Notes under the pieces: model-generated
Seen by the model: only the letters and a program-made list of their open reading frames with translations
Told to the model about the DNA's origin: nothing
The model's database searches: none
In this document: piece by piece, positions 1-56,769 of the stretch
How the letters are laid out: every line of letters begins with the position of its first letter
How positions within the stretch are numbered: position 1 is the stretch's first letter
Program-made: the position numbers and the translations under genes
Source: Desulfuromonas sp.
GTDB taxonomy: Bacteria > Desulfobacterota > Desulfuromonadia > Desulfuromonadales > Geothermobacteraceae
NCBI GenBank assembly: GCA_002868905.1
Contig: PKUA01000064.1
Coordinates: forward strand, 1 to 56,769
Length of the DNA: 56,769 bases
Direction of reading: 5' to 3'

Positions 1-36
1 ACACACCTCCTGTTCCCGTTAGGGTAATTGGTGTGT
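1..36. other. inverted repeat at window edge
   Basis: ACACACC (1-7) and GGTGTGT (30-36) form a perfect 7-bp inverted repeat with a 22-nt loop. No T-tract follows. It may be the end of a structure belonging to a gene outside the window. Bases 37-94 show nothing I can name. Confidence 0.3.
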
Positions 37-94
37 CCGCTAAAGTGAAGATAGCTCACTGTCCATTTCTGCGTGAATGCTTCTGATAGCCTCA

Positions 95-123
95 TTGACA
101 CCCCCCTATCTCAATGTTAATCT
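95..123 (+). promoter_or_regulatory. sigma-70-type promoter for mgtE
   Basis: TTGACA (95-100), a 17-bp spacer, then TAATCT (118-123). Transcription would begin near 130, leaving a leader of only about 36 nt. That is too short for an M-box magnesium riboswitch. A GGGGAGG ribosome-binding site lies at 151-157. Confidence 0.6.
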
Positions 124-165
124 GGCCCGCTTAAGATGCCACTTTCACCCGGGGAGGATTGACCG

Positions 166-1521
166 ATGGACCAGAATCTGCAAAGACTCCTCGAGACGGT
201 CCGCAAGCTGATCCGGCGTGGCGCTTACCCCAGCCTCACCAAGGTGCTGGCCAAGATTCACCCGGCCGACATCGCCCACCTGTTCCGTTACCTCAATTTT
301 CCAGAACAGCGCACCCTGTTCAATCTGATCGCCGACCCGGAGCTTGCCGGACAGGTCCTGGCCGAGGTCGAGCACGAGACCGGTGCCCAGCTTCTGGAGC
401 AGTTGCAGAAAGAGTCGATCACCGAGATCCTGCAGGAGATGCCGTACGACGACGCGGCCGACATCATCCAGAACATGCCGGAAGAGCTTGCCGAGGAGAT
501 CCTCCTCCTGATGGAGGACGAAGACTCGGTCGAGATCGAAGAGCTGCTGAAGTACGAAGAGGATTCGGCCGGCGGGATCATGGCGACCGAGTTTTTTTCC
601 CTCGACCAGGAGTTGACCGCCCGGGAGGCAATCAGTGCCCTGCAGGAGGCCGAGGACATCGAGATGGTCTTCTATCTCTATGTCACCGACGAGCACAACC
701 ACCTGGTCGGTGTCCTCTCCCTGCGTCAGCTGCTGACGGTGCCTCCCAGCACCCAGCTCAAGCAGATCATGGCGCGGGAGGTGTTCAGCGTCGATATCGA
801 CATGGACCAGGAGGAAGTTGCGCGTTTGGTCGAGAAGTATGACATCCTGGCGATTCCGGTCGTCAACGACAGTAACAAGCTGATGGGGATCATCACCGTC
901 GACGACGTCATCGACGTCCTGCGCCAGGAGGCGACCGAGGATATCTACAAGATGGCCGGTGCCAGCGAGGAGGAGTTGCTGCTCGGTAACAAGGCCTTCA
1001 AGATCGCCCGGCTGCGCCTGCCGTGGCTGATTACCAACCTGTTCGGCGGGGTGATCACCGGCTACCTCATGTGGCTGTTCAAGGTGACCATCAAGGATGT
1101 TATCGCGTTGATTTCGTTCATCCCGGTCATCACCGGCATGGGCGGGAACGTCGGCGGCCAATCCGCGACCATCGTGGTGCGAGGTTTCGCCACCGGCAAG
1201 ATCGATTTCTCAACCCTGCGCCAGGTCTGCTTAAAGGAGCTGCGCGTCGGGATTATCATGGGGATCGTTTGTGGCTTCACCGTCGGTCTGGTCGCCTTTT
1301 TCTGGCATGGCAACCCCTACCTCGGTCTCGTGGTCGGTGTCGCAATGGCCATGGCGATGACCGTTGCCGCGACCATGGGGGTCCTGGCGCCATCGTTTTT
1401 CAAGAAGATCGGTGTCGATCCTGCCATCGCCGCAACCCCGTTTGTCCAGACAGCCAACGATATCACCGGTATTTTGATCTATTTCGCGACCGCGACCATG
1501 TTTCTGCACCTGCTCAAGTGA
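166..1521 (+). CDS. mgtE: MgtE magnesium transporter
   Basis: Inner-membrane Mg2+ channel of the MgtE family, 451 aa, the usual full length. The order of parts is typical: an acidic helical N domain (about residues 1-130, rich in the 'EEILLLMEDED' kind of pattern), a CBS pair (about 135-255, with 'AGGIMATEFF' and 'IITVDDVIDVL'), then five hydrophobic segments from about 285 to the end. The membrane part has the family's 'GMGGNVGGQSA' and the C-terminal 'ANDITGILIYF' patterns. The N and CBS domains sense cytosolic Mg2+ and close the pore. The start is set by GGGGAGG 8 nt upstream of the ATG. It appears monocistronic behind its own promoter, and the next gene on the strand also has its own promoter. 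Confidence 0.95.
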   Translation: MDQNLQRLLETVRKLIRRGAYPSLTKVLAKIHPADIAHLFRYLNFPEQRTLFNLIADPELAGQVLAEVEHETGAQLLEQLQKESITEILQEMPYDDAADIIQNMPEELAEEILLLMEDEDSVEIEELLKYEEDSAGGIMATEFFSLDQELTAREAISALQEAEDIEMVFYLYVTDEHNHLVGVLSLRQLLTVPPSTQLKQIMAREVFSVDIDMDQEEVARLVEKYDILAIPVVNDSNKLMGIITVDDVIDVLRQEATEDIYKMAGASEEELLLGNKAFKIARLRLPWLITNLFGGVITGYLMWLFKVTIKDVIALISFIPVITGMGGNVGGQSATIVVRGFATGKIDFSTLRQVCLKELRVGIIMGIVCGFTVGLVAFFWHGNPYLGLVVGVAMAMAMTVAATMGVLAPSFFKKIGVDPAIAATPFVQTANDITGILIYFATATMFLHLLK

Positions 1522-1541
1522 ATATGTTTGTGGCTTCCCGC

Positions 1542-1570
1542 TTGACCTCGCCGTGATGAATGTCTAAAAT
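1542..1570 (+). promoter_or_regulatory. promoter of the toxin-antitoxin pair
   Basis: TTGACC (1542-1547), 17-bp spacer, TAAAAT (1565-1570). It begins just after the mgtE stop and is followed at once by a palindrome, as in autoregulated toxin-antitoxin operons. Confidence 0.65.
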
Positions 1571-1574
1571 AAAA

Positions 1575-1589
1575 CTAGACTAAGTCTAG
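1575..1589. promoter_or_regulatory. palindromic operator of the TA operon
   Basis: CTAGACT (1575-1581), A, AGTCTAG (1583-1589): a perfect 15-bp palindrome between the -10 box and the antitoxin start, covering the likely transcription start near 1577. Phd/YefM-type antitoxins bind such palindromes to repress their own operon. The binder is inferred. Confidence 0.65.
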
Positions 1590-1612
1590 CTAATCTATGG
1601 GTGGGAGGGTTT

Positions 1613-1846
1613 ATGAAAGTCAATATGCATGAAGCAAAAAGCCAGTTGTCAGCTCTGGCGGAAAAGGTTTGGCAAGGGGAAACCGTCATCATAGCGAAAG
1701 CAGGCAAGCCTTATCTTGATTTGTTGCCGCACAGGGAGGGGCGCATCCAGCGTCGGCCGGGACGGTTCAAGGAGGAAATTGTCATTGCCGCTGATTTCGA
1801 CCGGACTCCTGAAGAAGTCATAAATGCTTTTGAGGGGGAGGAGTGA
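1613..1846 (+). CDS. Phd/YefM-family antitoxin
   Basis: Antitoxin of a type II toxin-antitoxin pair, 77 aa. The N-terminal half (MKVNMHEAKSQLSALAEKV) is the Phd/YefM DNA-binding fold with its typical 'EAKSQLS' helix. 'GETVIIAKAGKPYLDLLP' completes the domain. The acidic C-terminal tail ('DRTPEEVINAFEGEE') would wrap and block the toxin. The ATG at 1613 is preferred over an upstream in-frame GTG (1601) because GGGAGGG sits at 1603-1609. The stop codon overlaps the toxin start by one base (TGATG), so the two are translationally coupled. Autorepression through the palindrome at 1575-1589 is expected. Confidence 0.88.
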   Translation: MKVNMHEAKSQLSALAEKVWQGETVIIAKAGKPYLDLLPHREGRIQRRPGRFKEEIVIAADFDRTPEEVINAFEGEE

Positions 1847-2232
1847 TGCAGCGATATTTGCTGGATACTCATGTGCTTCTTTGGTGGCTCTCCGATGCGC
1901 AGCAACTCGGACCGCGTTGCCGGGAAATTTTGGCAGATCCCCGAAACGAAGTGTATGTCAGTGCTGCAACGACGTGGGAAATATCGATCAAAATTACTAT
2001 GGGCAAATTGCAGGCCCCTGAAGACATGGATTCAATTGTAGAGGATGAAGGATTTAGCAAGCTTCCAATAAGTCTTTTTCACGGGCAGTTGGCCGGGAGT
2101 TTGCCCTCGTATCATCGCGACCCGTTTGATCGGATGCTCATCGCACAGGCGCAAGCCGAGGGGCTTATTCTGATCACCGCAGATGAGAATATCGGGAAAT
2201 ACAACCTGCGTCTTCGAAATCCCAGTGAATAG
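1846..2232 (+). CDS. PIN-domain toxin (VapC type)
   Basis: Toxin partner of the preceding antitoxin, 128 aa, a complete PIN-domain ribonuclease. The acidic metal-binding residues are visible: Asp7 in 'LLDTHVLLWW', Glu45 in 'TTWEIS', Asp92/Asp95 in 'RDPFDRML' and Asp113 in 'ITADENI'. VapC toxins use Mg2+ to cut specific tRNA or rRNA sites and stop translation. The target here cannot be told from sequence. A GGGGGAGGAG ribosome-binding site lies inside the antitoxin end. The pair sits between the housekeeping genes mgtE and recO, consistent with a small mobile insertion, though no flanking repeats were seen. Confidence 0.9.
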   Translation: MQRYLLDTHVLLWWLSDAQQLGPRCREILADPRNEVYVSAATTWEISIKITMGKLQAPEDMDSIVEDEGFSKLPISLFHGQLAGSLPSYHRDPFDRMLIAQAQAEGLILITADENIGKYNLRLRNPSE

Positions 2233-2287
2233 CTATAAGAAGCGGGTTAACGGGGATTTTTCTCTGCCAATATTTGTATGGTAGTTA

Positions 2288-3055
2288 ATGTTTATGCACA
2301 TCACCGTCACAGAAGCGATCGTGTTGCGTCATGTCGATTACGGTGAGGCCGATCGGATCGTCACTTTCCTGACCGCTGCTGGTGACGTCTGGAAGGGATT
2401 CGCTCGTCACGCCCGTAGCAGCCGGAAGCGGTTTGGCGCGTCCCTCGAGCCGTACTCCCGGGTGAGAGTCCACTGGAGGCCGGGTCGGGGCGATCTGGCG
2501 AGTTTGCAGCAGGTCGAATTGCTGGCCCTGCGTGACGGGTTGCGTCGCGAGCTTCTCAGTTTGACCCTGGCCGGGTACGGTTGCGAACTGGCCATGGAGA
2601 TCGTCGGGGAGGGGGGACATCAGCCGGGCATGTTCGCCTGGCTCGACGCGTTTCTCGATCATCTCGCCGCCGGAGGAGATCCTGCCTCGGCGCGACTCCT
2701 GCTGGAGTTACACTTTTTGCAGTTGGCCGGGTATATACCCCATCTGCTGCACTGTTCCGAGTGTTTCGGCCGGCTGGGAGATCCTGTTGCATTCTCCGCC
2801 GCTCGCGGCGGAAGCCTCTGCGACGCTTGTGCCAGTGGGCGCGGCGAGGTCACGGTCGGCCTGGCGACCCTCGGCAGCCTCTCACGCTGTCTGCGCGGTC
2901 GCCCCGAGCAGATCGGAGAGATCCGGCTGGGGGCGACCACCCTGCAGGAGACGCGACCTCTGTTGGAGACGGCCCTTGATTCGGTGCTGCACCGCCCGTT
3001 GAAATCAAAAAAGATTCTCGAAGAATTGTTGAGGAATGATCGGGAAAGAACATAA
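2288..3055 (+). CDS. recO: DNA repair protein RecO
   Basis: Recombination mediator of the RecFOR pathway, 255 aa. It loads RecA on SSB-coated single-stranded DNA. The N-terminal OB fold begins with 'TEAIVLRHVDYGEADRIVTFLT', a hallmark of RecO. The helical C domain carries four zinc-binding cysteines: C156, C159, C178 and C181. The start could be the ATG at 2288 or two codons later at 2294; neither has a strong ribosome-binding site. It lies directly upstream of glyQ, an order I recall from related deltaproteobacteria, but glyQ has its own promoter. Bases 3056-3119 hold no feature. Confidence 0.9.
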   Translation: MFMHITVTEAIVLRHVDYGEADRIVTFLTAAGDVWKGFARHARSSRKRFGASLEPYSRVRVHWRPGRGDLASLQQVELLALRDGLRRELLSLTLAGYGCELAMEIVGEGGHQPGMFAWLDAFLDHLAAGGDPASARLLLELHFLQLAGYIPHLLHCSECFGRLGDPVAFSAARGGSLCDACASGRGEVTVGLATLGSLSRCLRGRPEQIGEIRLGATTLQETRPLLETALDSVLHRPLKSKKILEELLRNDRERT

Positions 3056-3119
3056 ATTTAAGTTTCCCTGAACAACCCGTAAAAGCTGGTTAAATCAGGG
3101 CATGCTGCTGATCTGTTCC

Positions 3120-3149
3120 TTGACACCCGTTGATGCGGGGAGTTAGAAT
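3120..3149 (+). promoter_or_regulatory. sigma-70-type promoter for glyQS
   Basis: TTGACA (3120-3125), 18-bp spacer, TAGAAT (3144-3149). Start of transcription near 3156, giving a leader of about 58 nt. Confidence 0.6.
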
Positions 3150-3167
3150 TGATGCCCTCGAAAGATT

Positions 3168-3200
3168 GTATACAGTATACTTTCGCCACGCGACGTGGCG
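3168..3200 (+). promoter_or_regulatory. glyQ leader: twin GTATAC boxes and hairpin
   Basis: Two copies of the self-complementary hexamer GTATAC (3168-3173 and 3175-3180) flank a single A. They are followed by a perfect 7-bp hairpin CGCCACG-CGA-CGTGGCG (3184-3200). The hairpin ends 4 nt before the GGAGG of glyQ (3205-3209), so it could affect ribosome access. No T-box is present (no room and no specifier structure). Confidence 0.4.
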
Positions 3201-3213
3201 CCATGGAGGTCAC

Positions 3214-4083
3214 GTGACATTTCAAGAATTAATCCTTTCCCTGCAGGCCTACTGGGCGAAGCAGGGTTGTGTCATTCAGCAACCGTACGACCTGGAGAAG
3301 GGGGCCGGCACCTTTCACCCGGCGACCTTCCTCCGATCCCTCGGTCCCGAACCGTGGAAGGTTGCCTACGTCGAGCCGTCCCGTCGCCCGACCGACGGAC
3401 GTTACGGCGAGAATCCGAACCGCCTGCAGCATTACTACCAGTTCCAGGTCATCCTCAAACCCTCGCCGCTGGAGATCCAGGACCTTTACCTCGACTCGCT
3501 CAAGAGTTTCGGCATCGACCCCCTCAAGCACGATATCCGCTTTGTCGAGGACGACTGGGAGTCGCCGACTCTCGGTGCCTGGGGTCTCGGCTGGGAAGTC
3601 TGGCTCGACGGCATGGAGATCACCCAGTTCACTTATTTTCAGCAGTGCGGCGGTATCGACCTCAAGCCGATTTCCGGCGAGTTGACCTACGGTATCGAGC
3701 GGATCGCCATGTACCTGCAGGGGGTCGACAATGTCTACGATCTCGAGTGGGTCGACGGTATCAAGTACGGCGATGTTCACCACCAGACCGAGGTTGAGTT
3801 CTCCCATTACAATTTTGAGGAAGCCGATACCGGCATGCTGTTTCAGCTCTTCGACATGTACGAGAAGGAGTGCCAGCGGCTGGCGGAGAAGGAGCTGGTG
3901 TTCCCGGCCTACGATTTCGTACTGAAGGCGTCTCATTCGTTCAACCTGCTCGATGCTCGTGGCGCCATCTCGGTCACCGAGCGCGCCCACTACATCGGTC
4001 GCGTCCGCAACCTGGCGAAAGTTTGCGCCGAGGGCTATGTCAAGCAGCGTGAGAAGATGGGATATCCGCTGCTGAAGAAATAG
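3214..4083 (+). CDS. glyQ: glycyl-tRNA synthetase alpha subunit
   Basis: Catalytic subunit of the alpha2beta2 bacterial glycyl-tRNA synthetase, which charges tRNA-Gly using glycine and ATP. The class II core is very well conserved ('[25 protein letters not shown]', '[21 protein letters not shown]', '[20 protein letters not shown]' regions). The frame stays open upstream to 3130, but the family begins at '[13 protein letters not shown]'. The GTG at 3214, with GGAGG 4 nt upstream, is therefore the start, giving 289 aa, the family size. It is followed 110 nt later by glyS and is transcribed from the promoter at 3120. Confidence 0.95.
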
Positions 4084-4108
4084 CGTTTAGCGTTGATCCA
4101 ATGCAGAG

Positions 4109-4156
4109 ACGCTGAGTAGGAGGGGTCGCAGGGCAGAGAGGGGTGCGGCTCAGCGT
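4109..4156. repeat. inverted repeat between glyQ and glyS
   Basis: ACGCTGAG (4109-4116) pairs with CTCAGCGT (4149-4156) around a purine-rich 32-nt loop. The surrounding 'ATGCAGAGACGCTGAG' text resembles a degenerate 'ACGCAGAGACGCAGAG' intergenic repeat that I recall from related genomes (memory, unchecked). No T-tract follows, so glyQ and glyS are probably still co-transcribed. Confidence 0.4.
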
Positions 4157-4193
4157 TTAAAAAGCTACATAACCGGAATTATCGGAGATATTC

Positions 4194-6257
4194 ATGGCAC
4201 AAGAGCTTTTCATAGAGATCGGAACCGAGGAGATTCCTGCAGGCTTTCTGCCGAAGGCGATGGCTGATCTGCAGCGGTTGCTGAGCAAGGAGCTGTCCTC
4301 GGCCAATATCGGCTGTGGTGAGATCCGCACCTTCGCAACCCCGCGGCGGATAGCGATCGTCGTCAACGACGTGGTGGTTGAGCAGCAGCGCCAGGAGCTC
4401 TCCCTGACCGGGCCGTCGGTCAAGGTTGCCTACGATGCCGACGGGAACCCGACCAAGGCGGCGATCGGATTCGCCAAGTCGAACGGGGTCGAGGTTGGGG
4501 AACTGACCACGGTCGAGACCGAGAAGGGGACTTATATCCAGATCGCCAAGGTGATCGAGGGACGCCCGACCCGTGAGCTGCTGCCGGAAATGCTGCCGAA
4601 AGTCATTGCCGCGCTCCCATTCAAGAAGTCGATGCGCTGGAAGGACCTTGATATCCGTTTCGCTCGCCCGATGCACTGGATCGTTGCCCTGTTCGGCGGC
4701 GAGGTGGTGCCGTTCGAGTTCGGTAACCTGACCAGCGGCAAACTCTCCCGCGGTCATCGCTTCATGGCGCCGGACCAGTTTGAGGTCGCCGATTGCAGCC
4801 AGTGGCTGACAGAGCTTGAGCGACGTTTCGTCACCGCCGATCCACAGGCACGCCGCGACGCGATCGAGCAGGGGGTGGTTGCCATTGCCGCCGAAGCGGG
4901 CGGTGCGGTCAACCTCGACCAGAACCTCCTCGACGAGATTACCTATCTCGTCGAGGACCCGACGCCGGTCTGCGGCGGTTTTGAGGCCGAGTTCCTGCAG
5001 CTGCCGCGCGAGCTGCTGGTCACCAGCATGAAGACTCACCAGCGCTATTTCACCGTCTCAGACAAGAACGGCAAGCTGTTACCAAACTTCATTACTGTCT
5101 CCAACACCCGGGCCGAAGATTTGAAGGTCGTGGCGAACGGCAATGAACGGGTACTGCGCGCTCGCTTGTCGGATGCGATGTTCTTCTGGAAGGAAGATCA
5201 GAAGAGCAAGCTGGAGAGCCGTCTCGAGGCGCTGAAGAACGTTGTCTATCAGCAGAAGCTCGGCACCAGCTACGAAAAGGTGATGCGTTTCACCGCCATC
5301 GCCAAGAGTCTGGCGGAACGGTTCGAGCCGGCCGCGGTCGCGTCTGCCGAACGGGCCGCCATGCTCGCCAAGTGCGATCTCGAGACCAACATGGTCTACG
5401 AATTCCCCGAACTGCAGGGGATTATGGGACGGGAGTATTTGACGATCGAGGGGGAGGATTCGCGGATTGCGACGGCCGTTTTCGAACATTACCTGCCGAT
5501 CGAGGCCGGAGGCGACCTGCCGTCGGACAATCTCGGGGCTTTCGTCTCCATCGCCGACAAGATCGACACCATCTGCGGCTGCTTCGGCGTCGGCCTGATC
5601 CCGTCCGGATCGGCCGATCCGTATGCCCTGCGGCGCAGCGCCATCGGAATTCTCAACATCATCCTCGATCGTGATTTCCGCCTCTCCCTGGTTGACCTGA
5701 TCGGGCAGAGTGTCGAGCTGCTGGCCGAGAAGCTGGTCCGGCCGGCTGACGAGGTTCGTGCGGACGTGCTGAACTTTTTCCGTGGCCGTTTCCAGAACAT
5801 GCTGACCGGGCAGGGGGTGCCGAACGATGTGGTCGATGCGGCCCTCGCGGCGGCATTCGATGACCCGGTCGATGCCCGGCTGCGAGCCCACGCCCTGGCC
5901 GAATTGAAAGGGCGGGAAGATTTCGAACCTCTCTCGGTCGCCTTCAAGCGGGTCGGCAACATCATCAAGGGCGGGACCGAAGTCGAGGTCGACCCCGAAT
6001 TGTTCGAGGCCGACGCCGAAAAGAAACTGTTCAGCGAGATGCTGCAGGTTCGCAAGGAGGTCGATGAGCTGATCGCAGCCGACGATTACGCTGCCGCCAT
6101 GCGGGCGGTGGCAGGGCTCAGGCCGGCGATCGATGCGTTCTTCGAGGATGTCATGGTCATGGCGGAAGATCCGGCGGTCAAGACCAACCGCCTCGCCCTG
6201 TTGACCGACATCGCCGGATTGTTCCAAGGTATTGCAGACTTCGCCCGAATCGCTTGA
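4194..6257 (+). CDS. glyS: glycyl-tRNA synthetase beta subunit
   Basis: Beta subunit of the tetrameric glycyl-tRNA synthetase, 687 aa, full length. It starts with the family signature 'LFIEIGTEEIPAGFLPKAM'. The middle has the HD-like region ('DLETNMVYEFPELQGIMGREYL'), and the C-terminal part is the anticodon-binding helical domain ('FFEDVMVMAEDPAVKTNRLALL'). It binds and positions tRNA-Gly for the alpha subunit. The start is supported by GGAG 8 nt upstream. The stop codon lies inside the loop and descending arm of the terminator at 6242-6275. Confidence 0.95.
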   Translation: MAQELFIEIGTEEIPAGFLPKAMADLQRLLSKELSSANIGCGEIRTFATPRRIAIVVNDVVVEQQRQELSLTGPSVKVAYDADGNPTKAAIGFAKSNGVEVGELTTVETEKGTYIQIAKVIEGRPTRELLPEMLPKVIAALPFKKSMRWKDLDIRFARPMHWIVALFGGEVVPFEFGNLTSGKLSRGHRFMAPDQFEVADCSQWLTELERRFVTADPQARRDAIEQGVVAIAAEAGGAVNLDQNLLDEITYLVEDPTPVCGGFEAEFLQLPRELLVTSMKTHQRYFTVSDKNGKLLPNFITVSNTRAEDLKVVANGNERVLRARLSDAMFFWKEDQKSKLESRLEALKNVVYQQKLGTSYEKVMRFTAIAKSLAERFEPAAVASAERAAMLAKCDLETNMVYEFPELQGIMGREYLTIEGEDSRIATAVFEHYLPIEAGGDLPSDNLGAFVSIADKIDTICGCFGVGLIPSGSADPYALRRSAIGILNIILDRDFRLSLVDLIGQSVELLAEKLVRPADEVRADVLNFFRGRFQNMLTGQGVPNDVVDAALAAAFDDPVDARLRAHALAELKGREDFEPLSVAFKRVGNIIKGGTEVEVDPELFEADAEKKLFSEMLQVRKEVDELIAADDYAAAMRAVAGLRPAIDAFFEDVMVMAEDPAVKTNRLALLTDIAGLFQGIADFARIA

Positions 6258-6275
6258 TTCGGGCGTTGCCTTTTT
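6242..6275 (+). terminator. Rho-independent terminator after glyS
   Basis: A perfect 10-bp stem CGCCCGAATC (6242-6251) / GATTCGGGCG (6256-6265) with a GCTT loop, then TTGCCTTTTT. The stem includes the last codons and the stop of glyS. Confidence 0.85.
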
Positions 6276-6341
6276 GGGTTTCGTTTGGGGAAACGTTTGT
6301 TCCGGGGCATTGCCTCACACTATTCTTCTGGAGGAGAAATC

Positions 6342-9002
6342 ATGGCTGTGAAGTACGTTTATTTCTTCGGTGACGGGAACGCCGAAGGGAGCGGTAAAAT
6401 GAAGAACCTGCTCGGCGGCAAGGGGGCCAACCTGGCCGAAATGACCTCGATCGGTCTTCCCGTGCCGGCTGGATTCACCATCTCCACCGAGGTCTGTACC
6501 GAATTCTACAAGAACGATCGGCAGTATCCGGCCGGACTCAAGGACGAGGTCGCCGCCAATCTGGCGAAGATCGAACAGATGATGGGGAAAAAGTTCGGTG
6601 ACGCGGCCAACCCGTTGCTGGTTTCGGTCCGTTCCGGCGCGCGCGCCTCGATGCCGGGGATGATGGATACCGTGCTGAATCTCGGTCTGAACGACGAGAC
6701 GGTGCAGGGCGTGATCGCCCAGAGCGGCGACGAGCGCTTCGCCTACGACGCCTACCGTCGTTTCATCCAGATGTACAGCAACGTCGTGCTCGGCATGGAC
6801 GGGGATATCCTTGAGCACCAGCTGGAGCAGCTGAAGGAGCGGCGCGACGTGGCGAACGACACCGACCTGAGCGCCGCCGACTGGAAGGAGCTGATCGCCG
6901 GCTTCAAGGAGACGGTGCAGCAGGAACTCGGCCACCCGTTCCCGATGGATCCGCAGGAGCAGCTCTGGGGGGCGGTCGGCGCCGTCTTCGGCTCCTGGAT
7001 GAACCAGCGCGCCATCACCTATCGCCGCCTGCACAGTATCCCGGCCGAGTGGGGGACCGCGGTCAATGTCCAGTCGATGGTGTTCGGCAACATGGGCGAC
7101 GACTGCGCCACCGGGGTCGCCTTTACCCGCGACCCGTCGACCGGGGACAAGATTTTTTACGGGGAATTTCTGGTCAACGCCCAGGGGGAGGATGTCGTCG
7201 CCGGGATCCGGACCCCGCAGCCGATCAACCGTGATCACGGTGACAGCGAACTCCCGGCCATGGAGGAGGTGCTTCCCGACTGCTATGCCCAACTGGTCGA
7301 GATCAAGAATATCCTCGAGAAGCATTACCGCGACATGCAGGACATCGAGTTCACCATCGAAAAGCACAAGCTCTACATGCTGCAGACCCGCAACGGCAAA
7401 CGGACCGCCAAGGCGGCGGTCAAGATCGCCGTCGACATGGTCGATGAGGGCCTGATCAGCAAGGAAGAGGCTGTGCTACGGGTGGAACCGAACCAGCTCG
7501 ACCAGTTGTTGCACCCCTCTCTCGATCCGGATGCCGAGCGTGACGTGATCGCCAAGGGGCTGCCGGCCTCTCCCGGTGCCGCCAGCGGCGAGGTGGTCTT
7601 CTCCGCCGACGAGGCTGAAGAGTTCGCCAAGGGGGGGCATAAGGTGATCCTGGTCCGGGTCGAGACCAGCCCGGAGGATATCCACGGCATGCACGCCGCC
7701 CAGGGGATCCTGACCGCGCGCGGCGGTATGACCAGCCATGCGGCGGTGGTTGCGCGCGGCATGGGGAAATGCTGCGTCGCCGGCTGTGGCGACATCAAGG
7801 TCGATTACAAGGCCCAGCAGTTCACCGATCGGGCCGGGAAAGTGTTCAAGAAGGGGGACATGATCACCCTCGACGGTTCCACCGGCGAAGTCATGGCCGG
7901 CAAGGTGCCGACGGTCGACCCCGAGCTGACCGGTGATTTCGGCAAGCTGATGGTGTGGGTCGATGATATCCGCCGTCTCAAGGTCCGGACCAACGCCGAC
8001 ACCCCGCACGATTCGAAGGTCGCGCGCGACTTCGGCGCCGAAGGAATCGGCCTCTGCCGTACCGAGCATATGTTCTTCGAGGCGGAACGGATCATGGCGG
8101 TGCGGGAGATGATTCTCTCGGAAGACCTTGAAGGGCGCAAGCGGGCCCTGGCGAAGATCATACCGATGCAGAAAGGGGACTTCCTTGGCATCTTCCGTGA
8201 GATGAAGGGTCTGCCGGTCACGATCCGCCTGCTCGACCCGCCGCTGCACGAGTTCCTGCCGCACACCGACGAGGAGATTGCGGCGCTCGCCAAGGAGATG
8301 AATGTCTCCGAGGGAGCGCTCAAGCAGAAGGTCGAGTCGCTGCACGAATTCAATCCGATGCTCGGCCACCGTGGCTGCCGTCTCGGTATTACCTTCCCCG
8401 AGATCTATGACATGCAGGTGCAGGCGATCATGGAAGCGGCCTGCGAGTTGGTCAAGAACGAAGGGTTCGACATCGTACCGGAGATCATGATCCCGCTGGT
8501 CGGCGAGGTCAAGGAACTGGCAATCCTGCGCGCCAACGCCTGCCGCGTCGCCGATGCGACCAATGAGCGATACGGCACCGCCGTCACCTACCTGGTCGGG
8601 ACCATGATCGAGCTGCCGCGCGCCGCTTTGACCGCCGACGCTATCGCCGAGGAGGCCGAGTTCTTCTCCTTCGGCACCAACGACCTGACCCAGACCACCT
8701 ATGGTCTGTCCCGCGACGACGCCGGCAAGTTCCTGCCGATGTACGTCGAGCAGGAGATCTACCCGGAAGACCCGTTCGTCGCTCTCGACCAGAGCGGCGT
8801 CGGTCAGTTGGTGCAGATGGGGTGCGACAAAGGTCGTCAGACGCGGCCCGACATCAAACTTGGCATCTGTGGCGAGCACGGCGGTGAGCCGTCCAGTGTC
8901 ATCTTCTGCCACAAGATCGGGCTCGATTATGTTTCCTGTTCACCGTTCCGGGTGCCGATTGCGCGCCTGGCGGCGGCGCATGCCGTTTTGCTGGAACAGT
9001 AA
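6342..9002 (+). CDS. ppdK: pyruvate, phosphate dikinase
   Basis: Interconverts pyruvate + ATP + phosphate and PEP + AMP + pyrophosphate; 886 aa in the cytosol. Domains in order: N-terminal ATP-grasp nucleotide domain ('LGGKGANLAEM', 'SVRSGARASMPGMMDTVLN'); central swivelling domain with phospho-accepting His466 in 'GGMTSHAAVVARGMG'; C-terminal PEP/pyruvate TIM barrel with 'GLCRTEHMFF' and catalytic Cys843 in 'GICGEHGG'. The frame is open 19 codons further upstream, but the ATG at 6342 follows GGAGGAG by 5 nt and matches the family start ('YVYFFGDGNAEG'). It is isolated by terminators on both sides, so it must have its own promoter in 6276-6330, which I could not define. In acetate-oxidising anaerobes it serves gluconeogenesis. 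Confidence 0.96.
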   Translation: MAVKYVYFFGDGNAEGSGKMKNLLGGKGANLAEMTSIGLPVPAGFTISTEVCTEFYKNDRQYPAGLKDEVAANLAKIEQMMGKKFGDAANPLLVSVRSGARASMPGMMDTVLNLGLNDETVQGVIAQSGDERFAYDAYRRFIQMYSNVVLGMDGDILEHQLEQLKERRDVANDTDLSAADWKELIAGFKETVQQELGHPFPMDPQEQLWGAVGAVFGSWMNQRAITYRRLHSIPAEWGTAVNVQSMVFGNMGDDCATGVAFTRDPSTGDKIFYGEFLVNAQGEDVVAGIRTPQPINRDHGDSELPAMEEVLPDCYAQLVEIKNILEKHYRDMQDIEFTIEKHKLYMLQTRNGKRTAKAAVKIAVDMVDEGLISKEEAVLRVEPNQLDQLLHPSLDPDAERDVIAKGLPASPGAASGEVVFSADEAEEFAKGGHKVILVRVETSPEDIHGMHAAQGILTARGGMTSHAAVVARGMGKCCVAGCGDIKVDYKAQQFTDRAGKVFKKGDMITLDGSTGEVMAGKVPTVDPELTGDFGKLMVWVDDIRRLKVRTNADTPHDSKVARDFGAEGIGLCRTEHMFFEAERIMAVREMILSEDLEGRKRALAKIIPMQKGDFLGIFREMKGLPVTIRLLDPPLHEFLPHTDEEIAALAKEMNVSEGALKQKVESLHEFNPMLGHRGCRLGITFPEIYDMQVQAIMEAACELVKNEGFDIVPEIMIPLVGEVKELAILRANACRVADATNERYGTAVTYLVGTMIELPRAALTADAIAEEAEFFSFGTNDLTQTTYGLSRDDAGKFLPMYVEQEIYPEDPFVALDQSGVGQLVQMGCDKGRQTRPDIKLGICGEHGGEPSSVIFCHKIGLDYVSCSPFRVPIARLAAAHAVLLEQ

Positions 9003-9034
9003 AGTTGGTTTGACATAGTATTGTGATTGATATG

Positions 9035-9063
9035 CGGGCAGCCCGACGGGCTGCCCGTTTTTT
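9035..9063 (+). terminator. Rho-independent terminator after ppdK
   Basis: CGGGCAGCCC (9035-9044), loop GAC, GGGCTGCCCG (9048-9057), then six T (9058-9063). A strong 10-bp GC-rich stem. Confidence 0.9.
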
Positions 9064-9117
9064 GTCTGGAGACAACGCCAACTCTGGTGGAAACATATTT
9101 GGACAAAAGTCAACACC

Positions 9118-9176
9118 GTCGGGTCTCGGCCCGACAGCCGACCTACTTTTTTTCAAAGACGGCAACAAAAAGTAGG
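9118..9176. repeat. palindromic repeat cluster 1
   Basis: Two adjacent hairpins. GTCGGG (9118-9123)/CCCGAC (9130-9135) is followed by CCTACTTTTT (9142-9151)/AAAAAGTAGG (9167-9176), a perfect 10-bp stem with a 15-nt loop. The arrangement resembles intergenic elements with 'CTTTCTTTT...AAAAGAAAG' stems that I remember from many proteobacterial genomes. The whole stretch 9064-9660 holds no credible gene. Confidence 0.5.
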
Positions 9177-9390
9177 CAAAAAATGCCGTCGCCCGCGGCG
9201 GGCATGTCGTTCGCGGAGTTCGTCAACTCCTTTCATCGACCTCCGGCCTAAATACGAGCAGCCACTTTTCGACAAGGGCGAGGGCTTTGCGGTGGCCCTC
9301 GCTCGGGGACGCAAGCGGTGTGCGAAAGAAGAACCGTCGCTGCAATTTTGGTTAATCGTTAGATAGAGGCAGAATGCGGCCGGAACGGCC

Positions 9391-9416
9391 CGGGGCCCAA
9401 ACCCGAACGGGCCCCG
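9391..9416. repeat. palindromic repeat 2
   Basis: CGGGGCCC (9391-9398) / GGGCCCCG (9409-9416), an 8-bp perfect stem around a 10-nt loop, in the same gene-free stretch. No T-tract. Confidence 0.5.
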
Positions 9417-9520
9417 CACATGCGGAGAAGCGGTAACACCTGGTCTTTATTATTCTGCTGAAAAGAGGCACCGGTCACACGCGGATGCCATGCCCGCCGC
9501 AGGCGCAAGGCCCTTTTCTG

Positions 9521-9550
9521 CATCCTCTTTTGGGCCAGCAAAAGAGGATG
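9521..9550. repeat. palindromic repeat 3
   Basis: CATCCTCTTTTG (9521-9532), loop GGCCAG, CAAAAGAGGATG (9539-9550): a perfect 12-bp inverted repeat. It resembles the stem at 9142-9176 in having a pyrimidine run on one side and a purine run on the other, which suggests two members of one repeat family. From 9551 to 9660 nothing else is recognised. Confidence 0.55.
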
Positions 9551-9680
9551 GCGTCTGGCGGGACGCGACCCGCCGGTTTTGCCCTTTCATAATATGACAC
9601 AGAAAGCGAAAATCCAAACCTGTTCCACCAACACATAATTGTGGTAAATTCCCCGCAACCTATCCCAAAGGGAGATTGCA

Positions 9681-10637
9681 ATGAAAATCGTCTACCTCGA
9701 TTCCTACGCCGCCAACCCCGGCGACCTGAGCTGGGAACCGCTTGAGGCCCTCGGTGATGTCACATTGTATGAGCGAAGCACCGAAGGTGAGGTCCTGGAA
9801 CGGGTCGGGGATGCGGAGATCGTCCTGACCAACAAGGTACCGTTCGATGCCGAACGGTTTGCGTCCTTGCCGAACCTGAAATATGTTGGCGTTGCCGCCA
9901 CCGGCTACAACATCATCGACCTGGAAGCGGCCCGGAAACATGGAGTCACGGTCACCAATATCCCTGCTTATTCGACTCCGGCGGTGGCACAGATGACCTT
10001 CGCCCTGTTGCTCGAATTGACCCAACATACCGGGCATCATCACCACATGGCGCGATGGGGGCATTGGACCGAGGCTCCCGATTTCTGTTTCTGGGACCGG
10101 CCGCTGATCGAACTCGACGGGTTGACGTTCGGTGTTGTCGGCTACGGGCAGATCGGGCGGCGGGTGGCGCAGATTGCACGGGCGTTCGGCATGAAGGTGT
10201 TGGCCTGTTCGGCCCATCCTGATAAATATTCCGACGAGGCGCAGGTTTCTTTTCTCTCACTGGACGAGTTACTGCGACAGAGCGACGTTGTTTCTCTGCA
10301 CTGCCCGCTGACCGAGCAGACCGAACGGATGATTGACGCCGAGCGAATCGCCCTGATGAAACCGTCCGCCTACCTGATCAACACCGGCCGCGGTGCGTTG
10401 GTCGATGAAACCGCGCTCAGCGAAGCTCTCAAGCAAAAACGGATCGCCGGCGCAGGTCTCGATGTTTTGAGCCAGGAGCCGCCGCCGATCAGCCATCCGT
10501 TGTTGACCGCGCCGAACTGCTACGTCACCCCGCATATCGCTTGGGCGACCAGAGCTTCTCGTCAGCGGTTGCAGGATACCCTGGTGGCGAATATCCGTGC
10601 CTTTCTCGATGGCCGGCCCATCAACGTGGTGAGCTGA
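9681..10637 (+). CDS. D-2-hydroxyacid dehydrogenase (glycerate dehydrogenase-like)
   Basis: NAD(P)-dependent reductase/dehydrogenase of D-2-hydroxyacids, 318 aa. The Rossmann motif GYGQIG is at residues 154-159. The catalytic trio is Arg237 ('NTGRGALVDE'), Glu266 ('LSQEPPP') and His285 ('TPHIAWAT'). 'AYSTPAVAQMTFALLLEL' is typical of the hydroxypyruvate reductase/glycerate dehydrogenase branch (HprA), but the exact substrate cannot be fixed. AAAGGGAGA precedes the ATG. Endonuclease V begins 23 nt downstream and is probably co-transcribed. Its promoter should lie in 9551-9665 after the palindromes; I saw no clear boxes. Confidence 0.88.
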   Translation: MKIVYLDSYAANPGDLSWEPLEALGDVTLYERSTEGEVLERVGDAEIVLTNKVPFDAERFASLPNLKYVGVAATGYNIIDLEAARKHGVTVTNIPAYSTPAVAQMTFALLLELTQHTGHHHHMARWGHWTEAPDFCFWDRPLIELDGLTFGVVGYGQIGRRVAQIARAFGMKVLACSAHPDKYSDEAQVSFLSLDELLRQSDVVSLHCPLTEQTERMIDAERIALMKPSAYLINTGRGALVDETALSEALKQKRIAGAGLDVLSQEPPPISHPLLTAPNCYVTPHIAWATRASRQRLQDTLVANIRAFLDGRPINVVS

Positions 10638-10660
10638 TTCGGGCATCCGCCAGGCCGGTT

Positions 10661-11353
10661 ATGCGATCAAACCTCCACCGTTGGGATCTCCCCCCTCGCC
10701 AGGCCATCGAGCTGCAGAAAGACCTGGCGCGGCGGGTGGTCCTCTCCAACCGACTTCCCCAGCAGATAAGAACCGTTGCCGGTGTGGATGTCTCTTACCG
10801 CAAGCATGGCACCCGTTTTTTCGCCGCCGTTGTCGTCCTCTCATTCCCGGAGCTGATTCCCCACGATGAGGCCCATGCGGTGGCTGACGTCTCTTTCCCG
10901 TACATCCCGGGCCTGCTCTCCTTTCGTGAACTACCGGTTGTTCTGGACGCCTTTCGGAAGTTGAAAACTGAACCGGACCTGGTCCTGGTCGATGGTCAAG
11001 GGGTTGCACATCCCCGTCGGATCGGACTGGCGTCCCATCTCGGACTATGGCTCGATCGTCCGACCATAGGCTGTGCCAAGAGTCGCCTGACAGGTGAGTT
11101 TCTTGAGGTTGGTAAGCGGAAAGGGGACTGGGTTGAATTGCTGGACGGGGCGGAGCGGATCGGTGCAGTCGTCAGAACCCGTAACCGGGTCAAGCCGATG
11201 TTCATTTCTCCAGGTCACCTGGTCGATCATGACAGCGCTGTCAGGTTGAGCCTCGCCTGCACCGGTCGTTACCGGATGCCTGAGCCGACGCGGCTGGCAC
11301 ACCTTGCCACCAACCGGATTCGGCGGGAGTCGGAGCAAGAGCAGGCTACTTGA
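10661..11353 (+). CDS. nfi: endonuclease V
   Basis: Deoxyinosine-specific endonuclease that nicks the second phosphodiester bond 3' to hypoxanthine in DNA; 230 aa. All active-site residues are visible one position off the Thermotoga enzyme: Asp43 ('AGVDVSY'), Glu90 ('GLLSFRE'), Asp111 ('LVDGQG'), His117 and Lys140 ('GCAKSRL'). The strand-separating wedge 'PYIP' is at 80-83. The frame is open to 10541, but that would overlap the preceding gene; the ATG at 10661 fits the family, though its ribosome-binding site is weak. The last 8 bp overlap the end of the convergent AsmA-like gene. Confidence 0.92.
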   Translation: MRSNLHRWDLPPRQAIELQKDLARRVVLSNRLPQQIRTVAGVDVSYRKHGTRFFAAVVVLSFPELIPHDEAHAVADVSFPYIPGLLSFRELPVVLDAFRKLKTEPDLVLVDGQGVAHPRRIGLASHLGLWLDRPTIGCAKSRLTGEFLEVGKRKGDWVELLDGAERIGAVVRTRNRVKPMFISPGHLVDHDSAVRLSLACTGRYRMPEPTRLAHLATNRIRRESEQEQAT

Positions 11354-13364
11354 ACATGTCTTTCAGGCCCTCCAGGGTCTTTTTCGGTTCTTCGAGTAAT
11401 TTCCCCGGATCTTTCATTGCCTTTTCCGGGTCTTTCATCGCTTCGTCGATGACACCCTTCACCTGCTGTTCCACCTTCCCTTTCATGGCCGCAGCGAGAT
11501 CGAGTTTCCAGTCCGGTTCGGAAAGACTCCCTTTGATCCGGATCGGAATCGGCAGGCCGGCCAGTTCCTGTAAATCGGCACCGCCCTGTCCCTTGGTGGT
11601 CCCGACGATTTTGGCCGTAACCAGGTAGTTGACCCGTTCCTGCGGCAGGTCCGCATTCCCGTTTCCGGTGATTCTGAGCAGAGGGGATTTCATGCTGAGG
11701 TCATCATTATTGACCACCCCATCCCGGATGAGTGCCGTGCCGCTCAACTCCGTGAAATCAGTCTGCTGCAGGCTGGCAGGCGGAATCGTTTCTCCGGCGA
11801 GCGCGGCCTTGGCACGACGAATCATGTCCGGGATGTTGACCCCCTTCAGGGCACCGTTGCGCACGTTAAAGGCTGCCGTCCCATTCAGGGATTTTTTGAT
11901 TGATTCCGCATCGGCCGCAGTCAGGTTGATGTCGGCTTTGACGTCAGCCGTTCCGCTGAGCAGATCCTTCTCCATCGACGCCTGCAGGTAGTCACCAATC
12001 TGGAAACCCTTGACGAGGGCCTTGACTTTGACCTCCGGGGCCGCCGGGCGCAGATCGACCAGGATGTCCTGGTTCGCCAGTCCACCATAGAGTTTGGCGG
12101 TGAACGGATTGACACGCAGCACGCCATTCACCATTTTCAGCCGCATGGCGATATCGGTTATCAGAAGGTTCTCCTGCACCAGGCGGCCGATGGTGAGATC
12201 TCCGTTGACGACCAGGTTTCGCAGACCCTGCTGGTCACTTTGACCTTGTTGCGATTTCGGTTGCTCTTTTGGCTCGGGAACCGGTTCCTCCTGGCCGGCG
12301 GGGGGAACGAAGCGTGCCAGATCGATCTGATCAAAGGCCATACTGAAGTCGACCCGGTGCTCCTCCCCCTTGCGGGCAAAGGTTGCCTCGCCGGTCATTC
12401 GACTTCCGGGCATTTCGAGCTGCAACGGTTGCAGTCTGGCGGTCGTGCTCTCCATCTCGGCGTTGAGCACCGTGTTCAGCTTGATTCGGGTCGGTTTTTC
12501 CGGAAGCGCGTCTCCGGTCAGGGCGACTTGCAGCTGCAGAGGGTCGAATGTCAGACGTTTGTGTTCCTGATCGAGATTGAGGTTCCCATTCAGGGATGCC
12601 TCGACCTGCTCGATCGGCTGATTGGCGAGCTGCAAATCGGCTGAGAAGACAATATCGCGAATGCGGCATGGTCCGTCCGGATCGATAAAGGCCACACCGT
12701 CAAGAGTGTAGTCTCCCTTGATGTTCGGTTCGGTCAGGTTGAGGGCAAAACTGATTTGGAACGGGATATCCCGTTTAAGGTCGATGCGCTCGGTCGTGAG
12801 GTTGAAGCGGGTGAGCTCGACCCTGGTGCCGGCCTTCCTGTCGTCGTAGACGATTCCGGCGTTGCGGATTTCGATCCCGTCGAGCATGAAAGCACCAGCG
12901 GCAGCAGTCGTTCCGGACGGTTCAGATTGTTTTTCCGTTTGTTTCTTTTCATGCCCCTCTCCACCGGCGGCAAGATCGTCCCAGTTGTTGAATCCGTCTT
13001 TGCGCTGAACCAGGTTAAGGGTGAACCCGTCGAGCAGCAGTCTGCTCATCTCAACCTGTTTCGAGAAAAGGGGGATCAGGCGGATGCTGGCGTGGGCCTG
13101 TTCGAAGCTGACGAAGTCTCCTTGAAACCCGGCAGGGTTGCCGAGTCGGGTCTGGCCGATTTCGATCCCGACCCACGGGAAGAAGCTCAACTCCAGGTCG
13201 CCGGCGATGACCAGTTCGCGCCCGGTCTGTTTTTTGACCTCGGCGCTGATCCGCTGCTTGACCTGGTCGAGGTCGACGGTGAGAGCCAGGTAGCCGATCA
13301 CGCCGACGATAACGACCAGCAGGATGAGGACCAGCAGCCCGAAAACCTTGAAAAAACGTTTCAT
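11346..13364 (-). CDS. AsmA family protein
   Basis: Inner-membrane-anchored periplasmic protein of the AsmA/YhjG class, 672 aa, implicated in lipid transport and outer-membrane homeostasis. One N-terminal transmembrane anchor (about residues 6-26, 'VFGLLVLILLVVIVGVIGY') precedes a long beta-rich region. The AsmA N domain follows the anchor ('DLDQVKQRISAEVKKQTGRELVIAGDL'), and the AsmA_2-type C-terminal part has 'GTAAFNVRNGALKGVNI' and 'LNGTAAF'. A low-complexity stretch of K/Q/E/P lies near residues 370-385. The upstream in-frame start at 13388 is rejected because GAGGGG lies 7 nt before the ATG at 13364. Its 3' end overlaps nfi by 8 bp. Confidence 0.85.
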   Translation of the reverse strand: MKRFFKVFGLLVLILLVVIVGVIGYLALTVDLDQVKQRISAEVKKQTGRELVIAGDLELSFFPWVGIEIGQTRLGNPAGFQGDFVSFEQAHASIRLIPLFSKQVEMSRLLLDGFTLNLVQRKDGFNNWDDLAAGGEGHEKKQTEKQSEPSGTTAAAGAFMLDGIEIRNAGIVYDDRKAGTRVELTRFNLTTERIDLKRDIPFQISFALNLTEPNIKGDYTLDGVAFIDPDGPCRIRDIVFSADLQLANQPIEQVEASLNGNLNLDQEHKRLTFDPLQLQVALTGDALPEKPTRIKLNTVLNAEMESTTARLQPLQLEMPGSRMTGEATFARKGEEHRVDFSMAFDQIDLARFVPPAGQEEPVPEPKEQPKSQQGQSDQQGLRNLVVNGDLTIGRLVQENLLITDIAMRLKMVNGVLRVNPFTAKLYGGLANQDILVDLRPAAPEVKVKALVKGFQIGDYLQASMEKDLLSGTADVKADINLTAADAESIKKSLNGTAAFNVRNGALKGVNIPDMIRRAKAALAGETIPPASLQQTDFTELSGTALIRDGVVNNDDLSMKSPLLRITGNGNADLPQERVNYLVTAKIVGTTKGQGGADLQELAGLPIPIRIKGSLSEPDWKLDLAAAMKGKVEQQVKGVIDEAMKDPEKAMKDPGKLLEEPKKTLEGLKDMFK

Positions 13365-13485
13365 GGTGGAACCCCTCGATGTAGTCATTCTTTCTCACGT
13401 TCAAGGATACTGTACGCAGAGTGGAGCGCAACCCATCCCGCAGTCAGGGCGGGCTGTTTTTCAACGCGCGGGTAGAGAAAGGAGG

Positions 13486-14142
13486 TCAGGCGACGCTGAC
13501 ATTCAGTGCGACCAGCCCGGCCAGTTCGGCCCTGACCCTGTCGCCCTTTTGCAGGGGACCGACCCCTTCCGGGGTGCCGGTCAACAGGATGTCACCCGGT
13601 CGCAGGGTGAATGACTGGCTGAATTCATGGATGATCTGAGGGATACGGCGCATCATCATGCCGGTGTTGCCGTCCTGCTTCAATTCGCCGTTGACCCAGA
13701 GTTTCAGTTGCAGGTTGTGCGGGTCTTCAATCCGTTCGGGCGCGATAAAATTCGAAACCGGGCAGGAGGTGTCGAACGCCTTTGCGATTTCCCACGGCAG
13801 CCCCTTGGCCTTCAATTCGCTCTGCACGTCCCGCAGGGTCAGGTCGATGGCGACTCCGTAACCGGCGACCGATTTCATCGCCTCCGCTTCGCTGACCTGT
13901 TTCGTCTCGCGGCCGATCAGTACCGCGAGTTCCACTTCGAAGTGACAGTCATCGGAGTATCCCGGGATGACGATCTGGTCTCCATCGTGGATCAGGGCGG
14001 TGGCCGGTTTCATGAAAATGACCGGCTTGTCCGGCACGGCGTTGCCGAGCTCCTTGATGTGAGCGGCATAGTTGCGCCCGAGGCAGACGATCTTGCCGAC
14101 GGAAAAGCAGGTGGATGAATGATCAAGGCAGACCTGGTACAT
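13486..14142 (-). CDS. fumarylacetoacetate hydrolase family protein
   Basis: Member of the FAH superfamily (acylpyruvase/oxaloacetate decarboxylase-like), 218 aa, single domain. Family motifs: 'KIVCLGRNYAAHIKELGN' near the N terminus, 'PVIFMKPATALI', the metal site 'FEVELAVLIGRE', and the C-terminal 'GDILLTGTPEGVGPLQKGD'. The size and motifs match the acylpyruvate hydrolase (FAHD1/YcgM) branch. The substrate is not fixed by sequence. The long upstream frame is ignored: AGGAGA stands 6 nt before the ATG at 14142. It is divergent from the rhomboid gene across 135 bp, which must hold both promoters. Confidence 0.9.
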   Translation of the reverse strand: MYQVCLDHSSTCFSVGKIVCLGRNYAAHIKELGNAVPDKPVIFMKPATALIHDGDQIVIPGYSDDCHFEVELAVLIGRETKQVSEAEAMKSVAGYGVAIDLTLRDVQSELKAKGLPWEIAKAFDTSCPVSNFIAPERIEDPHNLQLKLWVNGELKQDGNTGMMMRRIPQIIHEFSQSFTLRPGDILLTGTPEGVGPLQKGDRVRAELAGLVALNVSVA

Positions 14143-14277
14143 CGGGTTCTCCTGGGTGCGAATGGAATTTGAGAGTCGTTTGAGAGAGAGAATATCCGCG
14201 GAAAGGATGAAATGCAATAGCTGTGAAATAGTCCTCATGTGTTAAGATGCCTGCGAATCTTTCCGGACGAGGCGAGG

Positions 14278-15483
14278 ATGTTTCTTCCCATCGGTGATAC
14301 CCCCAACCCGCGCGGCACCCCGTATGTCAACTATGCCCTGATCGGCGTCAATGTCGCCGTGTTCATCCTGGTGAGTTGGCCGCAGATGGTTGGACAACCC
14401 GACCTTTATGACCCGCTGCTGCGTGAGTACCTGACTGCTTTCGGGGTGCGTGGCCCGGTGACGGCCGAGCAGGTCCTGAACAACATCTCGGCTTACGATC
14501 TGCTGGTTTTCCGCTACGGTTTTCGCCCGGCCGATCCTTCAATTATCTCCCTTTTTACCGCCATGTTCCTGCATGGTGGCCTGATGCATCTCTTCGGCAA
14601 CATGCTGTTCCTCTGGATCTACGGGGACAATGTCGAACACCGGCTCGGCCATTTTCGCTACCTGCTTGCCTATCTCGGCACCGGCATCGCGGCGACCCTG
14701 TTTTTCATGGCGTTCAACCCGGGCTCTGACGTGCCGATGATCGGCGCCTCCGGTGCGATCTCGGGTGTGCTCGGCTGCTACTTCCTCTGGTTCCCGCGCA
14801 ACCAGGTCAAGGTTTTTATCTTTTTCTTCCCCTTTATCATGCAGTCTGTGCTGGTCCCGGCCCGCTGGGTGCTCGGCTTCTACCTGGTGATCGATAATCT
14901 CCTGCCTTTTCTGGCCAGTGGCGGTGGTTCGGGCGGCGGCGTCGCCCACGGAGCTCATATCGGTGGTTTCGTCGGCGGCCTGGCCCTGGCCTGGGGCATC
15001 AACCGGCTACCGACGATTCGTTCCCATCGAAAATTGAAGCAGGGGCTGGAGCGGGAGGAGCCGATCGACCTGGCTGAGGAACGGGTCGAGCGCTACGGCC
15101 CGGGAGACGAGATCGGCCGACAGATTCGTCTCGGGCAGATGGACCGGGCTGCCGTACTCTGGTTCGGTCTCGACAGCCGGGTGGCCCGGAGCACGGTCAC
15201 CTCCGGAGACTGGCTCGCCATCGGCGAGGATCTGCTGGAGCGGCGCATGTACGACGAGGCGCTGTCGGTTTTCCGGCGCTTCGTCGCCGAACGGGGGGAT
15301 GACCCGCTGCTCGATCGGGCTTACCTCGGCGCCGGCAAGGCGATGCTGCACAAGCCGCGTTGCGTCACCAGCGCCTACCACTATTTCCTGGCTGCCCTCG
15401 ACGTTGCCCGGACTCCGGGAGTTGCCGAGGAGGTCAAACTGCACATTCACGCCATCCAAAAACTCGGCAACAAGGAGAGTTGA
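14278..15483 (+). CDS. rhomboid family intramembrane serine protease
   Basis: Integral membrane protease, 401 aa. The catalytic dyad is visible: Ser158 in 'IGASGAISG' and His227 in 'AHGAHIGGFVGG'. The structural 'HGGLMHLFGNMLFLW' helix is at about 99-113. About six transmembrane segments occupy residues 18-240. A soluble C-terminal extension (about 250-401) contains helical, TPR-like pairs ('ALSVFRRFVAERGDDPLLDRA', 'SAYHYFLAALDVA'). Such extended rhomboids are common in deltaproteobacteria; the substrate is unknown. The start at 14278 has GAGG 5 nt upstream and matches 'MFLPIGDTPNPRGTP', a typical beginning. The stop overlaps the next start (TGATG), implying coupling to the radical SAM gene. 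Confidence 0.9.
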   Translation: MFLPIGDTPNPRGTPYVNYALIGVNVAVFILVSWPQMVGQPDLYDPLLREYLTAFGVRGPVTAEQVLNNISAYDLLVFRYGFRPADPSIISLFTAMFLHGGLMHLFGNMLFLWIYGDNVEHRLGHFRYLLAYLGTGIAATLFFMAFNPGSDVPMIGASGAISGVLGCYFLWFPRNQVKVFIFFFPFIMQSVLVPARWVLGFYLVIDNLLPFLASGGGSGGGVAHGAHIGGFVGGLALAWGINRLPTIRSHRKLKQGLEREEPIDLAEERVERYGPGDEIGRQIRLGQMDRAAVLWFGLDSRVARSTVTSGDWLAIGEDLLERRMYDEALSVFRRFVAERGDDPLLDRAYLGAGKAMLHKPRCVTSAYHYFLAALDVARTPGVAEEVKLHIHAIQKLGNKES

Positions 15484-16373
15484 TGTTCTGGTATTTCGAT
15501 TACGTCGAACCGGTGTTCCGGCCCCCATCCGAAGCGCAATCGTTGATCCTGCAAGTGACCGTCGGCTGCAGTCAGAATCATTGCACCTTCTGCGGCATGT
15601 ACAAGATGAAGCAATTTGCTGTTCGTCCCGTCGATGAGTTGGTCGCGGAAATGGAGAGCATCCCCCGACACCATCGTTCGCATATCCGGCGGGTGTTCCT
15701 GGCTGACGGCGATGCCCTGGTCTATCCGCAGGAGGGCCTGGAGGAGATCCTCGACCGGCTCGCTGAGACCTTCCCGAACCTCAACCGGGTCGGCATTTAC
15801 GCCTCGCCGAACAGCCTGACCACCAAGAGCGAGGACGATCTGCGGGTGTTGCGGGAGAAAAAACTCCGGATTCTCTACTTCGGCCTCGAAAGCGGTGACG
15901 ATCCGACCCTGGAGCTGATCAACAAGGGATTTGACGCAGCGCAAATGCTCGAGCTCTGCCAGAAAGCGCAGCAGGCCGGCATGAAGATCTCGGTGACCGC
16001 CATCCTCGGCCTGGCCGGGCGTGAGCGCAGCGCCGAGCATGCGACGGCGACTGCCGACTGGATCAACCGGCTCTCACCGGCCTATTTCTCCCTGCTGACC
16101 ATGTTCCGGCGTCACAACGATCAACACTTCGAACTGATCGAACAGCTCAGCAACGGCGAGGTGCTGGAAGAAGCCTGCGCCATCGTGCGCCAGCTGAACC
16201 CGCAGCGGACCATCCTCAGGTCCAACCATGTCTCAAATATTCTCAATCTGGCAGGGAGTTACCCGAAGGATCGCGAACTAATCATCGCTCAGGCCGAAGC
16301 AGCCCTTAAGAAGGGGAAGTCAGATCCGGAGTGGTTCAATCTCGTTCCGGATTATGAGGAGCAGCACTATTAA
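15483..16373 (+). CDS. radical SAM protein with CX4CX2C cluster motif
   Basis: Radical S-adenosylmethionine enzyme, 296 aa. The [4Fe-4S] ligands are C29, C34 and C37 in 'GCSQNHCTFCGMYK', a CX4CX2C spacing instead of the usual CX3CX2C. Other radical SAM elements are present: 'LADGDALVYP' (second strand), 'ILYFGLESGDD' (GxE-like region) and 'ISVTAILGLAG'. No extra ferredoxin cysteines or B12 domain were found. I recall similar 'GCS-N-CTFC-MYK' proteins in anaerobes without assigned function. It overlaps the rhomboid stop by one base, so it shares that transcript. A GGAG lies just upstream in the rhomboid end. Function unknown. Confidence 0.85.
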   Translation: MFWYFDYVEPVFRPPSEAQSLILQVTVGCSQNHCTFCGMYKMKQFAVRPVDELVAEMESIPRHHRSHIRRVFLADGDALVYPQEGLEEILDRLAETFPNLNRVGIYASPNSLTTKSEDDLRVLREKKLRILYFGLESGDDPTLELINKGFDAAQMLELCQKAQQAGMKISVTAILGLAGRERSAEHATATADWINRLSPAYFSLLTMFRRHNDQHFELIEQLSNGEVLEEACAIVRQLNPQRTILRSNHVSNILNLAGSYPKDRELIIAQAEAALKKGKSDPEWFNLVPDYEEQHY

Positions 16374-16431
16374 TCTGGTTGATTTCCGAATTATGGACAG
16401 AAATCTTCGGCTCTTTTGATCAAAACGCAAA

Positions 16432-16461
16432 AAAAGGCCACCTCCAGCGAGATGGCCTTTT
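16432..16461. terminator. bidirectional terminator
   Basis: AAAAGGCCA (16432-16440) / TGGCCTTTT (16453-16461), with an inner CTC/GAG pairing. A-rich on one side and T-rich on the other, so it can end transcripts from both the radical SAM gene (+) and the convergent PEGA gene (-). Confidence 0.75.
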
Positions 16462-16536
16462 GACTTGTTTGTTAGGTCGAAGGAGGGGATTTAAACCTCC
16501 GCTTCACCTCAACACCAAGCCCGATGCGTACTCTGA

Positions 16537-17082
16537 TCAGCCTCCGTACCTGTACTTGATCGCACGGGCTTTTTTCTGGTATTCAAGCTTGTCCAGTTCC
16601 CCTTTGCGGTACCTGGTCTTCAGGGTATCGAGTTCTGACTTCATGGCATATTTGAGTCGGGTAACTTGCTGTTTATACTCAACCTTGTCCAGCTTTCCTT
16701 CCCTGTAGAGTTGTTTGGCCGAAGCGATTGTCCTGGGGCCTGTGCTCTTGGGTGGGGCGGCAACCTGGGGGGTGGGGGCCTTTGCTGCGGGTTCCAGGGC
16801 GACCGTCATGATCAGCTCCCCTTTGGGGTCGAGAAAAACCTGGCTGGATTCATACCCTTTCAGGCGGAGATTAACCGGGGTGGTCTTGCGTACGCTGACC
16901 GACATCGGTGTTGTCCCTATCTCGGTCCCTGCCATCAACAACGTCGCTCCGACGGGGTTGCTGGCAACGAGAATTTCAACCGGCTCAGCTTGATCACTGG
17001 TCGCGATGGAATCCGAGTTGCAGGCCTGTAGATTGAGTGAAGCGAAAAGCAAGACCAGGGCCAGACAAGCAAAGCGCACCAT
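16537..17082 (-). CDS. PEGA-domain lipoprotein with tandem SHOCT-like repeats
   Basis: Predicted lipoprotein, 181 aa. The signal peptide ends in the lipobox LQAC with Cys21 as the lipidated residue. A PEGA domain follows at about 35-82 ('VEILVASNPVGATLLMAG', 'GTTPMSV'), a beta fold found in surface-layer and cell-envelope proteins. After a proline/alanine linker there are two copies of a short helical motif ('LYREGKLDKVEY' and 'RYRKGELDKLEY') like the SHOCT oligomerisation motif. The ATG at 17082 is preferred, with AGGAG 9 nt upstream. The specific role is unknown; envelope attachment is an inference. Bases 17083-17299 upstream show no feature beyond AT-rich sequence. Confidence 0.75.
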   Translation of the reverse strand: MVRFACLALVLLFASLNLQACNSDSIATSDQAEPVEILVASNPVGATLLMAGTEIGTTPMSVSVRKTTPVNLRLKGYESSQVFLDPKGELIMTVALEPAAKAPTPQVAAPPKSTGPRTIASAKQLYREGKLDKVEYKQQVTRLKYAMKSELDTLKTRYRKGELDKLEYQKKARAIKYRYGG

Positions 17083-17299
17083 GGGAAGCACTCCTTTCGT
17101 ATCTGAAGTCATCGATTGTTCTTAAAGTGACAATGGAAGGAAAATCTTAAATACTTTTTATCGGGTTAGCCTGGGGCTGTCAAGGCCGATCAAGCGAACG
17201 TCTGAAGCATCTTCAGTTGAAAAGAGTTTCCCAACCGAAAAAATAATATTGAAAATTTCCTGTCTATAGAGGAATGGAACTCTCAAAGATCGAAATCGA

Positions 17300-18688
17300 C
17301 TAGCCGAGCAGCTGCTGCATAATTCCGAAAGCGGCCCTCCTGCCGTCGGCAGCGGCAGTCACGGCCAGGTCGGCGCCACGTTGACAGTCGCCTCCGGCAT
17401 AGATTCCCGGTAGGCTGGTTTCACCCGTGGTGTTGTCGATGGCGATGTTCCCCCACTGTTCCATGGTGATGCCGTTTTCGGTGAGGAACGGATGCGGCTC
17501 CTGGTCGAAACCGAGGGCCATGATCACCACGTCGGTGGCGACGCAGTGCTCGGACCCCGGGACAGTTTTGACCCGCCGCCGTCCATCCGGCCCGGGCTCG
17601 GCGAGCTCGGTTCGAATCGCATCGACGCCGACGATGTCGCCGTCCTTGTTGATATCGATTTTCTGCGGGGCCTCGAAGAACATGAAATCGACCCCTTCCT
17701 CCATGGCGTTGTGGAACTCCTTGGCGCTGCCCGGCATGTTGTCGGCGTCGCGCCGGTAGAGGCAGACCACACTGGCCGCACCTTCGCGCACGGCGCTGCG
17801 CACACAGTCCATGGCGGTGTCTCCCCCGCCGACCACCACGACGCGTTTGCCGCGTACACTGAAACGCTCCATCCACGATTTTCCCGCGAGCCGACGCTGT
17901 ACGCTGGTGAGGAATTCCATGGCAAGGAAGACCTGCTCGTGATCCTCTCCCGGGATGCCGGGCAGCTTGCCGTTGGTTGCGCCGATGCCGAGGAAGATCG
18001 CATCGTAATCACGACGCAGGTCGGCGAACGAGACGTCGACGCCGACGGCCGTGTCGAGGTGGAGGGTGAGCCCGGCCTGCTGTAGAATTTCGAAGCGATG
18101 GGATACCGTCCATTTATCGAGTTTGAAGCCGGGGATGCCGTAGGCGAGCAGCCCGCCGGGAATGTCGGCACGCTCGAACATGTCGACCTTGATCCCGGCG
18201 CGCAGCAGGAAGTGGGCGCAGCTCATCCCGGCCGGTCCGGAACCGATGACGGCGACCCGCTGTTCGCGGGTGATGCCTGGGAAGGGGAGCCGGTAGCCCG
18301 CTTTGAAGGCGAGGTCGGTGATCGATGCCTCGATGGCGCCGATGGTGATAGCGCCGTAGCCGTCGTCCAGGGTGCAGGCCCCTTCGCAGACCCGGTTATG
18401 CGGGCAGATGCGGCCGAGGATCTCCGGGAAGGGGGATGTCTCGTTGGAGAGGAGGAACGCCTTCTCCAGGTCCTTTTCCGCGATCGCCTCCAGCCATTGC
18501 GGGATGTAGTTCTGCAGCGGGCAGCCGTTGGTGGTGCAGAACGGGTCGCCGCATTGCACGCAGCGATCGGCCTGACGCGCCACCACCCGGTTGTTGAAAA
18601 ATTCGTAGATCTCTTCAAAGGTATGAATGCGGCGGGAGACGTCCTCCTTGAGAGGTTCCTCCCGTCCGGTTGTCACGAAATTCTGCAT
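17300..18688 (-). CDS. gltD: glutamate synthase small subunit (GltD)
   Basis: NAD(P)H-binding subunit of glutamate synthase, 462 aa. It passes electrons from NADPH via FAD and two [4Fe-4S] clusters to GltB. N-terminal cluster cysteines are in 'CVQCGDPFCTTNGCPL' and 'CPHNRVCEGACT'. The FAD motif is 'VIGSGPAGMSCA', the NADPH motif 'VVVGGGDTAMDC', and the C-terminal FAD contact 'AGGDCQRGADL'. It lies 47 nt downstream of gltB on the same strand, forming gltB-gltD, and full length matches the family. Confidence 0.95.
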   Translation of the reverse strand: MQNFVTTGREEPLKEDVSRRIHTFEEIYEFFNNRVVARQADRCVQCGDPFCTTNGCPLQNYIPQWLEAIAEKDLEKAFLLSNETSPFPEILGRICPHNRVCEGACTLDDGYGAITIGAIEASITDLAFKAGYRLPFPGITREQRVAVIGSGPAGMSCAHFLLRAGIKVDMFERADIPGGLLAYGIPGFKLDKWTVSHRFEILQQAGLTLHLDTAVGVDVSFADLRRDYDAIFLGIGATNGKLPGIPGEDHEQVFLAMEFLTSVQRRLAGKSWMERFSVRGKRVVVVGGGDTAMDCVRSAVREGAASVVCLYRRDADNMPGSAKEFHNAMEEGVDFMFFEAPQKIDINKDGDIVGVDAIRTELAEPGPDGRRRVKTVPGSEHCVATDVVIMALGFDQEPHPFLTENGITMEQWGNIAIDNTTGETSLPGIYAGGDCQRGADLAVTAAADGRRAAFGIMQQLLG

Positions 18689-18735
18689 AAAACGGCTCCA
18701 GTTAGGCGATCTGTTTTCTTGTCAAGCATTCCCGA

Positions 18736-21700
18736 TCAATCCCCGTCCATCGGGTTGAGGGGCGCCTTCATGTGCTTCGGCGTCACCATCCAGAAGTAGG
18801 CGAGTTCTTCGCGGTAGTTGTCGAGGATGAAGCGCGCCTTCGGACTCCTGGTTTTGTTGTGGTAGCTGATCAGGATTTTCTTCAGGTAGAGTTTCCCCTC
18901 GTTGTCGTCATCGACGTCGATGCGGCGTGCTTCGACCAGCTCGCCGTTGAGATTGTCGATAAACTGCTTGTTACGATCGTAAATGAAGGCAGCTCCGCCG
19001 GTCATGCCGGCGCCGAAGTTGATCCCGGTATCGCCGAGGATCACCACGGTTCCGCCGGTCATGTATTCGCAGGCATGATCGCCGGTCCCTTCGACCACCG
19101 CCAGGGCGCCGCTGTTGCGGACCGCGAACCGCTCCCCGGTGATACCGGCTGCGAACAGCTTGCCGCCGGTGGCGCCGTAAAGGCAGGTGTTGCCGGCGGC
19201 CGCGACTCCTTCATAGTAGCTCGCCGGCTTGATGATGATGCGTCCCCCATGCATCCCCTTGCCGACATAATCGTTGGCGACTCCGTCGAGGAAGATACTG
19301 AGGCCGTGAATCAGGAAGGCGCCGAGGGATTGGCCAGCCACCCCTTTGAGGCGGAAGGTGATGGCATCTTTCGGCAAGCCTGCGTCACCGTAAAACCGGG
19401 CGATCTCGCCACTGGTGAGGGTGCCGACGGATCGGTTGGTGTTGATAACCTCCCGCTCGACCACCACCTCCTCCTGCGGGTTCTTGATGACCGGGGAGAC
19501 CTCCTCGAGAATCTGGTGCTCGAACTCGTTGCGGTCGAAAGGATCGTTCCTTTTACCGTAGAGGTCGATGCCGTCGATCTGCCGCAGCAGGTCCGAGAAG
19601 TCGAACTGGCGTCCTTTCTCCGAGTCGCTCCCCTTGAGCAGGTCGACCCGACCGATGATCTCGTCGAGGGACCTGTAACCGAGTTCGGCGAGGATCTCCC
19701 GGACATCCTCGGCCACGTTGCGCAGGTAAGAGACGACCTTCTCCACCGTCCCGACGTAATGAGCCCGCAGGTTCTGGTCCTGGGTCGCGACTCCGACGGT
19801 GCAGCGGTTGAGGTGACAGACCCGGAGCAGCTTGCAGCCAAGCATCACCAAAAGCGGGGTGCCGAAGCCGTAAAACTCAGCCCCGAGGATCGCCGCCTTG
19901 ACGATGTCGCGGCCGATTTTCAGGCCACCGTCGGTCTGTAGCTGCACCAGTTCGCGCAGGTGGTTCGCCTTGAGTGACTGGTGAGCTTCGGCCAGGCCGA
20001 GCTCCCAGGGGTTGCCGGCGAACTTGATCGACGTTTGCGGCGCCGCGCCGGTCCCGCCATCTGCGCCGGAAATGACGATCCGGTCGGCGTAGGCCTTGGC
20101 GACGCCGGCGGCGATGGTGCCGACCCCCTCGGTCGAGACCAGCTTGACGCAGATCCTGGCCTTCGGATTGACCTGCTTCAGGTCGAAAATCAGCTGGGCC
20201 AGGTCCTCGATGCTGTAGATGTCGTGGTGCGGTGGCGGGGAGATCAGGGTGACCCCGGGGACGGTGAAGCGGAGGGAGGCGATCAACGGCGTCACCTTCT
20301 CTCCCGGGAGCTGACCCCCTTCGCCCGGTTTCGCTCCCTGGGCGACCTTGATCTGGATCTCTTCGGCGCTGCGCAGGTAGGCCGGGGTTACGCCGAAGCG
20401 TCCGGAGGCGATCTGCTTGATCTTGCTGTTGCGAATCGTGCTCAGCCGTTCCGGGGCTTCCCCCCCCTCGCCGGAGTTGGAGCAGCCGCCGAGGATGTGC
20501 ATCGCCTCCGCCAGCGCCTCGTGGGCTTCCGGTGAGATGGAGCCGAGCGACATGGCCGCCGAGTCGAAACGCCGGGTGATCGCCTCGACCGGTTCGACCT
20601 CATCCAGGGGGAGCGGCGGATTGGAACTGGAGAACTGCAGGAAATCCCGCACGAAGCGCTCACCCCGTTCGGAGATCAAATTGCGAAAAACCCGGTAATC
20701 TTCTCGTTGCAGCGATTCCGCGAAACGGTGCATTGCCAGGATCACGCCGGCCCGGAAATCGTGATATTCCCCTCCGGGGTTGTTGCGGTTGAGGCTGCCG
20801 ACCGCGAGGGGGTAGATCGGGGTCATATGGTTCAGGCGGAACACCTCTTCGTGAACCCGTGAGATTCGTTGTTCGACCTGCTGGAATTCGAGTCCGGGGA
20901 TAAGTGCGGGGGAGGAGGGGAAGCAGTTCTCCACAATCTCGCGGCCCAGACCGATGATGTCGAAAAGAGCGGCGTTACGGTAGCTGGTGACGGTACTGAT
21001 CCCCATCTTCGACATCACCTTGAGGATCCCCTTGTTGAGGGCTTGAAAGGTGTTGCGCAGACCGACCCTGCTTTCGCGCGCGCTTGCCTCATCCCTCTCC
21101 AGGGTCTGCAAGGCGGTCGCATAAAGCATCCACGGGTAGATGGCGGTTGCTCCGAAACCGATCAGGACGCAGGCCGAGTGCGCATCGACCACCTCCCCGG
21201 TGACGGCAACCAGGTTGGCGAGATGCCGCAATCGTTCCGTCAACAATCGCCGGTTCAGGTAGCCGACCACCATCGCCATCGGCAACAGGCGGGTGTCGGC
21301 ATCGAGACAGCGGTCGTCCAGGACCACAACGCGGATGCCGTCGTTGCGGACCGCATCGACGACCATGTCTCCGAGCTGTTCAAGGCTCTTGCGCAGGTTG
21401 GTCTTGAACCCCGTTGTGAAACAGCGGTATTTGCAGGTCGGCTCGAACCGGGGCCGTTGCGGGTCGCCGAAGGAGAGTAGGGCATCGAAAATTTCGCGGG
21501 AAAGAATCGGCGAGATGTGTTTAAGGCGGCGACCCCGCTCCGGCATTTCGATCAGAGGGTTGCCGATTTCGCCGATGCCGATGGTGGTTGACATCACCAC
21601 CTTCTCCCGGTAGGGGTCGATCGGCGGATTGGTCACCTGGGCAAATTTCTGGCGGAAGAAGTCGCTGAAATTGCGCTGCGCTTCGGAGAAGGCGGCCGGC

Positions 21701-23157
21701 GGGGTGTCGTCACCCATGGAGCCGGTCGCTTCCTTGCCGTCGCGCAGCATCGGTTTGATGATCTGCTCGACGGTTTCGTTGGTCACGTTGTGGTAACGCT
21801 GCTGGACCGCCAGGTTGTCAGGGCGGTAATCGTCCAGGTTCTCGAACTGGCGCTCGATGAACTCCATCAGGTAGAAGGTCCGGCCGGTCAGCCAGGTGTT
21901 GTACGGCTGGGATTCCATCAGGTAGCGATCGATGTCCCCGGTCAGGAACACTTCTCCTGTGTCGAGGTCGGCGGCGATCATTTCGCCGCTCTGCAACCTG
22001 CCGCGGACCTTGACCATGTCCGGCGGGGTGCCGAGCACTCCGTATTCGCTGGTCAAAAGCAGGCGGTCGTCTTTGGTGATGACATATTTCGAAGGACGCA
22101 GGCCGTTCCGGTCGAGGACGCAACCGACATAGCGGCCGTTGGTTATGCTGACCGCCGCCGGGCCATCCCACGGTTCCCAGGCTGCCGAGGTGTACTCGTA
22201 GAATGAGCGGAGGCGGGCCGGCATGTGGGCGACGTTATGGCGAGCCGGCGGAATCAGCATCCGCGCCGCCTTGAAGAAGTCGGTCCCGTTCACCAGCAGG
22301 AATTCGAACATGTTGTCGAGATTGGCGCTGTCGGAGGCGTTGGGTAGCAGAATCGGCAGCAGACGCTTGAGTTCGTCGCGGTTGAAGACCGGGCTCTCCA
22401 TGGCGGCGGCCTTGCTCATGGCGCTGAAGCGGTTGGCGCGGATCGAATTGATCTCCCCGTTGTGGGCCAGGTTCCTTAGCGGCTGGGCGAGTCGCCACTG
22501 CGGCAGGGTGTTGGTCGAGAACCGCTGGTGGAACAACACGAAACTGGTTTTGAACCGGTCGTCCGCAAGGTCCGGGTAGAGGCGCCGCAGCTGGTTCGGC
22601 ATCACCAGACCCTTGTAGGAGATCAACTGGTTGGAAAAGCTTGGAATGTAGAAGCCGGCATCGTCGGCAAGAGCGTGTTCGACCTCCTTACGCGTCAGGT
22701 AGACCAGGGCCTCGAAGCGGTGTGTTGCGGTCAATTCGCGCGGGACAACGAAGGCCTGGACAATTTTAGGTAGCAGGGAGGTCGCATATTCTCCGAGGGC
22801 ATCCGTGTCGAGGGGCACCTCCCGCAGCAGGACGACCTGCAGGTCGTTTCGCTGGCAGGTTTCGGCGAAAATTTCCTGCTGTCTCTGCGGATCGGTCAGA
22901 AAGAGGACTGCGACGGCGAACTGGTCGGGGAGTGACACACCCTGTTCTTCGGCAAGACGCCGCATGAACTGTTCCGGCATCCGACAGAGCAGACCGCAGC
23001 CATCGCCGGTCTTGCCATCGGCAGCGACCGCTCCGCGGTGCATCATGCGGGAGAGGGCGCTGATTGAGTCTTGCAAAAGTTTATGGCTCGGCTGGTTGCG
23101 CAGATGCGCCAGCAGGCCGACACCGCAGCTGTCTTTAAACTGGTCGGCTGGATTCAT
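18736..23157 (-). CDS. gltB: glutamate synthase large subunit (GltB)
   Basis: Catalytic subunit of glutamate synthase (glutamine + 2-oxoglutarate to 2 glutamate), 1473 aa. The N-terminal type II glutaminase nucleophile is Cys11 ('DSCGVGLLAHL'), exposed after removal of a 10-residue propeptide as in other GltB. The central and FMN-binding synthase domains follow. The [3Fe-4S] ligands lie in 'CKLLRVCHLNRC' within the synthase domain. The C-terminal beta-helix has repeated glycines ('GATGGKLFAAGITGERF', 'YMTGGTVVILGDTG'). With gltD it forms the main ammonium-assimilation operon. The promoter region upstream (23158-23288) carries a palindrome over the -10 box. Confidence 0.96.
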   Translation of the reverse strand: MNPADQFKDSCGVGLLAHLRNQPSHKLLQDSISALSRMMHRGAVAADGKTGDGCGLLCRMPEQFMRRLAEEQGVSLPDQFAVAVLFLTDPQRQQEIFAETCQRNDLQVVLLREVPLDTDALGEYATSLLPKIVQAFVVPRELTATHRFEALVYLTRKEVEHALADDAGFYIPSFSNQLISYKGLVMPNQLRRLYPDLADDRFKTSFVLFHQRFSTNTLPQWRLAQPLRNLAHNGEINSIRANRFSAMSKAAAMESPVFNRDELKRLLPILLPNASDSANLDNMFEFLLVNGTDFFKAARMLIPPARHNVAHMPARLRSFYEYTSAAWEPWDGPAAVSITNGRYVGCVLDRNGLRPSKYVITKDDRLLLTSEYGVLGTPPDMVKVRGRLQSGEMIAADLDTGEVFLTGDIDRYLMESQPYNTWLTGRTFYLMEFIERQFENLDDYRPDNLAVQQRYHNVTNETVEQIIKPMLRDGKEATGSMGDDTPPAAFSEAQRNFSDFFRQKFAQVTNPPIDPYREKVVMSTTIGIGEIGNPLIEMPERGRRLKHISPILSREIFDALLSFGDPQRPRFEPTCKYRCFTTGFKTNLRKSLEQLGDMVVDAVRNDGIRVVVLDDRCLDADTRLLPMAMVVGYLNRRLLTERLRHLANLVAVTGEVVDAHSACVLIGFGATAIYPWMLYATALQTLERDEASARESRVGLRNTFQALNKGILKVMSKMGISTVTSYRNAALFDIIGLGREIVENCFPSSPALIPGLEFQQVEQRISRVHEEVFRLNHMTPIYPLAVGSLNRNNPGGEYHDFRAGVILAMHRFAESLQREDYRVFRNLISERGERFVRDFLQFSSSNPPLPLDEVEPVEAITRRFDSAAMSLGSISPEAHEALAEAMHILGGCSNSGEGGEAPERLSTIRNSKIKQIASGRFGVTPAYLRSAEEIQIKVAQGAKPGEGGQLPGEKVTPLIASLRFTVPGVTLISPPPHHDIYSIEDLAQLIFDLKQVNPKARICVKLVSTEGVGTIAAGVAKAYADRIVISGADGGTGAAPQTSIKFAGNPWELGLAEAHQSLKANHLRELVQLQTDGGLKIGRDIVKAAILGAEFYGFGTPLLVMLGCKLLRVCHLNRCTVGVATQDQNLRAHYVGTVEKVVSYLRNVAEDVREILAELGYRSLDEIIGRVDLLKGSDSEKGRQFDFSDLLRQIDGIDLYGKRNDPFDRNEFEHQILEEVSPVIKNPQEEVVVEREVINTNRSVGTLTSGEIARFYGDAGLPKDAITFRLKGVAGQSLGAFLIHGLSIFLDGVANDYVGKGMHGGRIIIKPASYYEGVAAAGNTCLYGATGGKLFAAGITGERFAVRNSGALAVVEGTGDHACEYMTGGTVVILGDTGINFGAGMTGGAAFIYDRNKQFIDNLNGELVEARRIDVDDDNEGKLYLKKILISYHNKTRSPKARFILDNYREELAYFWMVTPKHMKAPLNPMDGD

Positions 23158-23220
23158 GCCTTATTCCTGTTGTTGTCATTTTGTCCGGAGGACGTACAGT
23201 TCACGAGTGGGTTTCGCAAA

Positions 23221-23232
23221 GCCGCATGCGGC
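23221..23232 (-). promoter_or_regulatory. perfect palindrome in gltB leader
   Basis: GCCGCATGCGGC is a 12-bp perfect palindrome between the predicted start of transcription (near 23246) and the gltB start codon. It could fold as a small hairpin in the leader or be a protein site. Confidence 0.35.
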
Positions 23233-23244
23233 GTTTCGCCACCA

Positions 23245-23268
23245 CGGCAGAAAGTATACCATCTGCCG
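23245..23268 (-). promoter_or_regulatory. gltB promoter with overlapping palindromic operator
   Basis: On the minus strand an extended -10 (TGG then TATACT, at 23258-23253) sits inside a perfect inverted repeat: CGGCAGA (23245-23251), 10-bp spacer, TCTGCCG (23262-23268). No good -35 box is seen, so an activator or the extended -10 is needed. A protein bound here would cover the -10 box. The regulator is not in the window. Confidence 0.55.
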
Positions 23269-23288
23269 TCTGAGAGGAAATGCACGGT

Positions 23289-23690
23289 TCAGGGTTCCCT
23301 GAGAAATTGGGCCAGTTTGGTGTCTGTTTGACGAATGTGGCTGGTCAGCCAATAAAGCAGGGCCTTGTTGGTGCGCATCAGGATTTCGACGGTTGCCCCG
23401 GCGCGGTTCAGCTCTTCCCTGAGGGCGTGCAGTTGTTGGCTGAACTCCTCGTGTTGACGCAGGTGCTCGTCCATGCCGGAGTAATCATGATTCTCCATCA
23501 ACCGTTGCTCGGTATCGAAATGGACGACGACGTACTCACTCAGGAAATCGAACAGTTGATGCAGTTGCTGATCGCTGTCCCTTGCAGAGCATGCGGAAAG
23601 AAATTGTTCGAATCGCTTGAACAGCTCCTGGTGCTGCCGGTCGATATCGGGATGTCCAACAGCCAGGTCTTCACTCCATTGCAGGTTCAT
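23289..23690 (-). CDS. bacteriohaemerythrin
   Basis: Oxygen-binding di-iron protein, 133 aa, single four-helix bundle in the cytosol. It starts with the usual 'LQWSEDLAVGHPDIDRQHQELF' and carries the remaining iron ligands in 'HFDTEQRLMENHDYSGMDEHLRQHEEF' and 'WLTSHIRQTD'. In anaerobes such proteins are thought to bind or deliver O2 for protection. The longer frame starting at 23756 is rejected: GAGGAG lies 4 nt before the ATG at 23690. It is upstream of gltB on the same strand, but gltB has its own promoter signal between them. Confidence 0.9.
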   Translation of the reverse strand: MNLQWSEDLAVGHPDIDRQHQELFKRFEQFLSACSARDSDQQLHQLFDFLSEYVVVHFDTEQRLMENHDYSGMDEHLRQHEEFSQQLHALREELNRAGATVEILMRTNKALLYWLTSHIRQTDTKLAQFLREP

Positions 23691-23825
23691 GCCGCTCCTC
23701 ACATCGATTGGGTGCATCCTGTCGGTCGAGAGCCATTCGGCCTCAAGTCGCAACATACCATTGCTGGAGCATGCAGGTAAAGTCTGAGAATCAGTGGTAA
23801 AATAAGAAAAATGACCGGATAGCTC

Positions 23826-23917
23826 CTGTCGATGCCATCCGTACCGAGATTTCGCGAGGATGCTGCCGGGTCGAGTCCGGTTTGGTTAAACGGCGGCGAC
23901 TGGCATCGACAGTTTTT
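23826..23917. ncRNA. candidate structured RNA
   Basis: CTGTCGATGCCA (23826-23837) pairs perfectly with TGGCATCGACAG (23901-23912); a T5 run (23913-23917) follows on the plus strand. The 63-nt interior can also fold: GCTGCCG with CGGCGGC, or CCGGG with TCCGG. This is the form of a small RNA ending in its own terminator, or a leader with a terminator. It is not a riboswitch class or housekeeping RNA I recognise. Expression is unproven. Confidence 0.4.
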
Positions 23918-23919
23918 GA

Positions 23920-23975
23920 CTCGTCAGGAATGTCGGAGCTGGTTGAATCGTTCATATAGGACGTGACCTGACGAG
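23920..23975. repeat. second long inverted repeat in the 23.7-24.1 kb gap
   Basis: CTCGTCAGG (23920-23928) / CCTGACGAG (23967-23975), 9 bp with a 38-nt loop, directly after the structure at 23826-23917. The rest of the gap (23691-23825 and 23976-24095) shows nothing I can assign; it must hold the divergent promoters of the haemerythrin gene and hrpB. Confidence 0.45.
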
Positions 23976-24095
23976 ACGCGAGTTTGACGATGGACCCGCT
24001 CTGGCCGCCACCGCCTTTGGCAAGAGCATTCTCTGAAAGGTTTCTCTTCTGCGAAAACGGTTGCTTCGTTGTCTTTGATGGTGTTTCCTAGCCGC

Positions 24096-26576
24096 ATGTC
24101 CGATCCGGGTCTGCCGATTGAATCCATATTACATGAGCTTCGCCGCGAATTGGGGCGGCATGACGCCGTTGTCCTGCAGGCACCGCCCGGCAGTGGCAAG
24201 ACCACCCGGGTCCCGCTAGCCCTGCTTGAAGAGTCCTGGTTGGCCGGACACTCGATTTTGATGCTCGAACCTCGCCGCCTCGCCGCCGGTAACGCGGCCC
24301 GTTTCATGGCGGGACAACTCGGGGAGCAGGTCGGTAAACGGGTCGGTTACACAATCCGCTATGAACGAAAGGTTTCGGCGGACACCCGGATCGAAGTGGT
24401 GACCGAGGGGGTTTTGACGCGTCGCCTGCAGCGTGACCCGGAGCTGGCCGGGGTCGGCCTGGTCATATTCGACGAGTTTCACGAACGGCACCTGCAAACT
24501 GACCTGGCTCTGGCGCTGTGTCGCGACGTTCAGGAGGGATTGCGTGATAACCTGAAGCTGTTGGTCATGTCTGCCACTCTCGACGCTACGCCCCTGGTTG
24601 ACAGATTGGGGGGGGCGCCGCTGCTGCAGTGCGAAGGCCGGATGCACCCGGTGGAAACAGAGTATGTCGGGGGGGAGTTCGGCGGCCGTGACGTGGCGGC
24701 CATGATGGCTCGCCGGATAGCTCAGGTTGCTGGTCGGACCGATGGCGATATTCTGGTGTTCCTCCCCGGTACGGCAGAGATTCTTCGTTGCCGGAATATG
24801 TTGCAGGGCCATCCGGATTTAAATGGAATAGAGGTCGTGCCGCTCTATGGGGGATTGGACTATCCCGCCCAGGAGCGGGCCATTCGTCCGGCGCAACGGC
24901 GCAAGGTGGTGCTGGCGACCAACATCGCCGAGAGCAGCCTGACGATCCAGGGGGTGCGGGTGGTGATCGACAGCGGGCTTGTGCGGCAGCCTCGATTCGA
25001 CGTCGGCAGCGGCCTGACCCGCCTCGAAACGGTACGAGTCTCCCGGGCGAGCGCACAGCAGAGGGCCGGCCGGGCCGGTCGTCTCGGGCCGGGGCACTGT
25101 TTCCGTCTCTGGACCGCAGGAGAACACGGTGCCCTGCTGCCATTCGCTCCGCCGGAGATCCGCAGCAGCGACCTGGCGCCGCTCGCCCTCGACCTGGCCG
25201 CCTGGGGCGTTCCCGAGGGGACCGGTCTCTCCTGGCTCGACCCGCCGCCGGAAGGGGCGCTCGCTTCCGCACGAGAGCTTCTGGTCGATCTCGATGCGCT
25301 CGATGCAAGGGGCGCTCTTACCCGGGTTGGTCGCCGAATGATCGATTTTCCGGCCCATCCGAGAGTCGCGCGATTGTTGATTGAGGCGGAGCGGCTCGGT
25401 CTTTCCGCTCTCGGTTGCGACCTCGCGGCCCTGTTCGGCGAGCCGGGGTTGTTGCGCGGCAAGGGCGGACGGGCGGCGGACCTGCGGGATGTTCTGCAGG
25501 GTTTGCGCTTTGTGGGTAACGGGCAGGAAATCTCCGGCCCCTTCCGCCGTGGCCGACGTTTCTGGCGACAGCGGATGCAGGTCCGGTCAGATAACGAGTC
25601 CGCCTCCGGGCTGGACATCGGTCGCCTGGTCGCGGTCGGGTGGCCGGATCGTATTGCTCTTGAAGCGCCCCCCGGCAGTGGTCGTTATCGGCTCGCCAAC
25701 GGGAGCGGCGCAGGCCTTGCCCCGGCCGGGTGTCACCACTCTCCCGCCCTGGTCGCCGTTTCGACAACAGGTCGCAGCGGTGCTGATGGCCGGATTGGCG
25801 TGTTTTGTCCATTCGATCCGGAGATGATTCATGAAATTTTTCCGGAGAGGATTCGAACCGAAAGGCGGGTCGGCTGGGACGAAGGGGCAGGACGGGTGAC
25901 GGCGGCCGAGGAGACCCGTTTCGGGGCGCTGGTCCTGGGAAGTCGGCAGATACCGGTACAGGCGTCCGATCGGGTCGATGCGTTCCTTGCCCTGCTCCGA
26001 CGTCGTGGGTTGGAGTTGCTCACCTGGGATAAAGAGGCGGGACAACTGCTGGCGCGTTGCCGTTTCGTGGCGCGTTACGGTTCCGATGATTGGCCCGATT
26101 ACTCCAGCGACGCCTTACTGGGAGAGCTGGAGAATTGGCTGGCTCCTTACCTGCTCACATGCAGCAGGGAGGCTGATCTCGCCAAGGTCGATCTGTGTAG
26201 CGCACTGCGGGCACGGCTTAACTGGTCGCAATTACAGCAACTCGACAGGTTGGCGCCTGAGAGATGGCAGGTGCCGAGTGGCTCGAAAGTTCGTATCGAC
26301 TACCGGCAGCACGAACAGCCGGTATTGGCTGTCAAACTGCAGGAACTTTTCGGCCTGGCCGAGACCCCGAGCATCGGCGGTGGGAGCGTACCGCTTTTAC
26401 TCGACCTGTTGTCGCCGGCCCTGCGTCCGATTCAGCGGACGCAGGACCTGAAAAATTTCTGGAATGAGGTCTACCCCGAAGTCAAAAAAGAATTGAAGGG
26501 GCGTTACCCGAAGCATCCGTGGCCCGACGATCCCTGGAGTGCCGAGCCGACCCGACGTACCAGGCGAAAGAAATGA
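24096..26576 (+). CDS. hrpB: ATP-dependent helicase HrpB
   Basis: DEAH-type superfamily 2 helicase of the HrpB family, 826 aa, cytosolic, of poorly known RNA-related role. Motif I 'APPGSGKTT', motif II 'DEFHERHLQ', motif III 'MSATLD', 'FLPGTAEI' and motif VI 'QRAGRAGR' are in order. The helicase-associated and HrpB C-terminal domains follow ('RYPKHPWPDDPWSAEPT' is a family end signature). The start could be ATG 24078 or ATG 24096; alignment with the remembered E. coli N terminus favours 24096. No clear ribosome-binding site is seen. Confidence 0.93.
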   Translation: MSDPGLPIESILHELRRELGRHDAVVLQAPPGSGKTTRVPLALLEESWLAGHSILMLEPRRLAAGNAARFMAGQLGEQVGKRVGYTIRYERKVSADTRIEVVTEGVLTRRLQRDPELAGVGLVIFDEFHERHLQTDLALALCRDVQEGLRDNLKLLVMSATLDATPLVDRLGGAPLLQCEGRMHPVETEYVGGEFGGRDVAAMMARRIAQVAGRTDGDILVFLPGTAEILRCRNMLQGHPDLNGIEVVPLYGGLDYPAQERAIRPAQRRKVVLATNIAESSLTIQGVRVVIDSGLVRQPRFDVGSGLTRLETVRVSRASAQQRAGRAGRLGPGHCFRLWTAGEHGALLPFAPPEIRSSDLAPLALDLAAWGVPEGTGLSWLDPPPEGALASARELLVDLDALDARGALTRVGRRMIDFPAHPRVARLLIEAERLGLSALGCDLAALFGEPGLLRGKGGRAADLRDVLQGLRFVGNGQEISGPFRRGRRFWRQRMQVRSDNESASGLDIGRLVAVGWPDRIALEAPPGSGRYRLANGSGAGLAPAGCHHSPALVAVSTTGRSGADGRIGVFCPFDPEMIHEIFPERIRTERRVGWDEGAGRVTAAEETRFGALVLGSRQIPVQASDRVDAFLALLRRRGLELLTWDKEAGQLLARCRFVARYGSDDWPDYSSDALLGELENWLAPYLLTCSREADLAKVDLCSALRARLNWSQLQQLDRLAPERWQVPSGSKVRIDYRQHEQPVLAVKLQELFGLAETPSIGGGSVPLLLDLLSPALRPIQRTQDLKNFWNEVYPEVKKELKGRYPKHPWPDDPWSAEPTRRTRRKK

Positions 26577-26662
26577 TCTGCGGAGGACGCTGAGGGTGGA
26601 TCGCGGGTACGGAATTCAATTCTGTCTCCCTGACCTATTGTTCCGGGGATTAAAATTAAACT

Positions 26663-26712
26663 GTAGGGGCGGCGCTCGCTCCGCCCTGGGGCTTGGCAAG
26701 CAGCGCCCCTAC
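26663..26712. repeat. GTAGGGGCG...CGCCCCTAC intergenic repeat
   Basis: GTAGGGGCG (26663-26671) and CGCCCCTAC (26704-26712) are perfect 9-bp complements around a GC-rich interior (GGCG...CGCC). 'GTAGGGGC...GCCCCTAC' miniature repeats are common between genes in several bacterial groups. It lies between convergent hrpB and mntP. Confidence 0.6.
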
Positions 26713-26783
26713 TCAATTCTGGATTTCGATATTCATCCGATGAAGAAAAAAATCACCCGAGTGCCAGTCGGGGTAAATAATCT

Positions 26784-27341
26784 TCACGCCAGGTGCTCCC
26801 AGAGAATCTTCACCCCGATCAGGATCAGTACCACCCCGCCGCAGATTTCGACCGGAGCACCCCAGCGATCTCCGATGCGTCGGCCGAGCAGCATGCCGAC
26901 CAGGGTCAACAGGCCTGCGGTGATGCCGATGATCAGGGCCGGGTACCAGATCGAGACGCGCAGCATGGCGAGGGTAAAGCCAACTGCCAGGGCGTCAAGG
27001 CTGGTAGCAATTGAGAGCATGACCATGGTCATGCCTTTGGTGGGGTCTTTCCTGTCTCTCTCATCTTCGTGTTGAAGTGCCTCCCGGATCATTTTCCCGC
27101 CGACCAGGGTGAGCAACCCGAAGGCGAGCCAATGATCGTAGGCGGCGAGAGTCGATTGCAGGGTGGTTCCGGCCAGCCAGCCGAGAATCGGCATCAGGGC
27201 CTGGAATAGGCCGAAGTGCCAGCCGAGGCGGAACAGGTGACGGCCGGTCAGGCTTTCCAGAACCATCCCGGCACCGAGAGCGACGGCGAAAGCATCGAGG
27301 GCGAGGGCAACTGCAATGCCTAGTAGTGTCAGGGTATCCAC
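26784..27341 (-). CDS. mntP: manganese efflux pump MntP
   Basis: Inner-membrane Mn2+ exporter, 185 aa, six transmembrane segments arranged as two similar halves. The conserved acidic residue of each half is seen in 'ALALDAFAVALGAG' and 'SIATSLDALAVGFTLAM', and 'GGKMI' and 'ILIGVKILWEHL' are typical. The loop near residues 85-100 is charged ('EALQHEDERDRKDPTKG'). The upstream sequence (27342-27480, minus strand) does not match the yybP-ykoY manganese riboswitch often found before this gene. Confidence 0.92.
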   Translation of the reverse strand: MDTLTLLGIAVALALDAFAVALGAGMVLESLTGRHLFRLGWHFGLFQALMPILGWLAGTTLQSTLAAYDHWLAFGLLTLVGGKMIREALQHEDERDRKDPTKGMTMVMLSIATSLDALAVGFTLAMLRVSIWYPALIIGITAGLLTLVGMLLGRRIGDRWGAPVEICGGVVLILIGVKILWEHLA

Positions 27342-27486
27342 AAGATTCCGTGTGCGACCAGCGCTGCTTCGAGCCTTATCAATTCAGTTAGAGATGCTTG
27401 CATCTTGGGCCTAAGAAGGTTTATCATGGGGAGATTGTGAACGACAGACGTGTAAGACGTCAACTACCCTGGAGGAAAGAAAACTG

Positions 27487-28278
27487 ATGATTCGTTATTT
27501 ACCGATTTTGTTGCTGGTCATTCTTGCCGTCACTACCCTTCCGAACGGCGCTTATACTATGGATGGCTGCGGCGCCGGCGAGTGCATGGAGTGCCATTCG
27601 ATCGAGAAAAGTGAAGCTCAGCAGATTTTAGCGAAAACGGGTTCTGTTGTTCTCGATGCCGATTTTGCCGAGGTCCCGGGGCTTTTTCAGGTCAATGTCG
27701 AAAAGGACGGGCAGAAGGCTACGGTCTATCTCGATTTTTCCAAACAATACCTGTTTGCAGGCCAGATCTTCAAGATCACCGATGAGGCGACCAAGCCGGA
27801 AAAGAAGGTGGAGAAATTGAGCCGGGATCAATACGATGCGATCCCGACCACGGATGCCCTGCTGCTCGGGGACCGATTGGCCGAAAAAAAGGTCATTGTT
27901 TTTACCGACCCCGAATGTCCCTACTGCATAAAACTTCACCCCGAGTTGGAAAAGGTTGTTGAGCAGGATCCGAACATCGCGTTCCTGATCAAGATGTTCC
28001 CGCTTGCTTCTCATCCGAACTCTTACGAGAAATCGAAATCAATCATTTGCAGCCAATCTTTGGACGTTCTGGAAAAAAGTTTTGCGGGGGAAAACGTTGC
28101 CGCACCGGCCTGCGAAACCGATGCCGTTGACCGGACCCTGAAATTGGTGAAGGACTATGGTATTCGCTCAACGCCGACCTTGATCCTGCCGGAAGGGACA
28201 GTCGCCCCCGGTTACCGGAAAGCCGAGGACCTGATCAACCTGATCAATGCTTTTCCTGCGGAAAGCGCCAAAGGTTGA
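27487..28278 (+). CDS. DsbC-like thiol-disulfide protein with CxxCH haem motif
   Basis: Periplasmic thioredoxin-fold protein, 263 aa. A signal peptide (about 1-24) is followed by 'CGAGECMECHS', where C33, C36 and His37 form a CxxCH c-type haem attachment motif. A DsbC-like N domain (about 45-110) and a thioredoxin domain with the active site CPYC (C144, C147) follow. The cis-proline motif is 'RSTPTLILP'. Two further cysteines occur near residues 193 and 209 ('IICSQS', 'APACETD'). DsbC proteins isomerise disulfides and help cytochrome c maturation; fusion to a haem site is unusual. GGAGGAAAG precedes the ATG. fabI lies 42 nt downstream. Confidence 0.85.
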   Translation: MIRYLPILLLVILAVTTLPNGAYTMDGCGAGECMECHSIEKSEAQQILAKTGSVVLDADFAEVPGLFQVNVEKDGQKATVYLDFSKQYLFAGQIFKITDEATKPEKKVEKLSRDQYDAIPTTDALLLGDRLAEKKVIVFTDPECPYCIKLHPELEKVVEQDPNIAFLIKMFPLASHPNSYEKSKSIICSQSLDVLEKSFAGENVAAPACETDAVDRTLKLVKDYGIRSTPTLILPEGTVAPGYRKAEDLINLINAFPAESAKG

Positions 28279-28320
28279 AAAACTGCTTGTTTTGATTGGA
28301 AGAATAGAAGGAGGAATGGA

Positions 28321-29088
28321 ATGAGCCTGATGCAAGGCAAGCGAGGGGTGATCTTCGGCCTCGCGAACGACAAAAGTATTGCCTGGGGGGTTGCACAGCA
28401 ACTGCACGAGGCCGGGGCGGAACTCGCTTTTACCTATCTGAACGACGCCCTGGAGAAACGGGTTCGACCGTTGGCAGAGAGCCTCGGATCGAACGTTATC
28501 CTTCCCTGCGATGTCGGGTCGGATGAGCAGATCGAAGCGGTCTTCAGCGAACTGAAGGAACGGTGGGGCAGCATTGATTTCGTCGTCCATGCGGTGGCGT
28601 TTGCCAATCGCGACGACCTCAAGAACCCTTTCCATCAGACCAGTCGCGAAGGGTTTCAACTCGCGCTCGATATCAGTGCCTACTCCCTGCTGCCGATGAC
28701 GCGGTACGCTCTTCCGCTGATGAAGGATGGCGGAAGCATTGTCACCATGTCCTACCTCGGTGCGATTCGCGCAGTCCCCGGCTACAATGTGATGGGGGTT
28801 GCCAAGGCGGCCCTTGAAGCTTCGGTCCGCTATCTCGCTTACGAGCTCGGTGCCCAGAATGTTCGGGTCAACGCTGTTTCCGCCGGGCCGATCAAGACCC
28901 TGGCGGCATCCGGGGTGGCTAATTTCAAGGAGAAACTCCGGATCATGGAGGAGCGTTCTCCACTGAAACGGCTCGTCACCCAGGATGAGGTTGGCAAGGC
29001 GACCCTGTATCTTCTCTCGGATCTCTCCTCGGCGGTCACCGGTGAAATTCATTACGTGGATGGTGGATTCAGTATTGCCGCCGGTTAA
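28321..29088 (+). CDS. fabI: enoyl-ACP reductase (NADH) FabI
   Basis: Final reductase of the fatty-acid elongation cycle, reducing trans-2-enoyl-ACP with NADH; 255 aa, SDR fold. The N-terminal cofactor motif is the FabI variant 'GLANDKSIAWG'. Catalytic Tyr155 and Lys162 (YX6K in 'YNVMGVAK') and Tyr145 are present, as is 'VNAVSAGPIKTLAASG'. AAGGAGG is 7 nt before the ATG. A terminator follows 25 nt after the stop, so fabI ends its transcript. Confidence 0.95.
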   Translation: MSLMQGKRGVIFGLANDKSIAWGVAQQLHEAGAELAFTYLNDALEKRVRPLAESLGSNVILPCDVGSDEQIEAVFSELKERWGSIDFVVHAVAFANRDDLKNPFHQTSREGFQLALDISAYSLLPMTRYALPLMKDGGSIVTMSYLGAIRAVPGYNVMGVAKAALEASVRYLAYELGAQNVRVNAVSAGPIKTLAASGVANFKEKLRIMEERSPLKRLVTQDEVGKATLYLLSDLSSAVTGEIHYVDGGFSIAAG

Positions 29089-29113
29089 AAGCATACCCCC
29101 GTTAACCGATTTC

Positions 29114-29140
29114 CAGGGCCTGGCGACGGGCCCTGTTTTT
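29114..29140 (+). terminator. Rho-independent terminator after fabI
   Basis: CAGGGCC (29114-29120), 8-nt loop, GGCCCTG (29129-29135), then TTTTT (29136-29140). Confidence 0.8.
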
Positions 29141-29175
29141 CGTTGGTGCGGGCCTGTTCGCATGGGGTTTGTCTG

Positions 29176-30846
29176 ATGCCGGGCCTGCATGGCTCAACCA
29201 GTGGCCTTAAGGCGAGCCAGGTTCGGTCGCTCGAACGGATCTATCGCCGCCGCGTCCCCGTCGACCAGTTGATCAGCGGTGAACTTGCCCGTTTCCTGAC
29301 GGAACTTTCGTTCGAACTGCGGCGCCAGATAGGCCTGATCATCGATCGGCAGGGTGAAATCCTGCACGTCATTCTCGGTGATGACCGGGAGATCGTCATC
29401 CCCGACCTCTCGGGCTACGGTCTCGGCCGCAGTGGTCTGCGCGGCCTGCGTTGCGTCCACACCCACCTCAAGGAAGAACCACTCACCCAGGACGATATCA
29501 ACGACCTCTCCCTGTTGAGGCTCGACTTGATTGCCGCGATCGGTGTCGGCCCTGAAGGGTTTCCGGGGCGGGTCAGTTGGGCCCATCTTCTCCCTTCCAA
29601 CCGGGAAGGGGATACGGTCGAACGTCTCGAGGCTCCATCCTTCTATCAACTCGACCTAGATTTCGGCCGATTCGTAAGAGCTCTTGACGACGAACTTGAA
29701 CGCCGAATCGCCGAAACCGTCGATTTGAGCGATCAGCGGGAACGGGCGATCCTGATCTCGGTCAGCCAGCAGCCGCGGCACCTGATCGAGGAATCTCTCG
29801 ACGAGCTGACCGAGCTTGCTCGAACGGCCGACCTGCTGGTTCTCGACCGGGTGGTGCAGCGTGCCCACAAGATCCATCCCCGTTACCTGATGGGGCAGGG
29901 GAAGATTAAGGAAGTGGTTATCGGGGCTCTGCAACAGGGGGCGACCATGCTGGTGTTCGACCAGGATCTCTCGCCGTCGCAGGTTAACGCAATCGCCGAG
30001 ATCACAGAAATCAAGGTTATCGATCGGACCCAGCTGATCCTCGATATTTTTGCTCGTCGTGCCCAGTCGCGAGATGGCAAGGTCCAGGTCGAGCTCGCCC
30101 AGCTCAAATATATTCTTCCCCGCCTGACCGGTCGCGGCACCGCACTGTCCCGTCTGATGGGGGGGATCGGGGGACGTGGCCCCGGTGAGACCAAGCTGGA
30201 GATCGATCGGCGACGAATCAGGGACCGTATTTCCCGTTTGGAGAAACAGCTCGAAGGGCTCTCCCGCAGTCGTTTGCAGCGTCGGCGCAAACGGGTGCGG
30301 GCCGGGGTGCCGATCGTCTCCATCGTCGGATATACCAATGCCGGCAAATCGACCCTGCTCAACGCCTTGACCCAGAGTACAACCTTGACCGAAAACCTCC
30401 TGTTTGCCACCCTTGATACGGCGACTCGCCGCCTGCGCTTCCCCGAAGAGCGTGAGGTGATTATCACCGATACGGTCGGCTTTATCCGCCAATTGCCGAA
30501 AAGCTTGTTCGGCGCTTTTCGGGCGACCCTTGAAGAACTGGCGGATGCCGACCTGCTACTGCACCTGGTCGACGTCTCCAATCCCCGTTTTGAAGATCAG
30601 ATTGCTGCCGTCGATCGGATCCTGCTCGATCTCGACCTCGGGAGGGTGCCGAAACAGCTGGTATTCAATAAGGTCGATCTGGTTCCGGATGAAGAAGTCG
30701 GACACCTCTGCCGCCGGTTTGAAGCCATCCCCGTTTCCGCCCTGCAACGCGGAAGTTTCGAGCCGCTGCTGACCGAGATGCAGCGACGGATCTGGCCGGA
30801 TGAAAAGGCAGAGGGTGCAATTGACAACCGGGATGATTTCTTTTAG
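29176..30846 (+). CDS. hflX: GTPase HflX
   Basis: Ribosome-associated GTPase that splits stalled 70S ribosomes, 556 aa. GTPase motifs: G1 'GYTNAGKST', G3 'DTVGF', G4 'NKVD'. The HflX N domain includes 'MGQGKIKEVV' and the glycine-rich 'GGIGGRGPGETKLE' before a coiled coil ('RISRLEKQLEGLSRSR'). An extra region of about 190 residues precedes the classical N domain, longer than the 426-aa E. coli protein; this long form occurs in Geobacter relatives. ATG 29176 is chosen; only a weak GGGG lies upstream. It starts 36 nt after the fabI terminator with no obvious promoter. Followed 24 nt later by mltD. Confidence 0.92.
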   Translation: MPGLHGSTSGLKASQVRSLERIYRRRVPVDQLISGELARFLTELSFELRRQIGLIIDRQGEILHVILGDDREIVIPDLSGYGLGRSGLRGLRCVHTHLKEEPLTQDDINDLSLLRLDLIAAIGVGPEGFPGRVSWAHLLPSNREGDTVERLEAPSFYQLDLDFGRFVRALDDELERRIAETVDLSDQRERAILISVSQQPRHLIEESLDELTELARTADLLVLDRVVQRAHKIHPRYLMGQGKIKEVVIGALQQGATMLVFDQDLSPSQVNAIAEITEIKVIDRTQLILDIFARRAQSRDGKVQVELAQLKYILPRLTGRGTALSRLMGGIGGRGPGETKLEIDRRRIRDRISRLEKQLEGLSRSRLQRRRKRVRAGVPIVSIVGYTNAGKSTLLNALTQSTTLTENLLFATLDTATRRLRFPEEREVIITDTVGFIRQLPKSLFGAFRATLEELADADLLLHLVDVSNPRFEDQIAAVDRILLDLDLGRVPKQLVFNKVDLVPDEEVGHLCRRFEAIPVSALQRGSFEPLLTEMQRRIWPDEKAEGAIDNRDDFF

Positions 30847-30870
30847 CCTGTGCGCCGAAGGAAGGAAACA

Positions 30871-32568
30871 ATGCCAATTCCGCGCTTTGCTCTTCATAGT
30901 CTCATAATCTCCATCTGTCTTACACTCTCCGGGTGCCTCGCCATTCAGGAGGGGGGCGTTGTTCATCATCCGCCCGTCACAACAGAACCTGTCCAATCCA
31001 AAGTTACCGAGGTCGATATCAGCGCCGTGAAAGCGGCCGCCGAAAAACTCTCTCTTCTGGATGACGAGCTGGTTGTTGATGGCCGGATCTCCCGGGAGAA
31101 TGAGTCGGTCGAGGAGTTTGATCCCGAGACCCTGGCCGATACCCTTGCGCTGCTCGGTTTCGACCAGAAACCTCCCGGGGACGAAGGGGTGACAATTGCG
31201 GCGACCGACCCGCAGTACGATTTTCCGGTCGTAACGAATGACAAGGTGCAGTATTTCATTGACTATTACACCGGGAACGGTCGCGAGGTGTTCCAGCGCT
31301 GGTTGAACCGATCCGGTCGCTACATACCAATGATGCGGGACATCTTCGCCAGGGCGGGGTTGCCTCGCGACCTCGCCTATCTGGCCATCGTCGAATCCGG
31401 CTTGAACCTCCGTGCCTACAGTTGGGCCCACGCCGTCGGTCCCTGGCAGTTCATCAGTTCGACCGCCAAAATGTACGATTTGAAGATCGACTGGTGGCGG
31501 GACGAGCGTCGTGATTTTGTCAAGGCGACCGAGGCGGCCACCCGGTTTCTGAAAGATCTTCATCGCCGTTTCGATGGCAACTGGTATCTGGCGGTCGCGG
31601 CCTACAATGCCGGCGGCGGGCGAATCAATCGCGCGGTCCGCAAATACGGCAGCAGCGATTTTTGGGTCATCTCCCGCGGGACACACCTCCAGCAGGAAAC
31701 CCGTAACTATGTCCCCAAGTTGCTGGCCGTGTTGCAGATTGCCAAGCAGCCTGAACGGTACGGTTTCTCCATGACGGACCTCCTTGAACCGTACGAATAT
31801 ACAGAGGTCGCCCTGCCGACCCCGACCGATCTCGAAGTGGTGGCCAAGCTGTGTCAGGTCGATTATGAAACCATCAAGGATCTCAACCCTGAATTGCTGC
31901 GCTGGTCGACTCCGCCCAATGAAAACGGTTACCTGGTTCGAGTGCCGGCCTCGGCGCGTGATCGATTCGTAACCGCCTATGCCGAATTGCCGCCCTCGGA
32001 CCGGATCAAATACCTGCGGCACCGAATTGCCGCCGGAGATACGCTGCTGAAACTGGCAAACCGTCATCGAATCCGGGTTGACGATATTGTCTCACTGAAC
32101 CGGATTCGCGATCCACGAACACTGCGCATCGGCCAGAACCTGATTCTTCCGTTGAAAGAAGGGTATGATCGTCGACCGCTGCAGGAACTGGAGGACGACT
32201 ACATCAGGAGCCGACGTCGCTCTTACACGGTCAGGAACGGTGACAGCCTCTGGAAAATAGGGCGACGGTTCGGCGTCAGCGAAAAACAATTGCGGGTCTG
32301 GAATCGGCTCGGCTGGAGCAATATGATCCGCCCGGGGCAGAAATTGGTCGTATCTTCGTCGGGTAGCAGTGCGAAGGTGGCAAAACGGACCGGGCCCAAA
32401 AAGAAGATCATCTACCAGGTCAAATCGGGTGATACCCTGTGGGGAATCGGCCGTCGCTTCGCCGTGGCGACAGGCGAAATTCGGAGCTGGAACAATCTTT
32501 CTACCGACCATGTCCTGCGACCCGGCGAGAGGCTGACTCTGCTGGTTCGTGACAGGCAACGCGGTTGA
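30871..32568 (+). CDS. mltD: membrane-bound lytic murein transglycosylase (MltD-like)
   Basis: Lipoprotein that cleaves peptidoglycan glycan strands, 565 aa. The signal peptide ends in lipobox LSGC (Cys22). The SLT domain (about 145-300) carries the catalytic Glu in 'AIVESGLNLRAYSWAHAVGPWQF' and 'AAYNAGGGRINRAV'. Three LysM peptidoglycan-binding repeats follow in the C-terminal third ('IAAGDTLLKLA', 'VRNGDSLWKIG', 'VKSGDTLWGIG'). ATG 30871 follows a GAAGGAAGGA ribosome-binding site. The stop codon overlaps the next start (TTGA). Confidence 0.92.
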   Translation: MPIPRFALHSLIISICLTLSGCLAIQEGGVVHHPPVTTEPVQSKVTEVDISAVKAAAEKLSLLDDELVVDGRISRENESVEEFDPETLADTLALLGFDQKPPGDEGVTIAATDPQYDFPVVTNDKVQYFIDYYTGNGREVFQRWLNRSGRYIPMMRDIFARAGLPRDLAYLAIVESGLNLRAYSWAHAVGPWQFISSTAKMYDLKIDWWRDERRDFVKATEAATRFLKDLHRRFDGNWYLAVAAYNAGGGRINRAVRKYGSSDFWVISRGTHLQQETRNYVPKLLAVLQIAKQPERYGFSMTDLLEPYEYTEVALPTPTDLEVVAKLCQVDYETIKDLNPELLRWSTPPNENGYLVRVPASARDRFVTAYAELPPSDRIKYLRHRIAAGDTLLKLANRHRIRVDDIVSLNRIRDPRTLRIGQNLILPLKEGYDRRPLQELEDDYIRSRRRSYTVRNGDSLWKIGRRFGVSEKQLRVWNRLGWSNMIRPGQKLVVSSSGSSAKVAKRTGPKKKIIYQVKSGDTLWGIGRRFAVATGEIRSWNNLSTDHVLRPGERLTLLVRDRQRG

Positions 32569-33335
32569 CCGGGACCAGACTGCAACAGGCGATTGTTCTT
32601 ACCGATCCGGTTAGCCAGGCGACCGAGTCGGCTGACCGACTCTATTTCGGAGCGGAATTCTGTTGCTGGGCTCTCCCTGCGCTTGAGGAACTGCAAAGGG
32701 CCGTCGACCTCGCCCGCCAACTCGAGCGGTCTTTCTCTCTGCTTCTGCCGGTTTTCAGCGAACCCTTCCTTCCTCGTTTAACCAAAGTTCTTCGTCATCT
32801 TCTGCCACTGTTCCAGCACGGAGATGAGGTCGTCGTCTCCGATCTCGGAGGGATTCAACAGGTGCGGGAAATTGACTCTTCCGTCGAACTGGTCATCGGG
32901 CGGGCTCTTTCCGGGCAAAAACGGGGTCCACGGATTCTTGATCTCGACCTTGCTGCTGGAGAACTGAACTATTTTCGCCAGGGAAGCTGGTATAACAACG
33001 AGGCGGTTGACTGGCTGCGGGAACAGGGGATTGAGCGGGTCGAGCTCGATAATCTCCTGCAGGGGGTCGCCCCCTTGCCGGCACCGCTCCGTGGCAGCCT
33101 GCATCTGCCGTGGGCGATGGTGACATCGAGTCGCAATTGCCCTTTCAGAGATCAGGGCGAGACCGGGGTGTGCATCCCGAAATGCGGACAACGTTTTACC
33201 CTGCGCAGTACGGAGTCAGGTGCTCTGCTGCATCAGGGCGGCAATACGCAATTCCTGGAAAATACCATGCTTCCAGATGACCTTGGCGCCTGTCGGATTG
33301 ATCGGATTGTGCGCCACATGACTCTTCCGCGGTGA
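32565..33335 (+). CDS. UbiV-like U32-family Fe-S protein
   Basis: Short U32 peptidase-family protein, 256 aa, starting at a TTG that overlaps the mltD stop. It resembles UbiV, the O2-independent ubiquinone hydroxylation partner: 'YFGAEFCC' (cf. YLGEAVC), 'VVSDLGGI', 'VIGRALSG', and a cysteine set C33/C34, C192, C203 and C207 (C-X10-C-X3-C) suited to a [4Fe-4S] cluster. No UbiU-like partner is next to it. Its actual substrate is unknown; a quinone or RNA modification role would be a guess. The family match is by eye. Confidence 0.6.
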   Translation: MTGTRLQQAIVLTDPVSQATESADRLYFGAEFCCWALPALEELQRAVDLARQLERSFSLLLPVFSEPFLPRLTKVLRHLLPLFQHGDEVVVSDLGGIQQVREIDSSVELVIGRALSGQKRGPRILDLDLAAGELNYFRQGSWYNNEAVDWLREQGIERVELDNLLQGVAPLPAPLRGSLHLPWAMVTSSRNCPFRDQGETGVCIPKCGQRFTLRSTESGALLHQGGNTQFLENTMLPDDLGACRIDRIVRHMTLPR

Positions 33336-33460
33336 ACAGTTCGCTTTGACTTTTCCGGGGGGGATTGTTAAACTCCCTTGCTTCATCGATTTGGCGCTGT
33401 TCGGTGTCGCGTCGATTCGATACGGGTGCCATTTTCCTCTCTGAAAGGACATCTTTTCCC

Positions 33461-34186
33461 ATGCTCAGTCTGTTGATCTGTGCCGCATTGAGCGTTGCCA
33501 CATCCCTGGCCCTGCAGTATGGTGCCGGAGTTGATTATCGGGTTGCTCCCCTGGCCGGTCTTGCGGTGTTTGCGGTTGTTTATTTCCTGCTATTACGTTT
33601 CGTCATGAAGAGGGTCGCCGAGATCATGGAATCCGCTCAACGGGATATCCAGGCGGGCCATACGGAAAAGGCGATCAGCACCATGAAGCAGGGGTTCAAG
33701 TATGCTCCCTGGCAGTTTTTCGTGAAAGGGCAGATCAACTCCCAAATCGGGACTATCTACTATCTCAAAAAGGATTTTTCCGCTGCATTTGACTACCTCC
33801 AAAAGGGGTTCGTCAGGCATTGGGCCGGGATGGCGATGTTGGCTGTCATCTACATGCGCCGCAACCAACCCCAAAAGATGGTGGAAACATTCGATCGTGC
33901 GATCAGCGCCGGGAAGAAGGAAGATCTTCTCTATGGGGTCTACGCTTTCTGCCTCGACAAGATCGGCAAGCGGGACAAGGCGATTGAGATATTGGAAAAA
34001 GGTCTGAAAAAGGCGACCAGGACCGAAATTCTGCAGGCCAACCTCGAAGCGCTGCAGGCTGGCAAGAAAATGAAGATGATGGCGTACGGCGATGTCTGGT
34101 TTCAGTTCCATCTCGAAAAGCCGGGTGCCGTGATTAAGCGGCAGACCCGCGCAATCCAGGGCCGGCGTAAAATCGTACGGCGCTGA
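33461..34186 (+). CDS. membrane-anchored TPR protein
   Basis: Protein of 241 aa, not assigned to a named family. Two N-terminal transmembrane helices (about 3-18 and 25-45, 'LLICAALSVATSLALQYG' and 'LAGLAVFAVVYFLLLRFV') are followed by a cytosolic helical region with TPR-like repeats ('AISTMKQGFKYAPW', 'AAFDYLQKGFVRHWAGMAMLAVIYMRRNQPQKM', 'KAIEILEKGLKKAT'). A basic tail ends 'RRKIVRR'. The ATG at 33461 is preferred over an open frame from 33365; AAGG is 12 nt upstream. A scaffold role is an inference. The Smr gene starts 23 nt downstream. Confidence 0.75.
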   Translation: MLSLLICAALSVATSLALQYGAGVDYRVAPLAGLAVFAVVYFLLLRFVMKRVAEIMESAQRDIQAGHTEKAISTMKQGFKYAPWQFFVKGQINSQIGTIYYLKKDFSAAFDYLQKGFVRHWAGMAMLAVIYMRRNQPQKMVETFDRAISAGKKEDLLYGVYAFCLDKIGKRDKAIEILEKGLKKATRTEILQANLEALQAGKKMKMMAYGDVWFQFHLEKPGAVIKRQTRAIQGRRKIVRR

Positions 34187-34208
34187 ATTTTGATATTCGC
34201 AGGTACTT

Positions 34209-34892
34209 ATGGGCAAGAAAAACCGGTCGTCCCGGATTCCCAAGTTTAAAAGCGACCCCTTCAAGTCATTGAAGGGGTTTGCTGTTTCTAGCGCCAATCC
34301 GTCATCGAAAGAGGTTGAACCGAACATCGAACCTGAACCGGTTGACGACCTCGATTTTACTGCCGCCATGCATGGGCTTGGGGTCAGTCAAATCGAGAAC
34401 GATGTGCAGGGTTCTGCGGAAGAAGATGCGGAGTCCAAGCCGGTTTCCCAGGAACAACCCGAGGATGAAAGACAACTCTTCCTGCAGGCCCTCGGCAGCC
34501 TTGATAAGATGTTCAAGGACGAGGTCCCGGAAAAGGGCGAGGCTTCCATTGGGGGCGCCAGGCGGATGAAAATGCTGCGCCAGGGGAAGCTGAAAGTCGA
34601 GGCCGAACTCGACCTGCACGGTATGGAACGGATCGAAGCACGACGGCGTACGCTTCTCTTCCTTGAAAACGCCCTCCACCAGGGGTGGCGAACCGTCAGG
34701 GTTATCACTGGTCAGGGGCACCACTCCAGCGCTGGCCCGGTTTTGCGTGACACAATTGAGCGATTGCTGCGTGACGAGTCGCCCAGGCAGGTTCTGGAAT
34801 GGGGGCGGGCACCGGTTCGGCATGGGGGAGCCGGAGCCCTTATTCTGTTTCTGCGGACGAACATGTCCAGAGACGAAGGAGGAAAAGAGTGA
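34209..34892 (+). CDS. Smr-domain protein
   Basis: Protein of 227 aa with a C-terminal Smr domain (about 133-215): 'LDLHGMERIEARRRTLLFL', 'VITGQGHHSSAGPVLRD', 'HGGAGALILFL'. The H-G-M and GxGxHS-type motifs are those of the MutS2-like endonuclease family. The N-terminal 115 residues are charged and probably disordered, beginning with a basic KKNRSSRIPKFK stretch. Smr proteins cleave or bind branched DNA or RNA; the target here is unknown. The stop overlaps the lipoprotein start (GTGA). Confidence 0.85.
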   Translation: MGKKNRSSRIPKFKSDPFKSLKGFAVSSANPSSKEVEPNIEPEPVDDLDFTAAMHGLGVSQIENDVQGSAEEDAESKPVSQEQPEDERQLFLQALGSLDKMFKDEVPEKGEASIGGARRMKMLRQGKLKVEAELDLHGMERIEARRRTLLFLENALHQGWRTVRVITGQGHHSSAGPVLRDTIERLLRDESPRQVLEWGRAPVRHGGAGALILFLRTNMSRDEGGKE

Positions 34893-35074
34893 GATGTCTT
34901 GGTTTACTGGTCTTTTTCGTCTGTGCCCTGTTGATGAACGGTTGTGACAGTGACGAGCCGAAGCAGGAGCACATCTACAGCACCCAGAAAAAAGTTCTGG
35001 ATCAGGCCAAAAAGGTCGATCTTATGAGTGAGGACCTTGAGAAAAAGCGCCAACAGGCCCTGAAGGACCAATAA
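34889..35074 (+). CDS. small lipoprotein
   Basis: Only 61 aa. A signal sequence 'LGLLVFFVCALLMNGC' gives a lipobox MNGC with Cys19. The mature 42 residues are charged and helical ('STQKKVLDQAKKVDLMSEDLEKKRQQALKDQ'), likely a short coiled coil. The start is GTG 34889, overlapping the Smr stop, with AAGGAGG 8 nt upstream. Function unknown; similar tiny 'conserved lipoproteins' are common near membrane TPR genes, so an envelope structural role is possible. The stop merges into a terminator. Confidence 0.7.
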   Translation: MRCLGLLVFFVCALLMNGCDSDEPKQEHIYSTQKKVLDQAKKVDLMSEDLEKKRQQALKDQ

Positions 35075-35097
35075 AAACCCCGGCTCAATGGCCGGGG
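35073..35097 (-). terminator. terminator for hsp20 (possibly also for the + operon)
   Basis: CCCCGGC (35078-35084) / GCCGGGG (35091-35097), loop TCAATG. The T-tract (AAAAA at 35073-35077 on plus) is on the minus strand, so it mainly ends the minus-strand Hsp20 transcript. Confidence 0.75.
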
Positions 35098-35136
35098 AGT
35101 CTGACAACGGGCGGTCAAAGTCGTTTCTTTTGTTCG

Positions 35137-35607
35137 CTAATGGATCTCTTTACTCTCTTTGCCTTGTTTAAGCCCTTCGATTGTTAGTTTCCGACCTGTC
35201 GTGCCAGTTTTGGCCACCGGCATGGTGATCTCGAGCAGACCATTTCGATAGGCGGCGTGGGCTTTGTCCGGATTAACCCCTTCAGGCAGGGTCAAGCGAC
35301 GCTCGAAGAGGTTCTCCTGCATTTCCTGAAGCAGGTAGTCGGTCTTTTCATCTTTGCGGGTCACGCTGCGCTCCCCGTGGATGACGAGATCGTGACCGTC
35401 CACCCGGACGTCGAGTTTGTCGGTGTCGACTCCGGGAAGTTCGGCTTCAAGATGAAACATCCCGTCTTTGATGAACGTGTTGATGGCAGGCAACGTCGCT
35501 CCGGCAACTTCTGGACGGCCGCCACCGAAGAATTTACGGAACAGGTCGTCCATCTCACGTTGCAGGGTGCTTAATTCCCGCATCGGATCGATACGAATCG
35601 GTAACAT
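35137..35607 (-). CDS. Hsp20/alpha-crystallin small heat-shock protein
   Basis: ATP-independent holdase chaperone, 156 aa. The alpha-crystallin domain covers about 48-145, with 'FHLEAELPGVDTDKLDVRVDGHDLVIHGER' and the closing 'YRNGLLEITMPVAKT' (the conserved A/G-x-L motif as NGLLEI). The N-terminal arm begins 'LPIRIDPMRELSTLQREMDDLFRKFFGG', typical of the class. The ATG at 35607 lies 8 nt after an AGGAGG. It has a sigma-70-like promoter rather than a sigma-32 one, and a leader hairpin. Confidence 0.93.
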   Translation of the reverse strand: MLPIRIDPMRELSTLQREMDDLFRKFFGGGRPEVAGATLPAINTFIKDGMFHLEAELPGVDTDKLDVRVDGHDLVIHGERSVTRKDEKTDYLLQEMQENLFERRLTLPEGVNPDKAHAAYRNGLLEITMPVAKTGTTGRKLTIEGLKQGKESKEIH

Positions 35608-35636
35608 GAATGTCACCTCCTCTCCGTTTTTGCCCG

Positions 35637-35656
35637 TTGTCAGGTCAATCTGACAA
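35637..35656 (-). promoter_or_regulatory. inverted repeat in hsp20 leader
   Basis: TTGTCAG (35637-35643), 6-bp spacer, CTGACAA (35650-35656): a perfect repeat about 13-32 nt downstream of the predicted hsp20 start of transcription. It could be an operator or a leader hairpin. It lies about 25 nt from the ribosome-binding site, so it is not a simple ROSE-type thermometer. Confidence 0.45.
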
Positions 35657-35675
35657 TGTCTAAGCTCACACTAAT

Positions 35676-35704
35676 ATTTTACTGCGATAAGTGATGATCG
35701 GCAA
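35676..35704 (-). promoter_or_regulatory. hsp20 promoter
   Basis: Minus strand: TTGCCG (35704-35699), 17-bp spacer, TAAAAT (35681-35676). A small repeat CGGCA-ACC-TGCCG (35699-35711) overlaps the -35 box. Confidence 0.55.
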
Positions 35705-35742
35705 CCTGCCGAAGGGGGGGGGATGTGCCTGGTGCGGATGTT

Positions 35743-36237
35743 TCAGATGGCATTGAGCGTGGCGAGTTTCTTTTCGATTGTGTTGCGGTGTTTGGCAGAT
35801 TCGTCGGCGACAGCTTGGGCGAGGCGCTTGAATTCTTCATCCGTGGTGGCAATCAGCTCTTCGAGACCGAGTCCAGCGGCCGAGTTTTCCAGTTGGGCAG
35901 CATGCTCAAGAAGCTGGCGATGGGAAGTCTCTGCACTGATCTGCCCGATTAAGTCGGTGACCTGCATGCGGAACAGGCGGATGGCTCCCGGTTTAATGTC
36001 ATTGCCGGGACGATATTGGTTCGGGTTGAATGTGACCAGCTGCGACATGCGACGGATCAAGTCATGGTGTTGATTCTCATTGTCCGCCAGTTGCAGCCAG
36101 AAATCCCGGTCGCCGGAATCGATTTCGCCACAGCGTGCATAGAACTTGGCGATTTGTGCTTCAGCTTTGGCGAGCAAATCAAGATCATGCAGCAAATCCG
36201 GTGTGCTTAGCGGTTGTTTCTTTTTCCAGAATCCCAT
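35743..36237 (-). CDS. ferritin-like domain protein
   Basis: Protein of 164 aa, almost wholly helical, with acidic/His pairs suited to a di-iron four-helix bundle: 'AKAEAQIAKFYARC', 'LADNENQHHDLIRRM' (ExxH), 'LLEHAAQLENSAAG' and 'AVADESAKHRNTIEKKL' (ExxxH). This spacing resembles the ferritin/rubrerythrin-like superfamily. The rubredoxin domain is absent. Iron or peroxide handling is an inference. The start is ATG 36237 (a GTG precedes it); the ribosome-binding site is weak. It sits upstream of hsp20 on the same strand. Confidence 0.65.
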   Translation of the reverse strand: MGFWKKKQPLSTPDLLHDLDLLAKAEAQIAKFYARCGEIDSGDRDFWLQLADNENQHHDLIRRMSQLVTFNPNQYRPGNDIKPGAIRLFRMQVTDLIGQISAETSHRQLLEHAAQLENSAAGLGLEELIATTDEEFKRLAQAVADESAKHRNTIEKKLATLNAI

Positions 36238-36411
36238 CACTCTTCAATTCCCCGTCCGGTCCTCAGTTTAATCAACTGCCGAGTGGATACATAGTTAAAT
36301 TTAGCAGATAAAACAGCATCCTTCCACTAAGGGCGGTTTTTTTATGCCCAGGTGGACATCCGTGTCCCCACGAGAAAAAATCGCAAGATGCTCTGTTCCG
36401 TGCCCGACTCG

Positions 36412-39021
36412 TTATTCAGCGGGAGAGGGTTCTTCCGGCGGTTTGCCGGTTGCCTTTCGTTTGCGGATCGGTTTTTTCTGGATGGGTTCCTGCCCTTCGG
36501 GGGGCGTGGTTTCCGTTTGGGCTTTTGTCGACCGTTTGCGGGGAGCGGCCGCGCGTCGTTTCGGTTTGGTTTCGGTGCCGGCTTCCGCAGGGGGAGAGGG
36601 GGCCTCCACCGGGACTGATTCGTCACTCCCTGTCGGAGTGTCCTGCGCGGCCTTCTTCCGAGCAGGTCGTCGGTTGGAACGCTTCGGCTTCTCCGCCATG
36701 TCGGCAGCCGGTTGCTCGGCAGACGTGATCTCGTTCACTTTTGGGTCGGAAGTTGCCGGATCGGTCTTGGTTTCTGCAGCCGGTTCTGCGGATTCGGTCT
36801 CGGGTTTTTTCCGGGTGCGGCGTCGGGTCGGCCGTTTCGGTTTTTCCGCCACGTCGGCAGCCGGTTGGTCGGCAGGGGTGGCCTCGTTCCCTGTTTGGTC
36901 GGAAGCTACCGGATCGGCCTTGGTTTCTGCGGCTGTCTCTGCGGATTCGGTCTCGGGTTTTTTCCGCGTACGGCGTCGGGTCGGCCGTTTTGGCTTATCG
37001 TCCTTCTCCACGACAGGGGTTTCGGAGGGGAGTCCTTCAGCCGTCGTGTTGCTAGCTGCGGTTTCACTATTCGGCTTTTCAGTGTCGGTCGCTCCGGATT
37101 CGGAGGAGGTCTCTGTTTGGACAGCCTTCTCGGTCGTGTCCGGTCCTTTTCTCTTCCGTGTCCGGCGTCGCGAGGGGCGTTTCGGGCTCTCCTGCTCTCC
37201 GGATGCTGCCGGTTCCGTCGCTGGGGCCACATCCGTGCCGGATTGATCACCGGATTCTGCCGCTTCGCTCTTCGGGGATGATGTTTCTGGCCCCTGTGTG
37301 CCTTCCGTTGTCTGCAGTGAAGACTGGTTCTGATTGTTCTGGCCGGATTCACCGTTGCTTTTGCGACGGCGACCGCGACTGCGGCGGGACTTGCTCTGAG
37401 AGTGAGGTTTCTGTTCACTGCCCGATTGCGATTCGTTCTCGTCGGTGGTTTCGCGCGGGTGCGGCTCCTTCTGACTCTCGGCCATCGCTTCGGAGGCTGT
37501 GACCGGCTGGGAGAGAGGTTCCTCCGATCGTTTCTCCTCCTTCTCTTTGCGTTGGAAGATCAGTTCGTCCTGGTTGGCCAACAGGTCGGATTTTCCGCGC
37601 AGATAGATATTGACGCGATGGCGCCTTTCCATTTCGTGGAGTTCTTCCCGACGGGTGTTGAGCAGGTATTCAGCTACGTCGAGGGGGATGTCGCCAATGA
37701 CGCGTTCAATGTTCCCCTTGGCGATTCCGGCATGAATCTTCCTCAGGACGGCGACCGCCTGGGCTTCAGTGCTTTTGATTTTACCGCTTCCGTCGCAATG
37801 GGGGCATGCTTTGAAAGATCCCGCCGCCAAGGCCGCCTTGATTCGTTGGCGACTCATTTCGAGCAGGCCGAACTGACTGATACGGCCGACGGTCACCCGT
37901 GCCTTGTCCGATTTGAGGGCATGCTGGAGTTTTTTCTCGACTTCGCGGATATGTTTCCTGTCGCGCATGTCGATAAAGTCAATGACCACCAGGCCTCCGA
38001 GGTCGCGTAGCCTTAACTGGCGCGCCACCTCGACGGCGGCTTCAAGGTTGGTTTTGAAGGCGGTCGCTTCGACCCCCTGTTCCGAGGCCATCTTGCCGGA
38101 GTTGACGTCGATGGCGACCAACGCTTCGGTGCTGTCGATAACGATGGACCCACCGGATGGGAGGACGATCTGGTTGCGGCCGATGGTTTCGATCTGTTCT
38201 TCGATCTGGTACTTGGAGAAGACCGGACGTCGCTCCTGGTGAAGTTTGAGCAGTTTGGCATGTTCCGGCATGACCTGTTCTATGAACTCTTTGGCCTGTT
38301 GGAACACGTTCGGGTCGTCGATCAGAATTTCGTCCATATCGAGAGTGAAATAGTCACGCAGGAAACGGAGGACCAGGTTGGATTCCTGGTAAACCAGTGC
38401 CGGTGCCTTGATCTTGTTGCTTAATTCGGTGATGTTTTTGAAGAGGCGCACCAGGTAGTCGAGGTCGCGCTGGAGTTCGGTCTGGGTTTGACCGATGGCG
38501 GCGGTGCGAATGATGTGGCCGGTGTTTTCCGGGAGTTCGAGGTTGTCGACTGCCTGGCGGAGTTCTTTGCGCTCCTTGCCGTCGGGGATTTTGCGGGAGA
38601 TGCCACGCGTGGTGTCATCCGGCATCACCACCATGTAGCGGCCCGGCAGGGAGAGGAAAGTCGTCAGGGCGGCCCCTTTGTTCCCTCTCTCCTCCTTGAC
38701 GATCTGGACCAGGATTTCCTGTCCGCGCTGGAATATCTCGTTGATGCGGGGGCGGCTTTTTGCTTCCTGCCCCTCCCGTTGTGGGTAATACTTGGAGTGA
38801 ATCTCGCCGAGTTGGAGGAACCCGAGACGTTCGGCCCCGTAATCGACAAAAGCGGCTTGCAGGCCGGTTTCGACCCGGACCACAACCGCCTTGTAAATGT
38901 TCCCCTTGGTCTGCTCGCGACCCTCGATTTCAATGTCGAGTTCCGTGAGAATACCGTCGTCGACGATCGCCACCCGGTTCTCTTCCGGATGAGTGGCATT
39001 CACCAACATCTTCTTAATCAT
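36412..39021 (-). CDS. ribonuclease E/G
   Basis: Endoribonuclease of the RNase E/G family, 869 aa. The S1 domain (about 36-125) is followed by the catalytic core with Asp305 ('AIDVNSGK') and Asp348 ('VVIDFIDMRD'), the Mg2+ ligands. The zinc link Cys406/Cys409 is in 'CPHCDGSG', two positions off the E. coli numbering. From about residue 540 to the end the protein is disordered, alternating Arg-rich clusters ('RRRTRKKP') and acidic/Thr-rich text, with a 51-residue tandem repeat. This tail likely binds RNA and degradosome partners. ATG 39021 follows GGAAGGA; the longer open frame to 39153 is untranslated leader. rne and rng cannot be separated with certainty. Confidence 0.92.
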   Translation of the reverse strand: MIKKMLVNATHPEENRVAIVDDGILTELDIEIEGREQTKGNIYKAVVVRVETGLQAAFVDYGAERLGFLQLGEIHSKYYPQREGQEAKSRPRINEIFQRGQEILVQIVKEERGNKGAALTTFLSLPGRYMVVMPDDTTRGISRKIPDGKERKELRQAVDNLELPENTGHIIRTAAIGQTQTELQRDLDYLVRLFKNITELSNKIKAPALVYQESNLVLRFLRDYFTLDMDEILIDDPNVFQQAKEFIEQVMPEHAKLLKLHQERRPVFSKYQIEEQIETIGRNQIVLPSGGSIVIDSTEALVAIDVNSGKMASEQGVEATAFKTNLEAAVEVARQLRLRDLGGLVVIDFIDMRDRKHIREVEKKLQHALKSDKARVTVGRISQFGLLEMSRQRIKAALAAGSFKACPHCDGSGKIKSTEAQAVAVLRKIHAGIAKGNIERVIGDIPLDVAEYLLNTRREELHEMERRHRVNIYLRGKSDLLANQDELIFQRKEKEEKRSEEPLSQPVTASEAMAESQKEPHPRETTDENESQSGSEQKPHSQSKSRRSRGRRRKSNGESGQNNQNQSSLQTTEGTQGPETSSPKSEAAESGDQSGTDVAPATEPAASGEQESPKRPSRRRTRKRKGPDTTEKAVQTETSSESGATDTEKPNSETAASNTTAEGLPSETPVVEKDDKPKRPTRRRTRKKPETESAETAAETKADPVASDQTGNEATPADQPAADVAEKPKRPTRRRTRKKPETESAEPAAETKTDPATSDPKVNEITSAEQPAADMAEKPKRSNRRPARKKAAQDTPTGSDESVPVEAPSPPAEAGTETKPKRRAAAPRKRSTKAQTETTPPEGQEPIQKKPIRKRKATGKPPEEPSPAE
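36691..36996 (-). repeat. 153-bp tandem repeat inside the RNase E tail
   Basis: Two full copies (36844-36996 and 36691-36843) of a 51-codon unit, each starting with KPKRPTRRRTRKKPETESAE. A degenerate third copy begins at 36690 (KPKRSNRRPARKK). Copy number may vary between strains. Confidence 0.8.
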
Positions 39022-39085
39022 GTGAAATCCTTCCGGTCCCCCGCAGGGTAACCTTAAATTGTTGAACCTGCCACAGTCGGCGGTT

Positions 39086-39258
39086 CCGGGATGTCCCGGT
39101 GGTGAAGGCAACAGGAGTTGGCTCAACTGTTGCCACGTTCCCCGACCCGACACGGCACCTCTATCTGATCACATCACTCAAGAAGAGTGTTATTGCAATC
39201 GGGGTGCGGCGCATCGGCCGGGGTGAAAATTTTTGTATGTCCTGCCTGCAGCAGGCAG
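39086..39258 (-). promoter_or_regulatory. structured 5' leader of the RNase E gene
   Basis: Three inverted repeats within the predicted 286-nt leader: CTGCCTG-CAG-CAGGCAG (39242-39258), GGCAACAG...CTGTTGCC (39107-39134, with an inner AGTTG/CAACT) and CCGGGA-TG-TCCCGG (39086-39099). E. coli rne is autoregulated through cleavage of a long structured leader; a similar role here is inferred. Confidence 0.5.
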
Positions 39259-39313
39259 TTTGCATGAGGCGGCAAATGAATTTTTTCCACCTTCAAGTTT
39301 CAAAATTAACGTA

Positions 39314-39342
39314 ACTATAGCAGATAAAAGGTTTTTTGAATA
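39314..39342 (-). promoter_or_regulatory. RNase E gene promoter
   Basis: Minus strand: TATTCA (39342-39337), 17-bp spacer, TATAGT (39319-39314). Start of transcription near 39307, giving a leader of about 286 nt. Confidence 0.45.
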
Positions 39343-39348
39343 GTTAGA

Positions 39349-39377
39349 TTGATCTCGGCCTTTCCAGACAATAAAAC
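39349..39377 (+). promoter_or_regulatory. promoter for the ABC-F gene
   Basis: TTGATC (39349-39354), 17-bp spacer, TAAAAC (39372-39377). Divergent from the RNase E promoter with only 6 bp between the -35 boxes. Confidence 0.45.
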
Positions 39378-39483
39378 GGAAGGGTGATCAGGAAAAGAGC
39401 CGGTTCCGTTCAGGGAGATGATTGGGTTTTGCCTGTGAATGTAGGTGTTCCCACCTTTCGCCAGCGTATGCTATAAAAGCCGG

Positions 39484-41415
39484 ATGCTACAGCTCAAAGG
39501 GATCGTGAAAGAGTATGGCGGACGCCGGTTGCTGGCATCCGTCGACCTGCATATAAGACCGTCCGACCGGATTGGTCTTTGCGGGGAGAATGGTGCCGGA
39601 AAAACGACCCTGCTCCGGATGTTTGCGGGGGACGTTTCGCCCGATGATGGCACGCTGCAGATGGCCCGTGCTACCACGGTCGGCTATCTCCCCCAGGAGG
39701 GGCTGACCCATGGCGGCCGTTCTCTCTTCACCGAGGTGCGAAGTGCCGTCGGTGACCTCCTGGCCCTTGAAGATGAGTTAAAACTGCTTGAGGACAGGAT
39801 CAGTCGGCAGCACGGCACAGCAGATCTCGAGCGATATGCTGTCGTCCGCGAGCAGTTCGAACAACAGGGCGGTTACCAGTTGGAAGCCGAAATCGGCAAA
39901 GTCCTCAGCGGTCTCGGGTTTTCCGAACAAGAGTGGGAGAAACCTTGCGAGCAATTTTCCGGTGGTTGGCAGATGCGGATCGCCCTGGCAAAATTGTTGC
40001 TGCAGCAACCGACCCTGCTGTTACTCGACGAACCGACCAACCATCTCGACCTTCCAGCCAGAGATTGGCTGGAAGGGTATCTCGCCTCCTACCCGCATGC
40101 GGTGGTTCTGGTCTCGCATGATCGTTTCTTTCTCGACCAGGTGGTTGGGCGGATCGTCGAGGTCTGGAATGGTCATTTGACCGAATATCCGGGGAATTAC
40201 AGTCGTTACCTGCAGCAGCGGGAAGAGCGGGTGGCTGCCTTGCGCGAAGCTAAACGGCGCCAGGACGAAGAGATTGAACGGATCGAAGCGTTTATCAGTC
40301 GGTTTCGCTATCAGGCTAACAAGGCGTCCCTGGTCCAGAGTCGGGTTAAACAGTTGGAGAAGATCGAGAGGATCACCGTCCCACCTGTGCGGAAGAAAAT
40401 CGGATTCCGTTTTCCTCAGCCGCCGAAGGGGGGACGGATAGCGATTGAACTCTTCAGTGCGTGTCAATGTTACGGTGAGAATACGGTTCTGCACGAAATC
40501 GACCTGATTGTCGAGAGGGGAGTGAGGATTGCCCTTGTCGGACCCAACGGTGCCGGCAAATCGACCCTGATGCGCATGCTCTCGGGAACTGAGGCGCCTG
40601 CATCAGGGGAGCGCAGGGCAGGACATGGCCTTGAACTTGCTTACTTTGCCCAGGATCAGGCACAGGTGCTCGATCCCCGGTTGACGGTCCTGGAGCAAAT
40701 CAGCCAGGAGGCACCTTTCGATATGGTGCCCCGCCTGCGGGATATCCTCGGGGCCTTCCTGTTCTCCGGAGACGACACGGAAAAACGTGTGGAGGTTCTT
40801 TCGGGAGGGGAGCGTAACCGCCTGGCCCTGGCCATCCTGTTGCTCCGCCCTGCGAACCTGTTGCTGCTGGACGAACCGACCAACCATCTCGACCTTGCGT
40901 CGAAACAGGTGCTGCTCGAGGCATTGCGGGGTTATAGTGGCACCCTGGTTTTCGTCAGCCACGACCGATACTTTGTCGACCACCTTGCCACCCGGGTGGT
41001 CGAGGTCGGCGATGGCCAGGTTCACTCCTGGCCCGGCAACTACTCCGACTTTCTCCATGCCAAAGAGTTGCGCGGGGATTCGAGCCATAGCGAGTTGCGC
41101 GTTGAACAGAAGGGCCTGGCAGGGGGCGAAGAGAAAACGACAAAGGAAGATCGCCGGACCGCTCACGCCAATCGAAAGGCTGCGCAAAGGATTGCCGAAC
41201 GCAGGGCGCGCGAGATTCTTGATATGGAAAGCCGAATCGAGAAGGTGGAAGGCGATGTCGCCGCCTGGGAGGAAGATATGGCGCGAGCTGATTTTTACGC
41301 CGATGCCGATCATGCCGAAAAAGTTATCGAACGCCATCGTGCCGACAAAGAGGCGTTGGCGCAGTTGTATGACAAGTGGGAAGCACTGCAGCTCGACGCT
41401 GCCGCAGCCGAATGA
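39484..41415 (+). CDS. ABC-F family ATPase
   Basis: Soluble twin-ATPase ABC-F protein, 643 aa, of the translation-factor type (Uup/YheS/EttA relatives) without membrane segments. Walker A motifs 'GENGAGKTT' and 'GPNGAGKST', signatures 'FSGGWQMRIALAK' and 'LSGGERNRLALAI', and Walker B plus 'LLLDEPTNHLDL' twice are present. The inter-domain linker (about 240-300) is charged and helical, as in ribosomal E-site binders. The C-terminal coiled coil from about 545 resembles that of Uup. The start at 39484 matches the family ('MLQLKGIVKEYGGR'); the ribosome-binding site is weak. parA-like gene 41434 follows after 18 nt. Confidence 0.9.
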   Translation: MLQLKGIVKEYGGRRLLASVDLHIRPSDRIGLCGENGAGKTTLLRMFAGDVSPDDGTLQMARATTVGYLPQEGLTHGGRSLFTEVRSAVGDLLALEDELKLLEDRISRQHGTADLERYAVVREQFEQQGGYQLEAEIGKVLSGLGFSEQEWEKPCEQFSGGWQMRIALAKLLLQQPTLLLLDEPTNHLDLPARDWLEGYLASYPHAVVLVSHDRFFLDQVVGRIVEVWNGHLTEYPGNYSRYLQQREERVAALREAKRRQDEEIERIEAFISRFRYQANKASLVQSRVKQLEKIERITVPPVRKKIGFRFPQPPKGGRIAIELFSACQCYGENTVLHEIDLIVERGVRIALVGPNGAGKSTLMRMLSGTEAPASGERRAGHGLELAYFAQDQAQVLDPRLTVLEQISQEAPFDMVPRLRDILGAFLFSGDDTEKRVEVLSGGERNRLALAILLLRPANLLLLDEPTNHLDLASKQVLLEALRGYSGTLVFVSHDRYFVDHLATRVVEVGDGQVHSWPGNYSDFLHAKELRGDSSHSELRVEQKGLAGGEEKTTKEDRRTAHANRKAAQRIAERRAREILDMESRIEKVEGDVAAWEEDMARADFYADADHAEKVIERHRADKEALAQLYDKWEALQLDAAAAE

Positions 41416-41433
41416 AATACCGGGAGAACTGAG

Positions 41434-42705
41434 GTGGATAAAGGATTGTTTGTTATCACCGTTGCCAGTGAAAAAGGGGGGGTCGGCAAGACCACCATCG
41501 CCACCAACCTCGCTGTCTATCTGAAAGCTTTGCGGGAAGACCTGCCGGTCAGTATTCTTTCCTTCGATAACCATTTTTCCGTCGACAACATGTTTGCAAT
41601 CGGCTCGCATAGTGGCCGCTCGGTGGGGGAATTGTTTGCCGGCGGGCGATTTGCCGACTTGTTGCAGCTGGGTGAATACGGGGTGCAGTTCATGGTCTCC
41701 CAGCGTGACCTGCAGCCTCCGGATGATGACCTGTTCCATCTGCGCCGGTCTTTGCGGGATGAATCGGTGAGTGGTGTTTTGATCATCGATACCCGCCCGA
41801 TTCTCGATTATTTCACCTGCAATGCCCTCAATGTGGCCGACCTGGTGCTGACACCGGTCAAAGATCGTGCTTCCCTGGTGAATGCCTCGGCCCTGCGCGA
41901 GTTTCTGCAGCAAGACGGGGCCGAAGATCGTATCTGGCTGGTACCGAGCCTGATCGACGGGCGTTTGCGCTTGCAGGGAAAGGTCGGTGTCGCGGAGTTC
42001 CTCAGGTTTTCCGGTGAAGAGCGGGGTTTCAAGGTTGCCAATGTCTTCGTCAACAAGAGCCCCAAGGTCGAAGGATTGGCGACCGGGTTCAGCAGCAGGA
42101 TACATCCGGTATTAACCCATGCGCGCGGAACGTCGGTTCATCGACAGTTCAGGCGTCTGGCTGAGTTCATTTTACGTCAACATGCGGAATCGGACCAGCG
42201 GAGAAACACCGGGCCATTGGCGGCGGAAGAGGGGATCAGGGAGCGGCGGCATGAGCATCGGTGTCCGGCTTGCGGTCGAGGTCATGACGGGGACGAAGGG
42301 CACCTGTTTTTCGATGTTCGCAGTCGCCGGGACGGGTTTCTCCATCGGAAGTGTCTTGCTCCCTGGATTGAAAAATTCGCTTTTAATCTGCCGGAAGAGG
42401 GAGCTCTGTTGATTGACCTGCATGGTGCCGGTTGGCTTGGGGAGGATGCCCAGCTCGTGGTGAAGATTCACGACGCCGAAGGAGAGGAGGTTGATCGCGA
42501 AGCCATTTTGACTACATCGATCCGTCGCTGGGAGCCTTTTCTCAAGGGGTTGACGGGCAGGGGGGCGGACGAGTGGATGCATGAAATGGTCTTGATCACC
42601 CTGCAGCCGGGGTCGCCGGACACCTGGTTGGCGGACGAGGGGAAAGAGAGGTTGTCCCGACTGCGGCGCCATGTTCTTCGTCGGAACCGGTCTGATTTGG
42701 CTTGA
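41434..42705 (+). CDS. ParA/MinD-like ATPase with cysteine-rich C-terminal domain
   Basis: Deviant Walker ATPase, 423 aa. The P-loop 'KGGVGKTTIATNLAVYL' (14-30) and Walker B-like 'GVLIIDTRP' (114-122) are clear. The N-terminal 245 residues look like a ParA/MinD/BcsQ fold. The remainder is unusual: 'HRCPACGRGHDGDEGHLFF' with C277, C280 and C307 and nearby histidines suggests a zinc-ribbon-like module, followed by a beta-rich domain. I do not recognise this combination. Start GTG 41434, with GGGAG 8 nt upstream. It lies between an ABC-F gene and a DUF4388-like gene. Role unknown; chemotaxis- or polarity-type positioning is one guess. Confidence 0.7.
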   Translation: MDKGLFVITVASEKGGVGKTTIATNLAVYLKALREDLPVSILSFDNHFSVDNMFAIGSHSGRSVGELFAGGRFADLLQLGEYGVQFMVSQRDLQPPDDDLFHLRRSLRDESVSGVLIIDTRPILDYFTCNALNVADLVLTPVKDRASLVNASALREFLQQDGAEDRIWLVPSLIDGRLRLQGKVGVAEFLRFSGEERGFKVANVFVNKSPKVEGLATGFSSRIHPVLTHARGTSVHRQFRRLAEFILRQHAESDQRRNTGPLAAEEGIRERRHEHRCPACGRGHDGDEGHLFFDVRSRRDGFLHRKCLAPWIEKFAFNLPEEGALLIDLHGAGWLGEDAQLVVKIHDAEGEEVDREAILTTSIRRWEPFLKGLTGRGADEWMHEMVLITLQPGSPDTWLADEGKERLSRLRRHVLRRNRSDLA

Positions 42706-42748
42706 ATGGGAACCCGCCCTGTTGAGGACGGAATGCCGTCAATTTATG

Positions 42749-42777
42749 TTGACAATTTTCTCATGAAGGCCTAAAAA
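42749..42777 (+). promoter_or_regulatory. promoter for the DUF4388-like gene
   Basis: TTGACA (42749-42754), 17-bp spacer, TAAAAA (42772-42777); start of transcription near 42784. Confidence 0.6.
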
Positions 42778-42833
42778 GACGGATTCGGTTTGAGAGGGCG
42801 GGGGAGTTGCGACAGAAGGAGATTTGAAGGGTC

Positions 42834-43787
42834 ATGTTGTTGCTGCCAAAAGGGAATCCGGTCAAGGAGAGCATCGATCCGAGCCGGATCAACATTCCGG
42901 AAGCCTTTGCCAAGCTGGCTCGGAGTTCTTTTACCGGGTATCTCCGGTTTGATACCACACGCGGTACCGGGATTCTTATTTTCAACCGGGGGAGACTGAT
43001 CAGTGCCCTGCTCGAGAGCGGTAGCGGTTCACAGATCGCTTATGACGCCCTGGCAGCGATCTTCGAATGTTCGTTGTCCGGAAATGTCGTCCTGAACATC
43101 TACCGGCTCTCGCCAGAGCTTGCCCTCGGGATCCATGCCTTGCTGCATGGCGATGTCCTTTACCAGGCCCAGGAAGTCAAACTCCTCGATATCAAAGCCT
43201 TGCTCGGCAAATTGAAACAGGACAAGGTGACCGGGTGTCTGAGGATTTACACCCAGGAGCATGTCGCCCTGATATTTTACCGTGAGGGGACGCCGCTTGG
43301 ATTTTTCCATGACGGTTCGACGGAAATCGAAAAGACCGCGGAAAACTCCATGTCGGTCGCCAAGCTGCCTGGTGCGAAAATCGACGTCCTCGCTGCCGTG
43401 GAAGCGGATGAGCAGGATCTTGCCGACTTGTTGACTTCTGGTGATGTCGGGGCAATCTGGGCCAAGGCGAAGCAGGAAATTCTGCAAGAGCGACAGGTCC
43501 GCGACCGGGAGGCGAGTCGAGCGGTCGAAATGCGTGAGGCTGATCGTCGTTCCAAAGTCGAGGAACTGTTCAAATCGGTTGCGACCAAACATATCGGCAA
43601 GATCGGTACGAGCCTGGTCGAGAAGGAATTTGAAAAAACTTTTGTTGGTGAGAGCCTGGTCACGGAAAAGGGCCTGAATGGATTTTACCAGCGGCTCTGC
43701 AAGGCATCAAGGCTGGTCGCCGGGCCGTCCGCTGTCAAGGCGATGCTCGATGAGATGCAGCGTGGGTTCCAGGGGTTGGGGAAGTAA
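42834..43787 (+). CDS. DUF4388-like (PATAN-type) protein
   Basis: Protein of 317 aa. The N-terminal part ('FAKLARSSFTGYLRFDTTRGTGILIFNRGRLISALLES', in residues 24-62) reads like the DUF4388/PATAN domain that occurs in deltaproteobacterial signalling proteins linked to gliding, type IV pili and response regulators. A second, similar strand-turn-strand block occurs at about 125-160 ('KLKQDKVTGCLRIYTQEHVALIFYREGTPLGFF'). The C-terminal third is helical and charged ('KQEILQERQVRDREASRAVEMREADRRSKVEELF'), probably coiled coil. No catalytic motif is seen. AGAAGGAG lies upstream. The membrane protein gene follows after 74 nt. Confidence 0.6.
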   Translation: MLLLPKGNPVKESIDPSRINIPEAFAKLARSSFTGYLRFDTTRGTGILIFNRGRLISALLESGSGSQIAYDALAAIFECSLSGNVVLNIYRLSPELALGIHALLHGDVLYQAQEVKLLDIKALLGKLKQDKVTGCLRIYTQEHVALIFYREGTPLGFFHDGSTEIEKTAENSMSVAKLPGAKIDVLAAVEADEQDLADLLTSGDVGAIWAKAKQEILQERQVRDREASRAVEMREADRRSKVEELFKSVATKHIGKIGTSLVEKEFEKTFVGESLVTEKGLNGFYQRLCKASRLVAGPSAVKAMLDEMQRGFQGLGK

Positions 43788-43861
43788 AAGGGCTGAACCG
43801 CTCTGCCGGTTGGACAACAAGGAACCGTAGCGATTGACGGTCCTGTTTTAGGAGGTTCGTG

Positions 43862-44554
43862 ATGAATTGGGATATCATCCAGTTGACGTTCTGGCTGATC
43901 GCCGGACTGGTTTCCTTTTATTTCAGCATCGGCAATGCCCGCGTCTGGACCAGTATCGCCGTCGGTTTCGGTTTTATTTTGATCGGTCAGTTGATTCCAC
44001 AGGCCATGCCCTACCTTCCCGGTTTGGAAATTCCCCAGGTTGAAGCGATGGGGTACATTGTCGGAACAATTTCGATTCTGGTGATGACCCACGGATTCCA
44101 GGAGTATTACATTTTTTCCCGGACCCTGGAGTTGGAGGGGAACAAGATTGCCGTCTACCTGGTGACCCTTGGTGTCACGGCCTGTTCTTTCGTTTTTATT
44201 CTGATCAACCCCGAGCCCGACCAGCGGACCCTGGAGATTATCAGGGTGGTGGAAAACGTGAACTGGGTGTTTCTGTCGTTGATCAACATCGACCTGATCC
44301 GCAAAATTTGTCAGAATATCAAAGATAGTCCTATCAGCAGGGGGTTCGCCGCTTTCATCCTGGTTTTCGTTTTCATCTTCATCTGGCGGGGCTCGGAACT
44401 TTACATCCAGGTTTACAACCTGTCTGATCCGGTTGTCGCTTCACATTTCCCGTTCCGCTACCAGCTCTCCCTGTTGTGCCAGAATGTCGGCAACCTGCTG
44501 GCGGGTTTGTCAGTCGGCGGGACCTTCTTATTCCTTGCCAGGTTGTTGCGTTAG
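43862..44554 (+). CDS. polytopic membrane protein of unknown function
   Basis: Protein of 230 aa with about seven hydrophobic segments spread along its length ('IIQLTFWLIAGLVSFYFSI', 'SIAVGFGFILIGQLIP', 'GYIVGTISILVMTHGF', 'VYLVTLGVTACSFVFILI', 'WVFLSLINIDLI', 'AAFILVFVFIFIWRG', 'GNLLAGLSVGGTFLFLARLL'). No transporter or enzyme motif is recognised. AGGAGG lies 6 nt before the ATG at 43862. Grouped with the ParA-like and DUF4388-like genes on the same strand, which suggests a membrane partner; that is inference. Confidence 0.65.
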   Translation: MNWDIIQLTFWLIAGLVSFYFSIGNARVWTSIAVGFGFILIGQLIPQAMPYLPGLEIPQVEAMGYIVGTISILVMTHGFQEYYIFSRTLELEGNKIAVYLVTLGVTACSFVFILINPEPDQRTLEIIRVVENVNWVFLSLINIDLIRKICQNIKDSPISRGFAAFILVFVFIFIWRGSELYIQVYNLSDPVVASHFPFRYQLSLLCQNVGNLLAGLSVGGTFLFLARLLR

Positions 44555-44620
44555 GCAGGATTGGCTTAGTCGCTGCCTGCTGCCTGAACCGACCATCCGG
44601 CGTATCGGGACAGTCCGCGC

Positions 44621-45598
44621 GTGAAGCTGTTTTTTTTCGGCACATCTTCCGGTAAGCCGACCCGCAGTCGTAACGTTGCCGGGGCGGCACTCTCCTTTGC
44701 CAACCGGTCTGGCTGGTACCTGATCGATTGCGGGGAAGGGACCCAGCAGCAGATCCTCCGCTCCCCTTATTCCTTGCACGATCTGCGCGCCGTATTCATT
44801 ACCCATGTCCATGGAGACCACTGTTTCGGCCTGCCCGGCCTGCTCGGCAGCGCCGCTCTCGGAAATCGACGCGCGCCTCTCAGCATTATCGCGCCGCGGT
44901 CGTTGCGGGAGTTGATCGAGGTTTCTCTTCGCTGCACCCATCTGAACCTCAGCTTTCGTTGGGAATTTCAGGATGTCGAGGGACGGGAGTTGGTTTTCAA
45001 GGATCACGGTGTCGAGGTGACCCGGCATGTTCTCTCGCACCGGGTGCCATCTTATGCTTATCGCTTCGTCGAGCAGGGGATGAAAAAGAGACTGGACGTG
45101 TCGGAGTTGGTGCGCCGTCTGGTGCCCCGTGGTCCGTTATGGGGACGATTGCAGGAGGGGGAGGATGTCCGGCTCGAAAATGGCGAAACCGTCAGGAGTG
45201 GCGAGGTGACGCTGGAAAAATGGCCACGGCGCCGTGTCGTCATGGCTGGCGATAACGATTCCCCCGGATTGTTACGTGAAGCGTGCGCCGAAGCGGACCT
45301 CCTGGTACACGAAGCGACTTTTACCGAAGCGCTCAGGCGCTCGCTGCCCAGCGATTTCGGACACTGTTCGGCCGCTGAAGTGGCACGGTTCGCCGAAGCG
45401 ATCAACTTGCCGAACCTTGTCCTGACTCATTTCAGTGCCCGCTTCCGTGAATCAGGTGGAGCCCGTTTCCCCCTCAGTCAGCTGTTCGAGGATGCTCGCC
45501 GCTACTACGGCGGCAATTTGCTGTTAGCTCGGGACCTGACCGGCTATCGGCTTGGGTGCGATGGGATATTGCGTCAGGAGATGGAATCTTCCCCGTAA
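44621..45598 (+). CDS. rnz: ribonuclease Z
   Basis: Metallo-beta-lactamase-fold endonuclease that trims tRNA 3' ends, 325 aa. The zinc motif HxHxDH is 'THVHGDHCFGLPGLL' (H62, H64, D66, H67). The family start 'FFGTSSGKPTRSRNVAG' and the region 'LSHRVPSYAYRF' are present. Further ligands are in 'VMAGDNDSP', 'LVHEATF' and 'LTHFSARF'. Start GTG 44621. It ends 3 bp before the convergent OmpA-like gene. Confidence 0.88.
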   Translation: MKLFFFGTSSGKPTRSRNVAGAALSFANRSGWYLIDCGEGTQQQILRSPYSLHDLRAVFITHVHGDHCFGLPGLLGSAALGNRRAPLSIIAPRSLRELIEVSLRCTHLNLSFRWEFQDVEGRELVFKDHGVEVTRHVLSHRVPSYAYRFVEQGMKKRLDVSELVRRLVPRGPLWGRLQEGEDVRLENGETVRSGEVTLEKWPRRRVVMAGDNDSPGLLREACAEADLLVHEATFTEALRRSLPSDFGHCSAAEVARFAEAINLPNLVLTHFSARFRESGGARFPLSQLFEDARRYYGGNLLLARDLTGYRLGCDGILRQEMESSP

Positions 45599-45601
45599 TG
45601 C

Positions 45602-46498
45602 TCACTCATCCGATTGTACGAAACGCCCGTCGCGTGGTACCAGGACGATTTGAATGCGGCGGTTCTGCTCTCGGCCCTTCGCCGTCGTATTGGCTGCAAC
45701 CGGACGGTATTCGCCGTAGCCGGCCACTGCGAGGCGCTCGCCGGGGATGCCGACCTTTTTTTGCAGGACATGGACGACATTGGCCGCCCGGGCGGTTGAG
45801 AGCTCCCAGTTGGTCGGGAACTTATCGACCAGGCGGGAACTGATCGGAACGTTGTCGGTGTGCCCCTCGACCTGGATCACTTTTCCTTCACTCTGTTTCA
45901 GAATGTCGCCGACGCGCAGCAACACCTTGAGACCGCCCGGCTTGACCTCAGCCTTGCCCGAGTCGAACAATATCCGTTCGACCAGGTTGACGGTCAGGCG
46001 TCCTTGTAGATTCGAAATTGTGACTTCGCCACGATCTATTTCCTCCTCAAGTTTTCCGACCAGTTGATCGTAGGTTTTCTTGATCTTGGCGAGGCGGGCT
46101 TCGCGGGCAATTCGCTCCCGCTCGATCTGTTTTTCAAGCTCGCTCTGTCCGGATCGGAGCTGAGTAATTTGGCGAGCGCTGAGTTCAGCATTGGCTCTGG
46201 CCGCCTGTTGCTGTTCGCTCAGGGCTTTTTCGAGGCGTTGGAGATTCCCGTATTGAAGGTCGATATCCGCGTTGGCATTGGCGAGATCACCTTGACACGC
46301 TTCGAGGTCGGACCGCAGCCGTTGGCGAATTTGTTCCAGTTCAACCTTGTCGCGGGCGAGGTCGTTGGCAATGGCAGCCTGTTCGCGCATAGTGGTTTCG
46401 GCAGCTGAGGTTTTGGCCAATTGCTCATCGAATTGTTGCTGGCTGACGCATCCCGCACAGATCGAAAGGGTGACGAACAGAAGATATATATGACGCAT
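45602..46498 (-). CDS. OmpA-family lipoprotein with coiled coil
   Basis: Protein of 298 aa. The signal peptide ends at the atypical lipobox CAGC (Cys17). A long coiled coil (about 25-150) rich in Gln, Glu, Arg and Ala is followed by a peptidoglycan-binding OmpA/MotB domain (about 165-290): 'ILFDSGKAEVKPGGLKVL', 'VEGHTDNVPISS', 'NWELSTARAANVV', 'YGEYRPVAANTTAKGREQNRRIQI'. It likely tethers a membrane complex to the cell wall. Convergent with rnz. Upstream of its start (46499-46600) lies the divergent gap before nadC. Confidence 0.88.
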   Translation of the reverse strand: MRHIYLLFVTLSICAGCVSQQQFDEQLAKTSAAETTMREQAAIANDLARDKVELEQIRQRLRSDLEACQGDLANANADIDLQYGNLQRLEKALSEQQQAARANAELSARQITQLRSGQSELEKQIERERIAREARLAKIKKTYDQLVGKLEEEIDRGEVTISNLQGRLTVNLVERILFDSGKAEVKPGGLKVLLRVGDILKQSEGKVIQVEGHTDNVPISSRLVDKFPTNWELSTARAANVVHVLQKKVGIPGERLAVAGYGEYRPVAANTTAKGREQNRRIQIVLVPRDGRFVQSDE

Positions 46499-46600
46499 AC
46501 AGTGCTCCCCGGGTAGGAGTTAACGTAAAGGCTGTGCTATTACAGCAGAAAATTTATCGCGTGACCAGCCTTGAAAGCGAGAAGTGGATGTTCTTTTCAT

Positions 46601-46630
46601 TTGCGGCTTGGATTTCAGGTGTGATATAAA
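46601..46630 (+). promoter_or_regulatory. possible promoter for nadC-birA-coaX
   Basis: TTGCGG (46601-46606), 18-bp spacer, TATAAA (46625-46630). Start of transcription near 46637, just upstream of the nadC ribosome-binding site AGGAGG (46650-46655). Confidence 0.45.
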
Positions 46631-46664
46631 GACGTATTTTCAATATGTTAGGAGGCTTGAGAGG

Positions 46665-47486
46665 ATGAACGTCAAGCAATTGGTGCAGCAGGCGCTGGCC
46701 GAAGATATCGGTCCCGGTGATGTCACCACCGAAGCGACGATCGAACCCGGCAGCCAGGCCCGGGCCGACCTGGTCGCCAAGGAAGAGTTCGTTGTTGCTG
46801 GTCTGGACGTGGTGCGTGAGGTGTTTTTTCAACTGAACAGCCAGGTCGCTTTTGAGCCTCTGCTGCAGGAGGGTCACCTGGCCCAGCGTGGAGAAGTTCT
46901 CGCCTGGATCAAGGGAGATGCCCGGAGCCTTCTGCAGGGGGAGCGGGTTGCCCTGAACCTGTTGCAGAGGCTGTGCGGTGTGGCGACTTTGACCCGCCGT
47001 TTCGTCGATGAAGTCGAGGGGACCTCCGTCCGGATTGTCGATACGCGAAAGACGACACCCGGACTCCGGCAACTTGAAAAATACGCGGTCCGGGTCGGTG
47101 GCGGATTCAATCATCGTCACTCGCTTTATGACGGCATTCTGATCAAGGAAAATCACGTTGTCGCCGCCGGCGGCATTGCCAGCGCCGTTGAACGGGCCAG
47201 GCGGCACGCTTCTCACCTGATGAAAGTCGAGATCGAGGTGCGGGATATCGATGAGGTCCGCCAGGCGCTTGCGGCCGGGGCCGAGGTTTTGCTGCTTGAC
47301 AATATGAGTTGTGAGCAGCTGCGCGAGGCGGTGGCCGAGATCGACGGCCGGGCCATGACCGAAGCTTCGGGAGGGGTGAACCTGGAGACGGTGCGCGATA
47401 TCGCGGAGACCGGCGTTGACCTCATTTCTGTCGGCGCTTTGACCCATTCCTATCGCGCTGTCGATATCTCCATGTTGTTTCAGTAG
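46665..47486 (+). CDS. nadC: nicotinate-nucleotide pyrophosphorylase (NadC)
   Basis: Quinolinate phosphoribosyltransferase of NAD biosynthesis, 273 aa: quinolinate + PRPP to nicotinate mononucleotide + CO2. Motifs: 'EDIGPGDVTTEATI', 'LNLLQRLCGVATLTRRFV', 'DTRKTTPGLRQLEKYAVRVGGGFNHRHSLYD', 'ILIKENHV', 'LLDNMS', 'EASGGVNLETVRDIAETGVDLISVGALTHS'. The frame opens at 46584, but the ATG at 46665 follows AGGAGG by 9 nt. First gene of a three-gene cofactor cluster; birA starts 11 nt downstream. Confidence 0.95.
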   Translation: MNVKQLVQQALAEDIGPGDVTTEATIEPGSQARADLVAKEEFVVAGLDVVREVFFQLNSQVAFEPLLQEGHLAQRGEVLAWIKGDARSLLQGERVALNLLQRLCGVATLTRRFVDEVEGTSVRIVDTRKTTPGLRQLEKYAVRVGGGFNHRHSLYDGILIKENHVVAAGGIASAVERARRHASHLMKVEIEVRDIDEVRQALAAGAEVLLLDNMSCEQLREAVAEIDGRAMTEASGGVNLETVRDIAETGVDLISVGALTHSYRAVDISMLFQ

Positions 47487-47497
47487 AGGGGCTTGAC

Positions 47498-48484
47498 GTG
47501 ACCACATCCACCACGAGAGAATTCAACCTGCTGAACCTGTTGCGAAACGGCTCCGGCGGGTGGATCAGTGGTGCAGAATTGAGTCGGCAACTCGGAATCT
47601 CGCGTGCGGCTGTCTGGAAGCAGATCGAGCAGCTGCGCCAGGAGGGCTTCCGCATCGAGGCACAGAAATCGAAGGGGTATCGATTGCTCGCCATGCCGGA
47701 GGAGTTGACGGAAGCCGCCCTGACCATGGGCCAGGTCCTGCCGATCGTCGGCCGACGGGTGATAACCCTTGGAAAGACCGATTCAACCAATCTGCAGGCG
47801 GCCACCCTCGGTGCAGAAGGCGAGGCGGAGGGAACGGTCGTTTTCGCAGACAGCCAATCGGCCGGCAAGGGGCGCCGCGGTCGCACCTGGTGTTCGCCTC
47901 CCGGAACCAATCTCTACCTCTCCCTGTTGCTCCGTCCTGCCATTGCCCCCTGGGACGCACCACAGTTGACCTTCCTTTCGGCCGTCGCCGCCGCGCGGGC
48001 GCTCCGCAACGTCAGTCGGCTGCCGATCACGGTCAAGTGGCCGAACGATCTGCTGGTCAACGGTCGCAAGGTCGCCGGAATGCTCAACGAGATGCAGGCC
48101 GAGTCCGAGCAGGTCGGCTGGGTGGTCCTCGGTATCGGTATCAATGTCAATATGCGCCGGGAGCAGTTCCCGGAGGACCTTCGCTACCCGGCGACCTCTC
48201 TTGCGCTTGAGGTAGGCGAGGACGTTTCACGTCTCGCCATCGCCCGGGAGTTGCTGGCCGAACTCGACCGGGCTTATGCCGTTTACCTCCGGGACGGTTT
48301 CGCCCCGATTCGCTCTGCCTGGCTCGAACTGTTTCCGTTTGTCGACCGGCTGGTCGAAATCTCCGGGGCCGGTGAGACGGTGAGCGGACGGGTGACCGGC
48401 GTTGATGGTGACGGAGCCCTGCTGTTGGTCGACGACAGGGGGAAAGAATTACGAATACTCAGCGGGGACGTTCGGCCGCTTTGA
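47498..48484 (+). CDS. birA: biotin-protein ligase / biotin operon repressor BirA
   Basis: Biotin-[acetyl-CoA carboxylase] ligase with an N-terminal DNA-binding domain, 328 aa. The winged helix-turn-helix is at about 10-65 ('[30 protein letters not shown]'). The ligase core has '[23 protein letters not shown]' and '[17 protein letters not shown]', and the C-terminal SH3-like domain has '[19 protein letters not shown]'. The start is GTG 47498; no strong ribosome-binding site, consistent with coupling to nadC. Confidence 0.94.
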
Positions 48485-48518
48485 CCGGTATCGACCGGTC
48501 GGTTTAAAGGAAACCAGC

Positions 48519-49292
48519 ATGCTGCTTGTCATTGATGTCGGCAATACCAACACGGTTCTCGGCCTGTTTCAGGAGGATCGGCTCGTCAGGGATTGGCGGA
48601 TAGCGACCGATATCAACAGAACCGTCGATGAACATGCGGTCCTGTTCCGTCAGCTCTTCGCCATTTCCGACCTCGAGTTGACAGCGGTCAGCGGGATCAT
48701 CATCTCCTGCGTCGTTCCTCCCCTGCTCGCCCCTCTCGAGGCTCTCGGGCAAACCTATTTCAATGTCAAGCCGTGTGTGGTCGGTCCCGGTATCAAGACC
48801 GGCATGCCGATCAAGTACGACAACCCCAGGGAGGTCGGGGCCGACCGGATTGTCAATGCGGTCGCCGCCTTTGAGCGGTATCGTCGCAGCCTGATCGTTG
48901 TCGATTTCGGAACGGCCACCACGTTCGATTACATCTCCGCCCAGGGGGAATACGTCGGCGGCGCCATCTCACCGGGTCTGGTGGTCGCTACCGAAGCCCT
49001 GATTCAACGTGCGAGCAAGCTCCCGAAGGTGGAGATCCTGCAGCCCCCCGCCGTGATCGCCAGGAACACGGTCAACAGTATTCAGTCAGGGATTTTTCAC
49101 GGTTACGTCGGTCTCGTTGACGGCATTATCAGGAAGATGCGGGAAGAAGCCGGCGAAACGGCTTTTGCCGTGGCGACAGGAGGGAATGCCCGGTTGGTTG
49201 CCGCGGGATCGGAAACGATCGACGAGATCGAGCCGAACCTGACCCTTGAGGGGCTGAAAATTATTTACAATCGGAACAAAACCGGGTTTTGA
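48519..49292 (+). CDS. coaX: type III pantothenate kinase
   Basis: First enzyme of coenzyme A synthesis, the potassium-dependent CoaX type, 257 aa. Motifs: '[14 protein letters not shown]' (phosphate 1), '[15 protein letters not shown]', '[14 protein letters not shown]', 'GGAISPGL', 'TGGNARL'. AAAGG lies 8 nt before the ATG at 48519; the open frame from 48402 overlaps birA and is not used. The stop codon overlaps the -35 box of the next gene's promoter. Confidence 0.95.
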
Positions 49293-49317
49293 CAGCTTTT
49301 CGGAGCGGTGCTAGTAT
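49289..49317 (+). promoter_or_regulatory. strong promoter for the EF-G-like gene
   Basis: TTGACA (49289-49294), 17-bp spacer, TAGTAT (49312-49317), with TGC before the -10. Transcription would begin near 49324, leaving an 84-nt leader containing GGCC-AAAGAC-GGCC. Confidence 0.65.
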
Positions 49318-49407
49318 TCCAAGTTATGTTGACATGTTGGCCAAAGACGGCCTGGTCTTGAAAGTTGATATTCAAGAGCCCGCGTAGACGGGTCGAAAGG
49401 AGCGGTA

Positions 49408-51486
49408 ATGGGCAAGTTCGATACAACGAAGATTCGAAACCTGGGCATCGTGGGCCAGGGGGATGCCGGCAAGACCTCTCTGACTGAAGCGATGCTTTTT
49501 AACGCGGGCATGACCGATCGTCTCGGCAAGGTCGACGACGGCACCTCCAACATGGATTTCGAACCGGAAGAGATCAAACGACATATCACCATCGGCAGCA
49601 GCCTTCATCACTGAGAGTGGGACGGGCACGGTCTCCATATCGTCGATACACCGGGATACACAAATTTTCTGCATGACACCCGAAACTGCCTGCGGATTCT
49701 CGGCGGAGCGGTGCTGCTGGTGTCGGCGGTGGACGGGGTCAAGGCGCAGACCAACACCCTCTGGAAGTGGATGGATGAGTTCGAGGTGCCGCGCATCGCT
49801 TTCATCAATAAACTCGACCGGGAACGGTCCGATTACCTCAAAGCGATTGACGACCTGGAAAAATCGCTTGGAACCCGTCCGGTTCCAGTCAATATGCCGA
49901 TCGGCAGCGAAGATAATTTCAAGGGGATTATCGACCTGATCGCCATGAAGGCCCGCATCTTCCAGTTCGATGAAAAGGGGACCTACAAGGAAGAAGAGAT
50001 CCCGGCCGAGTATCAGGAAGAGGCCGAGAGGCTGCGCCTGATGATGGTGGAAGCGGCGGCCGAGGGGGACGATGAGTTGATGGAGAAATACCTCGAAACA
50101 GAGTCCCTGACGAACGAGGAAGTGTTTCGCGGTCTGCGGGAGGGAACTCTGACCGGTGTCTTCACCCCGGTCCTGTGCGGCAGTGCGACATCCAATATCG
50201 GGGTCCGTCAGCTGCTCGATTACATCACTGTCTGTCTCCCGTCGCCGATCGACAAGGGGACCCAGATCGGTACCAACCCGAAAACGGGGGATGAGGAGAA
50301 ACGCGAACCGAGCCCGCAGGAGCCGTTCTCCGCGATGGTGTTCAAGACCATCAGCGATCCCTACGCCGGCAAGTTGACCCTGTTCCGCATCTACTCCGGA
50401 ACCCTCAAGCCGGACACGGTCGTCATGAATCCGAATAAGGAGTGTACCGAACGGATTGCCGCCATCTACGAGATGGAAGGGAAGAAGCAGCATTCGGTGA
50501 CCGAGGCCGAGGCGGGGGATATCATAGCCGTGGCCAAGCTGAAGGAGACTGCCACCGGGGACACCCTGTGTGACGGTGCCAAGCCGATTCTTTATGAAAG
50601 CCCGATGGCCCTGAAACCGGTGATCTCGTTTGCCCTCGCCGCCAAGAGCAAGGGGGACGAAGACAAGATCCACGGCGGCCTGCAGCGGCTGATGGAAGAG
50701 GATCCGACCCTGCAGGTGGTGCGGGACGAAGAGACCAAGGAGATGATTCTCTCCGGCATGGGCCAGGTTCACGTCGAGGTCGCCTGTGAGAAGCTGAAGC
50801 GGAAATTCGGTGTCGAGGTGGTTCTCAAGGAGCCGAAGGTACCGTATCGTGAAACGATCAAAAAATCGGTCGACCAGGCCTATCGTCACAAGAAACAGTC
50901 TGGTGGTCGTGGCCAGTTCGCCGATGTCAGCATCAAACTCGAGCCCCGCAATCGCAGTGAAGGGTACGAATTCGTCGACAAGATTGTCGGCGGGGTTATT
51001 CCCCGTCAGTATATCCCCGCGGTTGACAAGGGTATCCAGGAGGTTATGCGCAAGGGACCGATGGCCGGTTACCCGGTGCAGGATTTCCGGGTGACCCTGT
51101 TTGACGGTGGGCACCACAGCGTCGATTCGTCGGAGATGGCGTTCAAGATCGCCGGGTCGATGGCATTCAAGAAAGCGGTTATCGCGGCGAACCCGACCCT
51201 GCTCGAGCCGATCATGGAGATGGAGATCACCGTGCCGGACGACTGTGTCGGTGATGTCATCGGCGATATGAACTCGCGGCGCGGCAAGGTGCTCGGTGTC
51301 GACCCGCAGGGGAGTAACCAGGTGGTCAAGGTGACGGTACCGATGGCCGAAGTGTTGAAATATGCCCCGGAACTCCGCTCCATGACATCCGACCGTGGGC
51401 TGTTTACCATGGAATTTTCTCATTACGAGGAGGTTCCATCCCATCTGACCGCGAAAATTCTTGCAGCTAATAAACAGGAAGACTAG
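49408..51486 (+). CDS. EF-G-like translational GTPase with an in-frame TGA at codon 69
   Basis: Elongation factor G-family GTPase, 692 codons, complete in length. G1 'GQGDAGKTSLTEAML', the G2 region 'KRHITIGSS', G3 'DTPGYTNF' (Tyr in place of the usual His of DTPGH), G4 'NKLD', then EF-G domains II-V ('ATGDTLCDGAKPI', 'GMGQVHVEV', 'SGGRGQFADVSIKLEPR', 'NSRRGKVLGVDPQG'). Codon 69 is TGA (49612-49614) in 'SSLHH-TGA-EWDGH'; the frame, codon use and conservation are undisturbed on both sides. Either selenocysteine is inserted there, or the gene is newly broken and yields only 68 residues. It belongs to the second EF-G type rather than canonical FusA. GAAAGGAG precedes the ATG. Confidence 0.8.
49629..49653 (+). 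promoter_or_regulatory. weak SECIS-like hairpin downstream of the TGA
   Basis: CGGT (49629-49632)/ACCG (49650-49653) and TATC (49638-49641)/GATA (49645-49648) with loop GTC at 49642-49644. The apical loop starts with G and lies 27 nt after the TGA, inside the range known for bacterial SECIS elements. The stems are short, and an alternative fold (GGGAC 49619-49623 / GTCTC 49631-49635) competes. Confidence 0.25.
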
Positions 51487-51515
51487 CACGCGCCTGGCAG
51501 GAGGCCCTGTCCGCA

Positions 51516-52529
51516 ATGAGTAGAAAATCTCAAGACGAGTTTGGCTTCGATGATTCTCCGGAGGAGGAATTGACAAACGGCACCGACGAGAAGCCGTCTC
51601 CCCCGGGGAAAAAGCGACGTTTTGCCCGCAAACCGAATAAGGGGGGCGGGAGCACGGGGGTGGGATCTTCAAGGAGGATCCTGTTGTTGACCCTGCTTGG
51701 AGTCGCCATCGGTGCGCTGGCATTTTTTTACTTCTCCCCAGTGGGGGGGCCTGAACCGGTCCCACAACCGGCGGCCGTGCGCCGACCGGTCCCACAACCG
51801 GCCAAGACGGCAAAGGTGGTGAAGCAGGCCGTACCGAAACCCAAGCCGGCTGCCGCTCCCCAGAAGCCAAAGCCGGTTGCGGCCAAGGCGAAAACGCCGG
51901 CGACGCCAGTGCCGGCTGAAAAACAGCCTGCGCCGGTGCAGAAGCCGGCTCCGAAGGTCGCCGCCAAGGCTCCGGCACCGCCGCAGGAGAAACCGGTATC
52001 CTCCAAGAAGGTTGCGGTGACAAAGAAGGCAGCGTCTCCAGCGAAAGAACAGTCGCAGCCGGTTTCGCCAAAGCAGTACCGGGTCCAGGTCGGAGCTTAC
52101 GGAAGCAGCACCTACCTCAAGGAAGCCGAAGGAAAGCTCAGCAAGCTCGACCTGACAACCATGCGGGAAACCATTCATTCCGAGAAGACGATTATCCGTT
52201 TAATTGTCGGTCGATATCCTGTCATGGACGCTCGTGCCAAGTTGCCCGGGCTGAAAAAACAGGTGTCCAATGCGTTCCTCCTCCCCGTTGGGGATGACGA
52301 ACTCGCCTTGTGTGCAGGTTCCTATCTCAAGGGTAGCGCTGCTGCCGCCGAGGTAGAGCGTTTGAAAAAGCTCGGCATCGAGGTGCAACAGCAAAAGGCG
52401 GTCGTGCCGTTGACCCTGCAGCGTCTCTCCATAGGACCTCTGCAGGGCCGAGCCGAGGCCGACGCCGCTTTGGAAAAGGCCAAAAAAGCCGGATTCGATG
52501 GTCGGATCGTCTCTTTTAAAGCCAAATAA
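51516..52529 (+). CDS. SPOR-domain membrane protein
   Basis: Single-pass membrane protein, 337 aa. An acidic/basic cytosolic head (1-52) precedes one transmembrane helix (about 54-72, 'ILLLTLLGVAIGALAFFYF'). A long Pro/Ala/Lys linker (about 78-185) follows, and then two SPOR-like repeats ('YRVQVGAYGSSTYLKEAEGKL' and 'ALCAGSYLKGSAAAAEVERLKKLGI'). SPOR domains bind denuded peptidoglycan at division septa, so an FtsN/DedD-like role is likely. The linker DNA has an 18-bp perfect direct repeat of period 30 (51755-51772 and 51785-51802). It starts 29 nt after the EF-G-like gene. Confidence 0.85.
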   Translation: MSRKSQDEFGFDDSPEEELTNGTDEKPSPPGKKRRFARKPNKGGGSTGVGSSRRILLLTLLGVAIGALAFFYFSPVGGPEPVPQPAAVRRPVPQPAKTAKVVKQAVPKPKPAAAPQKPKPVAAKAKTPATPVPAEKQPAPVQKPAPKVAAKAPAPPQEKPVSSKKVAVTKKAASPAKEQSQPVSPKQYRVQVGAYGSSTYLKEAEGKLSKLDLTTMRETIHSEKTIIRLIVGRYPVMDARAKLPGLKKQVSNAFLLPVGDDELALCAGSYLKGSAAAAEVERLKKLGIEVQQQKAVVPLTLQRLSIGPLQGRAEADAALEKAKKAGFDGRIVSFKAK

Positions 52530-52543
52530 ACAAGGACAATGCA

Positions 52544-53521
52544 GTGTCCGGCCCGACGAAAATTAAATTGAAAGTCCCGGCGACCGTCGCCAAACTGGTC
52601 CATCCTGACGCCCCCCGTGACGCAAAGATTGATGCGGCCCGGGGGGCGTTGCCTCTCCCTGTTGTGGATAAACTTCTCGCCCTCCTGTTCCTGATTCATG
52701 GTAAGGACGCCGAGCTCAAGACGTTGGCTCGGCAAACCGTCGCGAAGCTGCCGACCTCGGATCTGCAACCGGTCGCCTCGGCCCCCGAGACTCATCCACG
52801 GCTGCTCGAGTTGATCGCCCGGTTCCATGTCGGAAGCGTCGAGGTGGTGCGGGCACTGCTCGAAAACAGTGCGCTGGAAGATGGAGTTTTGTTGTTCCTC
52901 GCGCAACATGCCGAAGGGAAGGTCCTCGCCCTGTTCTCAGACAAGGTCGACCTGCTGATTGACAACCCCCAGCTGGTTGAAGTCCTTGAACAGAACCCGC
53001 ACGCCGACTCCGAATTGCAGGCACTTTTGAAGGATGGGAAGAGTGCGGGGGACGGTGAAGAGGACGAGGAGGAGTTTGGCGATATCGAGGAAGTGGAGGA
53101 AGAGCACCTTTCCAAGTACCAGCAGGCCCTTGAGCTCGGAGTGTCTGAGAAAATCAAGATCGCGCTGACCGGCGACAAGGAGTGGCGCAACATTCTCATC
53201 AAGGATTCGAACAAGCTGGTTTCGAGCGCGGTATTGAAAAATCCACGCATCACCGAGGGAGAGGTGTCGATGGTGGCCAAGAATCGGAGCTCAAGCGACG
53301 ATTTGATCCGCCTGATCAACCTGAACCGGGAATGGGTCAAGAATTCCGAAATCAGAAAAGCCCTGGTTCTGCATCCCAAGACGCCACTGCCGAAGGCCTT
53401 GCGTTACATGAACAGCCTGAATGAGAAGGACCTCAAAAATTTAGCGAAAAGCAAAAATGTGTCGCAGGTCGTGGTTAACAACGCCCGCAGGATGATCATG
53501 GCCAAGGAGAAGAAGAAATGA
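52544..53521 (+). CDS. helical-repeat protein of unknown function
   Basis: Protein of 325 aa built of leucine-rich helices without a recognised catalytic motif. The N-terminal part (about 1-160) repeats a helix pattern ('LLALLFLIHGKDAELKTLARQTVAKL', 'VRALLENSALEDGVLLFLAQHAEGKVLALF'), as in HEAT/DUF2336-like proteins. A very acidic linker (about 165-185, 'GEEDEEEFGDIEEVEEEHL') is followed by a basic helical part ending KEKKK. Start GTG 52544, AAGGA upstream. The next gene starts within its last codons (ATGA). A scaffold role is inference only. Confidence 0.65.
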   Translation: MSGPTKIKLKVPATVAKLVHPDAPRDAKIDAARGALPLPVVDKLLALLFLIHGKDAELKTLARQTVAKLPTSDLQPVASAPETHPRLLELIARFHVGSVEVVRALLENSALEDGVLLFLAQHAEGKVLALFSDKVDLLIDNPQLVEVLEQNPHADSELQALLKDGKSAGDGEEDEEEFGDIEEVEEEHLSKYQQALELGVSEKIKIALTGDKEWRNILIKDSNKLVSSAVLKNPRITEGEVSMVAKNRSSSDDLIRLINLNREWVKNSEIRKALVLHPKTPLPKALRYMNSLNEKDLKNLAKSKNVSQVVVNNARRMIMAKEKKK

Positions 53522-53994
53522 CCTCCGTTTGCTCCGGACTGCTGGTTGCCGTCAGCACCAGCGAGACCAAGGGGGTCCGCAAGACCAATGTGGAAAAGGC
53601 TCGCCTGCTGGTCGATTTCGGGCTGGAAGGAGATGCCCACGGCGGCGACTGGCATCGTCAGGTCAGCCTGCTGGCAAGCGAGAGTATCGCCAAGATGCAA
53701 CAGGCGGGACTCGACGTCGGCCCGGGCGATTTCGCCGAGAACCTGACGACCACCGGGCTCGATCTCTGTGGTCTGCCGATCGGCGCCCGCCTGCGGGTCG
53801 GGACGAAGGCCGAGATCGAGATCACCCAGATCGGTAAGGTCTGCCACGAACGGTGCGCCATTTTTTACCAGGCGGGGGATTGCGTCATGCCGCGTGAAGG
53901 GATTTTTGCCAAGGTCTTGACCGGTGGTGACATCACGGTCGGGGATGCCGTCGAGGTAACGTTCCTGCCGCCGGATGAAGGAGATGAAGTGTGA
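53518..53994 (+). CDS. MOSC-domain protein
   Basis: Single MOSC domain, 158 aa, of the family that handles molybdenum cofactor sulfur transfer. Motifs: 'GLEGDAHGGDWHRQVSLLASESI', 'GDFAENLTTTGLDL', 'IGKVCHERCAIFYQAGDCVMPREGIFAKVLTGG'. The conserved cysteines lie in the last block. It overlaps the helical-repeat gene by 4 nt (ATGA) and is itself overlapped by mogA, so the three are translated together. The MOSC-MogA pair suggests molybdopterin metabolism. Confidence 0.9.
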   Translation: MTSVCSGLLVAVSTSETKGVRKTNVEKARLLVDFGLEGDAHGGDWHRQVSLLASESIAKMQQAGLDVGPGDFAENLTTTGLDLCGLPIGARLRVGTKAEIEITQIGKVCHERCAIFYQAGDCVMPREGIFAKVLTGGDITVGDAVEVTFLPPDEGDEV

Positions 53995-54491
53995 GTTCCG
54001 AGCGACATTTCCGTATCGGTGTCCTGACCTTGTCGGACAAGGGAGCGCGGGGAGAGCGGGTCGATGAGAGCGGGGAGGTCATCAAGCAGATGGTCGATGA
54101 TCTCGGTGATGTTTGTCGTTACCAGGTGATCCCGGATGATTTTGCCCGTATCGTCGAAACCCTGAGCGGTTGGGTGGATGAAGAACGTCTCGACCTGATT
54201 CTCACCACCGGCGGAACCGGGATGACACCGCGTGATGTCACCCCCGAGGCGACGGCCACGGTTCTCGAGCGGCTGGTGCCGGGGATTGCCGAGGCGATGC
54301 GTGCCGAAAGCCTGAAGAAAACGCCCCACGCCATGCTGTCACGCGGCCTGGCCGGCCTGCGTGGTTCCACCCTGATCGTGAATCTGCCGGGGAGTCCCCG
54401 TGCCGTGCGCGAGAACCTCGCCGTCATCCTGCCTGCATTGCCCCACGGACTCGCCAAGCTCAAGGGGGACCCGTCCGATTGCGCCATCTAG
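53991..54491 (+). CDS. mogA: molybdopterin adenylyltransferase (MogA/MoaB)
   Basis: Adenylylates molybdopterin before metal insertion, 166 aa. Family motifs: 'IGVLTLSDKGARGERVDESG', 'LILTTGGTGMTPRDVTPEAT', 'SRGLAGLRGSTLIVNLPGSPRAV'. The start is GTG 53991 overlapping the MOSC stop. The size suits MogA/MoaB. The downstream gap to the convergent gene is 80 bp with only a weak CAGAC/GTCTG repeat and no clear terminator. Confidence 0.92.
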   Translation: MSSERHFRIGVLTLSDKGARGERVDESGEVIKQMVDDLGDVCRYQVIPDDFARIVETLSGWVDEERLDLILTTGGTGMTPRDVTPEATATVLERLVPGIAEAMRAESLKKTPHAMLSRGLAGLRGSTLIVNLPGSPRAVRENLAVILPALPHGLAKLKGDPSDCAI

Positions 54492-54571
54492 CTTGTATTG
54501 CCTTCCCAAGCGTATGCCAGACCTAAAACACGTCTGAGCAAATCGCGATAAAGCCCTACGAATCAAACAGC

Positions 54572-54967
54572 CTAATCCAGATTGAACCCGACCACTTTGC
54601 CCTGCGCTATGCTCAGGCTTCCGAGCAACTGGTATTTGTCGCCTTTGATGTGGATACGCCAGAGGTGCTCGTCCATGCCGAGGCGCCGAATCGCTCCCAG
54701 GTATTCCAACCGATAACCCTTTTTCAGTTTCGCCTGGCGCTGCATCCGGGTCGAGTCGAACGTATATTCATCCATCAGTTGCCGAAACGCCCGGTTGCCG
54801 TTGGCGATGAACTTGTGAAAGTCAGTGGCGGTCACCGCGTCGAGTTGCCATGTCATCAGCTTTTCTGCCTGAACTGTCGATTCGCTCCGCGCAAAGGCCG
54901 ACTGAGCGGTAAGTAGCAGACATGCCATAAACAGGATACTTCCGCACCATGTTTTCCAGTGACTCAT
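54572..54967 (-). CDS. small secreted protein of unknown function
   Basis: Protein of 131 aa with a clear signal peptide (about 1-26, 'ILFMACLLLTAQSAFA' then R). The mature part is a mix of helix and strand ('LDAVTATDFHKFIANGNRAFRQLMDEYTFDSTRMQ', 'WRIHIKGDKYQLLGSLSIAQGKVVGF') with no cysteines and no recognised motif. It starts immediately after the stop of the upstream transglutaminase-like gene, so they form a two-gene operon on the minus strand. Function unknown. Confidence 0.65.
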   Translation of the reverse strand: MSHWKTWCGSILFMACLLLTAQSAFARSESTVQAEKLMTWQLDAVTATDFHKFIANGNRAFRQLMDEYTFDSTRMQRQAKLKKGYRLEYLGAIRRLGMDEHLWRIHIKGDKYQLLGSLSIAQGKVVGFNLD

Positions 54968-55561
54968 CTATGGCCTCTCTTTGTCCGATATGAGCTGGAT
55001 GTCCGGCAGATTTGCCGCGACCTGATCGTAGCTCTGGTACTTTTCCAGGACGTCCACGACCACGGGCAGGGGGGCAGGCCAGATCTCCGGCAAGTCCGCT
55101 TCACCGACTGAGAGGATCGGAAACGCCAGTGACTCATGGGGTGGGGAAAAGGCGGCAGCGACGCCAGGCTTATTCCCTCGTGCATCGACCCGGTACCAGC
55201 CGAACGGCTCAAGAAAAACAGCATTGAGGCCGTGCAGGCAAAAGGGCGGCTTGTCATCTGCGATGGTGAGTCGTTGGTAGCAGAGTCCCGCCGGGATACC
55301 GTTGGCCCGCAGCAACGCGGCCAGGAGGTGGCTCTTGGCGTAACAGTAGCCGGTGCCATGGCTAAGGACGTCCGAGGCGCGGCAGGTCACCGGGTTGAGT
55401 CGAAAATCCCAGCTGTGCTTGATCTCATCACGTACGAATTCAAAACAGCGACGGGCGATCTCTTCCGGACTCCCCAAACCCGCCGCAAGTTCTATGGCCT
55501 TGGCCAGGACAACAGGGTTGTCTTTGTCGATATGTTTCGATGACTCAAGATATCGTTTCAT
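54968..55561 (-). CDS. transglutaminase-like cysteine protease fold protein
   Basis: Protein of 197 aa with the transglutaminase/protease core. The catalytic Cys is in 'GTGYCYAKSHLLAALLRANGI', the His in 'FCLHGLNAVF' and the Asp in 'WYRVDARGN'. No signal peptide. The ATG at 55561 is preferred over the ATG at 55567 because GGAG then has a 6-nt spacing. Such proteins act as peptidases or cross-linking enzymes; the substrate is unknown. The stop abuts the start of the secreted protein gene. Confidence 0.8.
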   Translation of the reverse strand: MKRYLESSKHIDKDNPVVLAKAIELAAGLGSPEEIARRCFEFVRDEIKHSWDFRLNPVTCRASDVLSHGTGYCYAKSHLLAALLRANGIPAGLCYQRLTIADDKPPFCLHGLNAVFLEPFGWYRVDARGNKPGVAAAFSPPHESLAFPILSVGEADLPEIWPAPLPVVVDVLEKYQSYDQVAANLPDIQLISDKERP

Positions 55562-55926
55562 CCTCATCTCCGGTCAGCATTTTCTTCGCTGTTGGAAATT
55601 TTGTCACCCATGTTCTGTCTCGGTACACCCATCCCATAGTATCACCGGTCGGCTGATGAGGCCGGCCCGAAGCTTGTCTTGGCCGCCACTTCTCATACTA
55701 TGAAATTTAAAAATTCAGCCATGGAATGCCCGAGTTGATTCTGGTTTCGATCACTACCGGGTGAGTCTAGCCGAAACGATTGCATTTGGCCCAGCATGTT
55801 TTGCTTCTGATCGTTCCGCCTCCCCAAACAATGGCCCCCGGTTTTCCATTCGGCAGAGAAATGACATTTGATCGAAACTCCTTTGATCTGCTCTCATACC
55901 GTCAATCTCAACGGATTTTTGTTTTT
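55562..55926. other. gene-free stretch
   Basis: No credible gene, repeat or RNA seen. The composition is more AT-rich than the surrounding genes. It should contain the promoter of the transglutaminase-like gene on the minus strand; no clear boxes were found. Confidence 0.5.
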
Positions 55927-55966
55927 TTGACCTGCGTCAATTTCGCTTCTATTGGTTATTGATAAT
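55927..55966 (+). promoter_or_regulatory. FNR-type operator and promoter of the multihaem cytochrome gene
   Basis: TTGAC-CTGC-GTCAA (55927-55940) is a perfect inverted repeat with the 14-bp spacing of FNR boxes (TTGAT-N4-ATCAA), differing at one position per half. GATAAT (55961-55966) fits a -10 box. The centre would lie about 40 bp before the start near 55973, the class II activator position. A CRP/FNR-family regulator is inferred. Confidence 0.55.
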
Positions 55967-56070
55967 CTTCAAAAACATTTAATCAGGATTTTATTCATCC
56001 TAGTTTTTTGCGGATGTTGAAAAATGTTCCGATTAGGCGGAACCCCAACCGAACAGCAAGGAGGCAAGTG

Positions 56071-56769
56071 ATGAAACGTAGTTGGTTGTTGGCAGCCATG
56101 ACGCTGCTGGTCGCAGGACTGACTGTCGGGCCGGCCCTGGCCGAGCAGGCAAGGATTTCGAAAGAGTCGGCGGAATGCCTGGAATGTCACCAGGAAGGCA
56201 TGCCCGGATTGATCAGCCAGTGGGAGGACAGCGCCCACTGGAACGCCGGTGTCGGCTGTTACGAATGTCACAAGGCCGAAAAGAACGACGCCGACGCGGT
56301 TGATCACAACGGCTACACTGTCGCGATTATCGTCTCACCGCGCGATTGCGGCACCTGCCACCCGAAGGAGACCGCCGAGCAGGAGGCGAGTCACCATGCC
56401 AAGGCGGGCGATATCCTCAACACCAAGGACGGCATGCTCGGTCAGACCGTCGGTGGCGAGCCGGCCGTCGCGGTCGGTTGCCGCCAGTGCCACGGTTCAA
56501 TCGTCAAGGTCAACAAGGATGGTTCCCTCGACACCAACACCTGGCCGAACACCGGTATCGGCCGCGTCAACCCGGACGGTTCCAAGGGGACCTGCTCCGC
56601 CTGCCATACCCGTCACCGCTTCAGCAAGGAGCAGGCGCGCCAGCCCGAGACCTGCGGCAAGTGCCACCTTGGTCCGGATCATCCGCAGAAGGAAGTCTAC
56701 GAAGAGTCGAAGCACGGTATTCTCTACCGCGCCTTTAAAGACGACCTGAACATGGATAAGCCGAAGTGG
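56071..56769 (+). CDS. octahaem hydroxylamine oxidoreductase-like cytochrome c (partial, 3' end beyond window)
   Basis: First 233 residues of a periplasmic multihaem cytochrome; the frame is still open at the window end. A signal peptide (about 1-25, ending 'GPALA-EQ') is followed by six CxxCH haem motifs: CLECH, CYECH, CGTCH, CRQCH, CSACH and CGKCH. The text 'TGIGRVNPDGSKGTCSACHTRHRFSKEQARQPETCGKCHLGPDHPQKEVYEESKHG' region is a clear match to the octahaem HAO/hydroxylamine-reductase family. Two more haems and the residue deciding oxidation versus reduction lie outside the window. AAGGAGG precedes the ATG. An FNR-type site about 140 bp upstream suggests anaerobic induction. Confidence 0.9.
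   Translation, partial: MKRSWLLAAMTLLVAGLTVGPALAEQARISKESAECLECHQEGMPGLISQWEDSAHWNAGVGCYECHKAEKNDADAVDHNGYTVAIIVSPRDCGTCHPKETAEQEASHHAKAGDILNTKDGMLGQTVGGEPAVAVGCRQCHGSIVKVNKDGSLDTNTWPNTGIGRVNPDGSKGTCSACHTRHRFSKEQARQPETCGKCHLGPDHPQKEVYEESKHGILYRAFKDDLNMDKPKW

Follow-up and report, generated by a model that had tools for sequence, protein, structure and literature searches.

A probable c-type haem site conserved at the N-terminus of a DsbC-like protein subfamily in Desulfobacterota

Why should a DsbC-like, presumably periplasmic disulfide isomerase carry a CxxCH motif, the hallmark of c-type haem attachment, directly behind its signal peptide? The question is raised by a gene of Desulfuromonas sp. 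lying in a 56,769-nucleotide stretch of contig PKUA01000064.1, hereafter the window (Table 1). A sequence-only reading of this DNA had described the open reading frame, placed the motif at C33-H37 and the active site at C144/C147, and identified the product as DsbC-like; its coordinates, residue numbers and assignment all proved correct. It had further proposed that the motif either couples thiol chemistry to the electron-transfer chain or acts as a handle in cytochrome c maturation. The translated protein begins with MIRYLPILLLVILAVTTLPNGAYTMDGCGAGECMECHSIEK and holds, toward its C-terminal end, a thioredoxin domain with the sequence DPECPYC.

Table 1. Position and strand of the features discussed, in window coordinates except for the last two lines; neighbour counts are lower bounds
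Feature	Position	Strand	Basis or remark
Coding sequence of the CxxCH-bearing, exported DsbC-like protein	27487..28278, stop included	+	ATG start, 263 aa
N-terminal signal peptide region, residues 1-24	27487..27558	+	By eye: basic residue, hydrophobic run
Cys28, five residues 5' of the motif	27568..27570	+	Sequence
CMECH (C33-C36-H37), proposed c-type haem attachment site	27583..27597	+	Sequence and conservation
DsbC_N-like dimerisation domain, residues 45-98	27619..27780	+	Pfam PF10411, sub-threshold
Lys86	27742..27744	+	Alignment; possible haem contact, distribution may reflect ancestry
Thioredoxin-fold catalytic domain, residues 134-252	27886..28242	+	Pfam PF13098 Thioredoxin_2
CPYC active site, C144 and C147	27916..27927	+	Sequence, alignment
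Cys188 (28048-28050) and Cys209 (28111-28113), likely structural disulfide	28048..28113	+	Alignment
MntP-type manganese efflux pump, divergent neighbour	26784..27341	-	Same kind at 37/83 CxxCH copies of the order
FabI-type enoyl-ACP reductase	28321..29088	+	At 61/83 CxxCH copies of the order
HflX-type GTPase (presumed name)	29143..30846	+	Pfam GTP-bdg_N, GTP-bdg_M, MMR_HSR1; at 60/83 order copies
TGA form, locus L203	From about base 1470 of the locus	-	Reading frame
TGA form, locus L218	From about base 309 of the locus	+	Reading frame

The window protein shares with DsbC/DsbG a probable DsbC_N-like domain followed by a thioredoxin domain, the active-site CxxC, a cis-proline loop (T229-P230, with P230 present in 242/242 aligned rows) and a second cysteine pair, C188/C209, which we take to match the structural disulfide of E. 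coli DsbC. The Thioredoxin_2 model scores 63.4 bits against a cut-off of 27, whereas DsbC_N scores 21.5 bits against a cut-off of 25 in the window protein and exceeds that cut-off in the orthologue L256 (32.6 bits). The closest solved structures by sequence are the DsbC chains 4npb and 1eej, the latter from E. coli. Unlike these, the window protein bears an N-terminal extension with CxxCH, and its alignment to the best-matching solved DsbC chains starts no earlier than residue 41, past the motif. It is a DsbC relative outside the strict equivalog, with 71.9 bits for the NCBIfam DsbC model and a cut-off of 215. Inspection of the N-terminus by eye found no lipobox preceding C28. The search of the own genome gave no second close copy, the next matches being weak (E 4.0e-9 and 3.6e-4). 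Promoter and terminator signals around the gene were about what shuffled sequence gives, and an AlphaFold2 model built from three sequences reached a mean pLDDT of only 45.5.

A C..CH pattern turns up in 0.22% of shuffles that keep the composition of the mature part; for its first 20 residues the figure is 0.016%. Since a genome-wide scan would occasionally meet such a chance match, conservation provides the real test. The passage of PMC4429474 on CxxCH screens names thioredoxin proteins as common false positives; the CxxCH of the window protein is separate from the active site and conserved in its own right, as detailed below. Searches with the window protein gave matches at E <= 1e-8 in 106 of 136 order genomes (in 103 when the limit was E <= 1e-20), at E <= 1e-15 in 214 of 277 class genomes and, at E <= 1e-10, in 124 of the 395 genomes sampled from the phylum. 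A first set of 105 full-length homologues, left from 111 matches once 6 partial or weak ones were removed, covered the order only, plus two MAG records labelled Nitrospirae (L001) and Deltaproteobacteria (L002). Both of these records carry CxxCH as well, and L002 equals L202, of the same phylum, over the matched part. The final set united every order match with 60 class loci and 65 phylum loci, the latter two picked for spread and strength; class loci were taken by place or by match, some genomes contributing two copies. Of its 261 matches, 3 were set aside as duplicates and another 16 as short or partial, which left 242 distinct full-length rows, chosen on similarity and length and not on the motif. 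Among the 16 short or partial matches, CxxCH is found in the N-terminal pieces L108, L114, L203 and L218 and not in L112, and the remaining ones are C-terminal pieces or distant thioredoxins. Tandem pairs of CxxCH-bearing DsbC genes were observed at L119, L145, L152, L183, L211 and L222.

The CxxCH stands at the same place in 200 of the 242 full-length homologues and is absent in 42, pattern and alignment column agreeing throughout. Of these 42 rows, 26 belong to the ingroup, and 16 are distant DsbC homologues, namely the weak phylum matches L236-L251, split off by locus number; none of the 16 has the motif. Thus, the sequence-only reading, which had asked for the Cys and His residues to be conserved among orthologues, holds for the 200 of 226 ingroup rows with all three residues and fails for 26 with none or one. 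The similar motifs that it ascribed to relatives were indeed found, with 68 CxxCH copies in the class outside the order of the window. Invariance of C, C and H within the 200 members is true by selection, and the informative counts lie elsewhere: in the 200/226 just given, in the absence of any row, among 242, that keeps exactly two of C33, C36 and H37, and in the 49 versions of the x positions among the 200. The first set behaved in the same all-or-none manner, with the three residues all present in 85 rows and all absent in 20. Median pairwise identity of the CxxCH set is 39.5% (4000 sampled pairs), and the only other invariant columns among its 200 members are C144, C147, P230 and G237. The active-site CxxC itself occurs in 17 forms in the alignment. 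Moreover, C188 and C209 are each lost in 67 of the 200 members, so the motif is better kept than a structural disulfide. Collectively, these alignments strongly support the CxxCH of the DsbC-like protein as a real, selected motif of haem type, and its pattern of conservation bears the signature of c-type haem attachment, in a DsbC subfamily that spans the phylum.

The rows devoid of the motif are informative too. In a FastTree phylogeny computed with the motif columns left out, the motif state changes 7 times, and 7 times again on a repeat of the analysis. Five separate motif-less lineages lie within the family. Two are clades, one of 19 rows from family f7 (support 99) and one of 4 rows from genus g64 (support 100); the others are single rows, namely L088 from family f4, the second ORF of L155, and L235. 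Such a distribution is most simply read as a series of losses. The g64 rows retain an upstream cysteine and L235 one cysteine, neither having the motif. Since several independent absences have left no two-of-three remnants, the CxxCH appears to be a unit useful only as a whole. This bears on the possibility that C33-C36 (or C28-C33) forms a second redox-active disulfide, which would shuttle electrons to CPYC by thiol exchange while H37 tunes the pKa. C-x-x-C pairs act so in other thiol proteins, but here H37 accompanies both cysteines wherever they are found, and an exported CxxCH in a genome with a System II synthase would be expected to be haem-loaded; we therefore consider a second disulfide highly improbable.

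A cysteine at most 12 residues upstream of the motif, C28 in the window protein, occurs in 172 of the 200 CxxCH members, and 7 other rows have His in the C28 column. Metal ligands sometimes interchange in this way, and C28, C33, C36 and H37 could accordingly be imagined to bind Zn, Cu or another metal and to stabilise or regulate the dimerisation domain. However, the CxxCH is complete in the 28 members that have no upstream cysteine, 13 of which (by-eye count) have no His there either, and a metal site appears quite improbable.

A synthase gene of the kind needed for haem attachment is widespread in the order. ResB (PF05140) gives 5 matches in the window's own genome and is present in 124 of the 136 genomes of the order. 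DsbD_TM gives 3 matches in the own genome, and DsbD_TM or CcdA occurs in 131 of 136 order genomes. That the CxxCH form replaces DsbD/CcdA was considered and rejected: DsbD_TM is nearly universal in the order, so its absence cannot explain this form. The predicted haem loading of the window protein follows from the motif, the export signal and the presence of the synthase, and covalent attachment of a haem to the CxxCH is, in our judgement, very likely. CxxCH copies were counted in 80 of 124 order genomes with ResB versus 2 of 12 without (Fisher p 0.0017 by hand tally, uncorrected for ancestry and draft quality).

This last association would also be expected if the motif merely mimicked an apocytochrome, docking the isomerase on the Ccs haem lyase or reporting the thiol state, with haem unnecessary. 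In line with such a handle or decoy, the motif-less genome G126 of family f4 has no match to Paired_CXXCH_1, a rough gauge of multihaem cytochromes for which up to 49 candidates were scored per genome, and a passage of PMC2700814 mentions a DsbC/DsbG of Geobacter metallireducens within an account of cytochrome c biogenesis. On the other hand, ten f4 genomes with the CxxCH form have only 0-2 Paired_CXXCH_1 matches, two of them none, and keep the motif, whereas six f14 and three f5/g7 genomes have 16-49 matches and no orthologue at E <= 1e-20 (G135, of f5/g7, being scored so from its absence among the matching genomes). Because cytochrome-poor genomes keep the motif and several cytochrome-rich genomes are without the gene, multihaem load does not explain the gene, and the proposal of a cytochrome c maturation handle in a multihaem-rich organism is weakened. 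Furthermore, no ccs, resB or cytochrome gene was recognised by eye in the 25 largest neighbour clusters, and a TlpA-like thioredoxin adjoins at least 2 of 83 order copies and 9 of 48 phylum copies. A haem-free docking role thus seems unlikely. Within the window itself, positions 56008-56769 contain the start of an ORF with six CxxCH, cut by the window end, which probably encodes a multihaem cytochrome.

The genomes of the motif-less clade f7 (L052, L053, L091, L093 and others) have no CxxCH segment on the protein; several of them retain ResB and have many Paired_CXXCH_1 matches. For instance, G030 has 46 and G109 has 44, both with ResB. Since the motif is absent in genomes such as G030 that retain ResB and many cytochromes, the haem would be dispensable for the isomerase.

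We then consider which other residues might contact the haem. No universal second axial ligand is found among the His, Met, Lys and Cys columns of the 200 CxxCH members. Besides the motif and the catalytic cysteines, the columns conserved in at least 80% are C28 (172, 86%), K86 (190, 95%), H151 (195, 97.5%) and H176 (161, 80.5%). H151 is kept by 26/26 motif-less ingroup rows and hence belongs to the isomerase. H176 was rejected as a universal distal ligand, being present in 161/200 with 5 changes on the tree; in the first alignment its loop is absent in 19 of 20 motif-less rows, which suggested co-loss, but also in 13 of 85 CxxCH rows. K86 is a lysine in 190/200 CxxCH members, 3/26 motif-less ingroup rows and 0/16 other DsbC homologues. 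Other residues take its place in the two larger motif-less clades, but the three single motif-less rows still have it and 10 CxxCH rows do not; the tree test provides five independent pairs, too few for significance (median p 0.5). K86 stays a lead as a possible haem contact.

Five-coordinate c-type haems exist, and in the absence of a conserved distal ligand the haem may be five-coordinate or variably ligated. This would suit a haem that is present but acts as a sensor of ligands or redox state, or as a stabiliser of the dimer, and not as an electron port to CPYC; the five lineages that have no motif and retain CPYC-type cysteines fit such a role too. Redox work is a simpler account of so wide and complete a conservation beside a redox enzyme, though nothing speaks directly against a sensory or structural haem, which we regard as unlikely.

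The best explanation of the whole, to which we assign a probability of roughly 0.55, is a DsbC with a single haem that would pass electrons to and from carriers in the periplasm and so set the state of CPYC. A short N-terminal extension of a periplasmic isomerase of the DsbC kind would carry one covalent c-type haem, bound by thioethers to C33 and C36, with H37 as the proximal ligand; its attachment would fall to ResB/CcsA, the cytochrome c synthase of System II. Dimerisation through the DsbC_N domain would bring together two haems and two CPYC sites. The haems would trade electrons with periplasmic cytochromes, thereby setting or resetting how oxidised or reduced the CPYC cysteines are. The DsbC of E. 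coli stays reduced through thiol exchange with DsbD; in the monohaem form, disulfide repair would be tied to the anaerobic electron-transfer chain, alongside CcdA/DsbD. E. coli DsbC and the PpcA-type cytochromes of Geobacter have similar reduction potentials, so electrons could move either way between such partners. A point against a port is that haems transfer electrons singly and disulfides need a pair, and we rate the specific role of the haem as an electron port for the thiol site somewhat short of an even chance.

Two relatives appear to differ at the active site itself. L203 (genome G462) and L218 (G505), which both retain CxxCH, show an in-frame TGA precisely where the first cysteine of the active site is encoded (DPD-TGA-PYC). 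Counted from the first base of that codon, a 7-bp hairpin begins 18 bases downstream in each, no better than in shuffles (z -1.6 and -0.65). SelA is encoded in both genomes and in all three other genomes searched; since it was found in 5/5, its presence permits and does not prove selenocysteine. These two proteins probably use selenocysteine at the active site.

The gene neighbourhood varies between the order and the rest of the class. In the order of the window the neighbours are housekeeping genes (Table 1). All neighbour counts are lower bounds, since they are limited by contig ends and by flanks that extended 1.5-3 kb. Elsewhere in the class, at least 54 of 68 copies are preceded by a sigma-54 response regulator gene (49), followed by a gene for a PilY1-like protein (39), or both, in the same orientation. 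A regulator of that neighbour cluster also adjoins at least 11 of 48 copies in the phylum set and, in the order, at least 1 of 83, and dapA/dapB lie upstream of at least 13-14 of the 48 phylum copies. Pilus-type genes (PilS/PilR-like and/or PilY1-like, minor-pilin-like) were recognised by eye on the four 19-kb stretches L254-L256 and L260; none were present on the 19-kb stretches L257 and L258 of the class. According to Pfam, L256 encodes a prepilin peptidase, a histidine kinase, a sigma-54 regulator and pilin-type N-termini, with a PilW match just under the cut-off. Pfam finds only Ig-like domains in its large protein, which nevertheless is similar to 37 of the 39 PilY1-like cluster members and contains a PNVLLLVDNSGSM motif; the large protein of L260 has a PilY1 domain. 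L260 is a motif-less copy, therefore the pilus link does not require haem. In G. sulfurreducens, the pilus cluster GSU2029-GSU2039 contains PilY1-2, and the part of PMC6964889 that describes it names no disulfide protein there.

How does the predicted protein compare with known systems? Like monohaem c-type cytochromes, it is exported (judged by eye), has CxxCH near the mature N-terminus and comes from a genome with synthase genes; unlike them, the rest of it is a disulfide isomerase and its alignment shows no universal distal ligand. CcmG, ResA and CcsX are likewise exported thioredoxin-fold proteins acting on thiols, but the window protein is of DsbC type, carries the CxxCH on the enzyme itself and has an occurrence that does not track cytochrome abundance. 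A further system is Gmet_2250, which PMC2700814 names as a DsbC/DsbG of G. metallireducens; the passage in question deals with disulfide reduction and the biogenesis of cytochrome c, gives homologues from several Geobacteraceae but not from G. sulfurreducens, and mentions no haem motif. The open-licence PMC literature gave no further mention of Gmet_2250, and its titles and abstract openings no description of a haem-bearing DsbC.

More broadly, though we rate this below an even chance, haem-wired isomerases may exist throughout the phylum, run by the anaerobic respiratory electron pool: a c-type haem on each subunit would let periplasmic cytochromes, and not CcdA/DsbD alone, reduce or oxidise the enzyme. 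Some members would use selenocysteine to sharpen the active site, and in part of the class the enzyme would serve type IV pilus/PilY1 assembly exclusively. The pilus neighbourhood would then offer a first candidate substrate. A common protein, overlooked because the library models used recognise only a thioredoxin/DsbC protein, would be added to haem inventories. If true, a haem-bearing DsbC would form a direct bridge from protein-folding chemistry to respiratory electron carriers, and the way in which anaerobes poise their periplasmic thiols would become testable.
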